From NCBI GenBank assembly GCA_017429695.1, contig JAFROK010000005.1, positions 1 through 64,000 of the forward strand: DNA of 64,000 nt, given 5' to 3'. Below the pieces are notes generated by a model that was given only the letters and a program-made list of their open reading frames with translations, had not been told where the DNA came from and did not search any database. This stretch comes from Clostridia bacterium (GTDB taxonomy: Bacteria > Bacillota > Clostridia > Christensenellales > Aristaeellaceae). Of this stretch, positions 1 to 64,000 are shown piece by piece (the stretch's first letter is position 1; every line of letters begins with the position of its first letter). The translations under genes and the position numbers were made by a program.

Positions 1-3000
1 GAAGGCCTGACGGCAAGCGGAGCGACGAGCACGGATGCGGTTGAAACGCTGCCGAATACGATCAGCGGAACAGCGATTGTACGTGACGCGAACAATAACG
101 ATGTAACGGCTCAGTTCACGGTCAAGACCAAGGATGGCGAACTGAAGGTCGACAAGCGTGAGATCAAGGCCGAAGTTGCGGATGCGGAAGCGGTGGAATA
201 CGACGGCAATGAGCATACCGGCGTAGAGACCGTGGAATTCGACAACGAAGCGACTGGTCAGACGGCGACGATCACCTACATACCTGCGAAGGGTACGCTG
301 GTAGATACCTACACCGGTACCTATGGCAGAGACTTCCAGGTTAAGGATGCTGCCGGCAACGATGTAACCAGCAACTACACGCTGGTTGAAACGAAAGCGG
401 GCCAGCTGCAGATAACTGACCGGACGAACAAGTACGCGATCACGGTGGTTGCGAACAGCACGACTGTTGACCAGTACGACGGACAGTACCACAGTGCTGA
501 AGGCTTCGAGACGCTGACCTTCACCGTTGAAGGTAATACCTACACGGTGAGCGGCCTGACGACGAGCGATCCGGGCAGCGTCGACGCAACAACCCTGACG
601 AACGAGATCAGCGGCACAGCGGTTGTGAAGGATAAGGATGGAAACATCGTAACGAGTCAGTTCACAGTGAATACTCAGAACGGCCAGCTGACAATCGGCA
701 AACGCAAAGTGACAGTCACGGCTGTTAGCAAGACCAAGACCTACGGCGATGAAGATCCTGAACTGACAGCGGTTGTGGAAGGTGCGGTAGAGATCCGGAC
801 ACGCGGCCCGGTGAAGACAGAAACCATTGAATACAGTCTGGCCCGCGCAGAGGGAGAGAACGTAAACAATTATGCGATCACTGTAGACCCCGGCAAGAAC
901 CTGAACTATGATGTGACTGTGGTTGACGGAACCTTCATCATTGAGAAGAAGCCGATCACCCTGACCATCGATCAGAAGAGCAAGGTTTATGGCGATCCGG
1001 ATCCGGAATTCACAGCCAGCTTCGGCGAAGGCGACCTGGTGGGCGATGACAAGATCGACTACACGCTGACCCGTACGGAAGGTGAGAACGCCGGAACCTA
1101 CGAGATCACCACGGACATTGACAACCCGAACTACATCGTAAAGGTTGTGCCCGCCAACCTGTCCATTAATCCGAAGGCAATCACCATCACGGCGGACAGC
1201 GACACGAAGGTGTATGACGCGACAGCCCTGACGAAGGACAGCTTCACCAACACGGCCCTGGCGGCCGGCGACAGCATCAGTGCAACGGTCACCGGCAGCC
1301 AGACGGTCGTGGGTGAAAGCGACAACGTACCGAGCGACGCGATCTTCACGAACGCGAACGGCGAGGACGTAACGGCAAGCTACGCACCGACCTACATCAA
1401 CGGCCTGCTGAAGGTAACGCTGAACAACGAACTGATCATTACCGCGGACAGCGACACGAAGGTGTATGACGGAACTGCCCTGACGAAGAACAGTTACCGG
1501 GTAGCCGGCCTGGCGGAAGGCGATCATGTTGACGCCGTAACCGTCACCGGCAGCCAGACAGCGGCAGGCAGCAGCGAGAACGTGCCGAGCGAAGCCAGAA
1601 TCCTGAACGCGGCAGATGAAGACGTTACCGCGAGCTACGCGATCAATTACCGGAACGGTCAGCTGGCAGTGACACCGAAGGCGATTACGCTGACGGTCGA
1701 CGCGAAGGCGAAGACCTACGGCGACGAAGACCCGGCCCTCACGGCCCGCTTCGGCGCGAACGACCTGGCGGTCGGCGATGAGATTGAAATCGCGCTGGCC
1801 CGCGAGGCAGGCGAGAATGCCGGAACCTACACGATCACTGCGACAGCGGCTGATCCGAACTACACGATCACCGTGGTACCGGCTGAGCTGACGATCAACA
1901 AGAAGGAAATCACCCTGACGGTTGACGCGAAGGCGAAGACCTACGGCGACGAAGATCCGGCCCTCACGGCCAGCTTTGGCGAAGGCGACCTGGTGGGCGA
2001 AGACACGATCGACTATACGCTGACCCGTGCGGAAGGCGAGAATACCGGCGCCTACACGATCAGCACGATCATCGACGACCCGAACTACGACGTAACGGTG
2101 GTACCGGCTGAGCTGACGATCGACAGGAAGGCGATTACGCTGACCGTCGACGCGAAGGCAAAGACCTACGGCGATGAAGATCCTGAATTCACAGCCAGCT
2201 TCGCGGAAGGCGACCTGGTGGGCGAAGACACGATCGACTACACGCTGGCCCGTGCGGAAGGCGAGAACGCCGGCGCTTACGAGATCAGCACGGTCATCGA
2301 CAACCCGAACTACGACGTAACGGTGATACCGGCTGAACTGACGATCAACAAGAAGGCGATCACCCTGACGGTTGACGCGGCAAGCAAGACCTACGGCGAT
2401 GAAGATCCGGCCTTCACAGCCAGCTTCGGCGAAGGCGACCTGGTGGGCGAAGACAAGATCGACTACACGCTGATCCGTGAGGAAGGCGAGAACGCCGGCA
2501 CCTACCAGATCACGACAGGTATTGCAAACGACAACTATGACGTAACGGTTGTGCCCGCGAACCTGACCATCCGGCGGAAGGCCGCGACGATCACCGCGGA
2601 CAGCAAGACCAAGACCTACGGCGACAGCGATCCCGTGCTGACAGCGGTTGTAAGCGGAATGGCCCGCAACGACGCCGCGATCTACACGCTGAGCCGCGAA
2701 GCCGGACAGAACGTCGGTACCTACGCGATCAACGCGGCGGTACAGGCGAACCCGAACTACATCTTCACCGTCGTGCCCGGCACGCTGACGATCGGCCCGA
2801 AGGCCGTCACCGTCACACCGGATAACAAGGTGAAGACCTTCGGCGGAGAAGATCCCGCCCTGACCGCTGTGGTCACCGGCCTGGTGAACGGCGACAGCGC
2901 GGATCTGATCAGCTACACGCTGGAACGTGAAGGCGGCGAAGATGCCGGCGAATACGCGATCCGGGCAGCCGGTGAAGCGGCGCAGGGCAACTACACCGTA

Positions 3001-4068
3001 AGCTTCGCGGAAGGCGCAGCGACCATCGTGCCCGCGGACACCGTCATCGTACGGATCGCCGCCAACAACGGCAGCTATCAGTATGACGGCATCGAAAAGG
3101 ATCTGAGCGGATACACCGTAACGGAAATCAGCAACGACCTGTATACCGAAGCGGACTTTGCCTTCAACGGCAGCAGCGAGCTGAAGGGCACGAACGCCGG
3201 TATCTACCGGACGGCCATGCAGGCATCTGACTTCGAGAACGTGAACGACAACTTCAGCAGCGTGATCTTCGAAGTCACCAACGGCGAACTGGAAATCACG
3301 AAGCGGGCTGTGACCATGACCAGCGGCGACGCGGCCAAGGATTATGACGGCAATGCGCTGATGAACACTGAAATCACCTTCACGGGCGACGGATTTGTGG
3401 CAGGCGAGGAACCGGTCATCACAGTCACCGGACGGCAGACCAGGGAAGGAACTTCCGAGAACACCTTCGTCTACGCGCTCCCGGCGAACGCTTCCGAGGA
3501 CAACTACGACGTGACCGTGGTCTACGGCACACTGGCCGTAGCCAACAGCACCGGACACCACCTGATCATCCGCTATGTGGATGAGGACGGCAACGAGCTG
3601 GATAAGCCCTTCGACCGGATCTACGCTGATGGCGAAGCCTACAACGTATCCATCCCGCGGAAGACCGGCTACAACGCAGACCAGACGAAGGTCGCGGGCG
3701 TCATGAACGGTGCGGACATCGAAGTGACGGTGAAGTACAGCATCGCGCCCTACACGCTGACAGTTGAGTTCAGCTCGATCCTCGACGGCACCACCGCAGC
3801 CCATTCGCTGACGCTGAGCCATATGAGCGGCGAAGCGTACGACCTGAAGATCCCGGCCTTCGACGGATACACCCCGATGGTTGACCGGATCACCGGTATC
3901 ATGCCGTCCGGCAACCGGACGATCACCGTGTTCATGATCCCGGATGGCGAGGATGCTGAAGCGGTACGGCGGACCTACAGAGACTACGACATGATGGTTA
4001 TTGACGACTACGGCACTGCGTTGGGCGCCTTCAACAGCGTCCTGGGCAGCGGAGAACTCGCCGAGTAA
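1..4068 (+). CDS. Secreted/surface MBG-repeat protein, 5' end outside window
   Basis: The frame is open from base 1, so about 1355 residues of the C-terminal part are visible and the start and any signal peptide lie upstream. The protein is a chain of MBG-type beta domains. One kind carries a KTYGDEDP core; another carries a VYDGTALT core. Four consecutive units between 1681 and 2580 repeat with an exact 75-residue period. Near the C-terminus (about 3550-3950) two MucBP-like segments follow, one with the core IIRYVDEDGNELDKPF. There is no LPXTG sorting motif; the protein ends in GSGELAE, so its attachment to the cell is unclear. The family is typical of large adhesins and cell-surface stalks. 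A surface role is inferred from the domains only. A strong terminator follows 22 bases after the stop. Confidence 0.85.
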   Translation, partial: EGLTASGATSTDAVETLPNTISGTAIVRDANNNDVTAQFTVKTKDGELKVDKREIKAEVADAEAVEYDGNEHTGVETVEFDNEATGQTATITYIPAKGTLVDTYTGTYGRDFQVKDAAGNDVTSNYTLVETKAGQLQITDRTNKYAITVVANSTTVDQYDGQYHSAEGFETLTFTVEGNTYTVSGLTTSDPGSVDATTLTNEISGTAVVKDKDGNIVTSQFTVNTQNGQLTIGKRKVTVTAVSKTKTYGDEDPELTAVVEGAVEIRTRGPVKTETIEYSLARAEGENVNNYAITVDPGKNLNYDVTVVDGTFIIEKKPITLTIDQKSKVYGDPDPEFTASFGEGDLVGDDKIDYTLTRTEGENAGTYEITTDIDNPNYIVKVVPANLSINPKAITITADSDTKVYDATALTKDSFTNTALAAGDSISATVTGSQTVVGESDNVPSDAIFTNANGEDVTASYAPTYINGLLKVTLNNELIITADSDTKVYDGTALTKNSYRVAGLAEGDHVDAVTVTGSQTAAGSSENVPSEARILNAADEDVTASYAINYRNGQLAVTPKAITLTVDAKAKTYGDEDPALTARFGANDLAVGDEIEIALAREAGENAGTYTITATAADPNYTITVVPAELTINKKEITLTVDAKAKTYGDEDPALTASFGEGDLVGEDTIDYTLTRAEGENTGAYTISTIIDDPNYDVTVVPAELTIDRKAITLTVDAKAKTYGDEDPEFTASFAEGDLVGEDTIDYTLARAEGENAGAYEISTVIDNPNYDVTVIPAELTINKKAITLTVDAASKTYGDEDPAFTASFGEGDLVGEDKIDYTLIREEGENAGTYQITTGIANDNYDVTVVPANLTIRRKAATITADSKTKTYGDSDPVLTAVVSGMARNDAAIYTLSREAGQNVGTYAINAAVQANPNYIFTVVPGTLTIGPKAVTVTPDNKVKTFGGEDPALTAVVTGLVNGDSADLISYTLEREGGEDAGEYAIRAAGEAAQGNYTVSFAEGAATIVPADTVIVRIAANNGSYQYDGIEKDLSGYTVTEISNDLYTEADFAFNGSSELKGTNAGIYRTAMQASDFENVNDNFSSVIFEVTNGELEITKRAVTMTSGDAAKDYDGNALMNTEITFTGDGFVAGEEPVITVTGRQTREGTSENTFVYALPANASEDNYDVTVVYGTLAVANSTGHHLIIRYVDEDGNELDKPFDRIYADGEAYNVSIPRKTGYNADQTKVAGVMNGADIEVTVKYSIAPYTLTVEFSSILDGTTAAHSLTLSHMSGEAYDLKIPAFDGYTPMVDRITGIMPSGNRTITVFMIPDGEDAEAVRRTYRDYDMMVIDDYGTALGAFNSVLGSGELAE
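1681..2802 (+). repeat. Tandem 225-bp coding repeats (MBG units)
   Basis: Equivalent codons of successive MBG units start at 1681, 1906, 2131, 2356 and 2581, an exact 225-bp period; the next unit starts at 2803 after 222 bp. The DNA of the units beginning at 1906, 2131 and 2356 is very similar, for example in the stretch coding GEGDLVGED. Older-looking, more diverged units lie on both sides. Confidence 0.85.
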
Positions 4069-4089
4069 TCATCCGGACCCAAGCGACCC

Positions 4090-4120
4090 GGCCGGGCATC
4101 CCCAGGATGCCCGGCCTTTT
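4090..4120 (+). terminator. Intrinsic terminator after MBG-repeat gene
   Basis: A perfect 12-bp stem (4090-4101 with 4105-4116, GGCCGGGCATCC and its complement) closes a 3-base loop and is followed by TTTTCCC. Confidence 0.9.
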
Positions 4121-4237
4121 CCCTTCGATTTCCGGCTTTTCCGATGCAAACAGGGCAAAAAAGCAGGAAACGGCGGGAGTAGTGAAGAAGTATTTCTAAT
4201 AGCCTGTTGATAATGAATATCAAAGGAGAGTCTGAAT

Positions 4238-6160
4238 ATGAAAAAACTGATTGCCATCCTGCTGGTTCTTGTGCTGCTGACCGGATGCTGCGCCGCACTG
4301 GCTGAAAGCGCGGAGAGCAAGTATGACCTGCTGCGGGTCGGAACGGTCACCCAGTTTTCCGGGAACTTTTTTTCCGGCGCGCTGGGCAGCAACGTCAGCG
4401 ACCAGGATGCCAGAAAGCTGATTCATGGATACAACCTGGTGGAATGGGTGCCTGAGGAAGGCGTTTTCCGGCCCAACCAGCAGGTGGTGACAGCATTCAG
4501 CACCAAGCAGGACGGTTCCTCATTCATTTTCGCGATTTCCAAGGACCTGAAATATAACGACGGTACGCCGATTACCGCGAAGGACTATGCTTTCAGCTTC
4601 CTGCTGCAGACATCGAAGGCGTTGGAAGAGATTGCCGGCAGCCGGATGTCGGGTGAATATGTCTGGGGCTGGGAAGCGTATGACGAGGGACTGGCGGCGG
4701 CAGTCAGCGGCATCAAACTGCTGGGGGACTACCAGATTGCCATTACGCTGAGCAACGAGTATATGCCGTATTATTACGAGCTGCAGGCGATGAGCCTGGA
4801 ACCGTATCCGATTTCTGTGCTGGCGCCCGGATATGAAGTGAAGGACGACGGGGACGGCATTTACCTGAGCCAGATGCTGACGGCGGATGTGCTGAAGGAA
4901 ACACTGCTGAACCCCGAAACGGGATATGCAATCAATCCGCAGGTTACCTGCGGGCCGTACCAGCTGACCGGGTTTGATGGGACAACGGCGAAATTTGCCC
5001 TGAACCCGGAATACATCGGGGATGAAAACGGCCATAAGTCGACCATTCCGGAAATTGAATTCTCCTATGTGAATGCCGACCAGCTGATCAACGAACTGGC
5101 CTACGGCAACCTGGACCTGGTGGTCCGCTGTGCACGGAGCGACCAGATCCAGGCCGGCGTCGCCCTGAACAGCAGCGAGGACTTCAACATGGCGGCTTAC
5201 AGCCGCAACGGACTGGGCTACATCTCCTTCTGCGCTGAAAAGGGAGCGACGGCGGATGTGAATGTCCGCCAGGCGCTGGCCATGTGCATGGACAAGCAGG
5301 GACTGACGGCCCGGTACCTTGGCAATTACGGTATCGCTGTGGACGGATACTATGGCATCGGCCAGTGGATGTACCTGGCGGCAAACGGTACGATTACTGT
5401 TGAAAACGAAGGCGAAGAGCCGACGGAAGACGATGAAGACCTGGAGTCCGGCCCCAGCATGGACGGGCTGACCGTTTGGCCGCTGGATGTTGACCGGGCC
5501 AATGCGCTGCTGGATGAAGCCGGCTGGAACCTGAACGACGAGGGAGGATACTATACGCCCGGAACGGATGCGGTACGCTGCCGCGTGAACGACGGCCGGC
5601 TGGAAAAACTGGACCTGAAGCTGATTTATGCGGACAACAATGGCGCCGGAGCGCTGCTGGATGAGTACTTTGTGCAGAACGTGGCGAAGATCGGCGGCCA
5701 GGTGGAACTGGTAGCGCTGCCGATGCCGGAACTGCTGGAGAAGTATTACCACATTACGGAACGGGACTGCGACATGATTATGCTCGGCAGCAACCTGGGC
5801 GACGTGTTTGAGCCGACGGCGGAATTTGACGGGGATACGCACAGGATCAGCGGCATTACCGACGCGGAGTTTGCGAATCTGGCGCTGGACCTGAGACGGA
5901 CGGAGCCCGGCCGGGCGCTGGAATATGTGCAGAAGTGGGTCGCGTTCCTGGAATACCGCTCCACGATCCTGCCGGAGATTACGCTGTACAGCAATGCCTA
6001 CCTGGACTTCTTCGTGGCGGAGCTGCAGAACTACGCGCCGGGCAGCTATTCTTCCTGGGCGGAGGCGGTGCAGTATGCGGTGCTGACGGATTATGTGGAA
6101 GAGCCCGAAGAGGAGTTTGAAGGCGAACTTGATGACGGCGAGGAGCTGTTTGACTGGTAA
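4238..6160 (+). CDS. ABC transporter solute-binding lipoprotein, family 5 (peptide type)
   Basis: 640 residues. The N-terminus MKKLIAILLVLVLLTGC is a lipoprotein signal with lipobox LTGC (Cys17), so the protein should be anchored outside the cell membrane. The body has the layout of family 5 extracellular binding proteins for peptides or nickel, with the motif YNDGTPITAKDYAFSF near residue 105, which matches the family's conserved N-terminal region. Two acidic stretches stand out: an insertion near residue 390 rich in Glu and Asp, and an acidic tail ending in FDW. AAGGAGAG at 4223-4230 supports the start. No permease or ATPase genes are adjacent, so this is an orphan binding protein or serves a transporter coded elsewhere. 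The substrate cannot be read from the sequence. Confidence 0.85.
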   Translation: MKKLIAILLVLVLLTGCCAALAESAESKYDLLRVGTVTQFSGNFFSGALGSNVSDQDARKLIHGYNLVEWVPEEGVFRPNQQVVTAFSTKQDGSSFIFAISKDLKYNDGTPITAKDYAFSFLLQTSKALEEIAGSRMSGEYVWGWEAYDEGLAAAVSGIKLLGDYQIAITLSNEYMPYYYELQAMSLEPYPISVLAPGYEVKDDGDGIYLSQMLTADVLKETLLNPETGYAINPQVTCGPYQLTGFDGTTAKFALNPEYIGDENGHKSTIPEIEFSYVNADQLINELAYGNLDLVVRCARSDQIQAGVALNSSEDFNMAAYSRNGLGYISFCAEKGATADVNVRQALAMCMDKQGLTARYLGNYGIAVDGYYGIGQWMYLAANGTITVENEGEEPTEDDEDLESGPSMDGLTVWPLDVDRANALLDEAGWNLNDEGGYYTPGTDAVRCRVNDGRLEKLDLKLIYADNNGAGALLDEYFVQNVAKIGGQVELVALPMPELLEKYYHITERDCDMIMLGSNLGDVFEPTAEFDGDTHRISGITDAEFANLALDLRRTEPGRALEYVQKWVAFLEYRSTILPEITLYSNAYLDFFVAELQNYAPGSYSSWAEAVQYAVLTDYVEEPEEEFEGELDDGEELFDW

Positions 6161-6179
6161 GGGAGGAAAACCTTCAGTC

Positions 6180-6208
6180 TTGACACGGGATGTACACAAT
6201 CCTATAAT
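6180..6208 (+). promoter_or_regulatory. Sigma-A promoter for xylB-nrdR
   Basis: TTGACA (6180-6185), a 17-base spacer and TATAAT (6203-6208) form a perfect consensus promoter 49 bases before the xylB start. Confidence 0.88.
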
Positions 6209-6256
6209 GATTTTCAGCACGACATACAATATTTAGTGGATGGAGAGGGAACGCAT

Positions 6257-7783
6257 ATGAAATACCTGCTGGGGATTGACCTGGGAACTTCCGGAACCAA
6301 GACAGTACTGTTTGACCAGAACGGCAAGGGCATCTGCTCCGCGACCGTGGAATATCCGCTGTATCAGCCGCAGAACGGCTGGGCCGAGCAGGATCCGAAG
6401 GACTGGTACAACGCGGCGGTGAGCACGATCCGCACAGTGCTGGGCAAGAGCGGCGTAGACAAGAAAGACGTCGTTTCCCTGGGCATCAGCGGCCAGATGC
6501 ACGGCCTGGTGATGCTGGACGAGAAGGACGAGGTGATCCGTCCCTCCATTATCTGGTGCGACCAGCGGACCGCGAAGGAATGCGAAGAGATTACCGCCAA
6601 GGTCGGCTATGAAAACCTGATCCGGATTACGGCGAACCCCGCGCTGCCGGGATTTACCCTGAGCAAGCTGATCTGGGTGCGGAACCATGAGCCGGAAAAC
6701 TACGCCAAATGCAAGCATGTGCTGCTGCCCAAGGACTATGTCCGCTTCATGCTGACCGGGGACTTCGCGACCGAAGTGTCCGACGCCAGCGGCATGCAGA
6801 TGCTGGACGTACCGAACCGCTGCTGGAGCGATGAGCTGCTGGGCATCCTGGACATTGACAAGAGCCTGCTGGCGAAAGTATACGAGAGCTGCGAAGTGAC
6901 CGGACATATCTCCGCGAAGGCTGCGGAGCTGACCGGACTAAGCGAGGACACCCTGGTGGTCGGCGGCGCCGGCGATAACGCCGCGGCGGCTGTTGGCACC
7001 GGCGTTGTGGAAGACGGAAAAGCCTTTACCACCATCGGTACCAGCGGCGTGGTGTTTGCCCATACGGACAAGTTGGCCATCGACCCGAAGGGCCGGGTAC
7101 ATACCTTCTGCTGCGCTGTTCCCGGCGCATGGCACGTGATGGGCGTGACCCAGGCGGCCGGCCTGAGCCTGAAGTGGTTCCGGGACAACTTCTGCGCAGC
7201 GGAAAAGACTACGGCAGAAGCTATGGGCGTGGACACCTATGAACTGACAAACCAGGAAGCGGCCCAGAGCCCCATCGGCGCCAACAAGCTGATCTATGCG
7301 CCGTACCTGATGGGCGAGCGGACCCCACACCTGGACAGCGACTGCCGGGGCATCTTCTTCGGCCTGAGCGCGATGCACCAGCGGCGGGACCTGCTGCGGG
7401 CAGTGATGGAAGGCGTTACTTTCAGCCTGAACGACTGCCTGGGCGTGCTGGCCGGCATGGGCGTTGCGCCGGAGACGATGCTGGCCTGCGGCGGCGGCGG
7501 AAAGAGCCCCCTGTGGCGGCAGATGCTGGCAGACGTGATGAACTGCCCCGTGGCGACCACGGTGAACACCGAAGGCCCTGCCCTGGGCGTGGCGATCCTG
7601 GCCGGCGTCGGCGCCGGGCTGTACGGCAGCGTACAGGAAGCCTGCCGGGCGATGATCCATGTCAATCCTGCCCAAAACCCGATCGCCGAGAACGTGCCGA
7701 AGTACGCGAAGGTGTATGAAGTGTACAAAAAGCTGTATACGTCCACCAAGGCCCTGTTCAAGGACCTGGGCGGTCTCGAATAA
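6257..7783 (+). CDS. xylB: Xylulokinase
   Basis: 508 residues, the usual length for the family. It phosphorylates D-xylulose to D-xylulose 5-phosphate, feeding pentoses into the pentose phosphate pathway in the cytoplasm. The FGGY-kinase signature is clear: N-terminal GIDLGTSGTKTVLFD (ATP phosphate binding), ISGQMHGLV (substrate region, typical of xylulokinases), WCDQRT, GAGDNAAAAVGTG and the C-terminal ACGGGGKSPLWRQMLADV. I take ATG 6257 rather than the in-frame GTG at 6236, because GGAGAGGG lies just before 6257 and the protein then starts MKYLLGIDLG like its relatives. A perfect promoter lies upstream and nrdR follows after 15 bases, so the two are probably co-transcribed. No xylose isomerase or transporter is next to it. 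Confidence 0.93.
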   Translation: MKYLLGIDLGTSGTKTVLFDQNGKGICSATVEYPLYQPQNGWAEQDPKDWYNAAVSTIRTVLGKSGVDKKDVVSLGISGQMHGLVMLDEKDEVIRPSIIWCDQRTAKECEEITAKVGYENLIRITANPALPGFTLSKLIWVRNHEPENYAKCKHVLLPKDYVRFMLTGDFATEVSDASGMQMLDVPNRCWSDELLGILDIDKSLLAKVYESCEVTGHISAKAAELTGLSEDTLVVGGAGDNAAAAVGTGVVEDGKAFTTIGTSGVVFAHTDKLAIDPKGRVHTFCCAVPGAWHVMGVTQAAGLSLKWFRDNFCAAEKTTAEAMGVDTYELTNQEAAQSPIGANKLIYAPYLMGERTPHLDSDCRGIFFGLSAMHQRRDLLRAVMEGVTFSLNDCLGVLAGMGVAPETMLACGGGGKSPLWRQMLADVMNCPVATTVNTEGPALGVAILAGVGAGLYGSVQEACRAMIHVNPAQNPIAENVPKYAKVYEVYKKLYTSTKALFKDLGGLE

Positions 7784-7798
7784 GCGGAGGACAGGCGG

Positions 7799-8257
7799 AT
7801 GAAATGTCAGTTTTGTGGCTGCATCGACAGCAAAGTGATCGACTCCCGGCCCACGGATGACGGATTCAGCATCCGGCGCAGGCGGGAATGCATCAACTGC
7901 GGCCGTCGGTTCACCACATATGAAAAGATGGAACTGAGCCCCCTGTATGTGGTCAAGAAGGACGGAAGGCGGGAGAGTTTTGACAGCCGGAAGATCAAGG
8001 CGGGCATCCTGCATGCCTGCGACAAGCTGCCGGTGAGCATGCAGCAGATTGAAGAGATTGTGGCCCGCGTGGAGCAGAAGGCATATGCCACCATGGAAGG
8101 GGAAATCCCCTCCGAGAAGATCGGCGACATGGTGATGTCTGAGCTGAAGGATCTGAACGACGTGGCGTATGTGCGGTTTGCGGCGGTGTACCGGAAGTTT
8201 ACCGACGTGGGAGCGTTTATGGACGAGCTACAGAAGCTTGTGGATGAGAAAATGTAA
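7799..8257 (+). CDS. nrdR: Transcriptional repressor NrdR
   Basis: 152 residues, full length. NrdR represses ribonucleotide reductase genes in response to nucleotide levels. The N-terminus has a four-Cys zinc ribbon (CQFCGC near residue 3 and CINCGRRF near residue 31) with the family motif DSRPTDDGFSIRRRREC. An ATP-cone domain follows from about residue 48 (VVKKDGRRESFDSRKIKAGI). It lies 15 bases after xylB with its own GGAGGACAGG sequence. The link with a sugar kinase looks like operon proximity, not a shared pathway. Confidence 0.96.
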   Translation: MKCQFCGCIDSKVIDSRPTDDGFSIRRRRECINCGRRFTTYEKMELSPLYVVKKDGRRESFDSRKIKAGILHACDKLPVSMQQIEEIVARVEQKAYATMEGEIPSEKIGDMVMSELKDLNDVAYVRFAAVYRKFTDVGAFMDELQKLVDEKM

Positions 8258-8291
8258 AACCCCCCTTCGGTCCGAACACCCCTGGATTTTT

Positions 8292-8322
8292 ATGACTCCG
8301 TAATGAAAAGCGGGGTCATTCT
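8292..8322 (+). terminator. Possible weak terminator after nrdR
   Basis: A 9-bp stem (8292-8300 with 8311-8319, one G-T pair) with a 10-base loop is followed by a weak T-rich stretch TTCTTT. A short piece of a dispersed repeat (CCCTTCGGTCCGAACACC) lies just before it. Confidence 0.45.
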
Positions 8323-8343
8323 TTGAAATGAGGGATATATCCG

Positions 8344-10953
8344 ATGAGAAGATGGATTGCTTTACTTTTGGGGATTTGCCTGGCACTGGGGATGGTAGCG
8401 GCTTCGGCGGAAGATGAGAATACCGGTACATGGTATTTTATCTACGCGGGGGTGACCATCGGGGAACTGGACCTGAATGGAGACAGTTCCTATCAGATGT
8501 CTGTTTATTCCCAGGAGGAAAAGGTGACCGGCACATGGAGCCGGGATGATGCAATCATTTCACTGAGCACGCAAAACGCCGATCCGACGCGCTATGTGAT
8601 TGACGGAACGCAGCTGATCCCGGTGGGCTTCAAAATTGATTTTGAAATCCGGCGGGAGCCCGGACGGATTACGGACGGCCAGCTGAATGAATATATTGCC
8701 AGCGGCACTCTTCCGGACGGCGTTTCCGAAGAGGACATGGAGCAGATTATCCTGGATATCTATGATGCCACGGACGCGATCCAGCAGGCTGGCAATATCT
8801 TCGGTGAGTTTACCGGCGTGTGGGATAACGGAGCGGGCGGATACCTGACGATCTGGGGAACGGATCTTACGGCCTCATTTATCCAGGACGGGGAACTGAA
8901 TACCGGTTTTTTCGGCAATTACGGAGAGTGGACCCGGGAAGGCAACGCCCTGGTGAACACGGACGGAACCCTCATTGTGCTGAAAGAGGACGGCAGCATG
9001 CTGTGCTCGGAGAACTCGGGTACCTATGTGTTTACGAAAGCGTATGACCTGACGGATAAACCGGCGGATCCGGCAACGGCTGATTTTACCGGCATCTGGA
9101 AAGGAACCGGTATCCTGCTCACCGATCCCACCGGCGTGAAGGTGTTTTCTCCGATTGAAGGATATGAACTGCAGGTTGGCAGTGAAAAAATAGTGACCCT
9201 GCTGTCGGATGATATCAACGCATATCCCTACAACGCTGCTGACGGCAAAATGACCTTTGACCAGGCGGATGGCAAGACTGCGGAGCTTGTGCTGCATGAA
9301 GACGGCTCCCTTCGGTGGGTAGTATCGGACAGCCTGACCACGATCTTCCGGAAGGCGGATCCGGGCGAGGCCACTGCCCTGTACAGCGTATCCGGCCCCG
9401 GATATGTTCCGGCCGGTTCTTCCGCCGCCTTTTCGGTGACGGAGTTAATCGGGCAGCGGGTGTTTACCTGGAGCGTGGAAGGCGAAGGCGTTTCTATTGA
9501 TCCGGAAACCGGCGCTGTGACGGTGGCTGAAGACGCGGAAAGCGGACAGTTGTTTACGGTGATGGCGACGCCGGATGACGGAGGAGCCCCCGCAACGGCA
9601 GCGGCTTCTGTCTGCAGTGCCCTGCTCGGCGATGAAACCATTGATACGGTGACCCGCTCCTACGGCCGGGGATTTGCCATTCCGGTCATCAACGGCTGGG
9701 GTACGCCGCTGAAGGCGGAAAGCAAGGATGACGCCATGATCCAGTATCAGTATGATACGGATCAGTTTACCGTGACGGAAATCTGCAGTTTTGTCGGAAT
9801 GGACGGTTTCCCGGATGCGGCGGAATATTACCAGATGATCCGGAACAACCTGATGGGCGATGAAAGCTACCGTGACGTAGCGGAAAAGGTGATCGATATT
9901 GACGGCAGCCCGGTCTATACGATCTGCTTTGCGACGGAAAACGGTGAGCAGGAAACAGGCGGATATATCTATTCCATCCGGGATAACAGCATGTTCCTGA
10001 TGGCGCTGCTCTGCACAGCCAAGGGAGAAATCCCGGTCCGGATTACGCAGAATGACCTGGAAAAGATCGCACAGAAAGTAACGTATACCGCGAGTGACGC
10101 GCCGCTCCGCAAGGCGGACGGCGAACTGACGCTGTCTGCGCAGTGGAATCAGGAAGTTGTATCCGCCGGAAAGAAGGTGGCGTTTACCGCTTCCTTTGCG
10201 AATCCCGGCGCGGTAAAACGGGAAAAGGCCGACGCACTGACCTGGACCCTGATCGATACGGATACCGGAGAGGCGCCGGAAGGGATTACCCTGGATGAAA
10301 AAGGAACGCTGATTGTCAGCAAGGACCTGACAGCGACGAAACATGTGGAAATTACGGTTGCGTCGGAATTTTTCGGCACAAAAGCATCCTATGCAATTAC
10401 CGCGGTTCCGGTAATCCGGGGACTGGTGGCAGAACCGAAAGAGGTTGTGCTGTATACGAATTCAGATGATGAAGCGGTCATCCGGGTCAAGGCGGAACCG
10501 GATATCATTCCGGAGGGACTGGAATGGACGCTGAAGCCGAAGAGCATTGCGAATATCATTCCGTCCAACAGCATCTACGGAGACATCAAGCTGAAGCCGG
10601 CGGAGGCCGGAAAAGGCACGCTGACGGCAACAGAACCCGGCGGAAAGACGGTCAGCATCAAGGTGACGGTGATCAACCCGGTGGAGAGTATGCAGCTGTC
10701 TATGAGCGGACATGCCGCACCCGGGGCGACGGTTAAGTTTGCCGCGGACCTGAAACCGAACAATGCCGGCAACAGGAGCGTGAAATGGTCGCTGGACGTC
10801 GGGGAGGATATCGCGACGATTAACGACTACGGCCGGCTTAAGATCAACCGCAGTACCCCGGTCGGAACGGAAATTACGGTGACCTGCACCGCATCCGGCG
10901 CGAAAGAGCCGATCAGGGAATCGATGAAGATTACGGTGGAAGAAAAGAAGTAA
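8344..10953 (+). CDS. Large secreted protein with Ig-like domains, unknown function
   Basis: 869 residues. The N-terminus MRRWIALLLGICLALG...ASA is a signal peptide for secretion, with no lipobox. Two or three copies of a small beta-rich unit with cores such as GTWYFIYAG, FTGVWDNGAGG and FTGIWKGTG lie in the first 330 residues and look lipocalin-like. Bacterial Ig-like segments follow: one near residue 345-420 with FTWSVEGEGVSIDPETGAVTV, and two or three in the last 270 residues with EWTLKPKSIANI and VKWSLDVGEDIATI. The middle (about 430-570) has no family I recognise. An extracellular role is inferred from the signal peptide and Ig-like folds. No sorting motif is present. Confidence 0.75.
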   Translation: MRRWIALLLGICLALGMVAASAEDENTGTWYFIYAGVTIGELDLNGDSSYQMSVYSQEEKVTGTWSRDDAIISLSTQNADPTRYVIDGTQLIPVGFKIDFEIRREPGRITDGQLNEYIASGTLPDGVSEEDMEQIILDIYDATDAIQQAGNIFGEFTGVWDNGAGGYLTIWGTDLTASFIQDGELNTGFFGNYGEWTREGNALVNTDGTLIVLKEDGSMLCSENSGTYVFTKAYDLTDKPADPATADFTGIWKGTGILLTDPTGVKVFSPIEGYELQVGSEKIVTLLSDDINAYPYNAADGKMTFDQADGKTAELVLHEDGSLRWVVSDSLTTIFRKADPGEATALYSVSGPGYVPAGSSAAFSVTELIGQRVFTWSVEGEGVSIDPETGAVTVAEDAESGQLFTVMATPDDGGAPATAAASVCSALLGDETIDTVTRSYGRGFAIPVINGWGTPLKAESKDDAMIQYQYDTDQFTVTEICSFVGMDGFPDAAEYYQMIRNNLMGDESYRDVAEKVIDIDGSPVYTICFATENGEQETGGYIYSIRDNSMFLMALLCTAKGEIPVRITQNDLEKIAQKVTYTASDAPLRKADGELTLSAQWNQEVVSAGKKVAFTASFANPGAVKREKADALTWTLIDTDTGEAPEGITLDEKGTLIVSKDLTATKHVEITVASEFFGTKASYAITAVPVIRGLVAEPKEVVLYTNSDDEAVIRVKAEPDIIPEGLEWTLKPKSIANIIPSNSIYGDIKLKPAEAGKGTLTATEPGGKTVSIKVTVINPVESMQLSMSGHAAPGATVKFAADLKPNNAGNRSVKWSLDVGEDIATINDYGRLKINRSTPVGTEITVTCTASGAKEPIRESMKITVEEKK

Positions 10954-10998
10954 TCATTTCAATCGGATATCGGTACAGGCGGTGATACTATCAGCAGG

Positions 10999-12231
10999 AT
11001 GACGGAAGATCAGAAAAAGCTGCAGGTCTTAAACAACAAGCTCAACGATGAACTGAACAAGCACAACAGCGCGCATCTGGGCGCTGCTGTTGTCGTGCGC
11101 ATTCCCGATATCCCCGCGAAAATCCGCAAAATTCCGCAGGCAAAACACGAAGGCGACTATAGCGTGGAGTATACCGCAAAACGCTGGTACGACAAGGAAG
11201 CCGGTCAAAGCCGTAACGAGAAGTATATCATCGGCACGATCCTGGCCGAATACCCCAAAGCCATGCTTCCCAACGATACCTATTACCGCTTTTTTGACGG
11301 GGAGACCGGCCGGCTGCTTCAAAACGAGGAAAGCGAGGAAGAGCAAGAAGAAAGCGGCGGTGCCACCGGAGAAAACACCACAGAAGACGCAGGAAAAAGA
11401 ACGGAAGGGAACTCGAACAAAAGCATCAGCGGAAAAGCAGAAAAAACGACCAGCAAAACGGACGTATCTTCCGGAAACCAAAGCGATACACAGGCTGGAA
11501 AACCGTCCGGCCTGGAAAAAGGTGACGGCGATTCCGAAACGCCTGACTTCAAACTTTTTCTGGAAAGCCTGAATCACATCCGGGAACAGTTTGCCGAAGC
11601 TGAGCAAAGGGAAAAAGACCGACAGGAACGGGAGAAGAGAAAAAAGAAAGCCGTTGAACTGTACGGGGAAGGCTATGAGGACGAACAGGAGATCCGGGAG
11701 GCAACCGAAAGCCTGATGAAATTATTCACAGACGTCCAGCCGGCGGAAAAGACCGGAGACAAACAGAGCAAAGAAGAAAAACAGACTGGCAACGAACAGA
11801 ACCATGAAGAAAAACAGGCCGGAAACGAACAGCACAACGGGGGAAAGCAAACCGGAAACGAGGAGAACAAAGGGGATGAACGGACCCTGGCGGAAGCATA
11901 TACCGATTACCAACAGTCCCGGGAGCGCGCAGCGATCCTGTATCATATCCTGGATGAAATCTGCGATTCCATTAAAATCCAGGCGAAGAAACGTCCGGAC
12001 GCGATCGTCAACACTTACAAGATTATTCGGATCAATACCATTCTCAGCGAGATCCGCGACTACTGCCGGGGCATTGGCTATGAGGACCTGATGGAAACCG
12101 CTGAGCTTCCCCGGGAAAAAACAGAACATGGCGTAACCGTCATGGAAGGGATCAGCTATTCCGACCTTGAAATCCTCCTGGACCATTACCATACCATCCT
12201 GTACTTTTTGGAACCGTGGAAAAAGAAATAA
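10999..12231 (+). CDS. Hypothetical protein with low-complexity centre
   Basis: 410 residues, no family recognised with confidence. The first 110 residues form one ordered region; its stretch KRWYDKEAGQSRNEKYIIG recalls the N-terminal region of IS4/IS1634-type transposases, but no DDE catalytic domain follows. Residues about 112-290 are highly charged and repetitive, including four copies of a K-Q-x-G-N-E unit near 11761-11870. The last 100 residues look helical, with no known motif. Base composition in the centre is richer in A than in the neighbouring housekeeping genes. It opens the accessory island that runs to about 15016. The start is uncertain because only a weak purine stretch precedes the ATG. 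Confidence 0.6.
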   Translation: MTEDQKKLQVLNNKLNDELNKHNSAHLGAAVVVRIPDIPAKIRKIPQAKHEGDYSVEYTAKRWYDKEAGQSRNEKYIIGTILAEYPKAMLPNDTYYRFFDGETGRLLQNEESEEEQEESGGATGENTTEDAGKRTEGNSNKSISGKAEKTTSKTDVSSGNQSDTQAGKPSGLEKGDGDSETPDFKLFLESLNHIREQFAEAEQREKDRQEREKRKKKAVELYGEGYEDEQEIREATESLMKLFTDVQPAEKTGDKQSKEEKQTGNEQNHEEKQAGNEQHNGGKQTGNEENKGDERTLAEAYTDYQQSRERAAILYHILDEICDSIKIQAKKRPDAIVNTYKIIRINTILSEIRDYCRGIGYEDLMETAELPREKTEHGVTVMEGISYSDLEILLDHYHTILYFLEPWKKK

Positions 12232-12257
12232 GCCGAAATGCGTGCAGGTCGTGTGTT

Positions 12258-12731
12258 ATGTTGTGCATGTACCGTGCCGAAACAGAAGATATCTCTGTGA
12301 ATGCCCTTGTAAAAGATGAAACTATCTGGCTTACACAGCAAGCCATGGCTGAACTATTTGGTATAGATAAGTCCGGAATTAGTCGACATTTAAAAAATAT
12401 TTTTGCCACTGGAGAATTAGAGGAAAAAGTGGTCGTTGCAAAAATTGCAACGACCACTCCTCATGGTGCCATGGCAGGAAAAATACAGATGAATGAGACC
12501 GCTTTTTATAATCTGGATGCTATTATTTCAGTTGGATATCGTGTTAATTCTCGAAGAGCAACCCAGTTCCGCATCTGGGCTACAGGAGTACTCCGAGAGT
12601 TCATTCAGAAAGGATTCGCACTGGACGATGAACGACTGAAACAGGGGAATACTGTATTTGGTGCAGATTATTTCCGTGAGTTGCTGGAACGAGTTCGCTC
12701 CATTCGAGCCAGTGAACGCCGAATTTGGTAG
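12258..12731 (+). pseudogene. Truncated RhuM-family protein
   Basis: 157 codons resembling the N-terminal half of RhuM (virulence protein RhuM, often about 330 residues): IWLTQQAMAELFGIDKSGISRHLKNI, then NLDAIISVGYRVNSRRATQFRIWAT and YFRELLERVRSIRASERR. The frame meets TAG at 12729. Beyond that stop the same frame continues with QVTDIF, the expected RhuM continuation, and then runs directly into an Rpn nuclease fragment. The gene is therefore broken twice: by a stop codon and by replacement of its C-terminal half. RhuM proteins occur in mobile and phage-related islands; their biochemical role is not settled. An alternative start upstream at GTG 12216 would overlap the previous gene. Confidence 0.75.
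12428..12458. repeat. Perfect 14-bp inverted repeat inside rhuM fragment
   Basis: AGTGGTCGTTGCAA (12428-12441) is followed after AAA by its exact complement (12445-12458). It lies in the codons for VVVAKIATTT, a stretch that RhuM relatives often contain, so coding constraint explains part of it. Confidence 0.8.
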
Positions 12732-12748
12732 CAGGTTACAGACATTTT

Positions 12749-12910
12749 TAAGGATGTCAAAGCGGAGAACATCACCCTTGTCACGCTTTCCAGCCTGATG
12801 ATGCAGAACTGGTATAATAACCTGGGCATTCTGGTCTGGGATAGGCTGCTGGTGCTTGTGGAAGGCCAGTCTACCTTCACGGTGAATACCAGGAACTGAA
12901 TATTCAATAA
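12749..12910 (+). pseudogene. Remnant of Rpn-family (PDDEXK) nuclease with internal deletion
   Basis: Bases 12749-12888 match 13777-13916 of the intact Rpn gene in this island at high identity (codons for DVKAENITLVTLSSLMMQN). The remnant then jumps at ggtgaata (12881-12888) straight to the sequence equivalent to 14521 onward (CCAGGAACTGAAxATTCAAT), including the same stop region and the downstream GCATGCAT. About 604 bp present in the intact copy are missing. The fragment is in frame with the truncated RhuM upstream and lacks most of the catalytic domain, so it is not expected to work. Confidence 0.85.
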
Positions 12911-12974
12911 ACCGGGGCATGCATGTATCCTCCGGTAAGCACTAGGTTAAATATACAGAAGCGGAATAAAGAAT

Positions 12975-13030
12975 ATAGTGAAGTGCAGTGTAGTTTATAG
13001 TGAAGTGCAGTGTAGTTTATAGTGAAGTGC
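12975..13030 (+). repeat. 22-bp tandem direct repeat, about 2.5 copies
   Basis: The unit ATAGTGAAGTGCAGTGTAGT+TT occurs at 12975-12996 and 12997-13018 without a change, then a partial third copy (ATAGTGAAGTGC) at 13019-13030. There is no spacer, so it is not a CRISPR array. It lies in the 415-base stretch between the broken rhuM gene and the DUF2200 gene; I see nothing else there besides the Rpn remnant. Confidence 0.9.
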
Positions 13031-13147
13031 GTTGAATCCATCATCCGGATCAACATGCTGACCTGAATATCCTGATGCGATGCGGTACTCCATTTGCGGA
13101 ACGGGTCTTACGGCTTGATTGAAATCAGGTTAGGAGGTGTATGCTCG

Positions 13148-13482
13148 ATGTCCCGGCAGAATGTTTTTGAAATGCCGTTTGAAGAGGTTTACCAATGCCT
13201 TGTCCGGAAGACAGAACAAAAAGGCCGGACCGGGGAAGAATTGGATCAGATGATCAAATGGCTGACGGGTTATGTCAGCATAGATATCCTGAAGGGCCTG
13301 AATTATGGACAGTTTTTATCATTGGCTCCCATGTGGAATCCGCGATCTGAACTGATCACCGGCCCTGTTTGCTGGACAAAAGTGGAAGAAACAGATGATC
13401 CGATGACAAAAAGGAAGCGTCGCTGGACCAGCTGATCGATGAGCTGGCGACAGGAAAACCGATGGAGAAGGTGCTCAGATAA
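13148..13482 (+). pseudogene. DUF2200 family protein, frameshifted near the end
   Basis: The frame from ATG 13148 (TAGGAGGTG at 13131-13139) codes MSRQNVFEMPFEEVY, KGRTGEELDQMIKWLTGY, PRSELITGPVC and VEETDDPM, all typical of DUF2200. After MTK it runs into KRRWTS and a stop at 13433. One base back, in the -1 frame, the expected family ending continues: KEASLDQLIDELATGKPMEKVLR, stopping at 13480-13482. The slip site is a run of five A (13408-13412, ACA AAA AGG). A single missing A explains it; a sequencing error or a -1 ribosomal slip at AAAAAG would look the same. DUF2200 proteins are small cytoplasmic proteins of unknown function. An in-frame GTG further upstream is less likely to be the start. 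Confidence 0.8.
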
Positions 13483-13529
13483 ATGCCCCGGGGGGAATTG
13501 TTGGCAAATGCGAACCTGAATCCTTTCGG

Positions 13530-13558
13530 TTGACAATCGCATATCCGGAGATCATAAT
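13530..13558 (+). promoter_or_regulatory. Promoter directly before the Rpn gene
   Basis: TTGACA (13530-13535), 17 bases and CATAAT (13553-13558). The predicted transcript would start around 13565, right at the annotated GTG, leaving almost no leader. Confidence 0.6.
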
Positions 13559-13564
13559 ATACAT

Positions 13565-14542
13565 GTGAAGAAAACCAATGAAAACAGGCCCCGGCGGGAG
13601 GAATACACCTTGGAAGAGTGTGTGAGTTATCCGAAGAATATCAGCGAACCGAAAGCCCGGATGATGGAAGTTTTCGATGCGCATGTCAACCGAAACACGA
13701 AGGACAGCATCTTCTGCGACTTGTTCAGCCGGCCGGAATACTGCCTGCAGCTGTACCAGGTGCTTCATCCGGAGGATAAGGATGTCAAGGCGGAGAATAT
13801 TACCCTTGTAACGCTTTCCAGCCTGATGATGCAGAACCGTTATAATGACCTGGGCATTCTGGTCCGGGACAGGCTGCTGGTGTTCGTGGAAGCCCAGTCC
13901 ACTTTTACGGTGAATATCCTGGTTCGTTTCCTGCTGTATCTCGGGGATACTTATAACCGGTACATCACCAAGGAAAACCTGAATGTCTACGGAACGAAAA
14001 AGGTAAAACTCCCGGTTCCGGAACTGTATGTGATCTACCACGGAGAACGCGGGAACAAGCCGGATGAGATTACCCTGTCGAAAGATATTTTCGGAATGGA
14101 AGACCCAAACAATATCTTTGTAGACGTGAAAGCCAAAATCATTTATGACAGCACCCCGGGAGACATTATTAACCAGTTTGTGACTTTTGCAAGAGTATTT
14201 GACAGGCAGGTTCAGGAATACGGACGAACCCGGGAAGCCGTGGAAGAAACGCTGAGAATCTGCCGGGATCAGGACGTACTAAAGGAATACTTGAAGGACG
14301 AGGAGGCAGCGACGATTATGTTCACACTGCTGGATGAACAAAGAGCCAGGAAATTCTGGGAAGAAGAATTGCTCCAAGAAGGTCGGAAAGAAGGCCGTGT
14401 TGAGGGCCGTGCTGAAGGTGAACATCGCAATAATGCTTTAATGGCCAGGTTGGTTTCTATGAATCGTTTTGATGACATAAGGCGTTGCACAGAAGATGCT
14501 GAATATCGTAATCGACTTTACCAGGAACTGAACATTCAATAA
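13565..14542 (+). CDS. Rpn-family recombination-promoting nuclease / putative transposase (PDDEXK)
   Basis: 325 residues. The family, often annotated as putative transposase, is a PD-(D/E)XK nuclease; E. coli relatives (RpnA-E) cut DNA and raise RecA-independent recombination. The nuclease core sits at about residues 40-200: VNRNTKDSIFCDLFSRPEYCLQLY, then YNDLGILVRDRLLVFVEAQSTFT, which holds the D...ExQ variant of the active site, then PVPELYVIYHGER. The C-terminal 80 residues are helical and charged with an EGRKEGRVEGRAEG repeat, as is common in Clostridia members. A partial duplicate lies 870 bases upstream. GTG 13565 is the longest start; the weak CGGAGAT before it and the position of the promoter leave the start uncertain. 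Confidence 0.85.
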   Translation: MKKTNENRPRREEYTLEECVSYPKNISEPKARMMEVFDAHVNRNTKDSIFCDLFSRPEYCLQLYQVLHPEDKDVKAENITLVTLSSLMMQNRYNDLGILVRDRLLVFVEAQSTFTVNILVRFLLYLGDTYNRYITKENLNVYGTKKVKLPVPELYVIYHGERGNKPDEITLSKDIFGMEDPNNIFVDVKAKIIYDSTPGDIINQFVTFARVFDRQVQEYGRTREAVEETLRICRDQDVLKEYLKDEEAATIMFTLLDEQRARKFWEEELLQEGRKEGRVEGRAEGEHRNNALMARLVSMNRFDDIRRCTEDAEYRNRLYQELNIQ

Positions 14543-14743
14543 ACCAGAGCATGCATTTTATTATCTGATTGTGATATGCCCCCCCTCGGGGCACACCTGA
14601 CAAAAGAAAAACCGGAGGCGCAGTGCATACACTCTCCGGAACAGAAAGACGAAAAGAAAAAGTAACGTCCGACTCGCCGACTCGAATTCAGTACCAACCG
14701 ACGATCTACCGGTAAACGCCAAAATGAATCGCAGAAAACCCGA
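14543..14743. other. Intergenic stretch between convergent Rpn and XRE genes
   Basis: It starts with the AAACCAGAGCATGCAT sequence that also follows the Rpn remnant at 12911. A GC-rich foldback TGCCCC-CCCTC-GGGGCA lies at 14577-14593 without a T-run, and CCGGAG...CTCCGG at about 14612-14639 could pair. I see no gene here. Confidence 0.5.
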
Positions 14744-14773
14744 GAAAAAACGCCGGTGTTACAGTACCGGCGT
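14744..14773 (-). terminator. Intrinsic terminator of the XRE gene
   Basis: On the minus strand ACGCCGGT (14773-14766) pairs with ACCGGCGT (14757-14750) around an 8-base loop and is followed by TTTTTT (14749-14744). The loop contains the stop codon of the XRE gene (14761-14759). Confidence 0.85.
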
Positions 14774-15016
14774 CTTGGGTGGTTTCGGCAGATCCGGCCA
14801 GCCAGGGCTTGCCAGATCTGTCCGCTCGAGCAAATAATCCGTACTTGTGGAGAAGTAATCCGCAATCCGGATCAGCAGGTCTGTCGGAATATCCCGGTAT
14901 CCCTGCTCATATCGCCAATACTGCGGTTGGGTAATCTGCAGGATGGCAGCCATCTGCCGTTGCGTCAGATCATGATCCTCCCGCAACTCCCGCAACCGCT
15001 TATAGTAGGCCAACAC
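14759..15016 (-). CDS. XRE-family helix-turn-helix transcriptional regulator
   Basis: 85 residues. A single HTH_3 DNA-binding domain fills residues 5-65: RLRELREDHDLTQRQMAAILQITQPQYWRYEQGYRDIP, then LLIRIADYFSTSTDYLLERTD, the standard ending of small Cro/C1-type repressors. The start is GTG 15016 or the next codon TTG; GGAGG lies 4 or 7 bases before them. The tail (PGWPDLPKPPKTPVL) is rich in Pro. It stands alone at the right edge of the accessory island, convergent with the Rpn gene. Small solitary XRE regulators often control themselves or a neighbouring mobile element; the target here is unknown. Confidence 0.9.
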   Translation of the reverse strand: MLAYYKRLRELREDHDLTQRQMAAILQITQPQYWRYEQGYRDIPTDLLIRIADYFSTSTDYLLERTDLASPGWPDLPKPPKTPVL

Positions 15017-15303
15017 ACTTCCTCCAAATCAGACAGTATTCTTTTGTGACCATAGCAAATAAATACCGTACAATCCCTCCTGGGAGCATGTTCCCAATTA
15101 CTGCCGGGAGTGTAAGGAACGGTTTGATCAGGTGCAGGAATCCCTTCTTCGTGGGGGAAAGCCGCGAAATATCCGGAGAAGATGCCGGGCATGTGGGGAA
15201 CCTTTCCTTTTTTCCAGCTTATTGCCGCATTATCCGCATTATTGCATGAAGTGCAGGAAACAGTATTTGCAGACGCATGGGAAGATGTAGTGATTAGTGG
15301 ATA
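15017..15303. other. Gene-poor stretch between XRE regulator and galM
   Basis: No convincing gene. The part next to 15017 must hold the promoter of the minus-strand XRE gene. The segment 15180-15245 is AT-rich with TTATCCGCATTATT-like repeats. The end (15288-15302) contains a short piece of the dispersed GTGATTAGTGG heptamer repeat. Confidence 0.45.
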
Positions 15304-15337
15304 GAAAAAGCCCGGGATCGGTGTTGATCCCGGGCTT
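15304..15337 (-). terminator. Intrinsic terminator of galM
   Basis: A 12-bp perfect stem AAGCCCGGGATC (15308-15319 with 15326-15337) around GGTGTT; on the minus strand it is followed by a run of T (15309-15305). Confidence 0.9.
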
Positions 15338-15351
15338 CTTTAAAGCGAATA

Positions 15352-16419
15352 TCAATCGTCCGCGCGGAAGGCGTAGATGGTGGTGGTGTCGTACTTTTCG
15401 CCGGGGCGAAGTATGGTCGTTCCCGGGAAGTTGGAGTGGTTCGGGTCATCCGGACAGTGCTGGGTTTCGAGGCACAGGCCGGAATACTGGCCGTAAGTGG
15501 CGCCGCCCTTGCCACCTTCGGCATGAGTGGTACAGGCAGTGTAGAGCTGCACGGCGGGCTGGTCGGTGATGACTTCCATATAGCGGCCGGATTCTTCATG
15601 GTACACGCTGGCTGCAATGCCCATGGATTCACCCTTGCGGAGGACGAAGTTGTGATCGTATCCGCCGGCGGGGATCATCTGGGGGCAGGTGTCCATAACT
15701 TCGAGGCCTTCTTCCAGCAGGAGGCCATCCCGCAGGTCCAGGGGCGTATCGGTGACGGGCATATAATCACCGGTGGGAATCAGGCCGCTGTCCACCTTCG
15801 TGATGACATCCGCTTCGATGGCAACCACATGGTCCTTGATGGTGCCGTGGGCATGGCCGCCCAGGTTGAAGTAGGTATGGTTCGTCAGGTTGCAGAGGGT
15901 GGGTTTGTCGGTGGTCGCTTCATAGCGGATGATCAGGTCGCACATATCGTTCCAGGTATAGGTGACGGTGACATCCAGGTTGCCGGGATAGTTTTCCTCG
16001 CCGTCCGGGGAAACGCGATGGAAGGAAACGGAATCCTCATGGTCGCTTTCCTTCGGGGTGCCGGTCCAGAAATGGGCGGAGAAGCCGACGTTGCCGCCGT
16101 GGAGGTGGTTGACGCCATGGTCGTTCAGGGCGACCTGGTAGGCTTTGCCGTCAATGGAGAATTTGCCTGCACAGATCCGGTTGCCGTAGCGGCCGACGGT
16201 ATCGCCCATGCAGCCGTGGGGGGCAATGTATTTATCCAGGGAATCGAAACCAAGGGCCACGTCGTCCATGTTGCCGCCGGCATCGGGAACGATGATGCTG
16301 GTGAGGATGGCGCCCCATTCAATGACGGAGATGGAGGCACCCATGGCGTTGGTCAGGGTGTATTTGTGAACGTCTTTGCCTTTAGGGGACTTGCCCCAGA
16401 TTTCTGCTTTGATGCTCAT
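15352..16419 (-). CDS. galM: Aldose 1-epimerase (mutarotase)
   Basis: 355 residues. It interconverts the alpha and beta anomers of aldoses such as galactose and glucose in the cytoplasm. The catalytic histidine segments are present: NDHGVNHLHGG near residue 85 and LTNHTYFNLGGH near 165, and the catalytic glutamate lies in GLCLETQHCPD near 315. The start is ATG 16419, giving MSIKAEIWGKSPKGKDV, because AAAGGAGC lies 8 bases before it; the longer frame upstream is rich in Pro and Arg and runs through a dispersed repeat. It is a single-gene unit with its own terminator. No galactose operon genes are near. Confidence 0.95.
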   Translation of the reverse strand: MSIKAEIWGKSPKGKDVHKYTLTNAMGASISVIEWGAILTSIIVPDAGGNMDDVALGFDSLDKYIAPHGCMGDTVGRYGNRICAGKFSIDGKAYQVALNDHGVNHLHGGNVGFSAHFWTGTPKESDHEDSVSFHRVSPDGEENYPGNLDVTVTYTWNDMCDLIIRYEATTDKPTLCNLTNHTYFNLGGHAHGTIKDHVVAIEADVITKVDSGLIPTGDYMPVTDTPLDLRDGLLLEEGLEVMDTCPQMIPAGGYDHNFVLRKGESMGIAASVYHEESGRYMEVITDQPAVQLYTACTTHAEGGKGGATYGQYSGLCLETQHCPDDPNHSNFPGTTILRPGEKYDTTTIYAFRADD

Positions 16420-16467
16420 AGCATGTGCTCCTTTCGTTGTAAAGGTTTTCGAAAGCAACTGAGAGTT

Positions 16468-16582
16468 CCGCGACTGCGGTCGCGGCCGGGGGCTTAGCTC
16501 TGCATGTGATCCGTTACCCGGAACGAGTTCCGGAGGGATCATCATCCGATCGCCCCCTGGACCCCTTCGGTCCGAACACTAC
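16468..16582. repeat. Dispersed foldback repeat, copy upstream of galM
   Basis: A hairpin CGCGACTGCGGTCGCG is followed by CCGGGGGCTT, a variable middle with its own foldback (CCCGGAACGAGTTCCGG), and then GCCCCCTGGACCCC and TTCGGTCCGAACAC. The GGGGGC and GCCCCC arms can pair around the middle. Related copies lie at 25895-25982, in part at 18645-18700 and in part at 8260-8285. Confidence 0.7.
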
Positions 16583-16625
16583 TGTTAAACACTTCTGTTA
16601 ATTGGTAATCTCTTGTTTGAAAATA

Positions 16626-17909
16626 TTATTCCTTACAGCCGGATTCTTCAGAGGAATCCGATGATTTTATTGTAAGAGTTTGAGGGAAATTGTCAAGGGA
16701 ATTATATTCCGGGGAGGGAAGAGTATCGGTTTCGATGTCGGAGAGCTTGCGGCGGATGGTCCGGGTGCGGGAAACAGCGGAGTCGATGGATTCGCCGGCC
16801 TGCTCCAGGCGGCGACGGGTGGTTTCCAGCATTTCCGCGAAGCGGGCGAAATCCGTTTTGATTTCGCCCAGCAGGCGCCAGACCTCACCGCTGCGCTTTT
16901 CAATGGCCAGGGTGCGGAATCCCATCTGGAGGGCATTCAGCATGGCGGCAAATGTGCCGGGACCGGCAATGACGACCCGGTATTCCCGCTGGATGGATTC
17001 AACCAGCTCCGGGGACTGCAGTGCTTCGGCATAAAGGCCTTCCACCGGCAGGAACATGATAGCGAAATCCGCGGTGGACGGCGGAGCAATATATTTGGTC
17101 GCGATCTTCTTCGCTTCCTCTTTCAGCCGCTTTTCCAGCGCTTTGCGGGCAGCCTCGACGCCGGCAGCATCGCCGGCCTGGCTGGCATCTGCCAGGCGGA
17201 CATAGTCCTCCTGGGGGAATTTGCTGTCGATGGGGAGGTAGACGGTGCCGCCGGACTGATCCGGCAGGAGCACTGCAAACTCAACGCGTTCCGCGGAACC
17301 GGGGACAACGGCAACGTTTTCCTCATACTGGCCGGGGGACAGCATCTGGCGGATCAGGTTGCCGAGCTGCATCTCTCCCCAGATGCCCCGGGCTTTGACG
17401 TTGGTGAGCACCTTCTTCAGGTCGCCCACGCCTGCGGCCAGGGTGTGCATTTCGCCCAGGCCCTTATAAACCGACTCCAGGCGGCTGCTGACCTGGGCAA
17501 AGCTGGCGTCCAGCTTCTGGTCCAGGCTTTCCGACAGGCGCTGGTCCACGGTCCGCCGCATTTCGGACAGCTGGCGCTCGTTTTCCAGGCGGAGGGCGTT
17601 GATTTTCTCCTCCTGGTTCCGGGTGGACAGGAGCACCTGGCGCTGCATGCTTTCCAGCAGGGCGGTCTGGTTCTGGCCCATTTGGGACAGGGTAGTCATC
17701 AGGTGTTCGTTGGTATTCTGGAAGGATTCCACCATGCCGTCATGTTCGGCATCCAGGCTGTCCAGCAGCTGGTTGCCCAGGACGGTCAGGTTATGTTCCT
17801 GTTGCAGGCGGTCCTTTTCCTGATGATGGGTGAGGGATGTCTGGCGGATCAGCAGGATGACCAGCAGAACGATGCAACCGATAAGCAGTGAGATGACAAT
17901 ATCCAGAAT
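16626..17909 (-). CDS. rmuC: DNA recombination protein RmuC, probable non-ATG start
   Basis: RmuC limits inversions and other recombination events and has a nuclease-like core. The core holds KARGIWGEMQLGNLIRQML and LPIDSKFPQEDYVRLADA, and the region before it is a long coiled coil. ATG 17735 would give 369 residues, but the frame is open further upstream and codes a membrane segment (ILDIVISLLIGCIVLLVILLI) followed by coiled coil, as RmuC proteins usually have. No ATG, GTG or TTG exists between that segment and an upstream TAA. AGGAGG (17920-17915) lies 5 bases before an ATT (17909) and 8 before a CTG (17906). I therefore place the start at ATT 17909 (427 residues). A weak promoter TTGTAA-N17-TGTAAT lies at 17961-17933. 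Confidence 0.85.
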   Translation of the reverse strand: MLDIVISLLIGCIVLLVILLIRQTSLTHHQEKDRLQQEHNLTVLGNQLLDSLDAEHDGMVESFQNTNEHLMTTLSQMGQNQTALLESMQRQVLLSTRNQEEKINALRLENERQLSEMRRTVDQRLSESLDQKLDASFAQVSSRLESVYKGLGEMHTLAAGVGDLKKVLTNVKARGIWGEMQLGNLIRQMLSPGQYEENVAVVPGSAERVEFAVLLPDQSGGTVYLPIDSKFPQEDYVRLADASQAGDAAGVEAARKALEKRLKEEAKKIATKYIAPPSTADFAIMFLPVEGLYAEALQSPELVESIQREYRVVIAGPGTFAAMLNALQMGFRTLAIEKRSGEVWRLLGEIKTDFARFAEMLETTRRRLEQAGESIDSAVSRTRTIRRKLSDIETDTLPSPEYNSLDNFPQTLTIKSSDSSEESGCKE

Positions 17910-18017
17910 GACCGCCTCCTGTGCGCTTTGGTATTACATATTTATGATTGAATTCTTACAATTTCCAAAACTTTTTCGTTTTGCGCTTGTTTTGGAGTTC
18001 TTCAGCAGGGTAAAGCA

Positions 18018-18046
18018 TTGACGAAACCGTTTGAATTCATTAAACT
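18018..18046 (+). promoter_or_regulatory. Promoter of the SH3-domain protein gene
   Basis: TTGACG (18018-18023), a 17-base spacer and TAAACT (18041-18046), 48 bases before the start codon. Confidence 0.6.
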
Positions 18047-18094
18047 CAAAGAACACTTTGTATCAACTGAATTCGGAAATGAGGTGCTTTACGC

Positions 18095-18613
18095 ATGAAA
18101 ATGAAGAGATTGATCGCCTGCTTCGCAGCGGTTGTGGTGCTCGCGCTGGCACTGCCGCTGTCCGCACTGGCGAATACGTATGCCACCGTCGTTGCGTCCG
18201 ACGTGCTGTACCTGCGGGATGAACCGTCGACGGACGGGGAGATCCTGGGCCGGTACCGCCACGGCACCAAAGTGGAGATCCTTAACAGCACCAAATACCG
18301 CAACTGGGCCAAGGTCCGCGCGGGCGGCAAAGTCGGATACATGTACAAGAGCTACCTGTCCGCTTTCTCCAGCGACGGCAAGAATTCGAACTCCAGCAAC
18401 GGTAACGAAGCATCCGGCACCACCATGTATGTCAGGTCCAGCAACGGCGGACCGGTGAACCTGCGGAGAAGGGCTTCCACCAAGACGAGCCTGATGGCCC
18501 GGATGCCGGTCGGCAGCAAGGTGACTGTGATTTCCAGCGGAAGCGTCTGGACCCGGGTCATGTATGATGGGAAAGACGGCTGGGTTATGACAAAGTTTTT
18601 AAAGTCCAAATAA
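18095..18613 (+). CDS. Secreted protein with two bacterial SH3 domains
   Basis: 172 residues. Signal peptide MKMKRLIACFAAVVVLALALPLSALA, cut after ALA. Two SH3b-type domains follow: residues about 28-88 (VLYLRDEPSTDGEILGRYRHG, then KVGYMYKSYL) and about 108-172 (VNLRRRASTKTSLMARMPVG, then DGWVMTKFLK), joined by a Ser/Asn-rich linker. Such domains bind peptidoglycan or metal-site peptides in cell-wall proteins; no enzyme domain is attached. TGAGGTG precedes the ATG. The gene ends inside a 16-bp perfect inverted repeat. Confidence 0.88.
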   Translation: MKMKRLIACFAAVVVLALALPLSALANTYATVVASDVLYLRDEPSTDGEILGRYRHGTKVEILNSTKYRNWAKVRAGGKVGYMYKSYLSAFSSDGKNSNSSNGNEASGTTMYVRSSNGGPVNLRRRASTKTSLMARMPVGSKVTVISSGSVWTRVMYDGKDGWVMTKFLKSK

Positions 18614-18631
18614 TTGACTTTAAAAACTTTG
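18591..18631 (+). repeat. 16-bp perfect inverted repeat over the stop codon
   Basis: CAAAGTTTTTAAAGTC (18591-18606) and its exact complement (18616-18631) enclose a 9-base loop that contains the TAA stop (18611-18613). It is AT-rich and has no T-run after it. Confidence 0.85.
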
Positions 18632-18644
18632 TGAAAAGAGGTTT

Positions 18645-18700
18645 CGCGACTGCGGTCGCGACAGGGGGCTTTGATTGAGGACCTTCGGTTACATCGAGGG
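18645..18700. repeat. Shortened copy of dispersed foldback repeat
   Basis: The hairpin CGCGACTGCGGTCGCG is identical to that at 16476, followed by CAGGGGGCTTT and then GAGGACCTTCGGTTAC in place of the usual ACCCCTTCGGTC ending. Confidence 0.65.
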
Positions 18701-18735
18701 TGCCTGCGGTTACAAAATAGTTACATGATGGTTAC

Positions 18736-18768
18736 ATGCCCGGCAGAGATTTTCTGCCGGGCATTTTC
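18736..18768 (+). terminator. Intrinsic terminator between SH3 gene and recR
   Basis: ATGCCCGGCAGA (18736-18747) pairs perfectly with TCTGCCGGGCAT (18753-18764), followed by TTTC. It faces the plus strand and ends 9 bases before the recR stop. Confidence 0.85.
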
Positions 18769-18776
18769 TGAAACCC

Positions 18777-19376
18777 TTATATTTCGCGGCGTCCCTCGAG
18801 CGCTTTGAGAAGAGTTACATCATCGATGTATTCCAGGTCTCCTCCGACGGGTATTCCGTGCGCAATTCTGGTGCAGCGGATGTTCATCGGTTTCAGCAGG
18901 CGGGCGATGTAGGAAGCGGTTGCTTCTCCCTCCACATCCGGGTTGGTGGCAAGGATCACTTCCGACACGGTCTCCGATCCGACGCGGGCCATCAGCTCCT
19001 TGATATGGATATCATCCGGGCCGATGCCTTCCATCGGGGAAAGGGTACCGTGGAGTACGTGATACAGGCCGCCGTAATCGTGGGTGCGTTCCAGGGCGGC
19101 TACGTCCCGGGGATCCCGGACAACGCAGATCTGCCCGTTATGGCGGGTCTGATCCGCGCAGACGGAACACACCTCGGCGGCTGCATAATTGCCGCAGACG
19201 CTGCAGAAACGGATGGCCTTGCGGCCTTCCCACAGGGCAACCGAAAGGCTGCGCACTTCCTCCAGGGGCATCGAGGCAACGAAATAGGCCAGCCGCTGGG
19301 CAGTCTTCGGGCCGATGCCGGGGAGTCGGTGCAGTTCAGCCGCCATGGTTTCGATGGGTTCAATCTGGGCGCTCAT
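18777..19376 (-). CDS. recR: Recombination mediator RecR
   Basis: 199 residues, the standard length. RecR, with RecO, loads RecA on single-stranded DNA during gap repair. Domains in order: helix-hairpin-helix ([15 protein letters not shown]), four-Cys zinc finger ([16 protein letters not shown]), Toprim domain ([16 protein letters not shown] to [15 protein letters not shown]) and the C-terminal Walker-B-like [29 protein letters not shown]. The YbaB gene lies one base upstream, the common bacterial arrangement, though dnaX is not adjacent here. Confidence 0.97.
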
Positions 19377-19377
19377 C

Positions 19378-19719
19378 TCAGAACAGCCCGCCCATTCCCG
19401 GCGCCATCCGGCTCATGGTGGCTTCACGGGTTTCTTCGCCCTTGCGGAGGGCTTCGTTCACCGCGGCCTGGATCAGGTCCTGGAGCATTTCGATGTCGTC
19501 AGGATCCACGACCTGGGGGTCGATGGTGATGGAGGTGAGTTCGCGCTTGCCGCTCACTTTGACGGTGACCATGCCGCCGCCGGAGGAAGCTTCGTATTCA
19601 GCTGCGTCCAGCTGCTCCTGTGCCTCCTGCATCTGCTGCTGCATCTTCTGCGCCTGGCGCATCAGCTGCTGCATGTTGGCTCCGCCGCCGAAGCCGCCGA
19701 AATTTCCGGGTCTTGCCAT
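19378..19719 (-). CDS. YbaB/EbfC nucleoid-associated protein
   Basis: 113 residues. YbaB/EbfC-family proteins are small dimeric DNA-binding proteins of the nucleoid. The family's central helix ([34 protein letters not shown], split here as a Gln-rich run at residues 15-47) and the strand [20 protein letters not shown] are present. The N-terminus has a Gly-rich [11 protein letters not shown]. It is cotranscribed with recR (one base apart), a pairing kept across many bacteria. Confidence 0.95.
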
Positions 19720-19745
19720 TGTTGTGTCCTTCCTTTCGTTGATAT

Positions 19746-19863
19746 TGGTTAGTGGTCAGGAGATCCTTCGCTGCGCTTAGGATGACATCCGGGCGATTCG
19801 AGGAAAGCTGAGGGAGTGGATAGTGAACAGGAGATCCTTCGCTGGCGCTCAGGATGACATCCT
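19746..19863. repeat. Two copies of a dispersed 33-bp intergenic repeat
   Basis: AGGAGATCCTTCGCTGCGCT...AGGATGACATCC occurs at 19758-19790 and again, with one extra G, at 19829-19862. Each copy can fold through ATCCT and AGGAT. GGTTAGTGG of the heptamer family precedes the first copy. Further copies lie at 28576-28609 and 32711-32750. Confidence 0.8.
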
Positions 19864-19874
19864 GGCGGTACCTA

Positions 19875-22364
19875 TTACGAAGGCTGGTCTGTTGACGGAG
19901 CCTCCAGGGTATACAGGCCAGTGACGATGTCGTCGAGGATGGCCATGAGGTAGGGCATGCCTTTGCCCTGGCGGTTCTGCAGGAGGATTTCCGCTTTGGC
20001 CAGCTGGGACATGGGGCTGCGGGCCTGGGTGATCAGGAGGACGCAGTCCGCATCCTGGGAGATGACGCTGACGCCGGCGATCTGGCGACCATTGGAACCG
20101 TTCTTGTTGAAATAGAAGCAGCGGACGCCCTTACCGCCCCGGTTCTGGGATTCGAAGTCCAGCTGGGGAATGCGCTTGGCCCAGCCGCGCTCGGAGAAGA
20201 GAATCACCTCATCCTTCGCGGAGAGCTGCATGCACCAGGAGATTTCATCATCGGCATCCACGGCCATGGCACGGACGCCGGAGGCGATACGGCCCTGGAC
20301 GGGCACGGTTGCCAGCGGGAAACGGATGCTCATGCCGTTGCGGGTGATCAGGAGGATGTCGTCCTCGGTCTTTGCAGGAACGATATCCAGCAGGGTGTCG
20401 CCCTTCTTCAGGGACAGGGCGGGATATTTCCGGGAACGGACATCGTAGTCTGCGGCGGCGGTGCGCTTGATCATGCCGCGCTTTGTGATGAACAGGAAGT
20501 CCGGCATGGCTTTCAGCTTTGCGGCATCGGCGGCGACCATATACAGCGCCTGTTCGCCTTCCTCAATGCCCGCGAGGACGCCGGAGAGGAGCTGGCCCCG
20601 GTCCTTCGGCTTACATTCAGGCAGCTTGCCGACGGAGACGGGGTAGCAGTTGCCCAGGTCCGTGAAGATATACAGCGTTTCCGCAGTGGTGGTTTCCAGC
20701 TGCCAGCGGGCGCTTTCCGCCTGGCTTTCCGCCACGGAGGGCAGCGGGGTGCGCTTCAGCTGGGCCGGGAGGATCCGTTTCAGGTAGCCGCCGCGGGTAA
20801 AAACAACGGTGGCGTCTTCCGCAACGGGAGTGTTGTCCGGCAGTTCCACAGGGGCATCTTCCGGAAGCTCCAGGGTGGTGCGGCGCTCATCCGCGAACTG
20901 CTCCGCGATGGCTTCCATTTCCTTGCGGATGACTTCGTTCAGCTTTTTGCCGCTTTTGAGGATACCTTCCAGGCGGCTGATGAGCTTCAGTACGTCCGCA
21001 TATTCCTTGCGCAGGGTTTCGACTTCCAGGTTGGTCAGGCGTTGGAGCCGCATATCCAGGATCGCCTGGGCCTGGATCTCCGTGAGGGCAAAACGCTCCA
21101 TCAACGCGACGCGGGCTTCCTTCGGGCTCTTGCTGGCACGGATGAGGGCAATCACTTCGTCGATATTGTCCAGGGCGATCATCAGGCCTTCCAGGATATG
21201 GGCCCGGGCTTTGGCCTGCTTGAGCTCGTATTCCGTGCGCCGGGTGACGACGACTTTCTGGTAGTCCACATAGGCGCCGATCATCTGCTTCAGGTTCAGC
21301 AGGACCGGCTTGCCGCCGGCGATGGCGACCATGTTGACGCCGAAGGTGACCTGCAGGTCAGAATATTTATAGAGATACGCCAGCACCCGCTGGGGATCGA
21401 CATCCTTTTTCAGCTCGATCACGGCACGCATGCCGGTGCGGTCGCTCTCATCGCGGATGTCGTAAATTCCGCCGAGGGCGGCCTTTTTTTCTTCGCTGAG
21501 TTTGAGGATTTTCTCCAGCATGGCGGATTTGTTGATCTGGTACGGAATTTCCGTGATGACCAGGAGCTTGCGGCCGGACTGCCCGTCCTCCACGTGCACT
21601 TTGGCGCGGAGGGTCAGCTTGCTGCGGCCGGTTTCGTATCCGCGGCGGATTTCCTCATTGTTTACCAGGACGCCGCCTGTGGGGAAGTCCGGCCCGGGGA
21701 GGATCTGCATGAGGTCGTCCAGGGAGATGTCCGGGTTTTCCATCTGCGCGATCACGGCGCGGACAGCTTCGCCCAGGTTATGGGTCGGGATGTTTGTGGC
21801 GAGGCCGACGGCGATGCCGTTGGCGCCATTGACCAGCAGGTTCGGGAAACGGGCCGGGAGCATGTCCGGCTCCTTCAGGGTATCGTCAAAGTTCAGCCGG
21901 AAGGGGACTGTGTCCTTTTCGATATCCCGGAGCATTTCCATGGCCAGGGGCGTCATCCGCGCTTCGGTATACCGCATGGCAGCAGCACCGTCCCCGTCGA
22001 TGGAGCCGAAGTTGCCGTGGCCGTCCACCATCGGGCAGCGCATGGAGAAATCCTGCGCCATATGCACGAGGGCGCCGTAGACGGAGGAGTCGCCGTGGGG
22101 ATGGTATTTACCGAGGCAGTCGCCCACGATACGGGCGCACTTGCGGTGCGGCTTATCCGGCGTGGTGCCCAGTTCCATCATGGTATAGAGGATGCGGCGC
22201 TGAACGGGCTTGAGACCGTCCTCCACCCGGGGCAGGGCACGCTCGAGAATGACGTGTTCGGCATAGGGCATCATGCTGTTATGCATGACCTCTTCCATAT
22301 TGACATCGAGAATGCGGGAGGGATCATCCTTCACGATGGGCGCTTCGTCCTTTTTCTTTGCCAT
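19875..22364 (-). CDS. parC: Type IIA DNA topoisomerase subunit A (topoisomerase IV / gyrase A type)
   Basis: 829 residues. It is the DNA-cutting subunit of a topoisomerase IV or gyrase, acting with the ATPase subunit coded 3 bases upstream. The winged-helix region has [17 protein letters not shown] and the catalytic tyrosine is Tyr132 in AMRYTEARM. By alignment to E. coli GyrA, Ser83 is kept (Ser93), but the acidic residue 87 is Gly97. The C-terminal beta-propeller has QNRGGKG at 740-746 and a weaker QNRQGKG near 796, both far from where the GyrA box of true gyrases lies (start of the propeller). I therefore prefer ParC over GyrA; the B-then-A order away from an origin supports this. The choice is moderate; the enzyme class is certain. 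Confidence 0.8.
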
Positions 22365-22367
22365 GGA

Positions 22368-24359
22368 TTATTCCCCTCCTTCCCGGCGGCCGGCCTGCTG
22401 ATGCTCCGGCAGCTCAAAATCGTCCGGCCGGTTGAAGTCGGCATGTTCGCTGATGTAGTCCCGGCGGGGTTCTACCTTGTCGCCCATGAGCACGGTGGTG
22501 AGCCGGTCGACTTCCGCGGCGTCTTCAATGGTGACGCGCATGAGCTTGCGCTGGGAGGGATCCATGGTGGTTTCCCATAGCTGCTCGGGATTCATTTCGC
22601 CCAGGCCCTTATAACGCTGGAGCGTATAGCCTTTGCCGGCGGCGCGGGTGGCCTTGGCCAGTTCCCGGTCGTCGTAGGCGTAGATGACGTTGCTGCCCTT
22701 CTGGACTTTGTACAGCGGCGGCATGCCGATATAGACATGACCGTTTGTGATCAGGTCTTTCATATAGCGGAGGAAGAAGGTGAGCAGGATGGCACGGATG
22801 TGCGCGCCGTCCTGGTCCGCATCGGAGAGGATGATGACCTTGCCGTATTTCAGGTTGTCCAGGGAAAAGCTCTCGTCGATTCCGGCGCCCAGGGCGGTGA
22901 TCAGGGAACGGAACTCCTCGTTGGCCAGCACCTGGTCCAGGTGTTTCTTTTCGACATTCAGGGGCTTGCCCCGAAGGGGAAGGATGGCCTGGAAGCGCCG
23001 GTCGCGCCCCTGCTTGGCAGAGCCGCCGGCGGAATCGCCTTCGACGATGAAAAGCTCGTTATCTTCCCATTTCCGGCCGGTGCAGGAGGCAAGCTTGCCC
23101 ACGAGCGGGGCGGCCTCCAGCTGGCTGGCCTTGCGGATATTATCCCGCGTTTTGCGAGCGGCCTCCCGGGCCTGGGCGGCACGGATGGCCTTGGTGACGA
23201 TGGCGGTGGCGGCTTCCTGATTTTTGAGGTTATCCAGCCAGTCCAGCAGCTGCTGGGAAACGATGGCTTCCACTGCGGGACGGACTTCGCTGTTGCCCAG
23301 GCGGCCCTTGGTCTGACCTTCGAACTGGGGATTCTTGACCATGGTGGTCAGCACACAGGTGAGCCCCTCGCGGAAATCCTCGCCGGCAAGGTTGTTGTCC
23401 TTTTCCTTCAGGAGGCCGGCCTTGCGGGCATAATCGTTGAAACACTTGGTGAAGGCAGCCTTGAAGCCGGTTTCGTGGGAGCCGCCTTCCGGGGTGTTGA
23501 TGTTGTTGACGTAGGAGAAAAGGCTTTCGGAAAACCCGTCGGTATACTGGATGGCGGCACGGCAGATGACGGAATCCCGCCGGCCCTCGAGATAGATGAT
23601 GTCTTCCTGCAGGGCGTTCTTGCCGGCGTTCAGGTACCGGACGTAATCCGTGATACCGCCGTCGTAGCAGAACACCCGGGTGCGGCTTTCCGGATCGGGC
23701 AGGCGCTCATCGGTAAAGGTGATACGGACGCCCTTGTTCAGGTAGGCCAGCTCCTGCAGGCGGCGGGCGACGGTTTCGGTATGGAATTTTACATCTTCGA
23801 AGATTTCATCGTCCGGCAGGAAGCGGACAAGGGTGCCCTTTTTCCGGGTGTTGCCTATGATTTCAAGCGGGCCGGCGGGCTTGCCGGCTTCGACCTTATG
23901 GGTGGCGGGGTTCATTTCAGAGGTGAAGGCCATGCGGTAATGCGTCCAGTTGAGGAAAACATCGACCGTGAGCCATTTGCTCAGCGCGTTGACCACGCTG
24001 GCGCCGACGCCGTGCAGGCCGCCGGAGTAGTCGTAATTCTCGTTATTGAATTTGCCGCCGGCGTGCAGCACGGTGAAAATGACCTCGACACCGGGGATTC
24101 CCATGGTCGGATGGGTGTCGACGGGCATGCCGCGGCCGTTATCCCACACGGAGGCGGAGCCGTCTTTATGCAGCGTGACGGTGACCTCGTCGGCAAAGCC
24201 GTTGGAGGCCTCGTCAATCGCGTTATCCACGATTTCCCACAGCAGGTGATGCAGGCCGCGGGAAGAGGTTGTTCCGATATACATGCCGGGGCGCATGCGG
24301 ACAGCTTCGAGCCCTTCCAGCACCTGGATATTGCCGGCATTATAGGTTTGCGATGCCAT
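22368..24359 (-). CDS. parE: Type IIA DNA topoisomerase subunit B (topoisomerase IV / gyrase B type)
   Basis: 663 residues. The ATPase subunit partner of the gene downstream. The GHKL ATPase domain has IVDNAIDEA, WDNGRGMPVD and GGLHGVGASVVNALS; the transducer ends with a Lys loop, QFEGQTKGRLGNSEVR; the Toprim domain has LFIVEGDSAGGSAKQGRDRR and ILSDADQDGAHI; the C-terminus has QRYKGLGEMNPEQLWETT. The KQGRDRRFQAILPLRGK form and the AAQAREAARKTRDNIRK helix are closer to ParE than to GyrB of Bacillota, but this is a judgement by eye. It lies 3 bases before its partner. A candidate -10 (TATACT, 24407-24402) lies 43 bases upstream. Confidence 0.82.
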   Translation of the reverse strand: MASQTYNAGNIQVLEGLEAVRMRPGMYIGTTSSRGLHHLLWEIVDNAIDEASNGFADEVTVTLHKDGSASVWDNGRGMPVDTHPTMGIPGVEVIFTVLHAGGKFNNENYDYSGGLHGVGASVVNALSKWLTVDVFLNWTHYRMAFTSEMNPATHKVEAGKPAGPLEIIGNTRKKGTLVRFLPDDEIFEDVKFHTETVARRLQELAYLNKGVRITFTDERLPDPESRTRVFCYDGGITDYVRYLNAGKNALQEDIIYLEGRRDSVICRAAIQYTDGFSESLFSYVNNINTPEGGSHETGFKAAFTKCFNDYARKAGLLKEKDNNLAGEDFREGLTCVLTTMVKNPQFEGQTKGRLGNSEVRPAVEAIVSQQLLDWLDNLKNQEAATAIVTKAIRAAQAREAARKTRDNIRKASQLEAAPLVGKLASCTGRKWEDNELFIVEGDSAGGSAKQGRDRRFQAILPLRGKPLNVEKKHLDQVLANEEFRSLITALGAGIDESFSLDNLKYGKVIILSDADQDGAHIRAILLTFFLRYMKDLITNGHVYIGMPPLYKVQKGSNVIYAYDDRELAKATRAAGKGYTLQRYKGLGEMNPEQLWETTMDPSQRKLMRVTIEDAAEVDRLTTVLMGDKVEPRRDYISEHADFNRPDDFELPEHQQAGRREGGE

Positions 24360-24492
24360 GTGTTCACTCCCTGTACTTCAATGTCTATATACAGACGACA
24401 CAGTATACCATAAAATGGGGAGGAAAGGAAAGGGGAACACAATATTTTGATACGCCGGAACACCGGAAAACAGGCTTCCGGCCTGCTTCCAC

Positions 24493-24521
24493 TTGACATA
24501 CCAAAGGAAAACGGGGATAAT
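24493..24521 (+). promoter_or_regulatory. Promoter of the VanW-domain gene
   Basis: TTGACA (24493-24498), 17 bases and GATAAT (24516-24521), 28 bases before the start at 24550. It means that the in-frame ATG codons before 24550 lie in or next to the promoter. Confidence 0.8.
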
Positions 24522-24549
24522 GACGGTACCGATGAAGGGAGAGGTGCCC

Positions 24550-25737
24550 ATGAAACGCATTGTGTGCCTGCTGCTGAGCCTGGTTCTGCTCTGTTCCGCC
24601 GTCAGTTTTGCTTCGGCGGCCGGAAAGAAACAGGCGGCGGAGGATGAAGTAGAAGAACTGACCCAGGAAGAAGAAAACGAGCTGCTCGAAGAGGAAGACG
24701 ACAGCATTTTCAATGTTACGGGCAAAGTGTATCCGGAACCGACGCTGAAGGATTTTGACAAGAATTCTCCGGCGATTTATACTGCGAAGCTGCGGGGCAA
24801 ATACAGCATCTGGGCGGAAATGAACACCGACCAGGGCACGAAACGGATTGTGGCCAGCAACGGCAACACCCGGAACGTGGATATCCTGTATGTCGGGCTG
24901 CAATGGCTGATCGTCCGGAATCAGAAGGATAATAAAATCGGCTATATCAAGCGGGAATGGCTGACCAAGGTGGAGGACGTGATTCCGGTGGATCCGGTGA
25001 ATACCCCGCCGATGAACTGCCAGAAGCATGCCTATACCGCCGTGACGGCGACGGCGTGCCATGTGCGGAAGACCATGGATCCTTCCCGGGGAGAGGGAGA
25101 CGACGGCAACAACTGGGTGATCCTGAAACCCGGCACGAAGATTACCATCTGGCAGTTTTATGAAGGCTGGGCGATGGTCAACTATATGCGGGCTTACGGC
25201 TATATCGATCCGAATGAATTGACAGACCTGATGCCCGTTTCCCCGACGGATGAGGAGCTGTATCCGGACTGCCCGATCGCGGCGTATACCAGCTACTATT
25301 CCATGAAGGATACGGAAATGAACCACAACCGGATTCACAATATCCGGGTGGGCAGCAATTATATCTCCATTACCGTGCAGCCAGGCGAGGAATTCAACGC
25401 AAACAAGATCATGGGCAACTACAACGCCAGCAGGGGCTACCTGCCCGCCGGCGTGCTGATTGACGGAACAACGGTGGCCGGATACGGCGGAGGCACCTGC
25501 CAGGTGGGCAGCACGCTGTACAATGTGATCCGGCAACTGCCGAAGGTGGAGATTTTGCAGCGCCGGCCGCATGGCGGGAACGGGGCTTCGTATTTGCCGA
25601 TTCATTGTGACGCGGCGGTGGGGAATCCGGAGCTGAATTTGCGGTGGGTGAACAGGTATGATTTCCCGCTAAGGATTGAAGCATTGACGAATGATGATGG
25701 GGCTTTGTCGATCAGGATCTACAAAGTTCATGAATAA
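24550..25737 (+). CDS. Secreted VanW-domain protein with SH3-like region
   Basis: 395 residues. Signal peptide MKRIVCLLLSLVLLCSAVSFASA, then an acidic, Glu-rich stretch (residues 30-58). Two SH3-like segments follow (about 85-150 and 165-220; LKPGTKITIWQFYEGWAMVNY). The C-terminal VanW domain (about 250-390) has VQPGEEFNANKIMGNYN, GGGTCQVGSTLYNVI and NLRWVNRYDFPLRI. VanW is part of some vancomycin-resistance clusters, but its function is unknown and the domain is common in Clostridia cell-envelope proteins, so no resistance role is implied. The start at 24550 has GGGAGAGG before it. The gene is divergent from parE and ends at a terminator. Confidence 0.9.
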   Translation: MKRIVCLLLSLVLLCSAVSFASAAGKKQAAEDEVEELTQEEENELLEEEDDSIFNVTGKVYPEPTLKDFDKNSPAIYTAKLRGKYSIWAEMNTDQGTKRIVASNGNTRNVDILYVGLQWLIVRNQKDNKIGYIKREWLTKVEDVIPVDPVNTPPMNCQKHAYTAVTATACHVRKTMDPSRGEGDDGNNWVILKPGTKITIWQFYEGWAMVNYMRAYGYIDPNELTDLMPVSPTDEELYPDCPIAAYTSYYSMKDTEMNHNRIHNIRVGSNYISITVQPGEEFNANKIMGNYNASRGYLPAGVLIDGTTVAGYGGGTCQVGSTLYNVIRQLPKVEILQRRPHGGNGASYLPIHCDAAVGNPELNLRWVNRYDFPLRIEALTNDDGALSIRIYKVHE

Positions 25738-25751
25738 GTTATGGAAATGAA

Positions 25752-25785
25752 GAAGGCCTTGCCGGTGTGGCAGGGCTTTCTTATT
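25752..25785 (+). terminator. Intrinsic terminator after the VanW gene
   Basis: A 12-bp stem with two G-T pairs (25752-25763 with 25769-25780) around GGTGT, followed by TTATT. Confidence 0.75.
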
Positions 25786-25875
25786 GTGGCAATATGAATT
25801 CTTTTTTCCTCTTCCCCTGCACCCCTTCCCCGCATTATGGTGAACGTGTATTCCAGATTGAGTGATGCGGGGACG

Positions 25876-25982
25876 GGGATTAGTTAGTGGTGGGGCTCCG
25901 CCCCACGGCCTGCCAGGGGGCTTTCCGATCGAATCCAACGCAGGCCGCACTGTGGCCTGCGCCCCTGGACCCCTTCGGTCGG
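25876..25982. repeat. Dispersed foldback repeat, copy after the ABC permease gene
   Basis: Heptamer GATTAGTTAGTGG leads into the hairpin GTGGGGCTCCGCCCCAC, then CCAGGGGGCTTT, a middle with the hairpin CGCAGGCC-GCACTGT-GGCCTGCG, then CCCCTGGACCCC and TTCGGTCGG. The order hairpin, GGGGGC arm, variable middle, CCCC arm matches the copy at 16468, with different bases in both hairpins. Confidence 0.7.
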
Positions 25983-27662
25983 TCATTGCTTGCAGTAATA
26001 CTTATCGGTGGCCTGGTACATGCGTTTCCTGGTGAACCAGCACAGGACTATGAGGATTGCGGCGAGGATGCCGAAGACGATCCACAGGTCCCATCCGGCG
26101 TTAATCATGAAGAAGGCGCCGGCGCCCAGGGTGAGCAGGATGCCCCAGCTGATGAGCATGGAGAGCAGGACACCGTAATTCTGCTTGACGGCCTCCTGTT
26201 CTGTGACCCAGGTGAGCTTCGGATGCTTGATGTCATGGCTCAGGGCCATGGCGGAGTTCGCATAGCAGTACAGGGCGCACAGAATGAAGGCCAGGACAAC
26301 TTCCAGCGCGGCCGCCGGGAAGATGATGATCAGGGCGATTGAGGCCAGCAGCACACCGCCCAGGGCCAGGCCGCAGCCGACCGTGAACTTGGCGCGGATC
26401 AGCGTCCGGGGCTCGATGGGCAGGCCGATCAGGAAATCGTGTCCCTTGCCTTCGCGGCTGACTGCCGTGCTCAGGGCAGGGTTCATGCCGGCCATATAGG
26501 CCATGACCGCGGTCAGGATGCCCATAATGGCAGCCCGCGGCATCTGTTCAAACAGCATACCCAGTGATTCGCCGTTGTCGCCCACATTCCGGCCGACAAT
26601 AACTGTCATCATGATGGTCATTACCAGGGGCATGATGGCGATGGGCAGGATATTCATCGCATAGGAAGGCACCCGGATAATCTGGGTGAATTCCCGCTTC
26701 ACATTGGCTCTGAAGGCATCGTTTGTCCGGAAGGCGCCTTTCTGGACGCCTTTCTTTCCCTGCGCCACAGGGGTTTCCGTCTGCAGCAGGCTCAGCTTCC
26801 GATATACAGACCCCAGGAGCCATACGGTCAAACCCATGGCAGCAATGCTGACAGCCACATACAGGGCGAGCTGTGCCCAGTCTCCACAGCCCTGGTTGCC
26901 GACCAGGCCTTCAATGGCCCATTTGGCCGGCGGGAACAGGTTGGTCATGGAATCGATTCGGGTGCTGTAGCTGAGGAAGAAGTTCTCGAGCATTTCACCG
27001 CTTTCCGCAGAGTTTCCGGTGACCGAGCCGATGTTCATCATCAGGAACATATAGGCAATGAAGAAGATGATGCCTCCGACGGTGGCGACGAGTTCCCTGT
27101 GCTTCCACAGGGCGGAAATCCGGATCAGCAAGGCGGAGACGAAGCTGATAATGGCGATCGGGATCATGGCAACGGTCAGCCAGACGAGGAGCATCCGGAG
27201 GTAGAAGCCGATATCCACACCGACGCGGATGCCGTACTGGATGCAGGCTGGCAGCAGGATAACCGCGTCAATCAGCGTTTCGGATACCCAGACCTGGGTG
27301 AGTTTCGCACTGAGCACGGTACGGGTTTTTACGGGCAGGGCGGCAATATAGGCCGCGTCCCGGCCCAGATACAGGCTGCTCAGGATAAAGAAGAATGCCA
27401 TAATCAGCGTGCCGACGGTGGTCAGCATGACCGCCAGGGTAATCAGCATTTCCTGCCAGCCATATTTTTCCAGGACGTCCAGGGCTTTTTGCTCCAGGAA
27501 GATCAGGAGCCCGCCCATATAAAGGATCAGGAACAGGATGGCGATAAACATGCCGATGGTCCTGCCGCGCTTTTCCTTCATCGCCGTTTTGATGTTTTTC
27601 GGTTTAAAATCCGCAAAGCGGCTCAGCAGCTGCAGCCGCAGCAGCGGGAAAAAGCCTGTCAT
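25983..27662 (-). CDS. ABC transporter permease (ABC-2 type exporter)
   Basis: 559 residues with about twelve hydrophobic segments, arranged as two blocks of six around a cytoplasmic middle (residues 290-330). SLYLGRDAAYIAALPVKTRTVLSAKL and the matching FLIGLPIEPRTLIRAKF in the second half are features of the large bacterial ABC-2 exporters in which each half repeats the same fold. It overlaps the ATPase gene upstream by 4 bases, so the two proteins are made together. The substrate is unknown; relatives export antibiotics, peptides or membrane components. It ends directly against a dispersed repeat. Confidence 0.85.
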   Translation of the reverse strand: MTGFFPLLRLQLLSRFADFKPKNIKTAMKEKRGRTIGMFIAILFLILYMGGLLIFLEQKALDVLEKYGWQEMLITLAVMLTTVGTLIMAFFFILSSLYLGRDAAYIAALPVKTRTVLSAKLTQVWVSETLIDAVILLPACIQYGIRVGVDIGFYLRMLLVWLTVAMIPIAIISFVSALLIRISALWKHRELVATVGGIIFFIAYMFLMMNIGSVTGNSAESGEMLENFFLSYSTRIDSMTNLFPPAKWAIEGLVGNQGCGDWAQLALYVAVSIAAMGLTVWLLGSVYRKLSLLQTETPVAQGKKGVQKGAFRTNDAFRANVKREFTQIIRVPSYAMNILPIAIMPLVMTIMMTVIVGRNVGDNGESLGMLFEQMPRAAIMGILTAVMAYMAGMNPALSTAVSREGKGHDFLIGLPIEPRTLIRAKFTVGCGLALGGVLLASIALIIIFPAAALEVVLAFILCALYCYANSAMALSHDIKHPKLTWVTEQEAVKQNYGVLLSMLISWGILLTLGAGAFFMINAGWDLWIVFGILAAILIVLCWFTRKRMYQATDKYYCKQ

Positions 27663-28396
27663 TCGTTTTCGCCTCCGTCTTCCGTCAGCTCCAGGAACAG
27701 TTCTTCCAGGCTTGCGCCGACTTCGCCCGAACGCAGTTCATCCAGGGTGCCCTGCGCCTTCAAAGAACCATGGGTAATCACGCCGATGCGGGTGCACAGC
27801 TTTTCAGCCACTTCCAGCACGTGGGTTGAGAAGAACACGGTGTTGCCCTCGTTGCAGTGGCGGATCATTTCTTCCTTCAGCAGGTGTGCCGCGCGGGGAT
27901 CCAGGCCGCCCAGGGGTTCGTCCAGGATCCAGACCGGGGGATTGTGAATCAGCGCGCCAATAACAAGCAGCTTCTGCTTCATGCCCTTGGAATAGGAACG
28001 GACCTGGTTGTTGATGGCATCTTCCAGGGAAAAAATATCCAGGTACTTTTCGATATGTGCTTTACGCTTCGCCTGGTCCACCTGGTAGATATCCGCCATG
28101 AAGTTGAGGTATTCCATACCGGTCAGCCGGTCGTACAGGTCGTTGCCGTCCGGCACAAAGCCGATCAGCTGCTGGGCCGCGATGCGGTCCTCATCCATCC
28201 GGTGGCCGGCCATGGTGACCGTGCCTGCGTCCGGCGTCAGGATGCCGGTCATCAGCTTAATGGTTGTAGTTTTGCCGGCGCCGTTCGGCCCGATGAAGCC
28301 AAAGAGCTCGCCGCCTTTGACATTCAGCGTCAGGTTGTCCACAGCCTTGGTGTTGTTTTTTGCGTAGGTTTTGGTTACGCCCTGTAGTGAGATCAT
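27659..28396 (-). CDS. ABC transporter ATP-binding protein
   Basis: 245 residues from ATG 28396. Walker A GPNGAGKTTTIK near residue 37, signature YSKGMKQKL near 137, Walker B VWILDEPLGGLDP near 156 and the H-loop FFSTHVLEVAEKL. It powers the exporter whose permease gene overlaps its end. Two starts are possible: 28396 (MISLQGVTKTY, AAGGAGG 11 bases away) and 28423 (adds MYGKEEKNT, AAAGGA 7 bases away). I prefer 28396 because family members begin with this strand. The last 30 residues (LRSGEVGASLEELFLELTEDGG) are the extension common in exporter ATPases. Confidence 0.9.
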   Translation of the reverse strand: MISLQGVTKTYAKNNTKAVDNLTLNVKGGELFGFIGPNGAGKTTTIKLMTGILTPDAGTVTMAGHRMDEDRIAAQQLIGFVPDGNDLYDRLTGMEYLNFMADIYQVDQAKRKAHIEKYLDIFSLEDAINNQVRSYSKGMKQKLLVIGALIHNPPVWILDEPLGGLDPRAAHLLKEEMIRHCNEGNTVFFSTHVLEVAEKLCTRIGVITHGSLKAQGTLDELRSGEVGASLEELFLELTEDGGENE

Positions 28397-28423
28397 GGTA
28401 TTCTTTTCCTCCTTGCCATACAT

Positions 28424-28675
28424 TGGCAGTCCTTTCTGTTTGGAACGCCGTTATTCTACCATATTCCACGGGGTAAAAAAACCGGTGAAAGCGGAAAAAT
28501 ACGTACAACTATTTTTCCGTTCAGAAAAAGAACAAAAATGTGGGGTTATATGGTATAATTTAATGGTTAGTGGTTAGGAGATCCTTCACTTCGTTCAGGA
28601 TGACATTCCGGGCGGGTTTGGCACTATAAGCATGGTGCGGATACAGAATAGTACAGATATTCGACGGAGGTTTAT
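28424..28675. other. Divergent intergenic region with repeats
   Basis: An AT-rich part near the ABC gene (28440-28560) contains TATAAT at 28554-28559 without a clear -35 partner. A heptamer element (TGGTTAGTGGTTAGG) and a copy of the 33-bp repeat (28576-28609, AGGAGATCCTTC...CAGGATGAC) follow. I see no gene. Confidence 0.6.
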
Positions 28676-29134
28676 ATGAGGAAGGTATTCGGGCTGATCA
28701 TGGCTGTAATGATCCTGGTCGGGACGGGATGTGGCCTGGCGGAGACGGTTTCGTTGCCGGAAAGCCGGTATGCTGTGACTGTGCCTGATGGAATGGAATG
28801 CGACGGGCCGACGGAAGGAACCAGGGAGGCCTTTGTTTATCTATCAGAGGAATTGGGACTGGAGGTACACTTTTTCCGCTATGAGGCCGGCGTGATGGAA
28901 ACCGTAAAGGAACTGCTGACAAACGGGGCGGAGGATATGAACATGGCCCCGGTCAACGGCCTGGAGACGTTTGTTTTCCGATATCCCAATGAAGGAGACG
29001 GCTGGAAAGCAATCGGGTATATCCTGGAAGACGGGGACGCGACCCAGGTGATCCTGTTCTGGTATGGAACACAGGAAGCGGCGGACCTGGCAAAGACCAT
29101 TATGGAAAGCATTGAGGAAACGGAAACGATATGA
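28676..29134 (+). CDS. Small secreted protein of unknown function
   Basis: 152 residues. The N-terminus MRKVFGLIMAVMILVGTGCGLAE is a signal peptide; the Cys19 region GTGC lacks the usual aliphatic residue of a lipobox, so lipid anchoring is unsure. The rest is a single alpha/beta domain (YAVTVPDGMECDG, AFVYLSEELGLEVHFF, WKAIGYILEDGDATQVILFW), similar in feel to many small Clostridia envelope proteins of the ETEGNYxLxIPE type. ACGGAGG precedes the ATG. It overlaps dnaE by 4 bases (ATGA), so the two are translationally coupled, though no functional link is visible. Confidence 0.75.
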   Translation: MRKVFGLIMAVMILVGTGCGLAETVSLPESRYAVTVPDGMECDGPTEGTREAFVYLSEELGLEVHFFRYEAGVMETVKELLTNGAEDMNMAPVNGLETFVFRYPNEGDGWKAIGYILEDGDATQVILFWYGTQEAADLAKTIMESIEETETI

Positions 29135-32100
29135 GTTTTACACATCTGCATCTGCATACGGAGTACAGCCTGCTGGACGGGGCATGCCGGATTTCTTCGC
29201 TGGTGACCCGCCTGAAGGAGCTGGGTATGGATTCGTGCGCCATTACGGACCATGGCGTGCTGTACGGCGCCATTGAGTTCTATTCCGCCATGAGCGACGC
29301 GGGTATCAAGCCGATTATCGGCTGCGAGGCATACGTATGCAGGGACCGGACGGACCGTTCGCCCCTGGGGCGGGAGAACAGCCACCTGATTCTGCTGTGC
29401 GAAAACAACACAGGGTACCAGAACCTGATGTACCTGATCAGCGAAGGATTCCTGACCGGCTATTACTACAAGCCGCGGATTGACTACAACCTGATCCGGG
29501 AGCATCACGAAGGGCTGATCTGCCTGAGCGCCTGCCTTTCCGGCGACCTGCCGAAAATGCTGCTGAACGGGCAGGACGAGAGCGCCCGTGCCTATGTGCG
29601 GGAAATGCAGGAGATCTTCGGGAAAGACAATTTCTACATTGAACTGATGGACCATAACCTGCGGGACGAGAAAACCGTGCTGCCCCGCCTGATTGCGCTG
29701 GGACGGGAAATGAATGTGCCGCTGGTGGCCACAAACGACTGCCACTACCTGGAGCGGAAGGATGCCCATGCCCAGGAAGTCCTGATGTGCATCCAGACCG
29801 GCAAGACGCTGGCGGATGAGCAGCGGATGCGCATGGAAACCAGCGAGCTGTATGTGAAAAGCGAAGAGGAGATGCGCGCCATCTTCAAAAACGTGCCCGA
29901 CGCGGTAGACCGGACAAGGGAGATCGCGGACCGGTGCAACGTCACCTTTGAATTCGGCGTGACCCGGCTGCCGGAATATCCGGTGCCGGAAGGCGAAACG
30001 GCTTCCCAGATGCTGCGGCGGCTTTGCACGGAGGGGATCCGCCGACTGTATCCGGACGCGAAGGAAGGGGACGAACCATGGACGCGCCTGGAATACGAGT
30101 TGTCGACTATCGAGCATATGGGCTATGTGGATTATTTCCTGATTGTATGGGATTTCATTCACTATGCCAAGTCCAACGGCATCATGGTTGGCCCGGGCCG
30201 CGGCAGCGGCGCCGGTTCCATTGTGGCCTATTCGCTGGGGATCACCATGCTGGATCCGCTGAAATACCAGCTGCTGTTTGAACGCTTCCTGAATCCGGAA
30301 CGCGTGACCATGCCGGATATTGACGTGGACTTCTGCTATGAGCGCCGGCAGGAAGTGATCGACTATGTGGCGCGGAAGTACGGCGCGGACCACGTGAGCC
30401 AGATTATCACCTTTGGTACGATGGCTGCCCGCGGCGTGGTGCGGGACGTGGGCCGGGTGCTGGGCATGAGCTACCAGGAAACGGACGCGGTGGCCAAAGC
30501 GGTGCCGATGGACCTGGGCATTACCCTGGAAAAAGCGCTGAACCTTTCACCGATGCTGCGCCAGATGGTGGACGAGCAGCCCCGGGTGAAGGAACTGATC
30601 GATACCGCAATGACGCTGGAAGGTATGCCCCGGCACGCCTCCACCCATGCGGCCGGCGTGCTGATTACCGGGAAACCTGTGGTGGAGTTTGTGCCGCTTC
30701 AGCGGAACGACGAAGTCATTACCACCCAGTATCCGATGGGGATCATCGAGCGGCTGGGCTTGCTGAAAATGGACTTCCTGGGCCTGCGGACGCTGACGGT
30801 GATCCGGGATACGCTGGACATGATGCGGGAGGCCGGTGTGGACATGAAGCCGGAAGATATCCCGCTGGACGACGCCAGCGTTTACGAGATGATTTCCCGG
30901 GGCGATACGGACGGCGTGTTCCAGATGGAAGGCGCGGGCATGACCGGGTTCCTGACAAACATGAAACCTTCCTGCTTTGAGGATATCATCGCCGCGATTT
31001 CCCTGTACCGGCCGGGTCCGATGGATTCCATTCCCCGGTATATTGCCGGCAAGGTAGATCCCTCCAGCGTCAGGTATAAAACCGAAAAACTGCGGCCGGT
31101 CCTGGACGTGACCTACGGGTGCATGGTGTACCAGGAGCAGGTGATGCAGATTGTGCGCGACCTGGCAGGCTACAGCTACGGCCGGAGCGACCTGGTGCGC
31201 CGGGCGATGGCGAAGAAAAAGCACAAGGTCATGAACGAGGAGCGGGAGATCTTTGTTCACGGGCTGGTGGACAAGGACGGAACCGTGAAGGTGCCCGGCT
31301 GCGTCCGCAACGGCGTGCCGGAAAATGTGGCCAACGAGATCTATGATGAGATGATCTCCTTTGCCAGCTACGCTTTCAACAAATCCCATGCCGCGGCTTA
31401 CGGCGTGGTGGCCATGCAGACCGCCTGGCTGAAACGGTATTATCCGGTGCAGTTCATGGCCGCGATGCTGAACAGCGTATACGGCAATACCGGAAAGATA
31501 GCCGGATATATCCAGTACTGCCGGGGCCGGGGTATTCCGGTGCTGCCGCCGCATGTAAACCGGAGCCGCTGGAAGTTTACGGTGGACCGGAGTGACGCGG
31601 AAGAACCGGCAATTGTGTTCGGCCTTGGCGCGGTGAAGAGCGTCGGCGAGAACGCGGTGAAGGCGATCATCCGGGAACGGGAGGAGAAAGGTCCCTACCG
31701 GGACATCTTTGATTTCTGCAGCCGGGTGGACACGGCGGAATGCAATAAGCGCGTTGTGGAAAGCCTGATCAAGGCCGGCGCGTTTGACGGCATGGGCGCC
31801 AACCGGATGCAGATGCTGGCGGTATACGATTCGGCCCTGGAAACCAACCAGACCCTGCGCAAAAAGAATGTCAGCGGGCAGATGAGCCTGTTTGACATGA
31901 TGGGCGGGGATGATATGCCGGCACTGCAGGGGATGCAGATTACCCTGCCGGATATTCCGGACTGCCCGGCCAAGGTAAAGCTGCAGATGGAAAAGGAAGC
32001 TTCCGGCGTTTATATGACCGGCCATCCCCTGGATGACTATCGGGATGTGCTGGCGGGCATGAGCATGACGGCAGCCCGGCTGACCAGTGAAGAGGATGAG

Positions 32101-32679
32101 GCGTCGGAGGAAGCCAGGCAACTGGACGGCATGTTTGTGGACATGGGCGGCATCCTGACCGAGGTAAAGGGCAAGGCGACGAAAAAGGGCGATTATATGG
32201 CCTTTGTGACGCTGGAGGACCTGACAGGCCAGGTGGAATGCCTGGTGTTCCCGCGGGTGTTTGAACGGTACCAGCAGCTGATCCGCGAGGATGAAGCGGT
32301 GGTAATCAGCGGTAAGATCAGCGTCCGGGAGGAAGAAGCACCGAAGCTGCTGGCGGAACGGGTGATCCGGCTGAACGAATACCAGAAGGCACCGGCCCGG
32401 GAAGCTGTGGATCCGAAACCGGGAATGACGGATGCGCAGGCGGCGGAGAAGGCAAAGCGTAAGCTGTTCCTGCGGCTGGAGCGGAAGGATATGGACCGGG
32501 TACAGGCCATGCTGGCGCTGGATGCCGGGGATGTTCCGGTGTATATGCACCTGCCGGCGGAGAAGATGACGCTGCTGTGCCCGGGGAACTGCTGGAGCAG
32601 CGGCAGCGAACAGGCGGTTCAGAAGCTGAAGGATGCGCTGGGAAATGAGAATGTGGTTCTTAAAGTGGTCAGTGACTGA
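29131..32679 (+). CDS. dnaE: DNA polymerase III subunit alpha (DnaE type)
   Basis: 1182 residues. It is a replicative polymerase subunit; in Bacillota it usually works beside PolC, starting lagging-strand synthesis. Domains: N-terminal PHP domain from FTHLHLHTEYSLLDGACRI; polymerase core with GPGRGSGAGSIVAYSLGI near 354 and the catalytic aspartates in PDIDVDF near 395-401; fingers with YGCMVYQEQVMQI and FNKSHAAAYGVVA; helix-hairpin-helix region; C-terminal OB-fold from about 965 (MAFVTLEDLTGQVECLVFPRVF). The start ATG overlaps the end of the small secreted-protein gene. Confidence 0.97.
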   Translation: MSFTHLHLHTEYSLLDGACRISSLVTRLKELGMDSCAITDHGVLYGAIEFYSAMSDAGIKPIIGCEAYVCRDRTDRSPLGRENSHLILLCENNTGYQNLMYLISEGFLTGYYYKPRIDYNLIREHHEGLICLSACLSGDLPKMLLNGQDESARAYVREMQEIFGKDNFYIELMDHNLRDEKTVLPRLIALGREMNVPLVATNDCHYLERKDAHAQEVLMCIQTGKTLADEQRMRMETSELYVKSEEEMRAIFKNVPDAVDRTREIADRCNVTFEFGVTRLPEYPVPEGETASQMLRRLCTEGIRRLYPDAKEGDEPWTRLEYELSTIEHMGYVDYFLIVWDFIHYAKSNGIMVGPGRGSGAGSIVAYSLGITMLDPLKYQLLFERFLNPERVTMPDIDVDFCYERRQEVIDYVARKYGADHVSQIITFGTMAARGVVRDVGRVLGMSYQETDAVAKAVPMDLGITLEKALNLSPMLRQMVDEQPRVKELIDTAMTLEGMPRHASTHAAGVLITGKPVVEFVPLQRNDEVITTQYPMGIIERLGLLKMDFLGLRTLTVIRDTLDMMREAGVDMKPEDIPLDDASVYEMISRGDTDGVFQMEGAGMTGFLTNMKPSCFEDIIAAISLYRPGPMDSIPRYIAGKVDPSSVRYKTEKLRPVLDVTYGCMVYQEQVMQIVRDLAGYSYGRSDLVRRAMAKKKHKVMNEEREIFVHGLVDKDGTVKVPGCVRNGVPENVANEIYDEMISFASYAFNKSHAAAYGVVAMQTAWLKRYYPVQFMAAMLNSVYGNTGKIAGYIQYCRGRGIPVLPPHVNRSRWKFTVDRSDAEEPAIVFGLGAVKSVGENAVKAIIREREEKGPYRDIFDFCSRVDTAECNKRVVESLIKAGAFDGMGANRMQMLAVYDSALETNQTLRKKNVSGQMSLFDMMGGDDMPALQGMQITLPDIPDCPAKVKLQMEKEASGVYMTGHPLDDYRDVLAGMSMTAARLTSEEDEASEEARQLDGMFVDMGGILTEVKGKATKKGDYMAFVTLEDLTGQVECLVFPRVFERYQQLIREDEAVVISGKISVREEEAPKLLAERVIRLNEYQKAPAREAVDPKPGMTDAQAAEKAKRKLFLRLERKDMDRVQAMLALDAGDVPVYMHLPAEKMTLLCPGNCWSSGSEQAVQKLKDALGNENVVLKVVSD

Positions 32680-32710
32680 TGATATCTTGCTACCGGGATT
32701 AATCAGCAGA

Positions 32711-32750
32711 ACAGATCCTTCGACTTCGCTGCGCTTCGCTCAGGATGACA
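32711..32750. repeat. Copy of dispersed intergenic repeat
   Basis: ACAGATCCTTCGACTTCGCT...CAGGATGACA is a longer variant of the elements at 19758, 19829 and 28576, with an extra internal CTTCG unit. Confidence 0.75.
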
Positions 32751-32834
32751 CTCGAAGTTGAGTTTACTTGCATACAAGGTTTCAGATGATACAAAACACC
32801 AGAGATTAACCTGAAAGAAGGGAGGGAAACTGCC

Positions 32835-33764
32835 ATGATTGAACTGGAGCATGCGACAAAGAAATACGGCGTGGTAACAGCCCTGCGGGATGTTTCCCTC
32901 CGGGTGCAGAAGGGGGAGACCATCGGGCTGCTGGGCCAGAACGGCGCAGGAAAGACGACGGCACTGAACCTGATGACCGGCTATTTTCCTCCGACCGCAG
33001 GCAGTGTGCGCATTGGCGGAAAGGATATGCGTTCTGCGGCGCGGGAGTGCCGCCGGATGATCGGATACCTGCCGGAACAGCCACCCCTGTATGACGATAT
33101 GACCATTGCGGAGTACCTGAAGTTTGCGTGTGCACTGCGGGAAGTGAAACGGCAGGGAATATCCGCCCATGTGAATGAGATCATGGAGGTCTGCGGGCTG
33201 ACAGAGGTCCGGAAACGGCTGCTGGGACATCTGAGCAAGGGATACCGGCAGCGGGTCGGCATTGCCCAGGCCCTGTGCGGATCACCGGAAATCCTGATTT
33301 TTGATGAGCCGACGGTGGGACTGGATCCGCGGCAGACGGTGGAGATCCGCCGGTTGATCCGGGACCTGAGCAAAGACCATACGGTGGTGTTTTCCAGCCA
33401 TATTCTCAGTGAAGTACAGCAGTTGTGCTCCCGGGTGATTATCCTGAACGAAGGACGGATGGCGCTGGATTACAGCAGCAGCTGCCCCCAGGACGATATG
33501 GTCCGGATCCGGGTGGAGATTGCCGGGGACAGCGAAAAAACCATGAACCGGCTGAATCAGCTGGATGCTGATATCCAGGCGGAACTGTTGCCGGGGACGG
33601 ATCCCGGGATAACGGAAGCACGGCTGGTCCTGTCCCGGAAAGGGGACGGCGGCGTGGAGACGGATCGGGTTTTCCGGCTGCTGGCGGCATCCGGAATGCC
33701 GGTACGGATGATGAAGGAAGAACGGGAAACGCTGGAAGAAGTGTTTTTAAGGGTTAGTGGGTAA
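32835..33764 (+). CDS. ABC transporter ATP-binding protein (GldA-like)
   Basis: 309 residues. Walker A GQNGAGKTTALN near 37, signature LSKGYRQRVGIAQAL near 134, Walker B ILIFDEPTVGLDP near 154. The C-terminal 80 residues carry the extra domain seen in ATPases of the GldA/Nos type (ending ERETLEEVFLRV). It is the first gene of a three-gene operon with a permease fused to a GldG-like domain and a DUF4340 protein. That set resembles GldA-GldF-GldG, named for gliding motility in Bacteroidota but widespread in non-gliding bacteria with unknown cargo. GGGAGGG precedes the start. Confidence 0.9.
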   Translation: MIELEHATKKYGVVTALRDVSLRVQKGETIGLLGQNGAGKTTALNLMTGYFPPTAGSVRIGGKDMRSAARECRRMIGYLPEQPPLYDDMTIAEYLKFACALREVKRQGISAHVNEIMEVCGLTEVRKRLLGHLSKGYRQRVGIAQALCGSPEILIFDEPTVGLDPRQTVEIRRLIRDLSKDHTVVFSSHILSEVQQLCSRVIILNEGRMALDYSSSCPQDDMVRIRVEIAGDSEKTMNRLNQLDADIQAELLPGTDPGITEARLVLSRKGDGGVETDRVFRLLAASGMPVRMMKEERETLEEVFLRVSG

Positions 33765-33787
33765 CAGCTGCTCAAGGGGGGAGACCG

Positions 33788-36013
33788 GTGAAAGCGATCT
33801 GGAAACGGGAGACGCAGGGATATTTTTATTCGCCTGTGGGATATGTTTTCCTGGGAGTTTTCCTGGCGGTTTCCTCCGTGCTGTTCTACCTGGATATCCT
33901 GAATACGCACAGCGGCGACCTGCCGGCGTTTATTATGCATATCAGCAACCTGTGGATGCTGCTTTGCCCGATCCTGACCATGCGGCTGCTGGCGGAGGAA
34001 CGTCAGAAAAAGACAGACCAGCTGCTGCTGACCAGCCCGGTATCTTTGCCTGGCATTGTCATCGGTAAATACCTGGCGGCCGTAACTGTACTGCTGATTC
34101 TTTCCGCATTTTCACTGACATATGCCGGCATTGTCGCCATGTACGGCACGGTGTACCCCGCGGAGCTTGCCGTGAATTACCTGGGATTCATCCTGATGGG
34201 CTGCGCTTTTGCGGCGATGGACCTGTTCCTGAGCGGGTGCGCTTCAAATCCCGTGACAGCGGCGGCCATGGCGTTCGGTGCAAATTTCCTGCTCTGGATG
34301 CTGGACCAGCTGGAACTGGGCATCCGGGCGGAATGGATCGGGGAGACACTGAAATTCATTTCCCTGTATCACCGGAATGAGCCGTTCCTGATGGGACAGC
34401 TGAGTTTTGCCAGCGCGTTTTACGACCTGGCGTTTATCGCCATATTCCTGATGCTGACGATATACCGGCTGGACCGGCGGAGGAACGGATCCGGTATGTT
34501 GGCCGCCATCCGGACGCGTAGATTAGCACGGAAGGAAGATGCGGAGGAGAATGAAACAGAAGCACCGCGGGACAGGACTTCCGGGAATGAGCCGACAAAA
34601 AGGCTCAGCGGAATGCATGGCAGCACTTCCGTGTTCATTGCATCAGCTGTGGCAGTGTCACTGATCCTGCTAAGCGTTGCGGCAAACAGCCTGGAGAAAA
34701 GGAACGGATGGCGGGCCGATTATTCCTTCAACAGCATTACGACCCACAGCGATACGACCAGGGAACTGCTGAAGGACCTGCAGCACGATGTGCATATATG
34801 GGCGCTGTTCCGCAAGGGCTACGAGGACGCGCCGCTGCTGGAACTGCTGGACCGGTATGCGGCGGAGAATCACCGGATTACCTGGGAACAGGCAGATCCG
34901 GCCATGAACCCGGAACTGATTACGCGCTTTTCCGGAACCCTTGACGCGCCGGAGGAAAACGGGCTGATTGTTTATTGTGAGGATACGGACAGATGGCGGC
35001 TGCTGAAGCCGACGGATTATGTCAGCTACAGCTTTGACCTGGACGCAGGTGAAATGATTTACAGCGGGCTGATTTATGAACGCAGCATATCCAAGGCGAT
35101 CTGGTCGGTGACCCGGGACAGGATTCCGCAGGTGGTGATTGTCCAGGGCCACCAGGAACGGGACGCCGATACGGTGGAATCCTTCAAAACGCTGCTGGAA
35201 CTGAACCGGTATGAAGTGGTCTTCCAGGACCTGGGCGACCGGGACTATACGCCGGATCCCCGGGACCTGCTGGTTTTCTTCAGTCCCCAGCAGGACCTGA
35301 CGGACGAAGAAGCGGAAAAGGTGACCGCTTTTGCCCGGGCAGGAGGAAGCTTCCTGTTTACCCGGGACTACTTTGTAAGTATGGACAGGATGCCGCACTT
35401 TGAAACGCTGCTGCGCTATTTCGGGTTCCACTGCCTGGACGGCCTGGTTTATGCGGATGCGAAGGAGCCGGATACCTATTACCAGAACCAGCTGACATGG
35501 CTGTATCCGGATATGTGTTATACCGTTGATATTACGGGCGACCTGATGGCCTCCGGCATGACCGCGGTCTTTATGCCGAATACGACCGCCTTTGAAACGC
35601 CTTCCACAGATGAGCAGTACAGCGATAACGCCCTGACGGTGTTCCCGGTGCTGCAGAGCAGCGGGACGTCGCACCTGGGCACGAAAAACGGTGAAACAGG
35701 GCCGTTTGCCCTGGCGCTGCAGGCCAGGCGGGTGAATGGAAACGGGGTATCCCGCGCGTTCATCACCGGCAACAGCGAAATGCTGTATGACGCGGAGATC
35801 CTGAATTCCACCAACAGCCCGCAGCTGCTGATCCGGGCGATGGAATTCCTGCTTGACCTGGATGCCTCAGACCTGGATACCATGGAGCGGGAGGCCATCC
35901 GGCCGTCCATCACCCTGGGAAATGTCCGGATGGGAACCGTGCTGATTACAGCCCTGCCGGCCGCGGTGCTGCTGGCGGCGCTGCTGGTGCTGGCACGCAG
36001 GCGGAGACGGTAG
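33788..36013 (+). CDS. ABC permease fused to GldG-like auxiliary domain
   Basis: 741 residues. Residues 1-230 are an ABC-2 permease with six membrane segments (RETQGYFYSPVGYVFLGVF, ILTMRLLAEERQKKTDQLLLTSPVS, both typical of GldF). After a charged linker (about 235-275) a membrane segment leads to a large outside domain (about 300-715) of the GldG type, with FNSITTHSDTTRELLKDL, QVVIVQGHQERDADTVESFKTLLE and LLVFFSPQQDLTDEE, and a last membrane segment with the RRRRR tail. GldF and GldG are separate in many species, here they are one chain. It follows the ATPase gene after 23 bases, GGGGGG being the ribosome-binding sequence. The substrate is unknown. Confidence 0.88.
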   Translation: MKAIWKRETQGYFYSPVGYVFLGVFLAVSSVLFYLDILNTHSGDLPAFIMHISNLWMLLCPILTMRLLAEERQKKTDQLLLTSPVSLPGIVIGKYLAAVTVLLILSAFSLTYAGIVAMYGTVYPAELAVNYLGFILMGCAFAAMDLFLSGCASNPVTAAAMAFGANFLLWMLDQLELGIRAEWIGETLKFISLYHRNEPFLMGQLSFASAFYDLAFIAIFLMLTIYRLDRRRNGSGMLAAIRTRRLARKEDAEENETEAPRDRTSGNEPTKRLSGMHGSTSVFIASAVAVSLILLSVAANSLEKRNGWRADYSFNSITTHSDTTRELLKDLQHDVHIWALFRKGYEDAPLLELLDRYAAENHRITWEQADPAMNPELITRFSGTLDAPEENGLIVYCEDTDRWRLLKPTDYVSYSFDLDAGEMIYSGLIYERSISKAIWSVTRDRIPQVVIVQGHQERDADTVESFKTLLELNRYEVVFQDLGDRDYTPDPRDLLVFFSPQQDLTDEEAEKVTAFARAGGSFLFTRDYFVSMDRMPHFETLLRYFGFHCLDGLVYADAKEPDTYYQNQLTWLYPDMCYTVDITGDLMASGMTAVFMPNTTAFETPSTDEQYSDNALTVFPVLQSSGTSHLGTKNGETGPFALALQARRVNGNGVSRAFITGNSEMLYDAEILNSTNSPQLLIRAMEFLLDLDASDLDTMEREAIRPSITLGNVRMGTVLITALPAAVLLAALLVLARRRRR

Positions 36014-36047
36014 GGATTAGTGATTAGTGGTTAGTGATTAGGGACGG
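36014..36047. repeat. Heptamer repeat array (GATTAGT/GGTTAGT)
   Basis: Four to five 7-base units of the form GATTAGT and GGTTAGT lie in the 45 bases between two genes of one operon. The spacing ends with ACGGGAGTTTTATAC before the next start. Confidence 0.85.
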
Positions 36048-36058
36048 GAGTTTTATAC

Positions 36059-37666
36059 ATGCAGCCGGTTGAGCGGAAACAGAAACGGGAATGGAAACAC
36101 GGAAGGGTACTTCTTCTCGTGGCTGTTTTGGTGCTGCTCGGCGGCAGTATTGCGGCTGTACTGCTTACAGATAACCAGGTCTCAGGTGTCAGGTCTCAGG
36201 TGTCAGAGGATGAGGTCTCAGGTGTCAGGTCCCAGGTTTCAGGAGACGAGGTGCCAGGGGACGAGGCGTCAGGGGACGAGGTGTCAGGTTTCAGGTCTCA
36301 GGTTACAGGAGATAGCAGGAATGGGATGGATGAACCGGAAGTGCCGCAGGAACGGGGAGCGATCCTTTCGCGGTCGCCGGAGGAAATCGCTTCCGTGACC
36401 ATTCACCACCGGGGACAGGAACCCTGGACGATCATCCGGAACGATACCGGGGAAACCCGCCTGCAGGGAGCGGAAGGGTGGACCGTGAAAGAACGGCTGG
36501 CTAATCAGATCCAGAATGCCCTGGCTAATCTGGTGTATGAGGATATTGTGACGGAAGATCCGGCCGAATATATGGACCGGCTTGACGTGTTCGGGCTGGA
36601 GGATCCATATATTACGGCGGAGGTCCGGTTCACGGACGGACAGGAGATCACGGTTCGCCTGGGGGACGAGGTGCCGGTTGAAAAACAGGTACGCTATATG
36701 CTGATTGACGGGGACAACCGGCTGTATGCAGCGGCTTATTCCCTGGCGGATGACCTGGAGGTTGAGAAAGAAGCGCTGCATCCGGTGAACCAGCCGGAAA
36801 TCTACCCGGTGCTGCTGGACCGGATCACGGTGTATGACCGAAACGGGAAGGAAAAGGCCGAATGGCGGCTGAGGGGAGACATTACCGACCAGGATGCCGG
36901 AACCAACTGGGTTATCACAGCTCCTTTCCGCTATCCGGCGGATGAAGAGATGATCCGGAACCTGAAGGACAGCGCCGGAAACCTGCGGATGGGCGTGTTC
37001 CTGGATGACGCCACAGCGGAGAACCTGGCCAAATGGGGCCTGGCGGAGCCGGAATATACGCTGGAACTTCATATGGCGGCCGGTTCCACGGGCACGGTTT
37101 CCGACCTGGGCATTCACGATGTGGTTGAACGGGAAGGCGGAACGGTTGTATTGGATATCGCGCCGGGCAATAGCGAGATGATTTATTATGTCCGGTTCGG
37201 GGAAGAAATATACAAGGTCAGCTATGTTTACCTGTCGGCGCTGACTGAGACAAAACCGGCGCTGACGACCGCCCACTACATTGCGCCGGTGCCGCTGAAC
37301 AGCCTGGAAAGTATGACGGTTGAAAAGAACGGGGAGACGGCGACCTATACCCTGGAGCGGACCGGACAGATTGATCCGGAAACGGCGGAGGAGAAGATTA
37401 TCTGCCGGAAAGACGGGGAGGAGATATCCCGGGAAGCGTTTGAAGCCGCGTATGAGCGCCTGCTGACGGTGACCGTCAGCGGACAACTGCCCAATGGCGC
37501 AGAATGGGGCGAAACACATACAAAATATGCGTTCCGCACGGTGAGCGGCGGAACGCATACAGTGGAACTGTCCGACTGGGACGGCATGCATGATGCCGTT
37601 ACGATGGACGGGGAAACGAGGTATTATCTGATCAAAGATGGGGCTGAATTCACCCTATCCCAATGA
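36059..37666 (+). CDS. DUF4340 membrane-anchored protein with inserted heptamer repeats
   Basis: 535 residues. An N-terminal membrane segment (VLLLVAVLVLLGGSIAAVLL, residues 18-37) anchors an outside DUF4340 region with WTIIRNDTGETRLQGAEGW, YGLEDP-like FGLEDPYITAEVRF and a second copy later with WGLAEPEYTLELH. DUF4340 proteins usually follow GldFG-like transporters, as here. Between the anchor and the domain (residues 40-86) lies a repeat VSGVRSQ, VSGVRSQ, VSGFRSQ with short acidic joins, produced by an array of TCAGGTN heptamers in the DNA; three heptamers give a 7-residue period and keep the frame. This linker looks like an insertion. The 3' end overlaps the convergent gene by 17 bases. Confidence 0.85.
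   Translation: MQPVERKQKREWKHGRVLLLVAVLVLLGGSIAAVLLTDNQVSGVRSQVSEDEVSGVRSQVSGDEVPGDEASGDEVSGFRSQVTGDSRNGMDEPEVPQERGAILSRSPEEIASVTIHHRGQEPWTIIRNDTGETRLQGAEGWTVKERLANQIQNALANLVYEDIVTEDPAEYMDRLDVFGLEDPYITAEVRFTDGQEITVRLGDEVPVEKQVRYMLIDGDNRLYAAAYSLADDLEVEKEALHPVNQPEIYPVLLDRITVYDRNGKEKAEWRLRGDITDQDAGTNWVITAPFRYPADEEMIRNLKDSAGNLRMGVFLDDATAENLAKWGLAEPEYTLELHMAAGSTGTVSDLGIHDVVEREGGTVVLDIAPGNSEMIYYVRFGEEIYKVSYVYLSALTETKPALTTAHYIAPVPLNSLESMTVEKNGETATYTLERTGQIDPETAEEKIICRKDGEEISREAFEAAYERLLTVTVSGQLPNGAEWGETHTKYAFRTVSGGTHTVELSDWDGMHDAVTMDGETRYYLIKDGAEFTLSQ
36172..36312 (+). repeat. TCAGGTN heptamer array inside a coding sequence
   Basis: About twelve degenerate copies of CAGGTCT/CAGGTGT and related 7-mers (for example CAGGTGTCAGGTCTCAGG), partly joined by GACGAGG units. 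They code the VSGVRSQ repeats of the DUF4340 protein. The same 7-mer family is intergenic at 57625-57675. Confidence 0.85.
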
Positions 37667-38126
37667 TGATACGGCCGGAATATTTCAGGGTATAGGTCTG
37701 GCCGGGGGTGAGCTCCGGAAGCGGCAGGGACTGATCGAGATAGTACAGCTGCTCCCGGGAACCGTGCTTGTCCGGCTCCCCCAGGAAAATCAGGGCCCGG
37801 CAGGGAACACCGTCTGTCATCACAGGATCGGGCTCCATGCGGGAGAATTCCATGGCCTGGACGTGGTTCCGGCCGGTCAGGGCTGTGATTACCAGTTTCC
37901 GGTAATGGATTTCCGGCATACAGAACAGGTCGATCCAGAAGACCGAGAACACGCCGGCCGCGATGACGGAGGCCATGGAGACCCACTGGATCCGCCGGAT
38001 CATGGACCAGACAAACAGGGCCAGCAGGGGCACAGTGACAGCGGCCAGGATAATCCAGCGGGTGCGGAGCCTGCCGCTGCTTGCCGCCAGGTGTTCATCC
38101 GAATACAGATCGCGCGGTTCATTCAT
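37650..38126 (-). CDS. Small membrane protein of unknown function
   Basis: 158 residues with two membrane segments (WIILAAVTVPLLALFVWSMI and WVSMASVIAAGVFSVFWIDLF) followed by a cytoplasmic or outside domain of about 85 residues (YRKLVITALTGRNHVQAMEFSRM, GVPCRALIFLGEPDKHGSREQLYYLD). I do not recognise the family. It is convergent with the DUF4340 gene, its last 17 bases overlapping that gene's end, and is read toward it. GGATTTCCACC precedes the start on the minus strand, which gives GGTGG as ribosome-binding sequence. Confidence 0.72.
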   Translation of the reverse strand: MNEPRDLYSDEHLAASSGRLRTRWIILAAVTVPLLALFVWSMIRRIQWVSMASVIAAGVFSVFWIDLFCMPEIHYRKLVITALTGRNHVQAMEFSRMEPDPVMTDGVPCRALIFLGEPDKHGSREQLYYLDQSLPLPELTPGQTYTLKYSGRIIIGIG

Positions 38127-38177
38127 GGTGGAAATCCTCCGGGATTGTCAGTTGTATGCCGGGTAACAGTATAAAAT

Positions 38178-38211
38178 AAAATCCCCTCCTGTGCAAGTGG
38201 AGGGGATTTTT
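38178..38211 (-). terminator. Terminator at the end of the rpsM-rplQ operon
   Basis: AAAATCCCCTCC (38178-38189) pairs perfectly with 38199-38210 around a 9-base loop, with T-runs on both strands, so it may work in both directions. It lies 27 bases after the rplQ stop. Confidence 0.9.
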
Positions 38212-38237
38212 GCTTGCTTGATGTGTTGCTGTGTTAA

Positions 38238-38750
38238 TTAAACGAGCTCGAGAATAACCATCTCGGCGGCATCGCCGCGGCGCGGTCCGAGCTTATAGAT
38301 GCGGGTGTAGCCGCCGGAGCAGTTCTTTTCCGCGTTGCGGGCCTTGTACTTGGGTCCGATTTCACGGAAGAGCTTTTCCACCACAGGATGCTTGTTGTCC
38401 TTGGTGCGCTCTTTGTAATCCGCCTTATTCTCATCGGCTTTCTTGGGATCCTTCAGATCGTACAGGTAAGCCATCATGATGCGGCGGGCATGCAGCTTGG
38501 AAGGAGCGTCGTTCACGACGTCCAGCGTTACCAGCTGTCCTTTGTCGTTATGGGTTTCCTTGGTGGTGGAAACCGTGTTTTCGCATTCGCGCACAGCCAG
38601 TGTGATCATCTTATCCGCGATCCGGCGGACTTCCTTGGCCTTGGCTTCGGTAGTCTCAATCCGGCCGTTCCAGATCAGATTGGTCACCTGATTGCGGAGC
38701 AGCGCTTTGCGCTGATCAGCCGTGCGACCCAGCTTGCGTTGAGTAGCCAT
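38238..38750 (-). CDS. rplQ: 50S ribosomal protein L17, long form
   Basis: 170 residues from ATG 38750 ([21 protein letters not shown]), with GAGGAGG 10 bases before it; a longer frame upstream runs into rpoA. L17 sits at the exit region of the large subunit. Typical bacterial L17 is about 115-130 residues; here a stretch of about 50 residues ([20 protein letters not shown] to [17 protein letters not shown]) is inserted between the core helix and the C-terminal [22 protein letters not shown]. Long forms like this occur in some Clostridia. Last gene of the operon. Confidence 0.95.
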
Positions 38751-38769
38751 AGGATGTGTTCCTCCTCGA

Positions 38770-39717
38770 TTAGTCTTCGTTGGGTCGCAGGCCCAGTCCG
38801 AGTGCGCTGAGCTTCTGCTCAACTTCTTCCAGACTCTTGCGGCCGAGGTTGCGAACCTTCATCATGTCGTCCTGATTCTTCAGTACCAGCTCAGCAACGC
38901 TGTTGATGCCGGCACGCTTCAGGCAGTTATATGCACGGACGGAAAGATCCAGCTCTTCGATGGTCATTTCCAGAACCTTGTCCTTCTTCTCTTCTTCCGG
39001 CTGGACCATGCTGACAGGCATGACCTGATCCGTCAGGCTGATGAACAGGGACAGGTGCTCGGTCAGGATCCGGGCAGCACTGGAGATGGCTTCTTCGGGC
39101 TTCAGGGTTCCGTTCGTCCAGATTTCAAGGGTCAGCTTGTCGTAGTCGGTAATCTGACCGACACGGGTGTCTTCCACCATGTAGTTGACCTTCTTCACAG
39201 GGGTGAAGATGGAGTCGATGGGGATGACGCCGATGGGCATGCTGGCGGACTTGTTCTTGTCGGCGCTGACATAGCCGCGGCCCCGGTCGAGTATCAGCTG
39301 CATCTGGAGATGCGCGTCCTCGTTCAGGGTGGCGATATGCAGGTCCGGATTCACAATTTCAACTTCATCATCCGTCCGGATGTCGCCGGCCTTCAGTTCG
39401 CAGGGCCCCTTCACATCGATTGTCAGCTGTTTGGGGCCGTCCGCATACATCTTGCAGGCAACGGACTTCAGGTTCAGGATGATTTCCGTCACATCTTCCT
39501 TGATGCCCGGGATCGTGGAGAATTCATGCTGCACACCTTCGATGTGTACAGATGTAACGGCCACGCCGGGTAGGGAAGAAAGCAGCACACGGCGCATGGA
39601 ATTGCCCAGGGTATGGCCGAATCCGCGTTCCAGCGGTTCGATCACGAAGCGGCCGAAAGAGCCGTCCTGACTGGATTCCATACATTCGATGCGGGCTTTT
39701 TCGATTTCGACGATCAT
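38770..39717 (-). CDS. rpoA: RNA polymerase subunit alpha
   Basis: 315 residues. The assembly subunit of RNA polymerase, also contacting regulators and UP elements. N-terminal domain 1-230 with [29 protein letters not shown]-terminal domain from about 245 with [25 protein letters not shown] and [16 protein letters not shown], the helix-hairpin-helix pair that binds DNA. Placed between rpsD and rplQ as in most Bacillota. Confidence 0.98.
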
Positions 39718-39758
39718 TTCGTACCTCCTTGGTCACGCACAATGTTCGGGACGAATCA

Positions 39759-40355
39759 TTAACGGGAGTAATACTCGACGATCATGTTCTCCTGGACCTG
39801 CAGGTCGATATCCTCACGGGTGGGCAGGGCAGCGACGGAGCCGGCCAGGTTCTGGGCGTCAAAGGACAGCCACTTGGGGGTCAGCACGGTGGTGCCTTCC
39901 CGCAGGACCTTGAACATTTCCATTTCTTCGCTGCGCTTGCGCAGGGTGATTTTGTCCCCTACCTTGACCTGGTAGGACGGGATATCCACCTTCATATCAT
40001 TCACACGGATGTGGCCGTGGGTGACGATCTGGCGGGCCATGCGGCGAGTCTTGGCCAGGCCGAGACGGAACACTACATTGTCCAGACGGAGCTCCAGCAG
40101 CTGGAGCAGGTTTTCGCCGGTGATGCCCTTCATGTTGGCGGCCTTCAGGTAGTACTTATGGAACTGCTTTTCCAGGACGCCGTATACGAACTTCACCTTC
40201 TGCTTTTCCTGCAGCTGCGCGCCGTATTCGGAGACCTTCCGGCGGCGGTTCCCGCCGGGATTGCGGGTAGATTTCTTATTGCCATAGCCCATGACGGCCG
40301 GGGAAATATCGAAGCTCCGGCACTTCTTGGCGATCGGCTGTTTATTTACTGCCAT
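39759..40355 (-). CDS. rpsD: 30S ribosomal protein S4
   Basis: 198 residues. Binds 16S rRNA early in small-subunit assembly. The S4 RNA-binding domain is clear from about residue 90 (LDNVVFRLGLAKTRRMARQIVTHGHIRVN). The N-terminus lacks the usual four-Cys zinc site: the segment begins MAVNKQPIAKKCRSFDISPAVMGYGNKKSTRNPGG with one Cys only, so this is the zinc-free form. S4 is the operon repressor in several bacteria; see the leader entry at 41220-41480. Confidence 0.97.
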   Translation of the reverse strand: MAVNKQPIAKKCRSFDISPAVMGYGNKKSTRNPGGNRRRKVSEYGAQLQEKQKVKFVYGVLEKQFHKYYLKAANMKGITGENLLQLLELRLDNVVFRLGLAKTRRMARQIVTHGHIRVNDMKVDIPSYQVKVGDKITLRKRSEEMEMFKVLREGTTVLTPKWLSFDAQNLAGSVAALPTREDIDLQVQENMIVEYYSR

Positions 40356-40375
40356 TTTAGTATGTCCTCCTTAAC

Positions 40376-40777
40376 TTACACGCGACGGCGCTTGGGCGGA
40401 CGGCAGCCATTGTGGGGAATGGGCGTCACGTCCTTAATCATGTTCACATCCAGACCGGCGGCCTGTAGGGAACGGATTGCGGCTTCCCGGCCGGAACCGG
40501 GACCCTTGACATAAACTTCCACCGTGCGCAGGCCATATTCCATAGCGGCCTTGGCAGCGGTTTCAGCGGCCATCTGCGCGGCAAAGGGCGTGGACTTTTT
40601 GCTGCCGCGGAAGCCAAGACCACCGGCGCTCGCCCAGGAAAGCGCATTGCCCTGGGTATCGGTGATGGTCACGATGGTATTGTTGAAAGAAGAACGGATA
40701 TGCGCAGCACCACGTTCGACGACTTTACGTTCGCGGCGTTTACGCGTAGCCTTCTTCAGCTTTTGTTTAGGTGCCAT
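40376..40777 (-). CDS. rpsK: 30S ribosomal protein S11
   Basis: 133 residues. Platform protein of the small subunit near the E site. Conserved core [60 protein letters not shown] and the ending [16 protein letters not shown] are complete. GGAGGG precedes the start. Third-from-last of the usual alpha operon order here: rpsM, rpsK, rpsD, rpoA, rplQ. Confidence 0.98.
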
Positions 40778-40841
40778 TGATTTTTCTCCCTCCGTAACCC
40801 GCGATCACGCGGGAATCGATTCAGTACAAAGCTGGAAAAAC

Positions 40842-41219
40842 TTACTTCGTAGCTTTCTTCTTGCCAGCGATGGTCTTCTTGGGGCCCTTGCGGGTACGGG
40901 CATTCTGCTTGGTATTCTGTCCGCGGACGGGAAGACCATGACGATGACGGACGCCACGGTAGCAGCCGATTTCGATCAGGCGCTTGATATTGAGCGAAAC
41001 TTCACGGCGAAGATCACCTTCGACCTTCAGATGATGCTCAATGTATTCACGCAGTTTGCTGATTTCAGTCTCGGAGAGATCCTTCACCCGGGTGTCGGGG
41101 TTAACGCCGACTTCCGCGAGCATCTTCTGCGACGTGGTCAGGCCGATGCCGTAAATATAGGTCAGGCCGATTTCAACGCGCTTTTCTCTGGGCAGGTCAA
41201 CACCTGCAATGCGTGCCAT
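40842..41219 (-). CDS. rpsM: 30S ribosomal protein S13
   Basis: 125 residues from ATG 41219 ([26 protein letters not shown]), with CGGAGGTG 11 bases before it; the longer frame upstream has no support. S13 contacts the large subunit at the head bridge. The C-terminus has the tRNA-contacting basic tail ([20 protein letters not shown]). First gene of the operon. The usual upstream neighbours (infA, rpmJ, secY-adk-map) are not here, so the block has been split from the rest of the ribosomal cluster. Confidence 0.97.
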
Positions 41220-41480
41220 TTTAAGTAATACACCTCCGTATATTCTCTGGCCCGAAGGCCAACCGGGAAAAAGTGTGCTCCACGCAAAGGCCGGCAACCC
41301 AACCGGGCCCCCGTGAAACGCGACTCACGCCGGCACCTGGTGAAAGCAGGCGCACGACAACACCGACCGGCCGCTATGGAAGGTGCGGCAGGACAGTGCC
41401 TGAAAGAGACGGGTTGATCTGCCGCCGGAACACGGGCGGAAACCGCACGTGCAGCCGCCCGGAGACAAATCAGGGCTAAC
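41220..41480 (-). promoter_or_regulatory. Long GC-rich 5' leader of the rpsM operon, possible ribosomal-protein autoregulatory site
   Basis: If transcription starts about 7 bases after the -10 at 41487, about 260 bases of untranslated leader precede rpsM. It is rich in G and C and can fold strongly, for example CCGGTTGG-CCTTCG-GGCCAG-type pairing near 41245-41270. No gene fits here. The operon codes S4, a known autogenous repressor in other bacteria, so a protein-binding leader is a reasonable inference; I did not recognise a known S4 leader structure. Confidence 0.45.
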
Positions 41481-41486
41481 TGCTAC

Positions 41487-41515
41487 AATATATCACAGGG
41501 GATTCCAAAAGGCAA
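41487..41515 (-). promoter_or_regulatory. Promoter of the rpsM operon
   Basis: On the minus strand TTGCCT (41515-41510), 17 bases and TATATT (41492-41487). It lies after the cca stop, so the ribosomal genes have their own promoter. Confidence 0.65.
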
Positions 41516-41587
41516 TGAGTTTTTGGAGAGAAATCTTAAATTTTTATGAATGCTGTTACAAAATTATTAAATATACAGATTTCCGGT

Positions 41588-42940
41588 TCAGTTCAGGGAA
41601 GAAAGGCGGTTCAGCAAAGCTTCCTTTGTATTGTCGGTTCTGCCGTCCATGACTTCCTCCAGCAGGCGCTGCAGGGCATCCCCGACCGCTTTGCCCCGGA
41701 GGCCGGCGGCCATCAGGTCGCGGCCGTTGACCGCCAGGTCCTTAAGCGTATAGCAGGGCTGCTCCGCCAGCAGGGCATCCAGCGCGTCCATCCGCTCTTT
41801 CAGGCGGGCGTCCTCCCGCTCCGGCGGAGAATAGCCGGTGGCAATCCGGTCTGCCCGGTGAATCAGGAACAGGGCCCGCAGGTCCTTTTCGCCGAAACGG
41901 TTCAGGCGGCGCAGCAGGAATGTGCGGTCCAGGTTGGTCTCCCCGGTAACGGTCCGCAGGGGGATATCGTGGTTTTCCACCAGGCGGATGACCCGGTCCC
42001 GGGAGGCGTTGTCCAGCCGGAGGCTGGCGGTGACCTTCTCCGCAATCCGGGCGGAAGCCTGCTGGTGGCCTTTGTAATGGCCTTCGCCCTTCGCATCCGT
42101 TGTGCGGACCTCCGGTTTGCCGGTATCATGCAGGAGCATGGTCAGGCGCAGGTCCGGTTCCGGGGGCACGCCTTCCAGCGCACGGACCGTGTGTTCCCAG
42201 AGATCCCAGGAATGATGGTGGTTCTGCTGGTCGTAGCCGACCATGGGCAGGATTTCCGGAATAATGACCCCGAGAATGTCCGGATAAGCACGGAGCATCC
42301 GCCCGGCGCCGCGGCCGCACAGCAGTTTCAGCAGTTCTTCCCGGATCCGCTCAGCGGCAACGTTCTGCAGGGTGGGCGCCAGTTTCCGGGCCGCTTCATC
42401 CGTTGCCGGATCAATCGCGAAATCGTAAACCGAAGCGAAACGCAGCGCCCGCAGGATCCGCAGGGCGTCCTCCTCAAAACGGAGGCACGGTTCGCCGACG
42501 CAGCGGATGATACCGGCCTCCAGGTCCTCCCGGCCGCCGAAAAGGTCGGTCAGGCCAGTATCAGGGGAGAAGGCCATGGCGTTGATTGTAAAATCCCGCC
42601 GGGACAGGTCTTCCGCAACGTCCGATACAAAGGAAACGGAATCCGGATGGCGGTGGTCGGTATAGGCGCCGTCCACCCGGAAAGTGGTGATTTCATAGGG
42701 AATATGATCCCGGATCACGGTCAGGGTGCCGTGCTTGAGCCCGGTTTCCGCTACGCGCTCATCCGCGAATACACGGAGCATATCCTCCGGAAGGGCAGAG
42801 GTGCAGAGGTCCCAGTCATGGGGCGTAAGTCCCAGCAGGGAGTCCCGGACGCAGCCGCCGACGGCATAGGCGGAATACCCGGCTGAATTCAGCCGGGCAA
42901 TCAGGTCGGAAACCGCTGCCGGGAGCTGTACTGGAATCAT
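41588..42940 (-). CDS. cca: CCA tRNA nucleotidyltransferase with HD domain
   Basis: 450 residues. Adds or repairs the CCA end of tRNA. The head domain has GGCVRD at 28-33 (nucleotide fixing), the metal-binding DWD at 42-44 and LSRRDFTINAMAFSP; the neck has EDALRILRALRFASVYDF. A C-terminal HD phosphohydrolase-like part follows, with WDLWEHTVRAL and LLHDTGKPEVRT (the HD pair) and GHQQASARIAEK. Last of a four-gene operon fumC, alaX, a 79-residue protein, cca; 12 bases separate it from the previous gene. The pairing with alaX groups two tRNA quality-control genes. Confidence 0.94.
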   Translation of the reverse strand: MIPVQLPAAVSDLIARLNSAGYSAYAVGGCVRDSLLGLTPHDWDLCTSALPEDMLRVFADERVAETGLKHGTLTVIRDHIPYEITTFRVDGAYTDHRHPDSVSFVSDVAEDLSRRDFTINAMAFSPDTGLTDLFGGREDLEAGIIRCVGEPCLRFEEDALRILRALRFASVYDFAIDPATDEAARKLAPTLQNVAAERIREELLKLLCGRGAGRMLRAYPDILGVIIPEILPMVGYDQQNHHHSWDLWEHTVRALEGVPPEPDLRLTMLLHDTGKPEVRTTDAKGEGHYKGHQQASARIAEKVTASLRLDNASRDRVIRLVENHDIPLRTVTGETNLDRTFLLRRLNRFGEKDLRALFLIHRADRIATGYSPPEREDARLKERMDALDALLAEQPCYTLKDLAVNGRDLMAAGLRGKAVGDALQRLLEEVMDGRTDNTKEALLNRLSSLN

Positions 42941-42952
42941 GAATGATACTCC

Positions 42953-43192
42953 TTATTCCTCGATACCGTTGATTTTGAAACGAAGGTATTTCGGGTTGAT
43001 GCCTTTGGAAGCGCCGAGTTCAAACATTTCCTGCATCAGGCGCGCTTTGGCCACGCGCTCGGTGACTTCCGCCGAGGATACGCTGACCTGCAGGTCCTGA
43101 TGATCCGGGTGCTGGCAGACGAGCATGAACATGGGCGGGTCTACGGTGCGGTCAATGTGCCACCGGATCCGGATCAGGTCTTTTTCTTCCAT
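42953..43192 (-). CDS. Small conserved-looking protein, unknown
   Basis: 79 residues with no recognised family. It is acidic at both ends (MEEKDLIRIRWHIDRTVDPP, INGIEE) and has one predicted helix (AEVTERVAKARLMQEMFELGASKG). It lies one base after alaX and 12 bases before cca, so it is made with them. GGAG-like purines within alaX serve as ribosome-binding sequence. The tight packing supports a real gene; nothing in the sequence tells its job. Confidence 0.7.
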   Translation of the reverse strand: MEEKDLIRIRWHIDRTVDPPMFMLVCQHPDHQDLQVSVSSAEVTERVAKARLMQEMFELGASKGINPKYLRFKINGIEE

Positions 43193-43193
43193 A

Positions 43194-44384
43194 TTATTTG
43201 TACTCCGTCATCAGGATTTTCCGGGCGACGCCGACGCATTCCGGAATGCCGGCACCGCTGGCCAGGTCCGGCCGGCCGCCGCCGCGCCCGACCCGGCGGA
43301 TCAGTTCGCCCATATCGATTTTTACATCCGCGCTGCGGGCAAAGGTCAGCCGTTCGCCGGCGCCGAGAAGCAGCACCTTCCCGGGATCGGAAATATAGGC
43401 GGAAACAGCGGCGGAGACCGCTTTTGCATCCCGTTCCTCAAGGGTAATAGCGGAAAGCGCGAGGCCGCGCAGGTCTTCGCGGCTTTCCTTTTCCCGGATC
43501 ATATCCAGGATTTCAGCGGTTTCAAACTTCCGGGCTTTGCGCTCCGCTTCCGCCACGCGGCTGTTCAGCTCGCTGGCGGCCTTGCTCAGTTTCTCCACAG
43601 GACAGCTCAATGCCGCGCCGGCTTTGTCGGCGGACCGCATATAGGTCCGGAAAAGCCGGAAGGCCCGGCCGCCGCAGACAAAGGAAACCCGGGCTTTGCC
43701 CTTGGCGGGAATCACGCCTGTGATTTTCACAAGCCCGATCCGCCCGGTGGAGGAAGGATGGGTGCCGCCGCAGGCAACCATTTCAAAATCCCCCATGGCG
43801 ACGATCCGCACATGCTCCGTGACGGTCGGCTTTTTCCGCAGGGGCAGGGAAGACAGCTCTTCTTCGGAAGGGAACCAGCAGCGGATCGGTGCGTCCAGCC
43901 GGATCCGGTCGTTGACCGTGTCCTCCAGCAGGATGACTTCCTCATCGGTCAGGTGCGTCCGGCCTTCCGGCAGTTCCACGTCAATGGTGGATTCCGCCTC
44001 GCCCAGGTGCAGCCCGATGGTCATGCCCTGCAGCTTTTCCCAGATGGCGCCGGCCAGCATATGCTCGCCGCCGTGCTGCTCCATATGATCGGTGCGGCGG
44101 ATGCCGTCAATCTCTCCCCGGACCGCGGTTCCGGCGGGGATTTCCCGGTCCAGCGTATGCCAGACCTCACCGCTGCGGTCCGTTTCCACATCCAGTACAT
44201 TTGCTTCGCTGCCGGTGCAGATGATCCGGCCGGTATCAAAAGGCTGGCCGCCGGAAGTCGGATAGAAAGCGCTCCGGTCCAGCGCCGTGTCCCACTGGCC
44301 GGGCTTTTTCCCGGGACGGACAGCGGTTACGGTTCCTTCAAAAGACCAGAGATACGCGTCGTCATAATACAGGCGGTCGGTCAT
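43194..44384 (-). CDS. Alanyl-tRNA editing protein with DHHA1 domain (AlaX-like)
   Basis: 396 residues from ATG 44384 (MTDRLYYDDAYLWSF). It resembles the editing half of alanyl-tRNA synthetase and should remove wrongly attached Ser or Gly from tRNA-Ala. The zinc ligands are His104 and His108 in EQHGGEHML and Cys205 and His209 in CGGTH. A coiled coil (about 245-280) leads to the DHHA1 domain ending GRGGGRPDLASGAG. This is the long AlaX class. The start overlaps the fumC stop by 4 bases, with GGAGGA 7 bases before it; the in-frame codon further upstream would lie deep in fumC. Confidence 0.92.
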   Translation of the reverse strand: MTDRLYYDDAYLWSFEGTVTAVRPGKKPGQWDTALDRSAFYPTSGGQPFDTGRIICTGSEANVLDVETDRSGEVWHTLDREIPAGTAVRGEIDGIRRTDHMEQHGGEHMLAGAIWEKLQGMTIGLHLGEAESTIDVELPEGRTHLTDEEVILLEDTVNDRIRLDAPIRCWFPSEEELSSLPLRKKPTVTEHVRIVAMGDFEMVACGGTHPSSTGRIGLVKITGVIPAKGKARVSFVCGGRAFRLFRTYMRSADKAGAALSCPVEKLSKAASELNSRVAEAERKARKFETAEILDMIREKESREDLRGLALSAITLEERDAKAVSAAVSAYISDPGKVLLLGAGERLTFARSADVKIDMGELIRRVGRGGGRPDLASGAGIPECVGVARKILMTEYK

Positions 44385-45757
44385 ACCATTTCCTCCGGAT
44401 GAAAGCAATCGTCGAATTCCGCTTCGGTCAAGTATCCCAGCGCCACGCAGGCCTCCTTCAGGCCAGTGCCGTCCCGGTGTGCCTTCTGGGCGGTCTTCGC
44501 CGCCTTCTCATAGCCGATACGGGGGCTGAGGGCGGTGACCAGCATCAGGGAGCGGCTCAGGTTTTCTGCCATCTTTTCCCGGTTCGGGCGGATGCCGCTG
44601 ACGCAGCGCAGGGTGAAGGCGGCCATGCTTTCAGCCAGCAGCCGGGCGCTCTGCAGGAAGTTGTAGGCGCAGACCGGCATAAAAACATTCAGCTCAAAAT
44701 TACCCTGGCTGGCGGCAATGGAAACGGTGACATCGTTTCCCATCACCTGGGCGGCAACCATGGTCACCTGCTCGCACTGGGTGGGATTGACCTTGCCCGG
44801 CATAATGGAGGAACCCGGCTCATTTTCAGGGATTGTGATTTCACCGAGACCCAGGCGCGGCCCGCTGGCCAGCCAGCGGATATCGTTGGCGATTTTCATC
44901 AGGTCGCAGGCCAGGGCTTTCAGCGCGCCGTGGGCAAAAACCATCTCATCCCGGGAGGTCAGGGCATGGAATTTGTTTTCGGCGGTGACAAAGGGCATGC
45001 CGGCGGCTTCCGCGATTTTCGCGGCCACCAGCGTATCAAAGCCGGCCGGTGCGTTCAGGCCGGTGCCGACGGCAGTGCCGCCCAGGGCAAGCGCCAGCAG
45101 GGGCTGTTCCGCACGGCGGATCATTTCGGCGTCCGTTTCCAGGCTGGCGCGCCAGCCGGAGATTTCCTGGGAGAAGCGGATCGGCGTCGCGTCCTGCAGG
45201 TGGGTCCGGCCGCATTTGAGCACATCCGCGTTTTCCGCTTCCAGGCGGCGCAGCACGGTGATCAGTTCCTCCAGCGCGGGGAGAACACGGCGCTCCAGGG
45301 CTTCCGCCGCGGCAATATGCATGGCTGCCGGGAAGGTGTCGTTGGAAGACTGGGACATATTGACGTCGTCGTTCGGATGCAGCAGCTTGCTGCCGGCAAT
45401 TTCGTTTCCCCGGGCGGCAAGCACTTCATTCATATTCATATTGCTCTGGGTGCCGGAGCCGGTCTGCCAGACAACGAGCGGGAAATGGCCGGACAGTTTT
45501 CCGGCGAGCACCTCATCCGCGGCACAGCGGATAGCGGCGTATTTCTCTTCCGTCATTTTTTCCGGCCGGAGTTCCCGGTTGGCTGCGGCGGCTGCGGATT
45601 TCAGCAGCGCAAATGCACGGATGATTTCCTCCGGCATCGGTTCCTGGCCGACGCCGATAGGGAAATTGTTCCGGCTGCGCTCCGTCTGGGCGCCCCAGTA
45701 CCGGTCCGCCGGTACGCGGACTTCGCCGAGAGAGTCATGTTCAATTCTGTAATCCAT
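44381..45757 (-). CDS. fumC: Fumarate hydratase class II
   Basis: 458 residues, full length. Interconverts fumarate and malate in the cytoplasm, part of the reductive or oxidative branch of the citric acid cycle. Family marks: EHDSLGEVRVPADRYWGAQTERS at the N-terminus, QTGSGTQSNMNMNEVLAARG near 100, GRTHLQDATP near 185 and the fumarase/aspartase signature GSSIMPGKVNPTQCE near 318. The class II form needs no iron-sulfur cluster. First gene of the fumC-alaX-79aa-cca operon. A candidate promoter TTGAAT-N17-TATCCT lies at 45849-45821. Confidence 0.96.
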   Translation of the reverse strand: MDYRIEHDSLGEVRVPADRYWGAQTERSRNNFPIGVGQEPMPEEIIRAFALLKSAAAAANRELRPEKMTEEKYAAIRCAADEVLAGKLSGHFPLVVWQTGSGTQSNMNMNEVLAARGNEIAGSKLLHPNDDVNMSQSSNDTFPAAMHIAAAEALERRVLPALEELITVLRRLEAENADVLKCGRTHLQDATPIRFSQEISGWRASLETDAEMIRRAEQPLLALALGGTAVGTGLNAPAGFDTLVAAKIAEAAGMPFVTAENKFHALTSRDEMVFAHGALKALACDLMKIANDIRWLASGPRLGLGEITIPENEPGSSIMPGKVNPTQCEQVTMVAAQVMGNDVTVSIAASQGNFELNVFMPVCAYNFLQSARLLAESMAAFTLRCVSGIRPNREKMAENLSRSLMLVTALSPRIGYEKAAKTAQKAHRDGTGLKEACVALGYLTEAEFDDCFHPEEMV

Positions 45758-45771
45758 ATATCCTCCGGGAT

Positions 45772-45797
45772 GTTAGTGATTAGTGGTTAGTGGTTGG
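45772..45797. repeat. Heptamer repeat array
   Basis: GTTAGTGATTAGTGGTTAGT and GGTTGG: three to four units of the GATTAGT/GGTTAGT family, directly in the fumC leader region. Confidence 0.8.
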
Positions 45798-45820
45798 CAT
45801 GCTGTTTCAGATGCAAAAGA

Positions 45821-45849
45821 AGGATAGCATTTTTGAGGGTATTATTCAA
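45821..45849 (-). promoter_or_regulatory. Candidate promoter of the fumC operon
   Basis: Minus strand: TTGAAT (45849-45844), 17 bases, TATCCT (45826-45821). It would put the heptamer array in the transcribed leader. Confidence 0.5.
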
Positions 45850-45852
45850 CAG

Positions 45853-45878
45853 AAAAAGCCGCTTCACGGAGAAGCGGC
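45853..45878 (-). terminator. Intrinsic terminator of secG
   Basis: Minus strand: GCCGCTTC-TCCGT-GAAGCGGC (45878-45858) followed by TTTTT (45857-45853), 22 bases after the secG stop. Confidence 0.9.
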
Positions 45879-45899
45879 CTGGAAAGACTGTATCAGGAA

Positions 45900-46127
45900 T
45901 TACTTGATAAACAGCTTCAGGATTGCGGCCAGGATGAAAACGCCGGCGGCAATTTTCGTTCCCAGGGCGAGCTTGGCTTCCATGGTCTTGGCCTTGGACT
46001 TGCTCAGATAGCTGTTGGACTGGCCGGACAGGGCGCTGATGCCGGAGTCGTCAGAAGACTGGAGCAGCACCGTCACGATCAGGAACAGGGCTGAAATAAT
46101 AATAACGATGGAAATCGCGATACCCAT
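45900..46127 (-). CDS. secG: Protein translocase subunit SecG
   Basis: 75 residues from ATG 46127 (MGIAISIVIIISALFLIVTVLLQ), with GGGAGG 8 bases before it. SecG is the small accessory subunit of the SecYEG channel. Two membrane segments (residues 3-22 and about 54-73) flank the loop with VLLQSSDDSGISALSGQSNSYL, the family's typical motif; the loop continues KSKAKTMEAKLALGTKI. Single gene with its own promoter (46189-46161) and terminator. Confidence 0.93.
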   Translation of the reverse strand: MGIAISIVIIISALFLIVTVLLQSSDDSGISALSGQSNSYLSKSKAKTMEAKLALGTKIAAGVFILAAILKLFIK

Positions 46128-46160
46128 TGAAAAAACCTCCCTTAACAAATCAGCCTTAGA

Positions 46161-46189
46161 AGAATACCATACCGGAAACCAAAATGCAA
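46161..46189 (-). promoter_or_regulatory. Promoter of secG
   Basis: Minus strand: TTGCAT (46189-46184), 17 bases, TATTCT (46166-46161), 34 bases before the start. Confidence 0.65.
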
Positions 46190-46212
46190 GATGAATTTTC
46201 GGGGAACCGGAA

Positions 46213-46899
46213 TCAGATATCCCGGTTCTGTTTCCGGGCGGCAAGGGCCGCCAGGCAGCATTCCTTGCTGCGCTCAATATGGTGTTTCATCAGGGTCTCA
46301 AAAGCGGGGAGATCCTTCTGTTCCACCAGGTCCACCAGGCGGTGATGCTCTTCATGGGCGGCGGAACGGCGGTTCTCCTGCTGGATGGCCATGGCGGAGA
46401 ACCGGCGGATGTATTCATCCTGTCCCTCAATGACACGCAGGATCCGGTTCTTGCCGGAAATGGCGGTCAGGGAGGTGTGGAAATCCCGGGCCAGCGGGGA
46501 AATGCCTTCGATATCATCCCTGGCCATCAGGGCATCCATCGCGGCAAGCTTTTCGCGCAGGGCGGAAATATCCTTCGGGGTGGCCCGCTCGATGATATAA
46601 GGCAGGGTCAGCATTTCCAGCGAGTTGCGGATGGTGTAGATCTGGTCCACGTCTTCTGTGGTGAATGCATGAACCACAACGCCGCGGCGCATGACATATT
46701 CGACCAGCCCGTCCCGTTCCAGCTTGCGCAGTGCTTCGCGCAGGGGCGTACGGGAAATGTGAAGACGGTCGGCATATTCCGTTTCGACAATCCGCTCTCC
46801 GGCGGGAATTTCCCCGGTAATGATTGCCTTTTTCAGGATATCGTAAGCGATTTCACGGATCGGGCGGCTTTCCGTCATTGGCTGAAATGTCAGTGACAT
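46213..46899 (-). CDS. GntR-family regulator, FadR/FCD type
   Basis: 228 residues from ATG 46899 (MSLTFQPMTESRPIREIAYDILKKAI); GAGGAGG lies 9 bases before it, while the ATG at 46908 is too close. The winged helix (about 12-75) has GEIPAGERIVETEYADRLHISRTPLREALRKLERDGLVEY. The C-terminal FCD ligand domain (about 90-215) keeps metal-binding residues: D in ARDFHTSLTAISG and the two His of HEEHHRLV and MKHHIERSK. FCD regulators sense organic acids or sugar acids; no catabolic operon is adjacent, so the ligand is open. Its promoter holds a dyad that could be its own operator. Confidence 0.93.
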   Translation of the reverse strand: MSLTFQPMTESRPIREIAYDILKKAIITGEIPAGERIVETEYADRLHISRTPLREALRKLERDGLVEYVMRRGVVVHAFTTEDVDQIYTIRNSLEMLTLPYIIERATPKDISALREKLAAMDALMARDDIEGISPLARDFHTSLTAISGKNRILRVIEGQDEYIRRFSAMAIQQENRRSAAHEEHHRLVDLVEQKDLPAFETLMKHHIERSKECCLAALAARKQNRDI

Positions 46900-46940
46900 G
46901 TGATTCATCCTCCTCGAAAACACAGGTTCTGCCTGTTTCG

Positions 46941-46974
46941 TGTAATTAATACAACAAAAAAACAATCCTGTCAA
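46941..46974 (-). promoter_or_regulatory. gntR promoter with overlapping candidate operator
   Basis: Minus strand: TTGACA (46974-46969), 17 bases, TATTAA (46951-46946). The -10 lies inside TGTATTAATTACA (46953-46941), an inverted TGTA-N5-TACA dyad of the kind bound by FadR-type GntR proteins. Self-repression is an inference. Confidence 0.65.
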
Positions 46975-46981
46975 GATTCAG

Positions 46982-47037
46982 TTGATGGTTAGTGTCAGTG
47001 ATTAGTGGCTAGTGGTTAGTGATTAGTGGTTAGCAGG
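46982..47037. repeat. Longest heptamer repeat array
   Basis: Seven or eight degenerate 7-base units (GGTTAGT, CAGTGAT, TAGTGGC, TAGTGGT and similar), reading as GATTAGTGGCTAGTGGTTAG and onward. It lies between the divergent gntR and nnr promoters. Confidence 0.88.
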
Positions 47038-47073
47038 CAGTGACCGTGGAGAAAACTATGATATTTGATTTTG

Positions 47074-47102
47074 TGGACAGGGAAAAAGAAAAAATGTAGA
47101 AT
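47074..47102 (+). promoter_or_regulatory. Promoter of the NAD(P)HX repair gene
   Basis: TGGACA (47074-47079), 17 bases, TAGAAT (47097-47102), 28 bases before the start. Confidence 0.6.
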
Positions 47103-47130
47103 AAGGAAAGAAAACAAGGAGGAATACCAC

Positions 47131-48621
47131 ATGACGGAGATACTGACCGTAGCGGAAATGCGCTCAAGCGACGCGGCGGCCATTGCCGCGGGTACACCGG
47201 GACGGGAGTTGATGCGCCGGGCAGGGGAAGGTGTTTTCCGCGCAGGCAGGTGGCAGGCGCCGGTTGCCGTTGTATGCGGCACGGGCAATAATGCCGGAGA
47301 CGGATATGTGCTGGCACTGCTGCTGAAACAGGCGGGAATCGCCTGTGAGATCCTGCTGCAGGAAGAACGGTTTACAGATGACGGACGGTACTGGTTTGAC
47401 CGATGCCTGGAGGCCGGCATTCCCGTCCGGATGTGGCCGGAGATCCGGTCGATGACAGAATATGCATCTATCGCAGACTGCATTTTCGGCACCGGTTTCC
47501 ACGGGGAAGCCGCCGGTGAGGCCGCCCGGATGATCCGGCTGATGAACGAAAGCGGCGCTTATGTCGTAAGCGCGGACATCAACAGCGGGTTGAACGGGGA
47601 CAGCGGTATGGCTGTGAATGCGGTCCGGAGCGACCTCACCGTATCGATCGGCAGCTGGAAACCCGGGCATTTCCTGAACATGGCCAAGGACCTGATGAAG
47701 CAGAAAACCGATATCGACATCGGTATACCGCCGCTGGGCCGCGGCATGTACCTGACGGAAGCGGATGATGTTGCGGCGCTTTTTCCGCCGCGGAAGAATT
47801 TCAGCCATAAAGGCGCATACGGATACATTGCCCTGATCGGCGGATCCTTCCGGTATTCCGGGGCGATCCGCATGGCGGCCATGGCAAACGCTGCCATGCG
47901 CGCCGGTGCCGGCGTGGTCCGGCTGTGCGCGCCGCGGGGCCTGTGTGAACGGATGATGCCGGATATCCTGGAAGCGACGCTGTTTCCGCTTTCCGAAAAG
48001 GACGGGGACATGACTTTCCGGACAGAGGAATTCCGGGAGGCTGTCCGCGGAACGCGGACAGCTGCCTTCGGCATGGGCGCGGGCATGACGGCGGAAACGG
48101 AAAAAGCGGTTTCATTCCTGCTGGAATCATATGAAGGAACGCTGATTCTGGATGCGGACGGGCTGAACGCGCTGGCGGCCCTTGGAACAGGCCGGCTGAA
48201 GCGGGCGGCCGGGCAGGTGATCCTGACGCCGCATATCGGGGAATTTTCCCGGCTGAGCGGGAAAACAGCGGATGAAATTTTCAGTGCGCCGGTTTCCCTG
48301 GCGGAGGAATTCGCGGCGGAACACGGCGTTACCCTGCTGCTGAAAGGCCCGGGAACGATCATTACGGACGGCCGGGAGACATGGATTGCCGACCGGGGAA
48401 CGCCCGGCATGGCGACTGCCGGCAGCGGGGATGTGCTCAGCGGTATCCTGGCCGCGATGGTGGCGCTTCATCCGCAGGAACCGGTCCGGGCGGCAGCCGG
48501 GGCGGCATGGATCAACGGACGGGCCGGGGAAATGGCCGCGGAGCGCACGGGCGAGGTCAGCATGACTGCCCGGAATACAATTGAAAATATTGCGGAAGCT
48601 ATTGCCGGGCTGATTCGTTAA
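47131..48621 (+). CDS. nnr: Bifunctional NAD(P)H-hydrate epimerase/dehydratase
   Basis: 496 residues from ATG 47131 (MTEILTVAEMRSSDAAAI), AAGGAGG 8 bases before. It repairs damaged NADH and NADPH: the N-terminal YjeF domain (about 1-200) swaps the epimers of the hydrate, with VVCGTGNNAGDGYVLALLL; the C-terminal ribokinase-like domain (about 220-490) dehydrates the S form, with GSFRYSGAIRMAA, GPGTIITDG and TAGSGDVLSGILAAM. In the N-terminal motif the family's usual NNGGDG is NNAGDG. The fused form is common in bacteria. It has its own promoter. Confidence 0.94.
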   Translation: MTEILTVAEMRSSDAAAIAAGTPGRELMRRAGEGVFRAGRWQAPVAVVCGTGNNAGDGYVLALLLKQAGIACEILLQEERFTDDGRYWFDRCLEAGIPVRMWPEIRSMTEYASIADCIFGTGFHGEAAGEAARMIRLMNESGAYVVSADINSGLNGDSGMAVNAVRSDLTVSIGSWKPGHFLNMAKDLMKQKTDIDIGIPPLGRGMYLTEADDVAALFPPRKNFSHKGAYGYIALIGGSFRYSGAIRMAAMANAAMRAGAGVVRLCAPRGLCERMMPDILEATLFPLSEKDGDMTFRTEEFREAVRGTRTAAFGMGAGMTAETEKAVSFLLESYEGTLILDADGLNALAALGTGRLKRAAGQVILTPHIGEFSRLSGKTADEIFSAPVSLAEEFAAEHGVTLLLKGPGTIITDGRETWIADRGTPGMATAGSGDVLSGILAAMVALHPQEPVRAAAGAAWINGRAGEMAAERTGEVSMTARNTIENIAEAIAGLIR

Positions 48622-48704
48622 TTGATCGGAACAGGAACATGAAAAACTGCCGGGCAAAGCCCGCGGCAGCACATGGATTGCAACAATCACAGGAGGGGAA
48701 AACC

Positions 48705-51206
48705 ATGAAACACGGATTCAGGAGGGGACTGTCACTGCTGCTGGCCTGCATCCTTTCACTGTCGCTGAGCTGCGTCTGGCCCGGAATGGCCGGCGCGGAT
48801 GAAACAGGCGACGTCAGCGGAAGCACCGCAGCCACGACTACATTCAGCGTTTCCGCAACCGGCAGCGGCAGCGGGTACATCCGCCTGTTTGCCACCAAGG
48901 GAACCGCGTATGTGGCGGATTATGATTATTACGGGAATTTCAAAGGTTATAAGGAGGAAGAAGATTTCGGCTTTTTCCGGGTCCAGGTATCAGGCAGCAA
49001 TTATACCCAAACATATACCTGGGTGCCTTCCGCCCAGATGAACACGTCCGGCAATGTATCGGGAACCGGCTCGGTGGTTACCAGCCAGTCGCTGCTGGTT
49101 GTGTTCCCGGTAAAGGGCAGCTATACCGTAACGGTAACCCCGCTGACCAAGGAGCAGATCAACGGTGTTTACTGGGTGAAAAACCGCTTCCAGTACTGGA
49201 CAAAGAATGCCTCCTGGATTGTCAATAAAGCCGTGAACTGCCAGTGCCAGGGTTCGGGCGGCGGCAGCACCCAGCCCCAGAACGGCCAGGTGACCGTCAA
49301 CTGTATGGACCAGAGCGGCAATTTCATCCAGTCCTATACGGAATATGTGAGCAGCAGCAAGACCATCTATCCCCGGACCATTAACGGATACACCGCCATC
49401 TCCTCCACAGGCACCTATGTGACCTGCAACAACGGGGTCTGCACGCCGGGAAACATTATCTTCTACTACAGCAAGGCTTCCTCCGGCGCCAAGGTAACGG
49501 TTTACTGCTATGATACCGCCGGCAACTACCTGCGGGGATATACCGAAACAGTTACGGCCAGCAAGACCATCTATCCGCAGACGATTACCGGATACAACAC
49601 CACGTCCGGCGGCCAGTACATCGCTTACAGCAACGGCACCTGCAATCCGGCCACGGTGACCTTCAAATACCAGAAGGCCCAGTCCTCCGGCACGGTGACC
49701 GTTTACTGCTACGATACCGCCGGCAGCTATCTCCGCGCCTATACGGAGAACATCACGGCGAGCACCACCATCTATCCCCAGCCGATTTCCGGATACAGCA
49801 CGCCGTCGGGCAGCCAGTACATTACTTATAACAACGGCGTATGCAGCCCCGCGACGGTCAGCTTCAGGTATCAGAAGATTCCGACGTCCGCCTCGGTGAC
49901 CGTGAACTGCTACGATACAAACGGCGCCTACATCCGCTCCTATACTGAAACGGTTTCCGCCAGCAAGACGATCTATCCCCAGGGAATCAGCGGATACAAG
50001 ACGCTCTCCGGCGGCGAATATATCACCTACAGCAACGGCGCCTGCAACCCGAATACCGTGACTTTCCAATATGAGAAATACGCAAGTTCCGCCACGGTGA
50101 ACATCGGCTGCTTTGACCAGGACGGCAACTGGCTGAATTCCTACACGGAAACCCTGACGGCAAGCCGGACGATCTATCCGCAGGCCATCAGCGGATACAA
50201 TGTTGCCTCCGGCGGCCAGTACGTCACCTTTGCCAACGGTGCCTGCAATCCTTCCGATATTACCTTCAGATACCAGAAGATCCAGAATCCGGCTACGCTG
50301 AATGTGGACTGCTATGACACAAACGGCAACTACATCCGCTCCTATACGGAGACGATTACTGCCAGCCGAACCGTTTATCCGCAGGCGATCAGCGGATACA
50401 ATATCGCTTCCGGCGGCCAGCAGGTGACCTACAGCGACGGCACCTGCAATCCTGCCACGATTTCGTTCAGCTATGCGAAGATTGCGACGCCGGCCACGCT
50501 GACTATCCGCTGCATTGATAACAATGGCAGCGTCATCCGCACCGATACGCAGTCCATCACGGCTGACAGGACCGTCAACCCGCCTCAGATTACCGGATAT
50601 ACCGCGCTCTCCGGCGCCCAGACGGTGAGCTACAGCGACGGCACCTGCAACCCGAGCCAGATTGACTTCCAGTACCAGATCGGGTCCCCGGTCGACCCGG
50701 GCAGCAACCCCGAGGTCGCTTATCCGACTTCCTGGGATACCCAGTTCAAACCCGGCACGGCGCGGGAAGGCAACGGTAACGAGAACCAGGTGACCATGCT
50801 GCCCAACATTGCCGATGACAATGCCGGTACGGTTTTCGGATGGATCTGGTGGAGCAGCGAGAGCAATCCCGAAATTGATACCAAATATCCGGAACTGACC
50901 GCGTATTTTGACAGTGCGACGGTCAGCAGTATCGGTATCCGGAACGGCAACCAGTCCAGCGCCGAAAAAACGTATAAGCAGTATGCCCGCCCGAAGAGAT
51001 TCTTTGTGAAGATTTATGATAACAGCGGAAATCTGTATGAGTATACCATGAATATTCCGGACCAGTATTCAGGAGATTATCAGGTATTCCCGCTTGGACA
51101 GACGTACTATGACGTCAGCCGGATTGAATTCTGGCTTGCCGGATATTACAATGGCAGCGGCAGCGCGCATGTCCTCTATATTGCTGACATTCAGTTCTAC
51201 AAATAA
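48705..51206 (+). CDS. Secreted repeat protein with Cys-paired MucBP-like units and C-terminal glycan-binding-type domain
   Basis: 833 residues from ATG 48705 (AGGAGGGG 7 bases before). Signal peptide MKHGFRRGLSLLLACILSLS...AGA. Residues about 45-190 form an N-terminal domain of unknown type. Seven tandem units of 67 residues follow (about 195-665), each of the form V-x-V-x-C-x-D-x-x-G, then Y-P-Q-x-I-x-G-Y and S-N-G-x-C-N-P-x-x-V-x-F-x-Y-x-K. Each has two cysteines that could form a disulfide. The last 150 residues (DDNAGTVFGWIWWSSES, RFFVKIYDNSGNLYEYTMN, VSRIEFWLAGYY) resemble discoidin-like, NADase-type glycan-binding domains. There is no anchor motif. Likely an extracellular binding protein. 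Confidence 0.83.
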   Translation: MKHGFRRGLSLLLACILSLSLSCVWPGMAGADETGDVSGSTAATTTFSVSATGSGSGYIRLFATKGTAYVADYDYYGNFKGYKEEEDFGFFRVQVSGSNYTQTYTWVPSAQMNTSGNVSGTGSVVTSQSLLVVFPVKGSYTVTVTPLTKEQINGVYWVKNRFQYWTKNASWIVNKAVNCQCQGSGGGSTQPQNGQVTVNCMDQSGNFIQSYTEYVSSSKTIYPRTINGYTAISSTGTYVTCNNGVCTPGNIIFYYSKASSGAKVTVYCYDTAGNYLRGYTETVTASKTIYPQTITGYNTTSGGQYIAYSNGTCNPATVTFKYQKAQSSGTVTVYCYDTAGSYLRAYTENITASTTIYPQPISGYSTPSGSQYITYNNGVCSPATVSFRYQKIPTSASVTVNCYDTNGAYIRSYTETVSASKTIYPQGISGYKTLSGGEYITYSNGACNPNTVTFQYEKYASSATVNIGCFDQDGNWLNSYTETLTASRTIYPQAISGYNVASGGQYVTFANGACNPSDITFRYQKIQNPATLNVDCYDTNGNYIRSYTETITASRTVYPQAISGYNIASGGQQVTYSDGTCNPATISFSYAKIATPATLTIRCIDNNGSVIRTDTQSITADRTVNPPQITGYTALSGAQTVSYSDGTCNPSQIDFQYQIGSPVDPGSNPEVAYPTSWDTQFKPGTAREGNGNENQVTMLPNIADDNAGTVFGWIWWSSESNPEIDTKYPELTAYFDSATVSSIGIRNGNQSSAEKTYKQYARPKRFFVKIYDNSGNLYEYTMNIPDQYSGDYQVFPLGQTYYDVSRIEFWLAGYYNGSGSAHVLYIADIQFYK
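49293..50698 (+). repeat. 201-bp tandem coding repeats
   Basis: Equivalent codons occur at 49494, 49695, 49896, 50097 and 50298, an exact 201-bp period, with one unit before and one after. Base identity between neighbours is high in the Cys and YPQ regions. Confidence 0.85.
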
Positions 51207-51225
51207 AATACGGCAGTGCAAAGCG

Positions 51226-51254
51226 CGCCGGCGGAATCGCCGGCGTACTTTTTT
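51226..51254 (+). terminator. Intrinsic terminator after the repeat-protein gene
   Basis: CGCCGGCG-GAAT-CGCCGGCG (51226-51245), then TACTTTTTT (T-run 51249-51254). Confidence 0.85.
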
Positions 51255-51274
51255 CGGAAGGAAATGCTACTGAA

Positions 51275-51302
51275 TTGACTTTTCCGGACAGGCGGATACA
51301 AT
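51275..51302 (+). promoter_or_regulatory. Promoter of tadA
   Basis: TTGACT (51275-51280), 16 bases, TACAAT (51297-51302), 23 bases before the start codon. Confidence 0.65.
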
Positions 51303-51325
51303 GAAGTGCGGAGGTACGGATCGGA

Positions 51326-51784
51326 ATGAACGAAACAGATCGGGAACGGATGAATACTGCTGTCCGGGAAGCGGAAATCGCAGCCGCGGAGGGCGAGATT
51401 CCTGTCGGCGCGGCGCTTTACCGGGGAGGCACCCTGCTGTGGGCGGATCACAACCGTCGGGAGCAGCGCCATGATCCCACCGCCCATGCGGAGCTGCTGT
51501 GCATGCGCCACGGCGCGGAACAGAAGGGCGACTGGCGGCTGAACGACTGCACACTGTATGTGACCCTGGAACCATGCCCCATGTGCGCGGGGGCCATGGT
51601 GATGAGCCGGGTGGGACGGTGCGTGTTCGGCGCGGCGGATCCTGAAAAAGGATGCTGCGGCAGCATTTACGACCTTCCGGCGGATCCGGCGCTTCACAGC
51701 ACCACGAAATGGGAACAGGATCCGGACAGCGAAGCATATGCGGCCCGGCTTTCGGCATGGTTCAGGGAAAAACAGCGGAAATGA
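51326..51784 (+). CDS. tadA: tRNA-specific adenosine deaminase
   Basis: 152 residues. Deaminates A34 of tRNA-Arg to inosine, allowing decoding of CGN codons. The zinc site is complete: His54-Ala-Glu56 in PTAHAELLCM and Pro83-Cys84-x-x-Cys87 in EPCPMCAGAM. The flanking VGAALYRGGTLL and GRCVFGAADPEKGCCGSIYDL fit TadA better than cytosine or guanine deaminases. GGAGG lies before the start, after a promoter of its own. The TadA C-terminal helix (EAYAARLSAWFREKQRK) ends the protein. Confidence 0.94.
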   Translation: MNETDRERMNTAVREAEIAAAEGEIPVGAALYRGGTLLWADHNRREQRHDPTAHAELLCMRHGAEQKGDWRLNDCTLYVTLEPCPMCAGAMVMSRVGRCVFGAADPEKGCCGSIYDLPADPALHSTTKWEQDPDSEAYAARLSAWFREKQRK

Positions 51785-51820
51785 TGATTTGGGGTATTGT
51801 ACGGACAAGTTGAATTTGGT

Positions 51821-51862
51821 ATAGTGATTAGTAGTCAGTGATTAGTGGCTAGTGGTTAGGAG
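51821..51862. repeat. Heptamer repeat array supplying a ribosome-binding site
   Basis: GTGATTAGTAGTCAGTGATT and TAGTGGCTAGTGGTTAGGAG: about six units. The last unit ends in AGGAG (51858-51862), 5 bases before the next start codon, so the repeat edge serves as the Shine-Dalgarno sequence. Confidence 0.8.
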
Positions 51863-51867
51863 TTTAT

Positions 51868-52221
51868 ATGGTTGGATTTATTGTTTTTATTATTCTGATG
51901 GCGGCGCTCAGCAATTTCTTTGCGGCGGTGGAGGATATGGGCCAGCTGATTTCATTTATCCTGGCTTTTACGGCTACATACCGTTTTACGAAGCGGCTCA
52001 TCGCGCAGCGGAAGGAAGAGAAAGAGCGGGATTACCGCGAGGAGCTCAAGGACGAGCTGCGGGATGAAATCAGGGAAGAGATGCGCCAGGGATCGATCCA
52101 GCAGACCAAAGGCTCGATTCAGCAGCAGAAAGGATACGGTACGCCGGTTCAGCAGGCCGGCGGGGGAACGGCGGAGGAAGAACCGTATTACCCGGAAACC
52201 AGCTATTTCCATCAGCAGTAG
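51868..52221 (+). CDS. Small membrane protein with charged helix, unknown
   Basis: 117 residues. Two hydrophobic segments (VGFIVFIILMAALSNFFAAV and QLISFILAFTATYRF) are followed by a long, strongly charged helix (RLIAQRKEEKERDYREELKDE, DEIREEMRQ) and a Gln-rich, disordered tail (two QQTKGSIQQ-like units, ending YYPETSYFHQQ). No family recognised. It sits between tadA and tldD, both transcribed the same way, and its translation signal comes from the repeat array in front of it. Confidence 0.7.
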   Translation: MVGFIVFIILMAALSNFFAAVEDMGQLISFILAFTATYRFTKRLIAQRKEEKERDYREELKDELRDEIREEMRQGSIQQTKGSIQQQKGYGTPVQQAGGGTAEEEPYYPETSYFHQQ

Positions 52222-52223
52222 TT

Positions 52224-52262
52224 CCAGTTGTCAGTTTTCAGTTATCAGTTGTCAGTTGTTTT
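52224..52262. repeat. TCAGTTN heptamer array before tldD
   Basis: CAGTTGTCAGTTTTCAGTTA and TCAGTTGTCAGTTG: five units of a 7-base repeat related to, but different from, the TTAGTGN and TCAGGTN families. Confidence 0.8.
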
Positions 52263-52279
52263 GAGGAGGAGATACGTTC

Positions 52280-53665
52280 ATGTTACAGGATGTTATCGGA
52301 AGCAAAACTGCGCTGTTTTCGGACGGCGTGCAGACCGTGCTGCGGGGCCACGAAAACCGGAACCGCCGGGTGGTACTGCTGAAGGGGGATGTGGTGCAGA
52401 ATTCGCGCAGCGACGCGCGGGGCACCAGCGCGCGCGTGAATATGAACGGCACGTTCGGGTTCGCGTCCATCGCGGAATACTCTCCGGAAGCGGCGGAACG
52501 GGTGATCAAAGCCGCAACGGAGAATGCTGTGTTCCTGGCAAAGCATTCCGGACGGAATATTGCCCTGCCGAAGGCTCCGGGAAGCGGCGTCATCCCGCTG
52601 AACCGGGAAATTGAAGACACGGAACAGAAGGAAATTATTGAGCTCTGCCAGATGGTGGACCGGTATGTGGCGGAACACTGTCCGGAACTGACGAGCCGCG
52701 TGATCGTCTATACGGAGGATTCGCAGGACCGGATCGTCTATTCTTCCGACGCCTGCAGCGGCCACCTGGTAACGCCCCGCTGCTACATCTACGTCAATAT
52801 GACGGCTGAATCCAAGGCCGGCGTGCCGGTAGAAATGTTCAAGGCTTTCGGCGGCTTCGGCAGCTTCCGGGACAATTTCAGCAAACCGGAAGAAATGTTC
52901 CCGGAAATCGACCGGCTTTATCAGAAAGTGATGGACAAGCGGGAAGGCGTATATGCGGAAGCCGGATACAAGACGGTGGTACTTGGCGGCATGATGGGCG
53001 GCATGCTGGCCCATGAAGCGGTTGGCCATACCGTGGAAGCGGACCTGGTGGCCGGCGGCAGCGTGGCCGGGCCGAACCTGAACAAACGGGTAGCCTCCGA
53101 CCTGGTGACGATGGTCGACTTTGCCCATACCTATGAAGGAAAACAGGCGCCGCTGCCGGTATACCTGGACGATGAAGGCATCAAAGCCGAAGACGCGGAA
53201 CTGATCCGGAACGGCATCCTGACCGGATATATGAACGACCGGGAAAGCGCAGAGAAATACGGCATGATCCCGAAGGGCAATGCCCGGGCCTGGACCTTCA
53301 GCGACGAACCGATCATCCGGATGCGGAACACCTGCATCCTGCCCGGGAAAAACACGGTGGAGGAACTGATCGCCTCTGTGGACGACGGATACTACCTGAT
53401 CGATTCAGGCAACGGACAGGCGGACCTGACCGGCGAGTTCATGTTCGGCGTGACATGCGGCTATGAAATCAAAAACGGCAAGCTGGGAAAAGCGCTGCTG
53501 GATACGACGGTAACCGGCGTGGCCTTTGAAATGCTGAAAACCGTGGATATGGTATCGGATACGGTGGAATGGTCCTCCAGCGGTTTCTGCGGCAAGAAGC
53601 AGCCCATGGCAGTCGGTATGGGCGGACCGCATATGCGCTGCAAAATCATGATCGGCGGACGCTGA
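52280..53665 (+). CDS. tldD: Metalloprotease TldD
   Basis: 461 residues. TldD is the zinc-bearing subunit of the TldD/TldE protease, which trims peptides such as modified antibiotic precursors and antitoxins. The zinc motif HEAVGH (residues 245-250, the family's HExxxH) is present in MGGMLAHEAVGHTVEADLV. C-terminal marks are SFSDEPIIRMRNTCILPG, LIDSGNGQADLTGEFMFG and GFCGKKQPMAVGMGGPHMR. GAGGAGG precedes the start. pmbA (tldE) follows 19 bases later, so both subunits are made together. No peptide precursor is visible nearby. Confidence 0.93.
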   Translation: MLQDVIGSKTALFSDGVQTVLRGHENRNRRVVLLKGDVVQNSRSDARGTSARVNMNGTFGFASIAEYSPEAAERVIKAATENAVFLAKHSGRNIALPKAPGSGVIPLNREIEDTEQKEIIELCQMVDRYVAEHCPELTSRVIVYTEDSQDRIVYSSDACSGHLVTPRCYIYVNMTAESKAGVPVEMFKAFGGFGSFRDNFSKPEEMFPEIDRLYQKVMDKREGVYAEAGYKTVVLGGMMGGMLAHEAVGHTVEADLVAGGSVAGPNLNKRVASDLVTMVDFAHTYEGKQAPLPVYLDDEGIKAEDAELIRNGILTGYMNDRESAEKYGMIPKGNARAWTFSDEPIIRMRNTCILPGKNTVEELIASVDDGYYLIDSGNGQADLTGEFMFGVTCGYEIKNGKLGKALLDTTVTGVAFEMLKTVDMVSDTVEWSSSGFCGKKQPMAVGMGGPHMRCKIMIGGR

Positions 53666-53684
53666 GAAGGGGAGGGGAAAGGCA

Positions 53685-54983
53685 ATGACTGAATTCAGAA
53701 AAATGGCCGACCGGTTTGAGCAGATGCTGGCGGCGGAAAAGATTGGCAAATATACTTTCTGTCTGACTGAATCCGAAAAGCAGGAGCTGAACGTGGAAAA
53801 CGGCAGCTTCAAGCTGATGCGGACGGTATTCAACAACAACGGTTCCCTGACGGTGTTTGCTGATAACCGGAAAGGCTCCGCCGGCGGCAATGATATTACG
53901 GAAGAAGGCCTGAAAAAGCTGATCGGGGACGCCAGGGCAGCAGCGGAATCCTCCCCGGCGGATCCCTGTCACGACATCGCGCCCGACCAGGGAAAACACG
54001 TATTCCGCCAGGGCGTGCAGGAGGCGGACCTGGACGGATTTGTCAGCCGGATCCGGGAATTCCTGGATACTGTGGCAAAAGATTATCCCAAGGTCAGGGT
54101 GATGATGGCCATCGGCTCTTTTGATACATGGCACTGGCTGAGCCGGAATACAAACGGTACCGAGTTTGAAGGCTTCGGCGGACAGTATGGCTTTTCCATC
54201 GAGATCTGTGCCACCGACCGGGAAAAGACAACCGGGCTGAACTATACCGGCGTTTCCATGAAATCCCTGGACAGGCCGCTGATTGAAATCGGGGAAATCC
54301 GGAACAAGCTCGAGGATATCCAGAACAGCATCTATCCCGATACGCTGGAAGGCAAGTTTGAGGGCACGGTGATCCTGACGCCCGACTGCGCGCAGGAATT
54401 CCTGTTTATGCTGATGCAGAACTATATCAGCAGCAGCGTGATCATGGACGGTACAAGCCTGTGGCTGGACAAGGTGGGCGAGCAGGTGGCCAGCGAGAAG
54501 CTGACCGTCGCGCTGAAACCGTTTGACGATCGGATTATTAACGGTGAACGGGGAACCGGTGACGGATTCCTGGCAGAAGACGTAACGCTGATTGAAAAAG
54601 GCGTGCTGAAGACCCACTGGCTGAACCTGTACGCGGCGAACAAGACCGGCCGGCCGGTGGTGAAGAACACCGGTTCCGATCTGGTGGTGGAGCCCGGCGA
54701 TACCGCCCTGGCGGATATCATCGCATCCGTGGACAAGGGCCTGATCCTCGGCGGCTTCTCCGGCGGACAGCCCGGCACGAACGGGGAATTCTCCGGCGTG
54801 GCCAAGAACAGTTTCCTGATCGAAAACGGTAAGATCAAAAACGCTGTGACCGAAACCATGGTCAACGGTAACCTGGGCGAGATCGTCAGGAACATCCGCG
54901 CCGTCTCGAAGGAGCTGTGTGTGGACGGCGGCATGGTGATGCCGTATATTGCGGTGGACGGCGTGGTCGTTTCAGGAAAGTGA
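53685..54983 (+). CDS. pmbA: TldE/PmbA protease subunit
   Basis: 432 residues. Non-catalytic partner of TldD; it has the same fold but lacks the HExxxH motif, as expected. Marks: GTEFEGFGGQYGFSIEICATD near 163, EGTVILTPDCAQEFL near 225, GDGFLAEDVTLIEKGVLKTHWLNLYAANK near 289, and the C-terminal GGFSGGQPGTNGEFSGVAKNSFLIENGKI. GGGGAGGGG precedes the start. Confidence 0.92.
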   Translation: MTEFRKMADRFEQMLAAEKIGKYTFCLTESEKQELNVENGSFKLMRTVFNNNGSLTVFADNRKGSAGGNDITEEGLKKLIGDARAAAESSPADPCHDIAPDQGKHVFRQGVQEADLDGFVSRIREFLDTVAKDYPKVRVMMAIGSFDTWHWLSRNTNGTEFEGFGGQYGFSIEICATDREKTTGLNYTGVSMKSLDRPLIEIGEIRNKLEDIQNSIYPDTLEGKFEGTVILTPDCAQEFLFMLMQNYISSSVIMDGTSLWLDKVGEQVASEKLTVALKPFDDRIINGERGTGDGFLAEDVTLIEKGVLKTHWLNLYAANKTGRPVVKNTGSDLVVEPGDTALADIIASVDKGLILGGFSGGQPGTNGEFSGVAKNSFLIENGKIKNAVTETMVNGNLGEIVRNIRAVSKELCVDGGMVMPYIAVDGVVVSGK

Positions 54984-54997
54984 TTAGTGGTTAACTG
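54981..54997. repeat. Short heptamer repeat piece
   Basis: AGTGATTAGTGGTTAAC, two units of the family, overlapping the pmbA stop. Confidence 0.7.
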
Positions 54998-55036
54998 ACC
55001 GGAAAATGTGCTTGTTGTGTATTTGCGTGAAAACAC

Positions 55037-55065
55037 TTGACAGGGTTTTACAGGCGTGCTACAAT
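55037..55065 (+). promoter_or_regulatory. Promoter of the T-box transcript
   Basis: TTGACA (55037-55042), 17 bases, TACAAT (55060-55065); the transcript should start near 55072. Confidence 0.85.
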
Positions 55066-55071
55066 GCGTGC

Positions 55072-55335
55072 AATTTCATAAGAGGCTATGACGAAGACGG
55101 AACAGCGGGAGGTCCCCCAGAGAGCCGGGGTTGGTGGAAACCGGCGGGCTGAAGCTTCATCCCATCGCTTCTGAGCCGGAGATCCGAACGGATATTCTCA
55201 GTAGGCGTCTCCCGTGAATGCTGCGTCAAGGCATAGGACATGACAGTGTCTGAAGAGGTGCGGAAACGCACAATTTGAGTGGTACCGCGAGCCATCATGG
55301 CCCGTCTCAAAGCGAGACGGGCCATTTTATTTTCA
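55072..55335 (+). ncRNA. T-box riboswitch leader
   Basis: The leader has the T-box hallmarks: the AG-rich AGAGAGC (55119-55125) with the distal TTGGTGGAAACC; a lower Stem I in which AGCGGGA near 55104 can pair with TCCC-AT-CGCT near 55160; the core T-box TGAGTGGTACCGCG (55276-55289); and a terminator GGCCCGTCTC-AAAGC-GAGACGGGCC (55299-55323) followed by ATTTTATTTT. Uncharged tRNA should favour the antiterminator and let transcription continue into the downstream gene. The TGGT of the T-box fits a tRNA with discriminator base A. The specifier region is GCTGAAGCTTCATCCC (from 55148); TTC (Phe), followed by the usual A, is my best reading, with GCT (Ala) or CTT (Leu) possible. Confidence 0.92.
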
Positions 55336-55351
55336 AGGGAGGAAATGAACG

Positions 55352-57622
55352 ATGACAACCCAGACTGATCTCACCCAGCTCAGCGCCGTAGCTTCCCGGC
55401 TTCGGGAAATGCGGGAAATCATGGGATGGACCGTGGAGGAAATGGCTGGAAAGACGGAAGTAACTGCCGAGGAATACCGGCAGTATGAAACCGGCTTAGT
55501 GGATATGCCGTTTACCTTCATCCATAAATCTGCCCAGGCGTTCAATATGGAGCTGACCGAGCTGCTGGAAGGCCACAATGCCCGGCTGTCCTCCTATACG
55601 GTGACGCGCCGCGGCAAGGGCGAATCCACGGCCCGGGAGGAAGGCATCGCTATTTCCAACCTGGCGCCGAAATTCAAGGACAAGATTGCCGAGCCGTATT
55701 GGGTTCGTTATGAATATTCCGAGAAGGCGCAGAACGAGCCGATTCACCAGGTCAGCCACCAGGGGCAGGAATTCGATATCGTCGTATCCGGCCACCTGAA
55801 GGTTCAGGTCGGTGAGCATACCGAAGTGCTGGAGGAAGGCGACAGCATCTATTACAATTCCTCCCTGCCGCATGGTATGATCGCCGTGGACGGGAAGGAC
55901 TGCGTATTTATTGCGGTCGTGCTGCCCGGGGAAGAAAAAAAGCCTGAAACGGAAACCGTTGAAATGCCGGCGGGAACTCGGAATGAGTCCCACCTGATCG
56001 CGGAGAAGTTTGTGGATGCGACCGAGGACGGGCAGGGACGGCTGACGGCTATCTCCTTCCCGAACAAGGAAACATTCAACTTCGGCTTCGATATTGTGGA
56101 CGAAATCGCCCGGAAGTATCCGGACAAGCTGGCCATGCTCTATGTGGACAAGCATCATGAAGAGCGCCGCTTCACCTTCAAGGATATCAAGGACGCGTCC
56201 AACCAGTGCGCCAATTATTTCACTTCCCTGGGTATCAAACGGGGCGACCGGGTGATGCTGGTGCTGAAGCGGCATTACCAGTTCTGGTTCTGCATGGTAG
56301 CGCTGCACAAGATGGGCGCCATCGCGATCCCGGCGACCAACCAGCTGAAGGAACATGATTTTGAATACCGCTTCAAGGCGGCCGGCGTGAAGGCCCTGAT
56401 CTGCACCGCGGACGGGGATACCGCCGAGATTGCCGAACGGGCGGCAGCCAACTGCCCCACCGTCCAGACCCTGATCATGGTCAACGGCGAGCGGGAAGGA
56501 TGGCATAACCTGAACGAGGAATATCCGCTGTTTACCCGCCGCTACCGCCGCCCGGAGAACGCTTCCTGCGGCGACGAACCGGCCCTGATGTTCTTTACCT
56601 CCGGCACGACCGGCAATCCGAAGATGGCGCAGCACAAGCACACCTATGCCCTCGGCCATTACGTGACCGCCAAATACTGGCACTGCTGCGAACGGGACGG
56701 CCTGCACCTGACGATCTCCGATACCGGCTGGGGCAAATCCCTCTGGGGCAAGCTGTACGGCCAGTGGATGTGCGAAGGCGCGGTGTTTGTTTACGACTTT
56801 GACAAGTTTGACGCAGCGGACATCCTGCCGATGTTCAAAAAGTACAATATCACCACCTTCTGCGCGCCGCCCACGATGCTGCGGATGTTCATCAAGGTGG
56901 ACCTGGCCAACTACGACCTGTCCTCCATCCATCACATGACCACTGCCGGCGAAGCGCTGAATCCCGAAGTATACCGTCAGTTCGAGAAGGCGACCGGCCT
57001 GAAGATCATGGAAGGCTTCGGACAGACCGAGACGACGCTGACCATCGGCAACCTGTACGGCACGACGCCGAAGATCGGCTCCATGGGCAAGGCGAACCCG
57101 CAGTACGACGTGGACATCGTGGATCACGACGGCAACCCTGTTGCGAACGGTGAGGTCGGCGAAATCGTAATCCATACCGACAAAAATACCCCCTGCGGAC
57201 TGTACAGGGAGTATTACCTGGACGAGGAAAAGACAAAGGAAGCCTGGCACGACGGTATGTACCATACCGGCGATACCGCCTGGCGGGATGAGGACGGCTA
57301 TTTCTGGTATGTCAGCCGGATCGATGATGTGATCAAGTCTTCCGGCTACCGGATCGGGCCGTTTGAAATCGAAAGCGTGATTATGGAACTGCCCTACGTG
57401 CTGGAATGCGGCGTGTCCGCCGAACCGGATGAGATCCGCGGGCAGATCGTCAAGGCCTCCATCGTGCTGACCAAGGGCACAGAAGGAACCGAGGAACTGA
57501 AAAAGGAAATCCAGATGTACGTCAAGGAGCACACCGCTCCCTACAAGTATCCGCGGAAGATTGTCTTCCGGGATGAACTGCCCAAGACAATTTCGGGCAA
57601 GATCCAGCGGAACCTGCTGTAA
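55352..57622 (+). CDS. XRE-cupin-AMP-binding acyl-CoA synthetase fusion
   Basis: 756 residues with three parts. Residues 10-70 are an XRE-type helix-turn-helix (LREMREIMGWTVEEMAGKTEV). Residues about 110-195 are a cupin (EPIHQVSHQGQEFDIVVSGHLKVQV, EGDSIYYNSSLPHGM). From about 235 an adenylate-forming domain follows, with the ATP loop FTSGTTGNPKMAQHKH, EGFGQTETT, YHTGDTAWRDEDGYFWYVSRIDDVIKSSGYRIGPFEIE and the catalytic Lys in PKTISGKIQRN. Carboxylic acids are expected to be activated to CoA thioesters; acetate, aryl acids or branched acids cannot be told apart by eye. The T-box in front puts the gene under amino-acid control. ACGATG with GGGAGGAAA before it fixes the start. Confidence 0.93.
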   Translation: MTTQTDLTQLSAVASRLREMREIMGWTVEEMAGKTEVTAEEYRQYETGLVDMPFTFIHKSAQAFNMELTELLEGHNARLSSYTVTRRGKGESTAREEGIAISNLAPKFKDKIAEPYWVRYEYSEKAQNEPIHQVSHQGQEFDIVVSGHLKVQVGEHTEVLEEGDSIYYNSSLPHGMIAVDGKDCVFIAVVLPGEEKKPETETVEMPAGTRNESHLIAEKFVDATEDGQGRLTAISFPNKETFNFGFDIVDEIARKYPDKLAMLYVDKHHEERRFTFKDIKDASNQCANYFTSLGIKRGDRVMLVLKRHYQFWFCMVALHKMGAIAIPATNQLKEHDFEYRFKAAGVKALICTADGDTAEIAERAAANCPTVQTLIMVNGEREGWHNLNEEYPLFTRRYRRPENASCGDEPALMFFTSGTTGNPKMAQHKHTYALGHYVTAKYWHCCERDGLHLTISDTGWGKSLWGKLYGQWMCEGAVFVYDFDKFDAADILPMFKKYNITTFCAPPTMLRMFIKVDLANYDLSSIHHMTTAGEALNPEVYRQFEKATGLKIMEGFGQTETTLTIGNLYGTTPKIGSMGKANPQYDVDIVDHDGNPVANGEVGEIVIHTDKNTPCGLYREYYLDEEKTKEAWHDGMYHTGDTAWRDEDGYFWYVSRIDDVIKSSGYRIGPFEIESVIMELPYVLECGVSAEPDEIRGQIVKASIVLTKGTEGTEELKKEIQMYVKEHTAPYKYPRKIVFRDELPKTISGKIQRNLL

Positions 57623-57624
57623 TC

Positions 57625-57675
57625 CAGGTGCCAGGTTTTCAGGTGTCAGGTATCAGGTATAAGGTATCAGGAGAC
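57625..57675. repeat. TCAGGTN heptamer array, intergenic copy
   Basis: CCAGGTGCCAGGTTTTCAGG and TGTCAGGTATCAGGTATAAG: about six 7-base units, the same family as the coding array at 36172. Confidence 0.85.
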
Positions 57676-57681
57676 GAGGGA

Positions 57682-58521
57682 TCAGCGGTCATTTATCAGT
57701 CCATGCTCTCTGAGCCATTGGACGGAGTGCTTCAGGGCTGCAACGGTCTTGGTTTCCAGTACACAACGGGCGCCGCGGCTTTCCGCCAGGCGCAGCCGCG
57801 ATAACAGATCAATTTCGCCGTCGCCGAGAGCCAGGTGGTTCCGCGGCGGCGTTTCTGTGCCATCGTGGATATGGAAATGGATCAGCCGATCCTCCCGGGC
57901 GGTAATAAACGGAACGTCCGATTCCTTTACCGCTTTGGAGTGGCCGATATCCCAGGTGAGGCCGAACTTCGGGCTTTCCAGCAGGAAGTCAATGGCTTTC
58001 TGCTCATAACCGCGGAAGCCGTCCGTGTTTTCCACGGCAATCATCAGGTCGCTGCCGCCGATCCATTCCTCGCACAGGGAACGGAATACGGTAAAGGACT
58101 TCATATAGGTATCGAAATCCCGGTCGTACATCTGTACCTTCCGGTCCGGCAGGGTGATGAAGATGCCGTGATGCATATGCATATTCAGCGTCAGCGGCCG
58201 GCTGCCGGGATCAAAACGGTCGCGCAGGGGAAGCAGTTTCCGGGCAGCTTCAATGCACCGCCGTACCGTTTCCAGGTAAGCCCCGGATACCAGCGGGTTG
58301 AAATCGGCAATGTTCATATTCTCATCCAGGTGGATGGTGAAGTAAATGCCGGCCTTTTCTCCTGCCTGCATCAGGGTATCTACCTGTTCCAGCCGGTCTA
58401 CCTGGTATTCCGGAAAGTTCATATTCAGTTCAATGAAACGAAGACTCAGGTCGCCGCAGAGGGCAATGTTATCCGCCAGGGTTCTGTTTTCAATCAGCGT
58501 CGGCATTCCGAACCGGATCAC
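57682..58521 (-). CDS. Sugar phosphate isomerase/epimerase family TIM-barrel protein
   Basis: 279 residues. An AP-endonuclease-2/xylose-isomerase-like TIM barrel: IRFGMPTLIENRTLADNI at the start, RFIELNMNF, VENTDGFRGYEQKAIDFLL with the metal-binding Glu, FGLTWDIGHSKA (Asp and His), HFHIHDG and CVLETKT. These residues would hold a divalent metal as in sugar isomerases and endonuclease IV; the substrate is not known. GTG 58521 is preferred because GGGGGAACCACACC lies before it and relatives start MIRFG; the longer frame adds MLFFHRERGNHT. Read toward the acyl-CoA synthetase gene. Confidence 0.88.
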   Translation of the reverse strand: MIRFGMPTLIENRTLADNIALCGDLSLRFIELNMNFPEYQVDRLEQVDTLMQAGEKAGIYFTIHLDENMNIADFNPLVSGAYLETVRRCIEAARKLLPLRDRFDPGSRPLTLNMHMHHGIFITLPDRKVQMYDRDFDTYMKSFTVFRSLCEEWIGGSDLMIAVENTDGFRGYEQKAIDFLLESPKFGLTWDIGHSKAVKESDVPFITAREDRLIHFHIHDGTETPPRNHLALGDGEIDLLSRLRLAESRGARCVLETKTVAALKHSVQWLREHGLINDR

Positions 58522-58663
58522 GGTGTGGTTCCCCCTTTCCCGATGAAAAAACAGCATACACGCAACCTGCTCTATCTGTTATTCGCTTTATCCCAGTACC
58601 GTACCTGCCTTCCGGTGATTAATTTGTGCGCCGGAAAGGCTGGCGGAATTGCCTCCGGGAAGC

Positions 58664-58692
58664 TTGTGCCTCCTGCCGGCAGCGGGTATAAT
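58664..58692 (+). promoter_or_regulatory. Promoter of the HExxH protein gene
   Basis: TTGTGC (58664-58669), 17 bases, TATAAT (58687-58692), 31 bases before the start. Confidence 0.6.
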
Positions 58693-58723
58693 ATACCTAT
58701 CGCATACAGGAGGGAAAAACAGC

Positions 58724-59785
58724 ATGGAACTGGAACAGGCATACCGGGAGATTGAAACAAGGCTGGACAGAATCGATTTTTCATTCCTCTTTCACGGGTT
58801 TCACCGCTTTCCCTTCGCCCTGTACAATGAAACACAGGCGTATATGGACGGCCGGTATTTTGATAAACCGGATAACTTCCTGGGCAGTACATCGATTCGG
58901 TATAACGGGAAGGAAACGGCGATATGGAATCTGTCCGATCATCTGAGCGACCCTGATGTGCTGACGTCGAAAATTGTGCATGAGATGCTGCACGCCTTCC
59001 AGAACGACTCCGGTGAAAAACGCTGGGCGGATGAACGCGCAGCGCTGGTGAAATACCGCTATGAGGAAGCGAATTTTGCTGCCCGCATGGAGGAGGCCGC
59101 CCTGATCCGCGAATGCCTGGCAGGGGAAAAGCCGGAAGCGTTTGCCCGGCTGCTTCAGCTGCGCAAGGCGCGTATGGAGCGCTTCCCGTTTGTTTATGAC
59201 TATGAAGCGCGGATTGAGCAGATTGAGGGAACGGCCCACTTTGTGGAACATGAAGCGCTGGCCCAGCTGGATCCGGCAAAAGCGGATAAGAGCTGGACCG
59301 AAATGATAGAGGGCCTGGCGGATCCTGCACGATATTTTCCGGTGCGCGCGGTGACCTACCTGTCCGGCGCAGCCTTTATTGCCTGCCTGCGCAAATACAC
59401 AGATATGGTGACTGATGAATTCAGTGATACGCCCTTTGCCATTGCGGCGATTGCGGATGCAGCACCATGTGAAATACCGAAGCACAACGCGCGGGTAGCG
59501 GAATGCATGGCAGAGTGGAAAGCAAAGCACCGGGACCTGGTTACCCGGACGCTGGAAAAAGGCGAGATTGTGCTGGAAGGAACATACCGGCTGATCGTGT
59601 GGAATGTATATGACGGCACATGGGACGGACAGTATGCAGTGCTGACATATTTTATCGGATATATAGAGGGGGAGGAACTGCCGGATACGGATGAAAAGCT
59701 GTTTGCACAGATGAAAACGCTTAACGGCAATTTCGTCGCAGAAGTGGATGAAAATCTGCGCCTGACCCGCGTCTGGAGACAGTAA
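58724..59785 (+). CDS. HExxH-motif protein, putative zinc metallopeptidase
   Basis: 353 residues from ATG 58724 (AGGAGGG 9 bases before). A zinc-binding HEMLH (residues 86-90) sits in a helix (SKIVHEMLHAFQND), and EGTAHFVEHEAL near residue 165 offers a third ligand of the gluzincin type. The part between is a helical region with many Arg and Glu. The C-terminal 90 residues (IVLEGTYRLIVWNVYDGTWDGQYAVLTYFIG) form a separate beta-rich domain. There is no signal peptide, so a cytoplasmic peptidase-like protein is likely. Family not recognised beyond the motif; activity is an inference from the zinc site. Confidence 0.75.
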   Translation: MELEQAYREIETRLDRIDFSFLFHGFHRFPFALYNETQAYMDGRYFDKPDNFLGSTSIRYNGKETAIWNLSDHLSDPDVLTSKIVHEMLHAFQNDSGEKRWADERAALVKYRYEEANFAARMEEAALIRECLAGEKPEAFARLLQLRKARMERFPFVYDYEARIEQIEGTAHFVEHEALAQLDPAKADKSWTEMIEGLADPARYFPVRAVTYLSGAAFIACLRKYTDMVTDEFSDTPFAIAAIADAAPCEIPKHNARVAECMAEWKAKHRDLVTRTLEKGEIVLEGTYRLIVWNVYDGTWDGQYAVLTYFIGYIEGEELPDTDEKLFAQMKTLNGNFVAEVDENLRLTRVWRQ

Positions 59786-59841
59786 ATCGCACCACCGGAA
59801 GGGAAAAACAATCCGAATACAATGTTTTTTCAATTTCCCTA

Positions 59842-59870
59842 TTGACATACTGGGTGAATGATGGTAAGAT
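59842..59870 (+). promoter_or_regulatory. Promoter of the metY-cysK leader
   Basis: TTGACA (59842-59847), 17 bases, TAAGAT (59865-59870); the transcript should start near 59877. Confidence 0.82.
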
Positions 59871-59902
59871 GCAGCCAATCAAACGGAAGGAGGCGCGGAA
59901 AA

Positions 59903-60025
59903 ATGTTCCGGACCGGACACAGTCAGGCTATGATGTGTTGTCGAATGCATATCTCCCGGGCATGGAATATGACAGGAACGTCCGGCATGTTTTCCTTACG
60001 CCGCCGGATGATGCGATGTTGCTGA
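59903..60025 (+). CDS. Cys/Met-rich leader peptide (40 residues)
   Basis: ATG 59903 follows AAGGAGG (59887-59893) with a 9-base spacing, one of the strongest ribosome-binding sites in the window, only about ten bases after the expected transcript start. The 40-residue product has four Cys in two adjacent pairs: in AMMCCRM (residues 12-13) and in RMMRCC (39-40), directly before the TGA. It has eight Met, three of them in MM pairs with the first one. It has no signal peptide or membrane segment. Leader peptides that sense an amino acid carry runs of its codons in this way; the genes behind make cysteine and homocysteine. The product is unlikely to have a function of its own. Confidence 0.7.
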   Translation: MFRTGHSQAMMCCRMHISRAWNMTGTSGMFSLRRRMMRCC

Positions 60026-60051
60026 TCGGTGTTCATCCTGATGTCATTTGC

Positions 60052-60088
60052 CCGGGAGCTTCCAGAAAGCAGATCCCGGTTTTTCTTT
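60052..60088 (+). terminator. Intrinsic terminator (attenuator) before metY
   Basis: CCGGGA (60052-60057) pairs with TCCCGG (60074-60079), with an inner GCTT-CCAGA-AAGC helix, followed by TTTTTCTTT (60080-60088). It lies between promoter and gene, so it can only make sense as a conditional stop. Confidence 0.8.
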
Positions 60089-60126
60089 ACCCCAATAACG
60101 GTTAATGATGAAAGGAGAAAATCAAA

Positions 60127-61419
60127 ATGAGTCAGTATAAATTCGAAACCCTTCAGCTTCACGTAGGACAGGAACAGCCGGATCCCGCAACCGACGCGCG
60201 GGCGGTACCGATTTACCAGACGACCTCTTACGTATTCCGCAACAGCCAGCATGCGGCTGACCGATTCGGCCTGGCGGATGCCGGAAACATCTATGGCCGG
60301 CTGACCAACTCCACCCAGGATGTGCTGGAAAAGCGCATAGCGGCCCTGGAAGGCGGAAGCGCCGCCCTGGCCGTTGCATCCGGCGCCGCGGCGATTACCT
60401 ATACCATTCAGGCGCTGGCCGCAGACGGCGGACATATCGTTGCCCAGAAGACGATTTACGGCGGAAGCTTCAACCTGCTGGCCCATACGCTTCCGCAGTA
60501 CGGAATTCATACCACCTTCGTGAATGCCCACGACCTGAAGGAAGTGGAGAACGCGATTCAGGATGACACCCGGGCCATCTACCTGGAAACGCTGGGAAAC
60601 CCGAACAGCGATATTCCGGATATTGACACGATTGCGGAAATTGCGCACCGGCACGGTCTTCCCCTGGTGATTGACAACACCTTCGGTACACCCTACCTGA
60701 TCCGGCCGATTGAACACGGCGCGGACATCGTGGTACATTCCGCCACAAAGTTTATCGGCGGCCACGGCACAACGCTGGGCGGAATCATCGTGGAATCCGG
60801 AAAGTTCAACTGGAAGGCCAGCGGCAAGTATCCGAACATTGCGGCGCCCAACCCGAGCTATCACGGCGTATCCTTCTACGACGTCGTCGGTCCTGCGGCT
60901 TTTGTGACCTATATCCGGGCGATCCTGCTGCGGGATACGGGAGCGACGATCTCTCCGTTCAACGCATTCCTGCTGCTGCAGGGCGTGGAAACCCTGTCCA
61001 TCCGGCTGGATCGGCACGCAGAGAATACCAAAAAGGTGGTGGAATACCTGAGCAGCCATCCGCTGGTGGAAAAGGTAAACCATCCCTCTCTTCCGGATCA
61101 TCCGGACCATGCACTGTATCAGAAGTATTTCCCGAACGGCGGCGCGTCCATCTTTACCTTCGAGATCAAAGGCGGGCAGAAGGAAGCCTGGGCTTTTATC
61201 GACCATCTGGAGATTTTCTCCCTCCTGGCCAACGTGGCGGACGTTAAGAGCCTGGTGATCCATCCGGCATCCACCACCCACTCCCAGCTTTCCGAAGAGG
61301 AACTGCTGGACCAGGGAATCCGCCGGAACACGATCCGGCTTTCCATCGGCACGGAGCATATCGACGATATTATCGCGGATCTGGAAAAAGGATTTGCGGC
61401 AGTAAAGGAACTTGAGTAA
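60127..61419 (+). CDS. metY: O-acetylhomoserine sulfhydrylase
   Basis: 430 residues, typical length. A PLP enzyme that makes homocysteine from O-acetylhomoserine and sulfide, the direct sulfhydrylation route to methionine. Start KFETLQLHVGQEQPDPATDARAVPIYQTTSYVF, PLP contacts in YGRLTNSTQDVLEKRIAALEGG and LGNPNSDIPDID, PLP-binding Lys208 in HSATKFIGGHGTTLGG. The length and the QPDPATDARAVPIYQT motif separate it from cystathionine gamma-synthase, which is shorter. AAAGGAG precedes the start. cysK follows 45 bases later, so both sulfide-fixing steps are under one attenuated promoter. Confidence 0.95.
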   Translation: MSQYKFETLQLHVGQEQPDPATDARAVPIYQTTSYVFRNSQHAADRFGLADAGNIYGRLTNSTQDVLEKRIAALEGGSAALAVASGAAAITYTIQALAADGGHIVAQKTIYGGSFNLLAHTLPQYGIHTTFVNAHDLKEVENAIQDDTRAIYLETLGNPNSDIPDIDTIAEIAHRHGLPLVIDNTFGTPYLIRPIEHGADIVVHSATKFIGGHGTTLGGIIVESGKFNWKASGKYPNIAAPNPSYHGVSFYDVVGPAAFVTYIRAILLRDTGATISPFNAFLLLQGVETLSIRLDRHAENTKKVVEYLSSHPLVEKVNHPSLPDHPDHALYQKYFPNGGASIFTFEIKGGQKEAWAFIDHLEIFSLLANVADVKSLVIHPASTTHSQLSEEELLDQGIRRNTIRLSIGTEHIDDIIADLEKGFAAVKELE

Positions 61420-61464
61420 AATAAAAAACCAATCAGAGATGATATGGATAGGGAGGAAACGGAC

Positions 61465-62397
61465 ATGGCAAATATTTATAAGGGAACCCTGGGACTGATC
61501 GGAAATACACCCCTGGTGGAAGTAACCAATATCGAAAAGGAACTGGGACTGGAAGCCACCGTCCTGGTGAAACTGGAATACTTCAATCCCGCTGGAAGCG
61601 TGAAAGACCGGATTGCCAAAGCGATGATTGAAGACGCGGAAGCGAAAGGCCTGCTGAAGGAAGGCTCCGTCATTATTGAGCCGACCAGCGGAAACACCGG
61701 TATCGGACTGGCTTCCATTGCCGCGGCCAAGGGCTACCGCATTATCCTGACCATGCCGGAAACCATGAGCGTGGAACGCCGGAACATCCTGAAAGCTTAC
61801 GGCGCGGAGCTGGTGCTGACGGAAGGCGCAAAGGGCATGAAGGGCGCGATTGCCAAGGCGGAGGAGCTGGCGAAGGAAATCTCGGGCAGCTTTATTCCGG
61901 GACAGTTTGTGAATCCCGCCAACCCGGCAATCCATAAGGCGACCACAGGACCCGAAATCTGGAAGGATACAGACGGCAAGGTGGATATCTTCATCGCAGG
62001 CGTCGGAACCGGCGGCACGGTGACCGGAACCGGCGAATACCTGAAGGAGCAGAACCCGGCCGTGAAAGTGGTGGCCCTGGAGCCGGAAGATTCGCCTGTG
62101 CTTTCCGAAGGCCGGTCCGGCGCGCATAAGATTCAGGGAATCGGCGCCGGGTTTGTGCCGGATGTGCTGAATACGAAGGTCTATGATGAGATCTTCAAGG
62201 CGTCCAACGCGGATGCTTTTGCAACGGCCAAGCTGCTGGCCCGGAAGGAAGGTATCTCCGTGGGTATCTCTTCCGGAGCCGCGTTGTTCGGCGCGATTCA
62301 GCTGGCCAAGCGGCCTGAGAACAAGGGCAAAGTGATTGTTGCCCTGCTTCCGGACAGCGGCGACCGGTACTACTCCACCGCTCTGTTTACGGAATAA
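61465..62397 (+). CDS. cysK: Cysteine synthase A (O-acetylserine sulfhydrylase)
   Basis: 310 residues from ATG 61465 ([20 protein letters not shown]), GGGAGG 8 bases before. Makes cysteine from O-acetylserine and sulfide. PLP-binding Lys47 in [16 protein letters not shown], substrate loop [12 protein letters not shown], phosphate-binding [17 protein letters not shown] and the C-terminal SSGAALFGA. Together with metY it makes the sulfur amino-acid pair of the operon. A terminator follows. Confidence 0.96.
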
Positions 62398-62422
62398 GCT
62401 GACTTCATCTGAATATGAAAAG

Positions 62423-62463
62423 ACGGGAAGCGCATCGGTCCGGATGCGCTTCTCGCCGTTTTT
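62423..62463 (+). terminator. Intrinsic terminator of metY-cysK
   Basis: GAAGCGCATC (62427-62436) pairs perfectly with 62443-62452; an outer ACGG/CCGT helix extends it; TTTTT (62459-62463) follows. Confidence 0.85.
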
Positions 62464-62504
62464 CAGGAATGGAAACGGATTATACCACGCGGAATTCTGT
62501 CCAT

Positions 62505-63110
62505 TCAATATGATTGTACTGCATCACGTCGTCCGCCTTTTTCATAACCAGCTTCCATGCTTTTCTCCGCCTTTTTTTCTTCATGCTGTTTCACATACGC
62601 CAGGAATTCGGGTGTGCGGGACCAGTACCGGATTCCCCAGTTCTCAAAGCTCCATTTGTCCATATATTCATTGCATTCGTAATCCACGTACCAGATCAGG
62701 CCGTCCCGGATGACAAAATTGGTCGGAAAATAATCAATGTTCAGGCCGGCCTTTTTCGCCAGCGCTGCCATTTCCCGCACCTGGTCCAGATAGGGATCAG
62801 CTGAGCCGCCATTCCGCACCAGATCAAAGGCTGTATTCCCGGGAATATATTCCTTGACGACAATCTCTGCTTCTTCATCCACAGCAATCAGCGCCGGAAT
62901 CCGGATGGCGGCCCTCCGCAGCCGTTCGTAATCCTGCTTTTCCGCTTCGATTTTGTTGCCGAAAGTATAGTAGTCACATGGCTCATGATGGATCTGCTTG
63001 ACAACAACCTGTCCGGTTTCCGTTTCCGCCAGATAGGAATAGCCGCCTTTTCCGTGGCCAAGCAGGCGGATGATACTGTATTCTTTTCCGCATGCAATGA
63101 TTGTATCCAT
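62505..63110 (-). CDS. Small protein-kinase-like protein
   Basis: 201 residues, shorter than a full kinase. It keeps the kinase-like plan: a Gly-rich loop LLGHGKGGYSYLAE near residue 16, the ATP Lys in VVVKQIHHEP, a catalytic-loop-like NIDYFPTNFVIRDG with Asp and Asn near 125, and the metal-binding DYE (in place of DFG) in IWYVDYECNEYMDKW. Similar small kinase-like proteins of unknown target occur in Clostridia. The tail is Lys- and Glu-rich. It lies 6 bases after the M15 peptidase gene and shares its promoter. Confidence 0.82.
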   Translation of the reverse strand: MDTIIACGKEYSIIRLLGHGKGGYSYLAETETGQVVVKQIHHEPCDYYTFGNKIEAEKQDYERLRRAAIRIPALIAVDEEAEIVVKEYIPGNTAFDLVRNGGSADPYLDQVREMAALAKKAGLNIDYFPTNFVIRDGLIWYVDYECNEYMDKWSFENWGIRYWSRTPEFLAYVKQHEEKKAEKSMEAGYEKGGRRDAVQSY

Positions 63111-63116
63111 TCGTTT

Positions 63117-63809
63117 TTACCTGTTTGACGGATACCATTCGTCAATCTGGGCGGTGGGAATTTCAAAATGCTGGTAATCCTTCCGGTCTTCCCAGTCTCC
63201 GCCCCATTCAAAGCCGTGCGCCGTGAACAGTTTGAAGCATAGGTCTTCATGATCGATTTTATAAGGGAAAACCGCTTCCCGGTCCAGGTAGGGCTCTCCG
63301 GTAATCGGCTCAACAATCCGCTCCCCGTCCACAACCTTTGTATAAGGGTTGTACAGGGTATTGATGTCTACCGCAAGGCCCAGGCCGTGTTTGGAAACCC
63401 GGGTTGTATGGGAGATAAAGCGGAAATTGAAGGCGGAGGAATTGTTGTCCTCCATGGAGGCTTCATCGTCCGCGTCGTATTCGTCCACGAGGCGGATTTT
63501 TTCAATGGGGTAATTCGCCTTGTAGAGTTCCTTCAGAATCTCCAGCACATCTTCCGCAATGTGATAATTGACGATCATTTCCCCTTCATGGGTTTCGCCG
63601 TCCAGGTCCACATGCAGCACATGGAGATAGCGCAGGTCCTCCCGTGGGAGCGTGCAGTCATCCCTGAATGATTTTCCATGAATACGGGAAAAAATATCAT
63701 CCGTTATTTCTGAAATCCAGAAGCCTTCATCTTCCTGCGGCGTTGTTTCCGCATATGCACAACCCAGGAGAAGCAGGATGATGAACATCACAGCAAACAA
63801 GCTTTTCAT
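63117..63809 (-). CDS. M15-type peptidase (D-alanyl-D-alanine carboxypeptidase family) lipoprotein
   Basis: 230 residues. N-terminus MKSLFAVMFIILLLLGC with a lipobox-like LLGC (Cys17). The M15/VanY-type zinc site is present: SKHGLGLAVDIN near 138 (His and Asp) and DYQHFE near 212 (His), with RFISHTTRVSKHG before it. VanY-type enzymes cut the D-Ala end of peptidoglycan stems; CwlK-like members cut between L-Ala and D-Glu; the sequence does not decide. First gene of a two-gene operon with the kinase-like protein. Confidence 0.9.
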   Translation of the reverse strand: MKSLFAVMFIILLLLGCAYAETTPQEDEGFWISEITDDIFSRIHGKSFRDDCTLPREDLRYLHVLHVDLDGETHEGEMIVNYHIAEDVLEILKELYKANYPIEKIRLVDEYDADDEASMEDNNSSAFNFRFISHTTRVSKHGLGLAVDINTLYNPYTKVVDGERIVEPITGEPYLDREAVFPYKIDHEDLCFKLFTAHGFEWGGDWEDRKDYQHFEIPTAQIDEWYPSNR

Positions 63810-63841
63810 TATTCTTTTCCCTCCATGCAGTGGATTTATAT

Positions 63842-63871
63842 ATTATAGTTTCCCTCTGATTCGCGTGTCAA
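63842..63871 (-). promoter_or_regulatory. Promoter of the M15 peptidase operon
   Basis: Minus strand: TTGACA (63871-63866), 18 bases, TATAAT (63847-63842), 32 bases before the start. Confidence 0.8.
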
Positions 63872-63891
63872 GGCGGCTGAATACTGCAGTA

Positions 63892-64000
63892 TTACATACG
63901 AGGGATACTCAGCTTTTTGAGGATAACGTCCGCACATTCTTCCGGAGAAAGCCTGCCTGTGTCCACACGCATGCTGTAAGCGATGTCTTTGGCCATCAGT
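63892..64000 (-). CDS. C-terminal end of a truncated gene (nucleotide-kinase-like tail)
   Basis: An open frame enters from the right edge and ends with TAA at 63894-63892. The 35 visible residues end KDIAYSMRVDTGRLSPEECA and then DVILKKLSIPRM. The pattern D-T-x-x-L-S-P-E-E followed by a helix is common at the end of small nucleotide or cytidylate kinase-like proteins, but too little is visible to name it. Confidence 0.55.
   Translation of the reverse strand, partial: LMAKDIAYSMRVDTGRLSPEECADVILKKLSIPRM

Follow-up and report, generated by a model that had tools for sequence, protein, structure and literature searches.

The metY-cysK operon of the Clostridia bacterium studied here is very probably governed by a cysteine-responsive, ribosome-mediated transcription attenuator, which we recognised by sequence comparison in a window of 64,000 nucleotides (the whole stretch of DNA that was analysed). 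A short reading frame rich in cysteine codons precedes the operon and runs into the first strand of an antiterminator, the last strand of which is shared with an intrinsic terminator. In some Clostridia of the rumen and gut, such a leader appears to turn on sulfur amino-acid genes when charged tRNA-Cys is low, and this attenuator is probably combined with an operator of the Rrf2 type.

Architecture of the metY-cysK leader

All parts of the element lie on the forward strand. The sigma-70-type promoter (59842-59870) can be read off the window sequence, with TTGACA at 59842-59847, a 17-base spacer and TAAGAT at 59865-59870, and is matched by the consensus of 87 TTGAC-bearing leaders. It is followed by the Shine-Dalgarno sequence AAGGAGG (59887-59893) and by a leader frame of 40 codons (59903-60025), MFRTGHSQAMMCCRMHISRAWNMTGTSGMFSLRRRMMRCC, which begins with the ATG at 59903 and ends with the stop TGA at 60023-60025. 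Codons 12 and 13 are both UGU (59936-59941) and form the proposed stall site; a second Cys pair (60017-60022) lies directly 5' of the stop. Immediately 3' of the first pair is CGAAUG (59942-59947), a hexamer that is near-invariant among relatives.

Beyond it lie the antiterminator 5' arm CUCCCGGGCA (59953-59962) and, on comparative evidence, an inner arm AUGAC (59969-59973), which is AUGGC in most relatives and is compensated in the window by the inner arm GUCAU (60043-60047). The antiterminator 3' arm UGCCCGGGAG (60049-60058) is common to the 5' arm of the intrinsic terminator (60052-60088), which consists of CCGGGAGCTT...AAGC...TCCCGG (60052-60079) and a T-run (60080-60088). Read directly in the window, CTCCCGGGCA at 59953-59962 is the perfect complement of TGCCCGGGAG at 60049-60058. 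The general layout of the element is Cys codon(s)-CGAAUG-N5-CUCCCGGGCA-N6-AUGGC…GCCAU-UU-UGCCCGGGAG-terminator. Downstream are metY, encoding an O-acetylhomoserine/O-acetylserine sulfhydrylase (60127-61419; TIGR01326, 626 bits), and cysK, encoding cysteine synthase A (61444-62397; TIGR01139).

The promoter, AAGGAGG, the 40-codon frame, the two Cys pairs, the 10-base complement and the terminator had been described in a first-pass annotation of this DNA, and all are found where it placed them. Its stall geometry, with a ribosome on the first Cys pair ending just short of the antiterminator arm, also holds, with 11 bases between CGA and the arm. We consider these parts of the window to be beyond chance because relatives retain them with compensatory changes.

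At the Rfam gathering score the window had no match; when 59700-60200 was searched up to an E-value of 10, only one chance-looking match and no T-box were obtained, and the leader peptide had no match in NCBIfam. A T-box (RF00230), a SAM riboswitch or another Rfam family was therefore rejected for the window leader, for lack of a covariance-model match. The covariance model that we built finds leaders whose window example has no Rfam or NCBIfam match. Six T-box-like leaders were detected in the window's own genome at E-values up to 0.001, one of them above the cut-off, and by eye none stands before a recognisable cys gene. Within the window, a T-box-like leader at 55079-55312 (70 bits; gathering score 93) precedes a gene at 55352 whose product combines HTH, cupin and AMP-binding domains, and a similar-looking pair is present on C26.

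Cysteine codons in the leaders of relatives

We collected 110 metY loci, with some genomes counted twice, from 61 genomes near that of the window (30 best matches taken as loci) and from the best 80 of at least 583 contig matches. Of these loci, 49 carry CGAATG-N5-CTC(C/T)C(A/G)G upstream of metY, 42 found by nucleotide pattern (40 distinct) and seven by the covariance model. Conservation of the small frame, its Cys-Cys pairs and the 10-base complement among relatives had been named as a test in the first-pass annotation, and in part it holds. Seventeen loci of the same genus, that of the window among them, have a metY of at least 89% identity. In these the element is always present upstream of metY, 9 or 10 pairs of the complement are kept in all 17 and a TTTT run follows the arm in 16, but adjacent Cys-Cys occurs in only eight. 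A Cys codon nevertheless stands within the last two codons before CGAAUG in 17/17; the kept feature is therefore the Cys codon, not the pair.

A translatable short frame with a Shine-Dalgarno sequence lies between promoter and operon, as expected of an attenuator: among 105 distinct CGAATG elements, 98 are in frame and open, three are off frame and four have no recognised Shine-Dalgarno start. The best Shine-Dalgarno start reads through the Cys codons in frame in every one of the 42 nucleotide-pattern matches upstream of metY (40 distinct). Codons of the pathway amino acid are also conserved at a fixed place, with a Cys codon at most two codons before CGAATG in 101/105 elements and at most three before it in 104/105. 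At least two Cys codons are found within the five preceding codons in 76/105. The adjacent pair directly before CGAATG is present in 61 of the 105 and missing in 44, and as a strictly conserved feature it was ruled out by this count together with the 8/17 above. Cys also occurs within the last three leader codons in 40/105 leaders.

Overall, Cys makes up 10.9% of 3560 leader residues, against 1.04% in the large frames of 93 carrier loci (93,084 codons). Background codon use was taken as the control because ATGTGT holds an off-frame TGT, which raises the count in frame +1; the Cys count in other frames (66/105 in frame +1 for the last two codons, 0 in frame +2) was discarded for this purpose. 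UGU is the rarer Cys codon in the window (67 versus 209) and represents 35% of Cys codons in carrier loci, yet among the 191 Cys codons in the three positions preceding CGAATG, 170 are UGU. CGA, which follows, represents 1.9% of Arg codons in the window and 5% in carrier loci. We dropped CGAAUG as a strict invariant and call it near-invariant, because it is missing in nine of 77 model matches (CTG, CGC and TGC are among the replacements of CGA) and the covariance model was trained on CGAAUG sequences.

The element is absent upstream of metY in 12 loci whose metY is 73-75% identical (L023-L034). In three of them (L024, L027, L031) a model match lies on the other side of metY and is directed away from it, and in two more genomes of this group (L115, L116) the element is about 2.5 kb away and is followed by an ABC permease. 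Altogether, 61/110 metY loci lack the strict element and 51 of these also lack any other Cys leader frame; the other 10 have a Shine-Dalgarno-led frame with at least two Cys, among them L075, L087 and L093, where weaker covariance-model matches occur upstream of metY. Twenty of the 61 were scanned at gathering score and gave no SAM riboswitch and no T-box, and one purine riboswitch.

Some metY loci carry other cysteine-rich leaders. At L084, 207 bases before metY, we observed a leader of 39 residues, MSYALINKSYEYMCSNRMCCCRIGSCRMCCCDMCNDCID, in which 10 codons are Cys and the antiterminator pattern is missing. In two Treponema metY loci (L106, L113), a site of the CCTATTGAC type is accompanied by another short Cys frame, NFRNG(R/V)MCLC, which abuts a hairpin and is perhaps a simpler occlusion attenuator.

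Alternative structures and rival readings

Covariation in two helices was a further check suggested in the first-pass annotation; it is borne out for the antiterminator, and the terminator covaries weakly. In 41 aligned sequences, the 21-pair antiterminator has 92.4% of cells paired versus 30-48% when slid, 12 of the 21 pairs are changed on both sides, and 0/500 shuffles reach the observed value on each of five measures. Among 79 distinct model-match rows, in an alignment fitted to the model (two of its 81 matches are weak antisense), 19/21 pairs change on both sides, in 146 cells. Compensated arms include CTCCCGGACA/TGTCCGGGAG in L017 and L019 and CTCTCAGACA/TGTCTGGGAG in L081. The terminator is 80% paired, and 38, 6, 85, 131 and 95 of 500 shuffles reach the five measures. 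The two structures are mutually exclusive, and this is conserved in relatives, as in known attenuators. Taken with the relatives' frame and Cys codons, the covariation of the antiterminator supports the earlier proposal of leader-peptide attenuation with exclusive structures.

Folded as a single sequence, the window keeps the outer helix, but its inner pairs fall in another register (59967-59977 with 60036-60044) and its apical hairpin is a different one (UCCGGC at 59981-59986 with GCCGGA at 60003-60008). We could fold 79 of the 105 elements, the others having no recognised arm or T-run. Masking the Cys codons as if occupied by a ribosome favours the antiterminator in 70/79, and masking segment 2 in the same way favours the terminator in 78/79. 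Without a ribosome, the equilibrium still lies with the antiterminator in 62/79, and when the ribosome is placed at the stop codon the antiterminator wins in 45/79 and the terminator in 33; termination at high cysteine therefore needs kinetics or an unseen sequestering helix. A candidate protector helix, GTCGAATG/CGTTCGGC, is 78% paired versus 27-42% when slid, with 52, 182, 44, 58 and 33 of 500 shuffles reaching the five measures, and consensus folding gave no stable structure before segment 3. Because the stop codon is at least 21 bases from the antiterminator 3' arm in all 79 folded elements, a ribosome terminating there would leave the terminator unblocked.

The attenuator may work as follows. 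Once transcription has begun, a step that may itself be under an Rrf2-type repressor, a ribosome would start on the leader frame. With charged tRNA-Cys scarce, it would stall on UGU, with its leading edge immediately 5' of CUCCCGGGCA, and this arm, AUGGC/GCCAU and UGCCCGGGAG would zip into the antiterminator, letting RNA polymerase enter metY-cysK. With cysteine plentiful, the ribosome would traverse the antiterminator 5' strand to the stop, the terminator hairpin would win and transcription would end near 60088. Such termination is presumably kinetic, the moving ribosome preventing the inner helices from zipping until the local terminator has formed.

That cysteine alone is sensed is not settled, because Met codons are enriched too: they make up 9.9% of leader residues against a background of 1.75%, at least one is found in the five codons before CGAAUG in 96/105 elements, MCMCM occurs in several leaders, and metY and NlpA/MetQ-type importers are among the targets. 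Both sulfur amino acids might thus be sensed, with Met codons also stalling the ribosome and either uncharged tRNA opening the operon, which would be an extension of the cysteine attenuator and not an alternative to it. We regard this as possible but doubtful: Met starvation would also block leader initiation, ATG beside TGT may reflect a base-level preference, and Cys is more constant than Met (104 versus 96 of 105).

It is very unlikely that the element is instead a metabolite riboswitch or a protein-binding RNA that overlaps the frame by chance, with the CUCCCGGGCA-N6-AUGGC internal-loop helix as its binding site. Such an RNA could account for the near-invariant bases (CGAAUG, CUCCCGGG) and for a covarying fold of several helices, but its loops vary, the window leader has no Rfam match beyond the chance-looking one, and the invariant bases outside helices sit in a coding frame, which is kept in 42/42 cases with the Cys codon retained in 101/105. 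The conserved RM..SRA core and the frequent MMCC stretch could also be read as a nascent-peptide arrest, in which the peptide itself would bind cysteine or another effector and so stall the ribosome. This we consider extremely improbable. In the nascent chain before the stall site, M and C are frequent at positions -3 to -1, but positions -6 to -4 are variable, with no residue above 43%, and SRA is accounted for by base pairing. The leader Arg is encoded by CGA in 43/43 leaders found at the peptide level, which points to a constraint on bases or codons.

Operator-like sites, known systems and target genes

TTGAC is present in 87 of the 101 leaders with a recognised start, with the consensus CCTATTGACATAGTAGG, and a CymR/IscR-like palindrome is found in the majority of leader promoters. 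Allowing at most three mismatches, we found CCTATTGACATAGTAGG upstream of 46/49 element-bearing metY loci, 24/61 element-less ones and 1/110 shuffles. In the window, a CCTATTGACATACTGGG palindrome lies across the -35 box (59838-59854) and is a possible operator for an Rrf2-family (CymR/IscR-like) regulator; the CymR and IscR motifs are described as similar (PMC3828012). By itself, the palindrome in the window does not reach significance (with up to two mismatches, 0.19 matches are expected; 17/100 shuffles had one), and it gains weight because relatives carry it. As a genome-wide regulon marker the operator was rejected: the window's own genome has six sites with at most one mismatch versus 10 for the reversed pattern, and without enrichment the case for an operator therefore rests on relatives. 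The same genome has an operator-like site upstream of a frame that is followed by a same-strand Rrf2 gene (C56:83029-83418), and a second Rrf2 gene on C22. An Rrf2 protein may thus be the repressor at the candidate leader-promoter palindromes.

Two more operator-like sites stand back to back (G000:C56:77768 and 77813) between a gene for an SDF-family symporter and an iscS-like/NifU pair, which suggests that cystine uptake and Fe-S assembly share a regulator.

A broader and rather unlikely reading would make a two-position ribosome ruler and the Rrf2 layer into a two-layer sulfur regulon that extends beyond a single class of the phylum. A ribosome halted at UGU by starvation would have its edge just short of the antiterminator arm, and one codon on, at the rare CGA-AUG, it would cover the arm. 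A single codon step, reading the charging of Cys and perhaps Met tRNAs, would then decide between antitermination and termination, with Rrf2 repressing the same promoters as a layer beneath the attenuator.

Cysteine control in clostridia has been described as consisting of T-boxes, S-boxes and CymR-type repressors, and clostridia whose cysK lacks a T-box may use other mechanisms (PMC2940859). The element would be such a mechanism, a leader-peptide attenuator for sulfur amino-acid synthesis and import in some of the Clostridia. In C. perfringens, the Cys T-box precedes cysK-cysE, cysP1, cysP2 and ubiG (PMC2940859); there too tRNA-Cys charging controls premature termination before similar genes, but by direct tRNA-RNA binding without translation, and the window leader has no T-box match. 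CymR, an Rrf2 repressor acting on cysK, tcyP and mccAB (PMC3828012, PMC2940859), controls initiation, whereas here the putative Rrf2 repression would be stacked on an attenuator.

Leader peptides of related kinds are known from other bacteria. The uORFC-8-2 motif, reported only before cysS in Rhodobacterales (PMC8632094), is a short frame with tandem Cys codons followed by an intrinsic terminator, for which ribosome-mediated attenuation is likewise proposed. Compared by description, its Cys codons lie within the first stem, whereas here the antiterminator begins after them, and the genes concerned are biosynthesis and import genes of Clostridia. Leaders with Cys runs also precede cys operons and cbs in Mycobacterium, P. 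acnes and B. longum (PMC1262725). They too are Cys-codon frames before cysteine genes, but with the runs near the stop and no conserved terminator hairpin; Rho is suggested for them. In Bacilli, histidine leader peptides before hisZ and hisS* (PMC2965389) are a case of leader-peptide attenuation replacing a T-box in the Firmicutes, in contrast for histidine and hisS-family genes; the available portion of that article mentions no cysteine leaders. Neither cysteine nor Lachnospiraceae turned up in a word search of the body text of PMC11109978 and PMC6429828. In the literature searched, with most subscription journals and bioRxiv outside it, we found no account of the clostridial element itself.

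The genome of the window contains two strong copies of the element, one before metY-cysK and one before a metQNI-type importer operon that encodes an NlpA/MetQ-like lipoprotein, an ABC ATPase with a NIL domain and a permease; a third match (E 2.67) is noise. We tallied targets for 77 distinct model matches, a chosen set that excludes the training loci and is no census. Among the 76 with a downstream frame, metY comes next in 34, and 30 of the 42 other targets were scanned with Pfam. Ten of these have NlpA and/or SBP_bac_3, four are ABC permeases/ATPases, one is a cysK-type PALP, four are Cys_Met_Meta_PP, one is ThiF plus rhodanese and one is Prok-JAB; seven others are LysR, cyclase, PFL-like, SDR, GST_C, M20 and MFS, and two have no match. 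In sum, 21/30 are enzymes of sulfur amino acids, genes of the sulfur-carrier type or NlpA/SBP_bac_3/ABC importers. Among the weakest model matches, those with E above 1e-5 (L190, L191, L210), some may be false.

The exact pattern was found in 8/297 genomes of the order, with one match for the backward control. The covariance model matched 13/391 genomes of the class, 5/398 of the phylum (three outside the class) and 40/299 in the family of Lachnospiraceae bacterium AC2029 (G330), with stricter filters in these large searches, so that weak matches are lost. The records of Lachnospiraceae bacterium AC2029 and YSD2013 (L074, L082) contain the element. Two of the three matches outside the class have CCC or CCCC before RM in the leader and metY after it. 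In 30 chosen genomes, 25 match, all picked for a locus with the element or a weak match, and the five chosen without the element at the locus have no match anywhere in the genome. Because presence is patchy, this distribution suggests loss or transfer.

An NlpA/MetQ-like lipoprotein encoded in the window's own genome (L125:1782-2681, C17) appears circularly permuted with respect to the NlpA protein of L179: its residues 27-165 resemble residues 139-277 of the latter (31%), and its residues 201-292 resemble residues 30-135 (29%).
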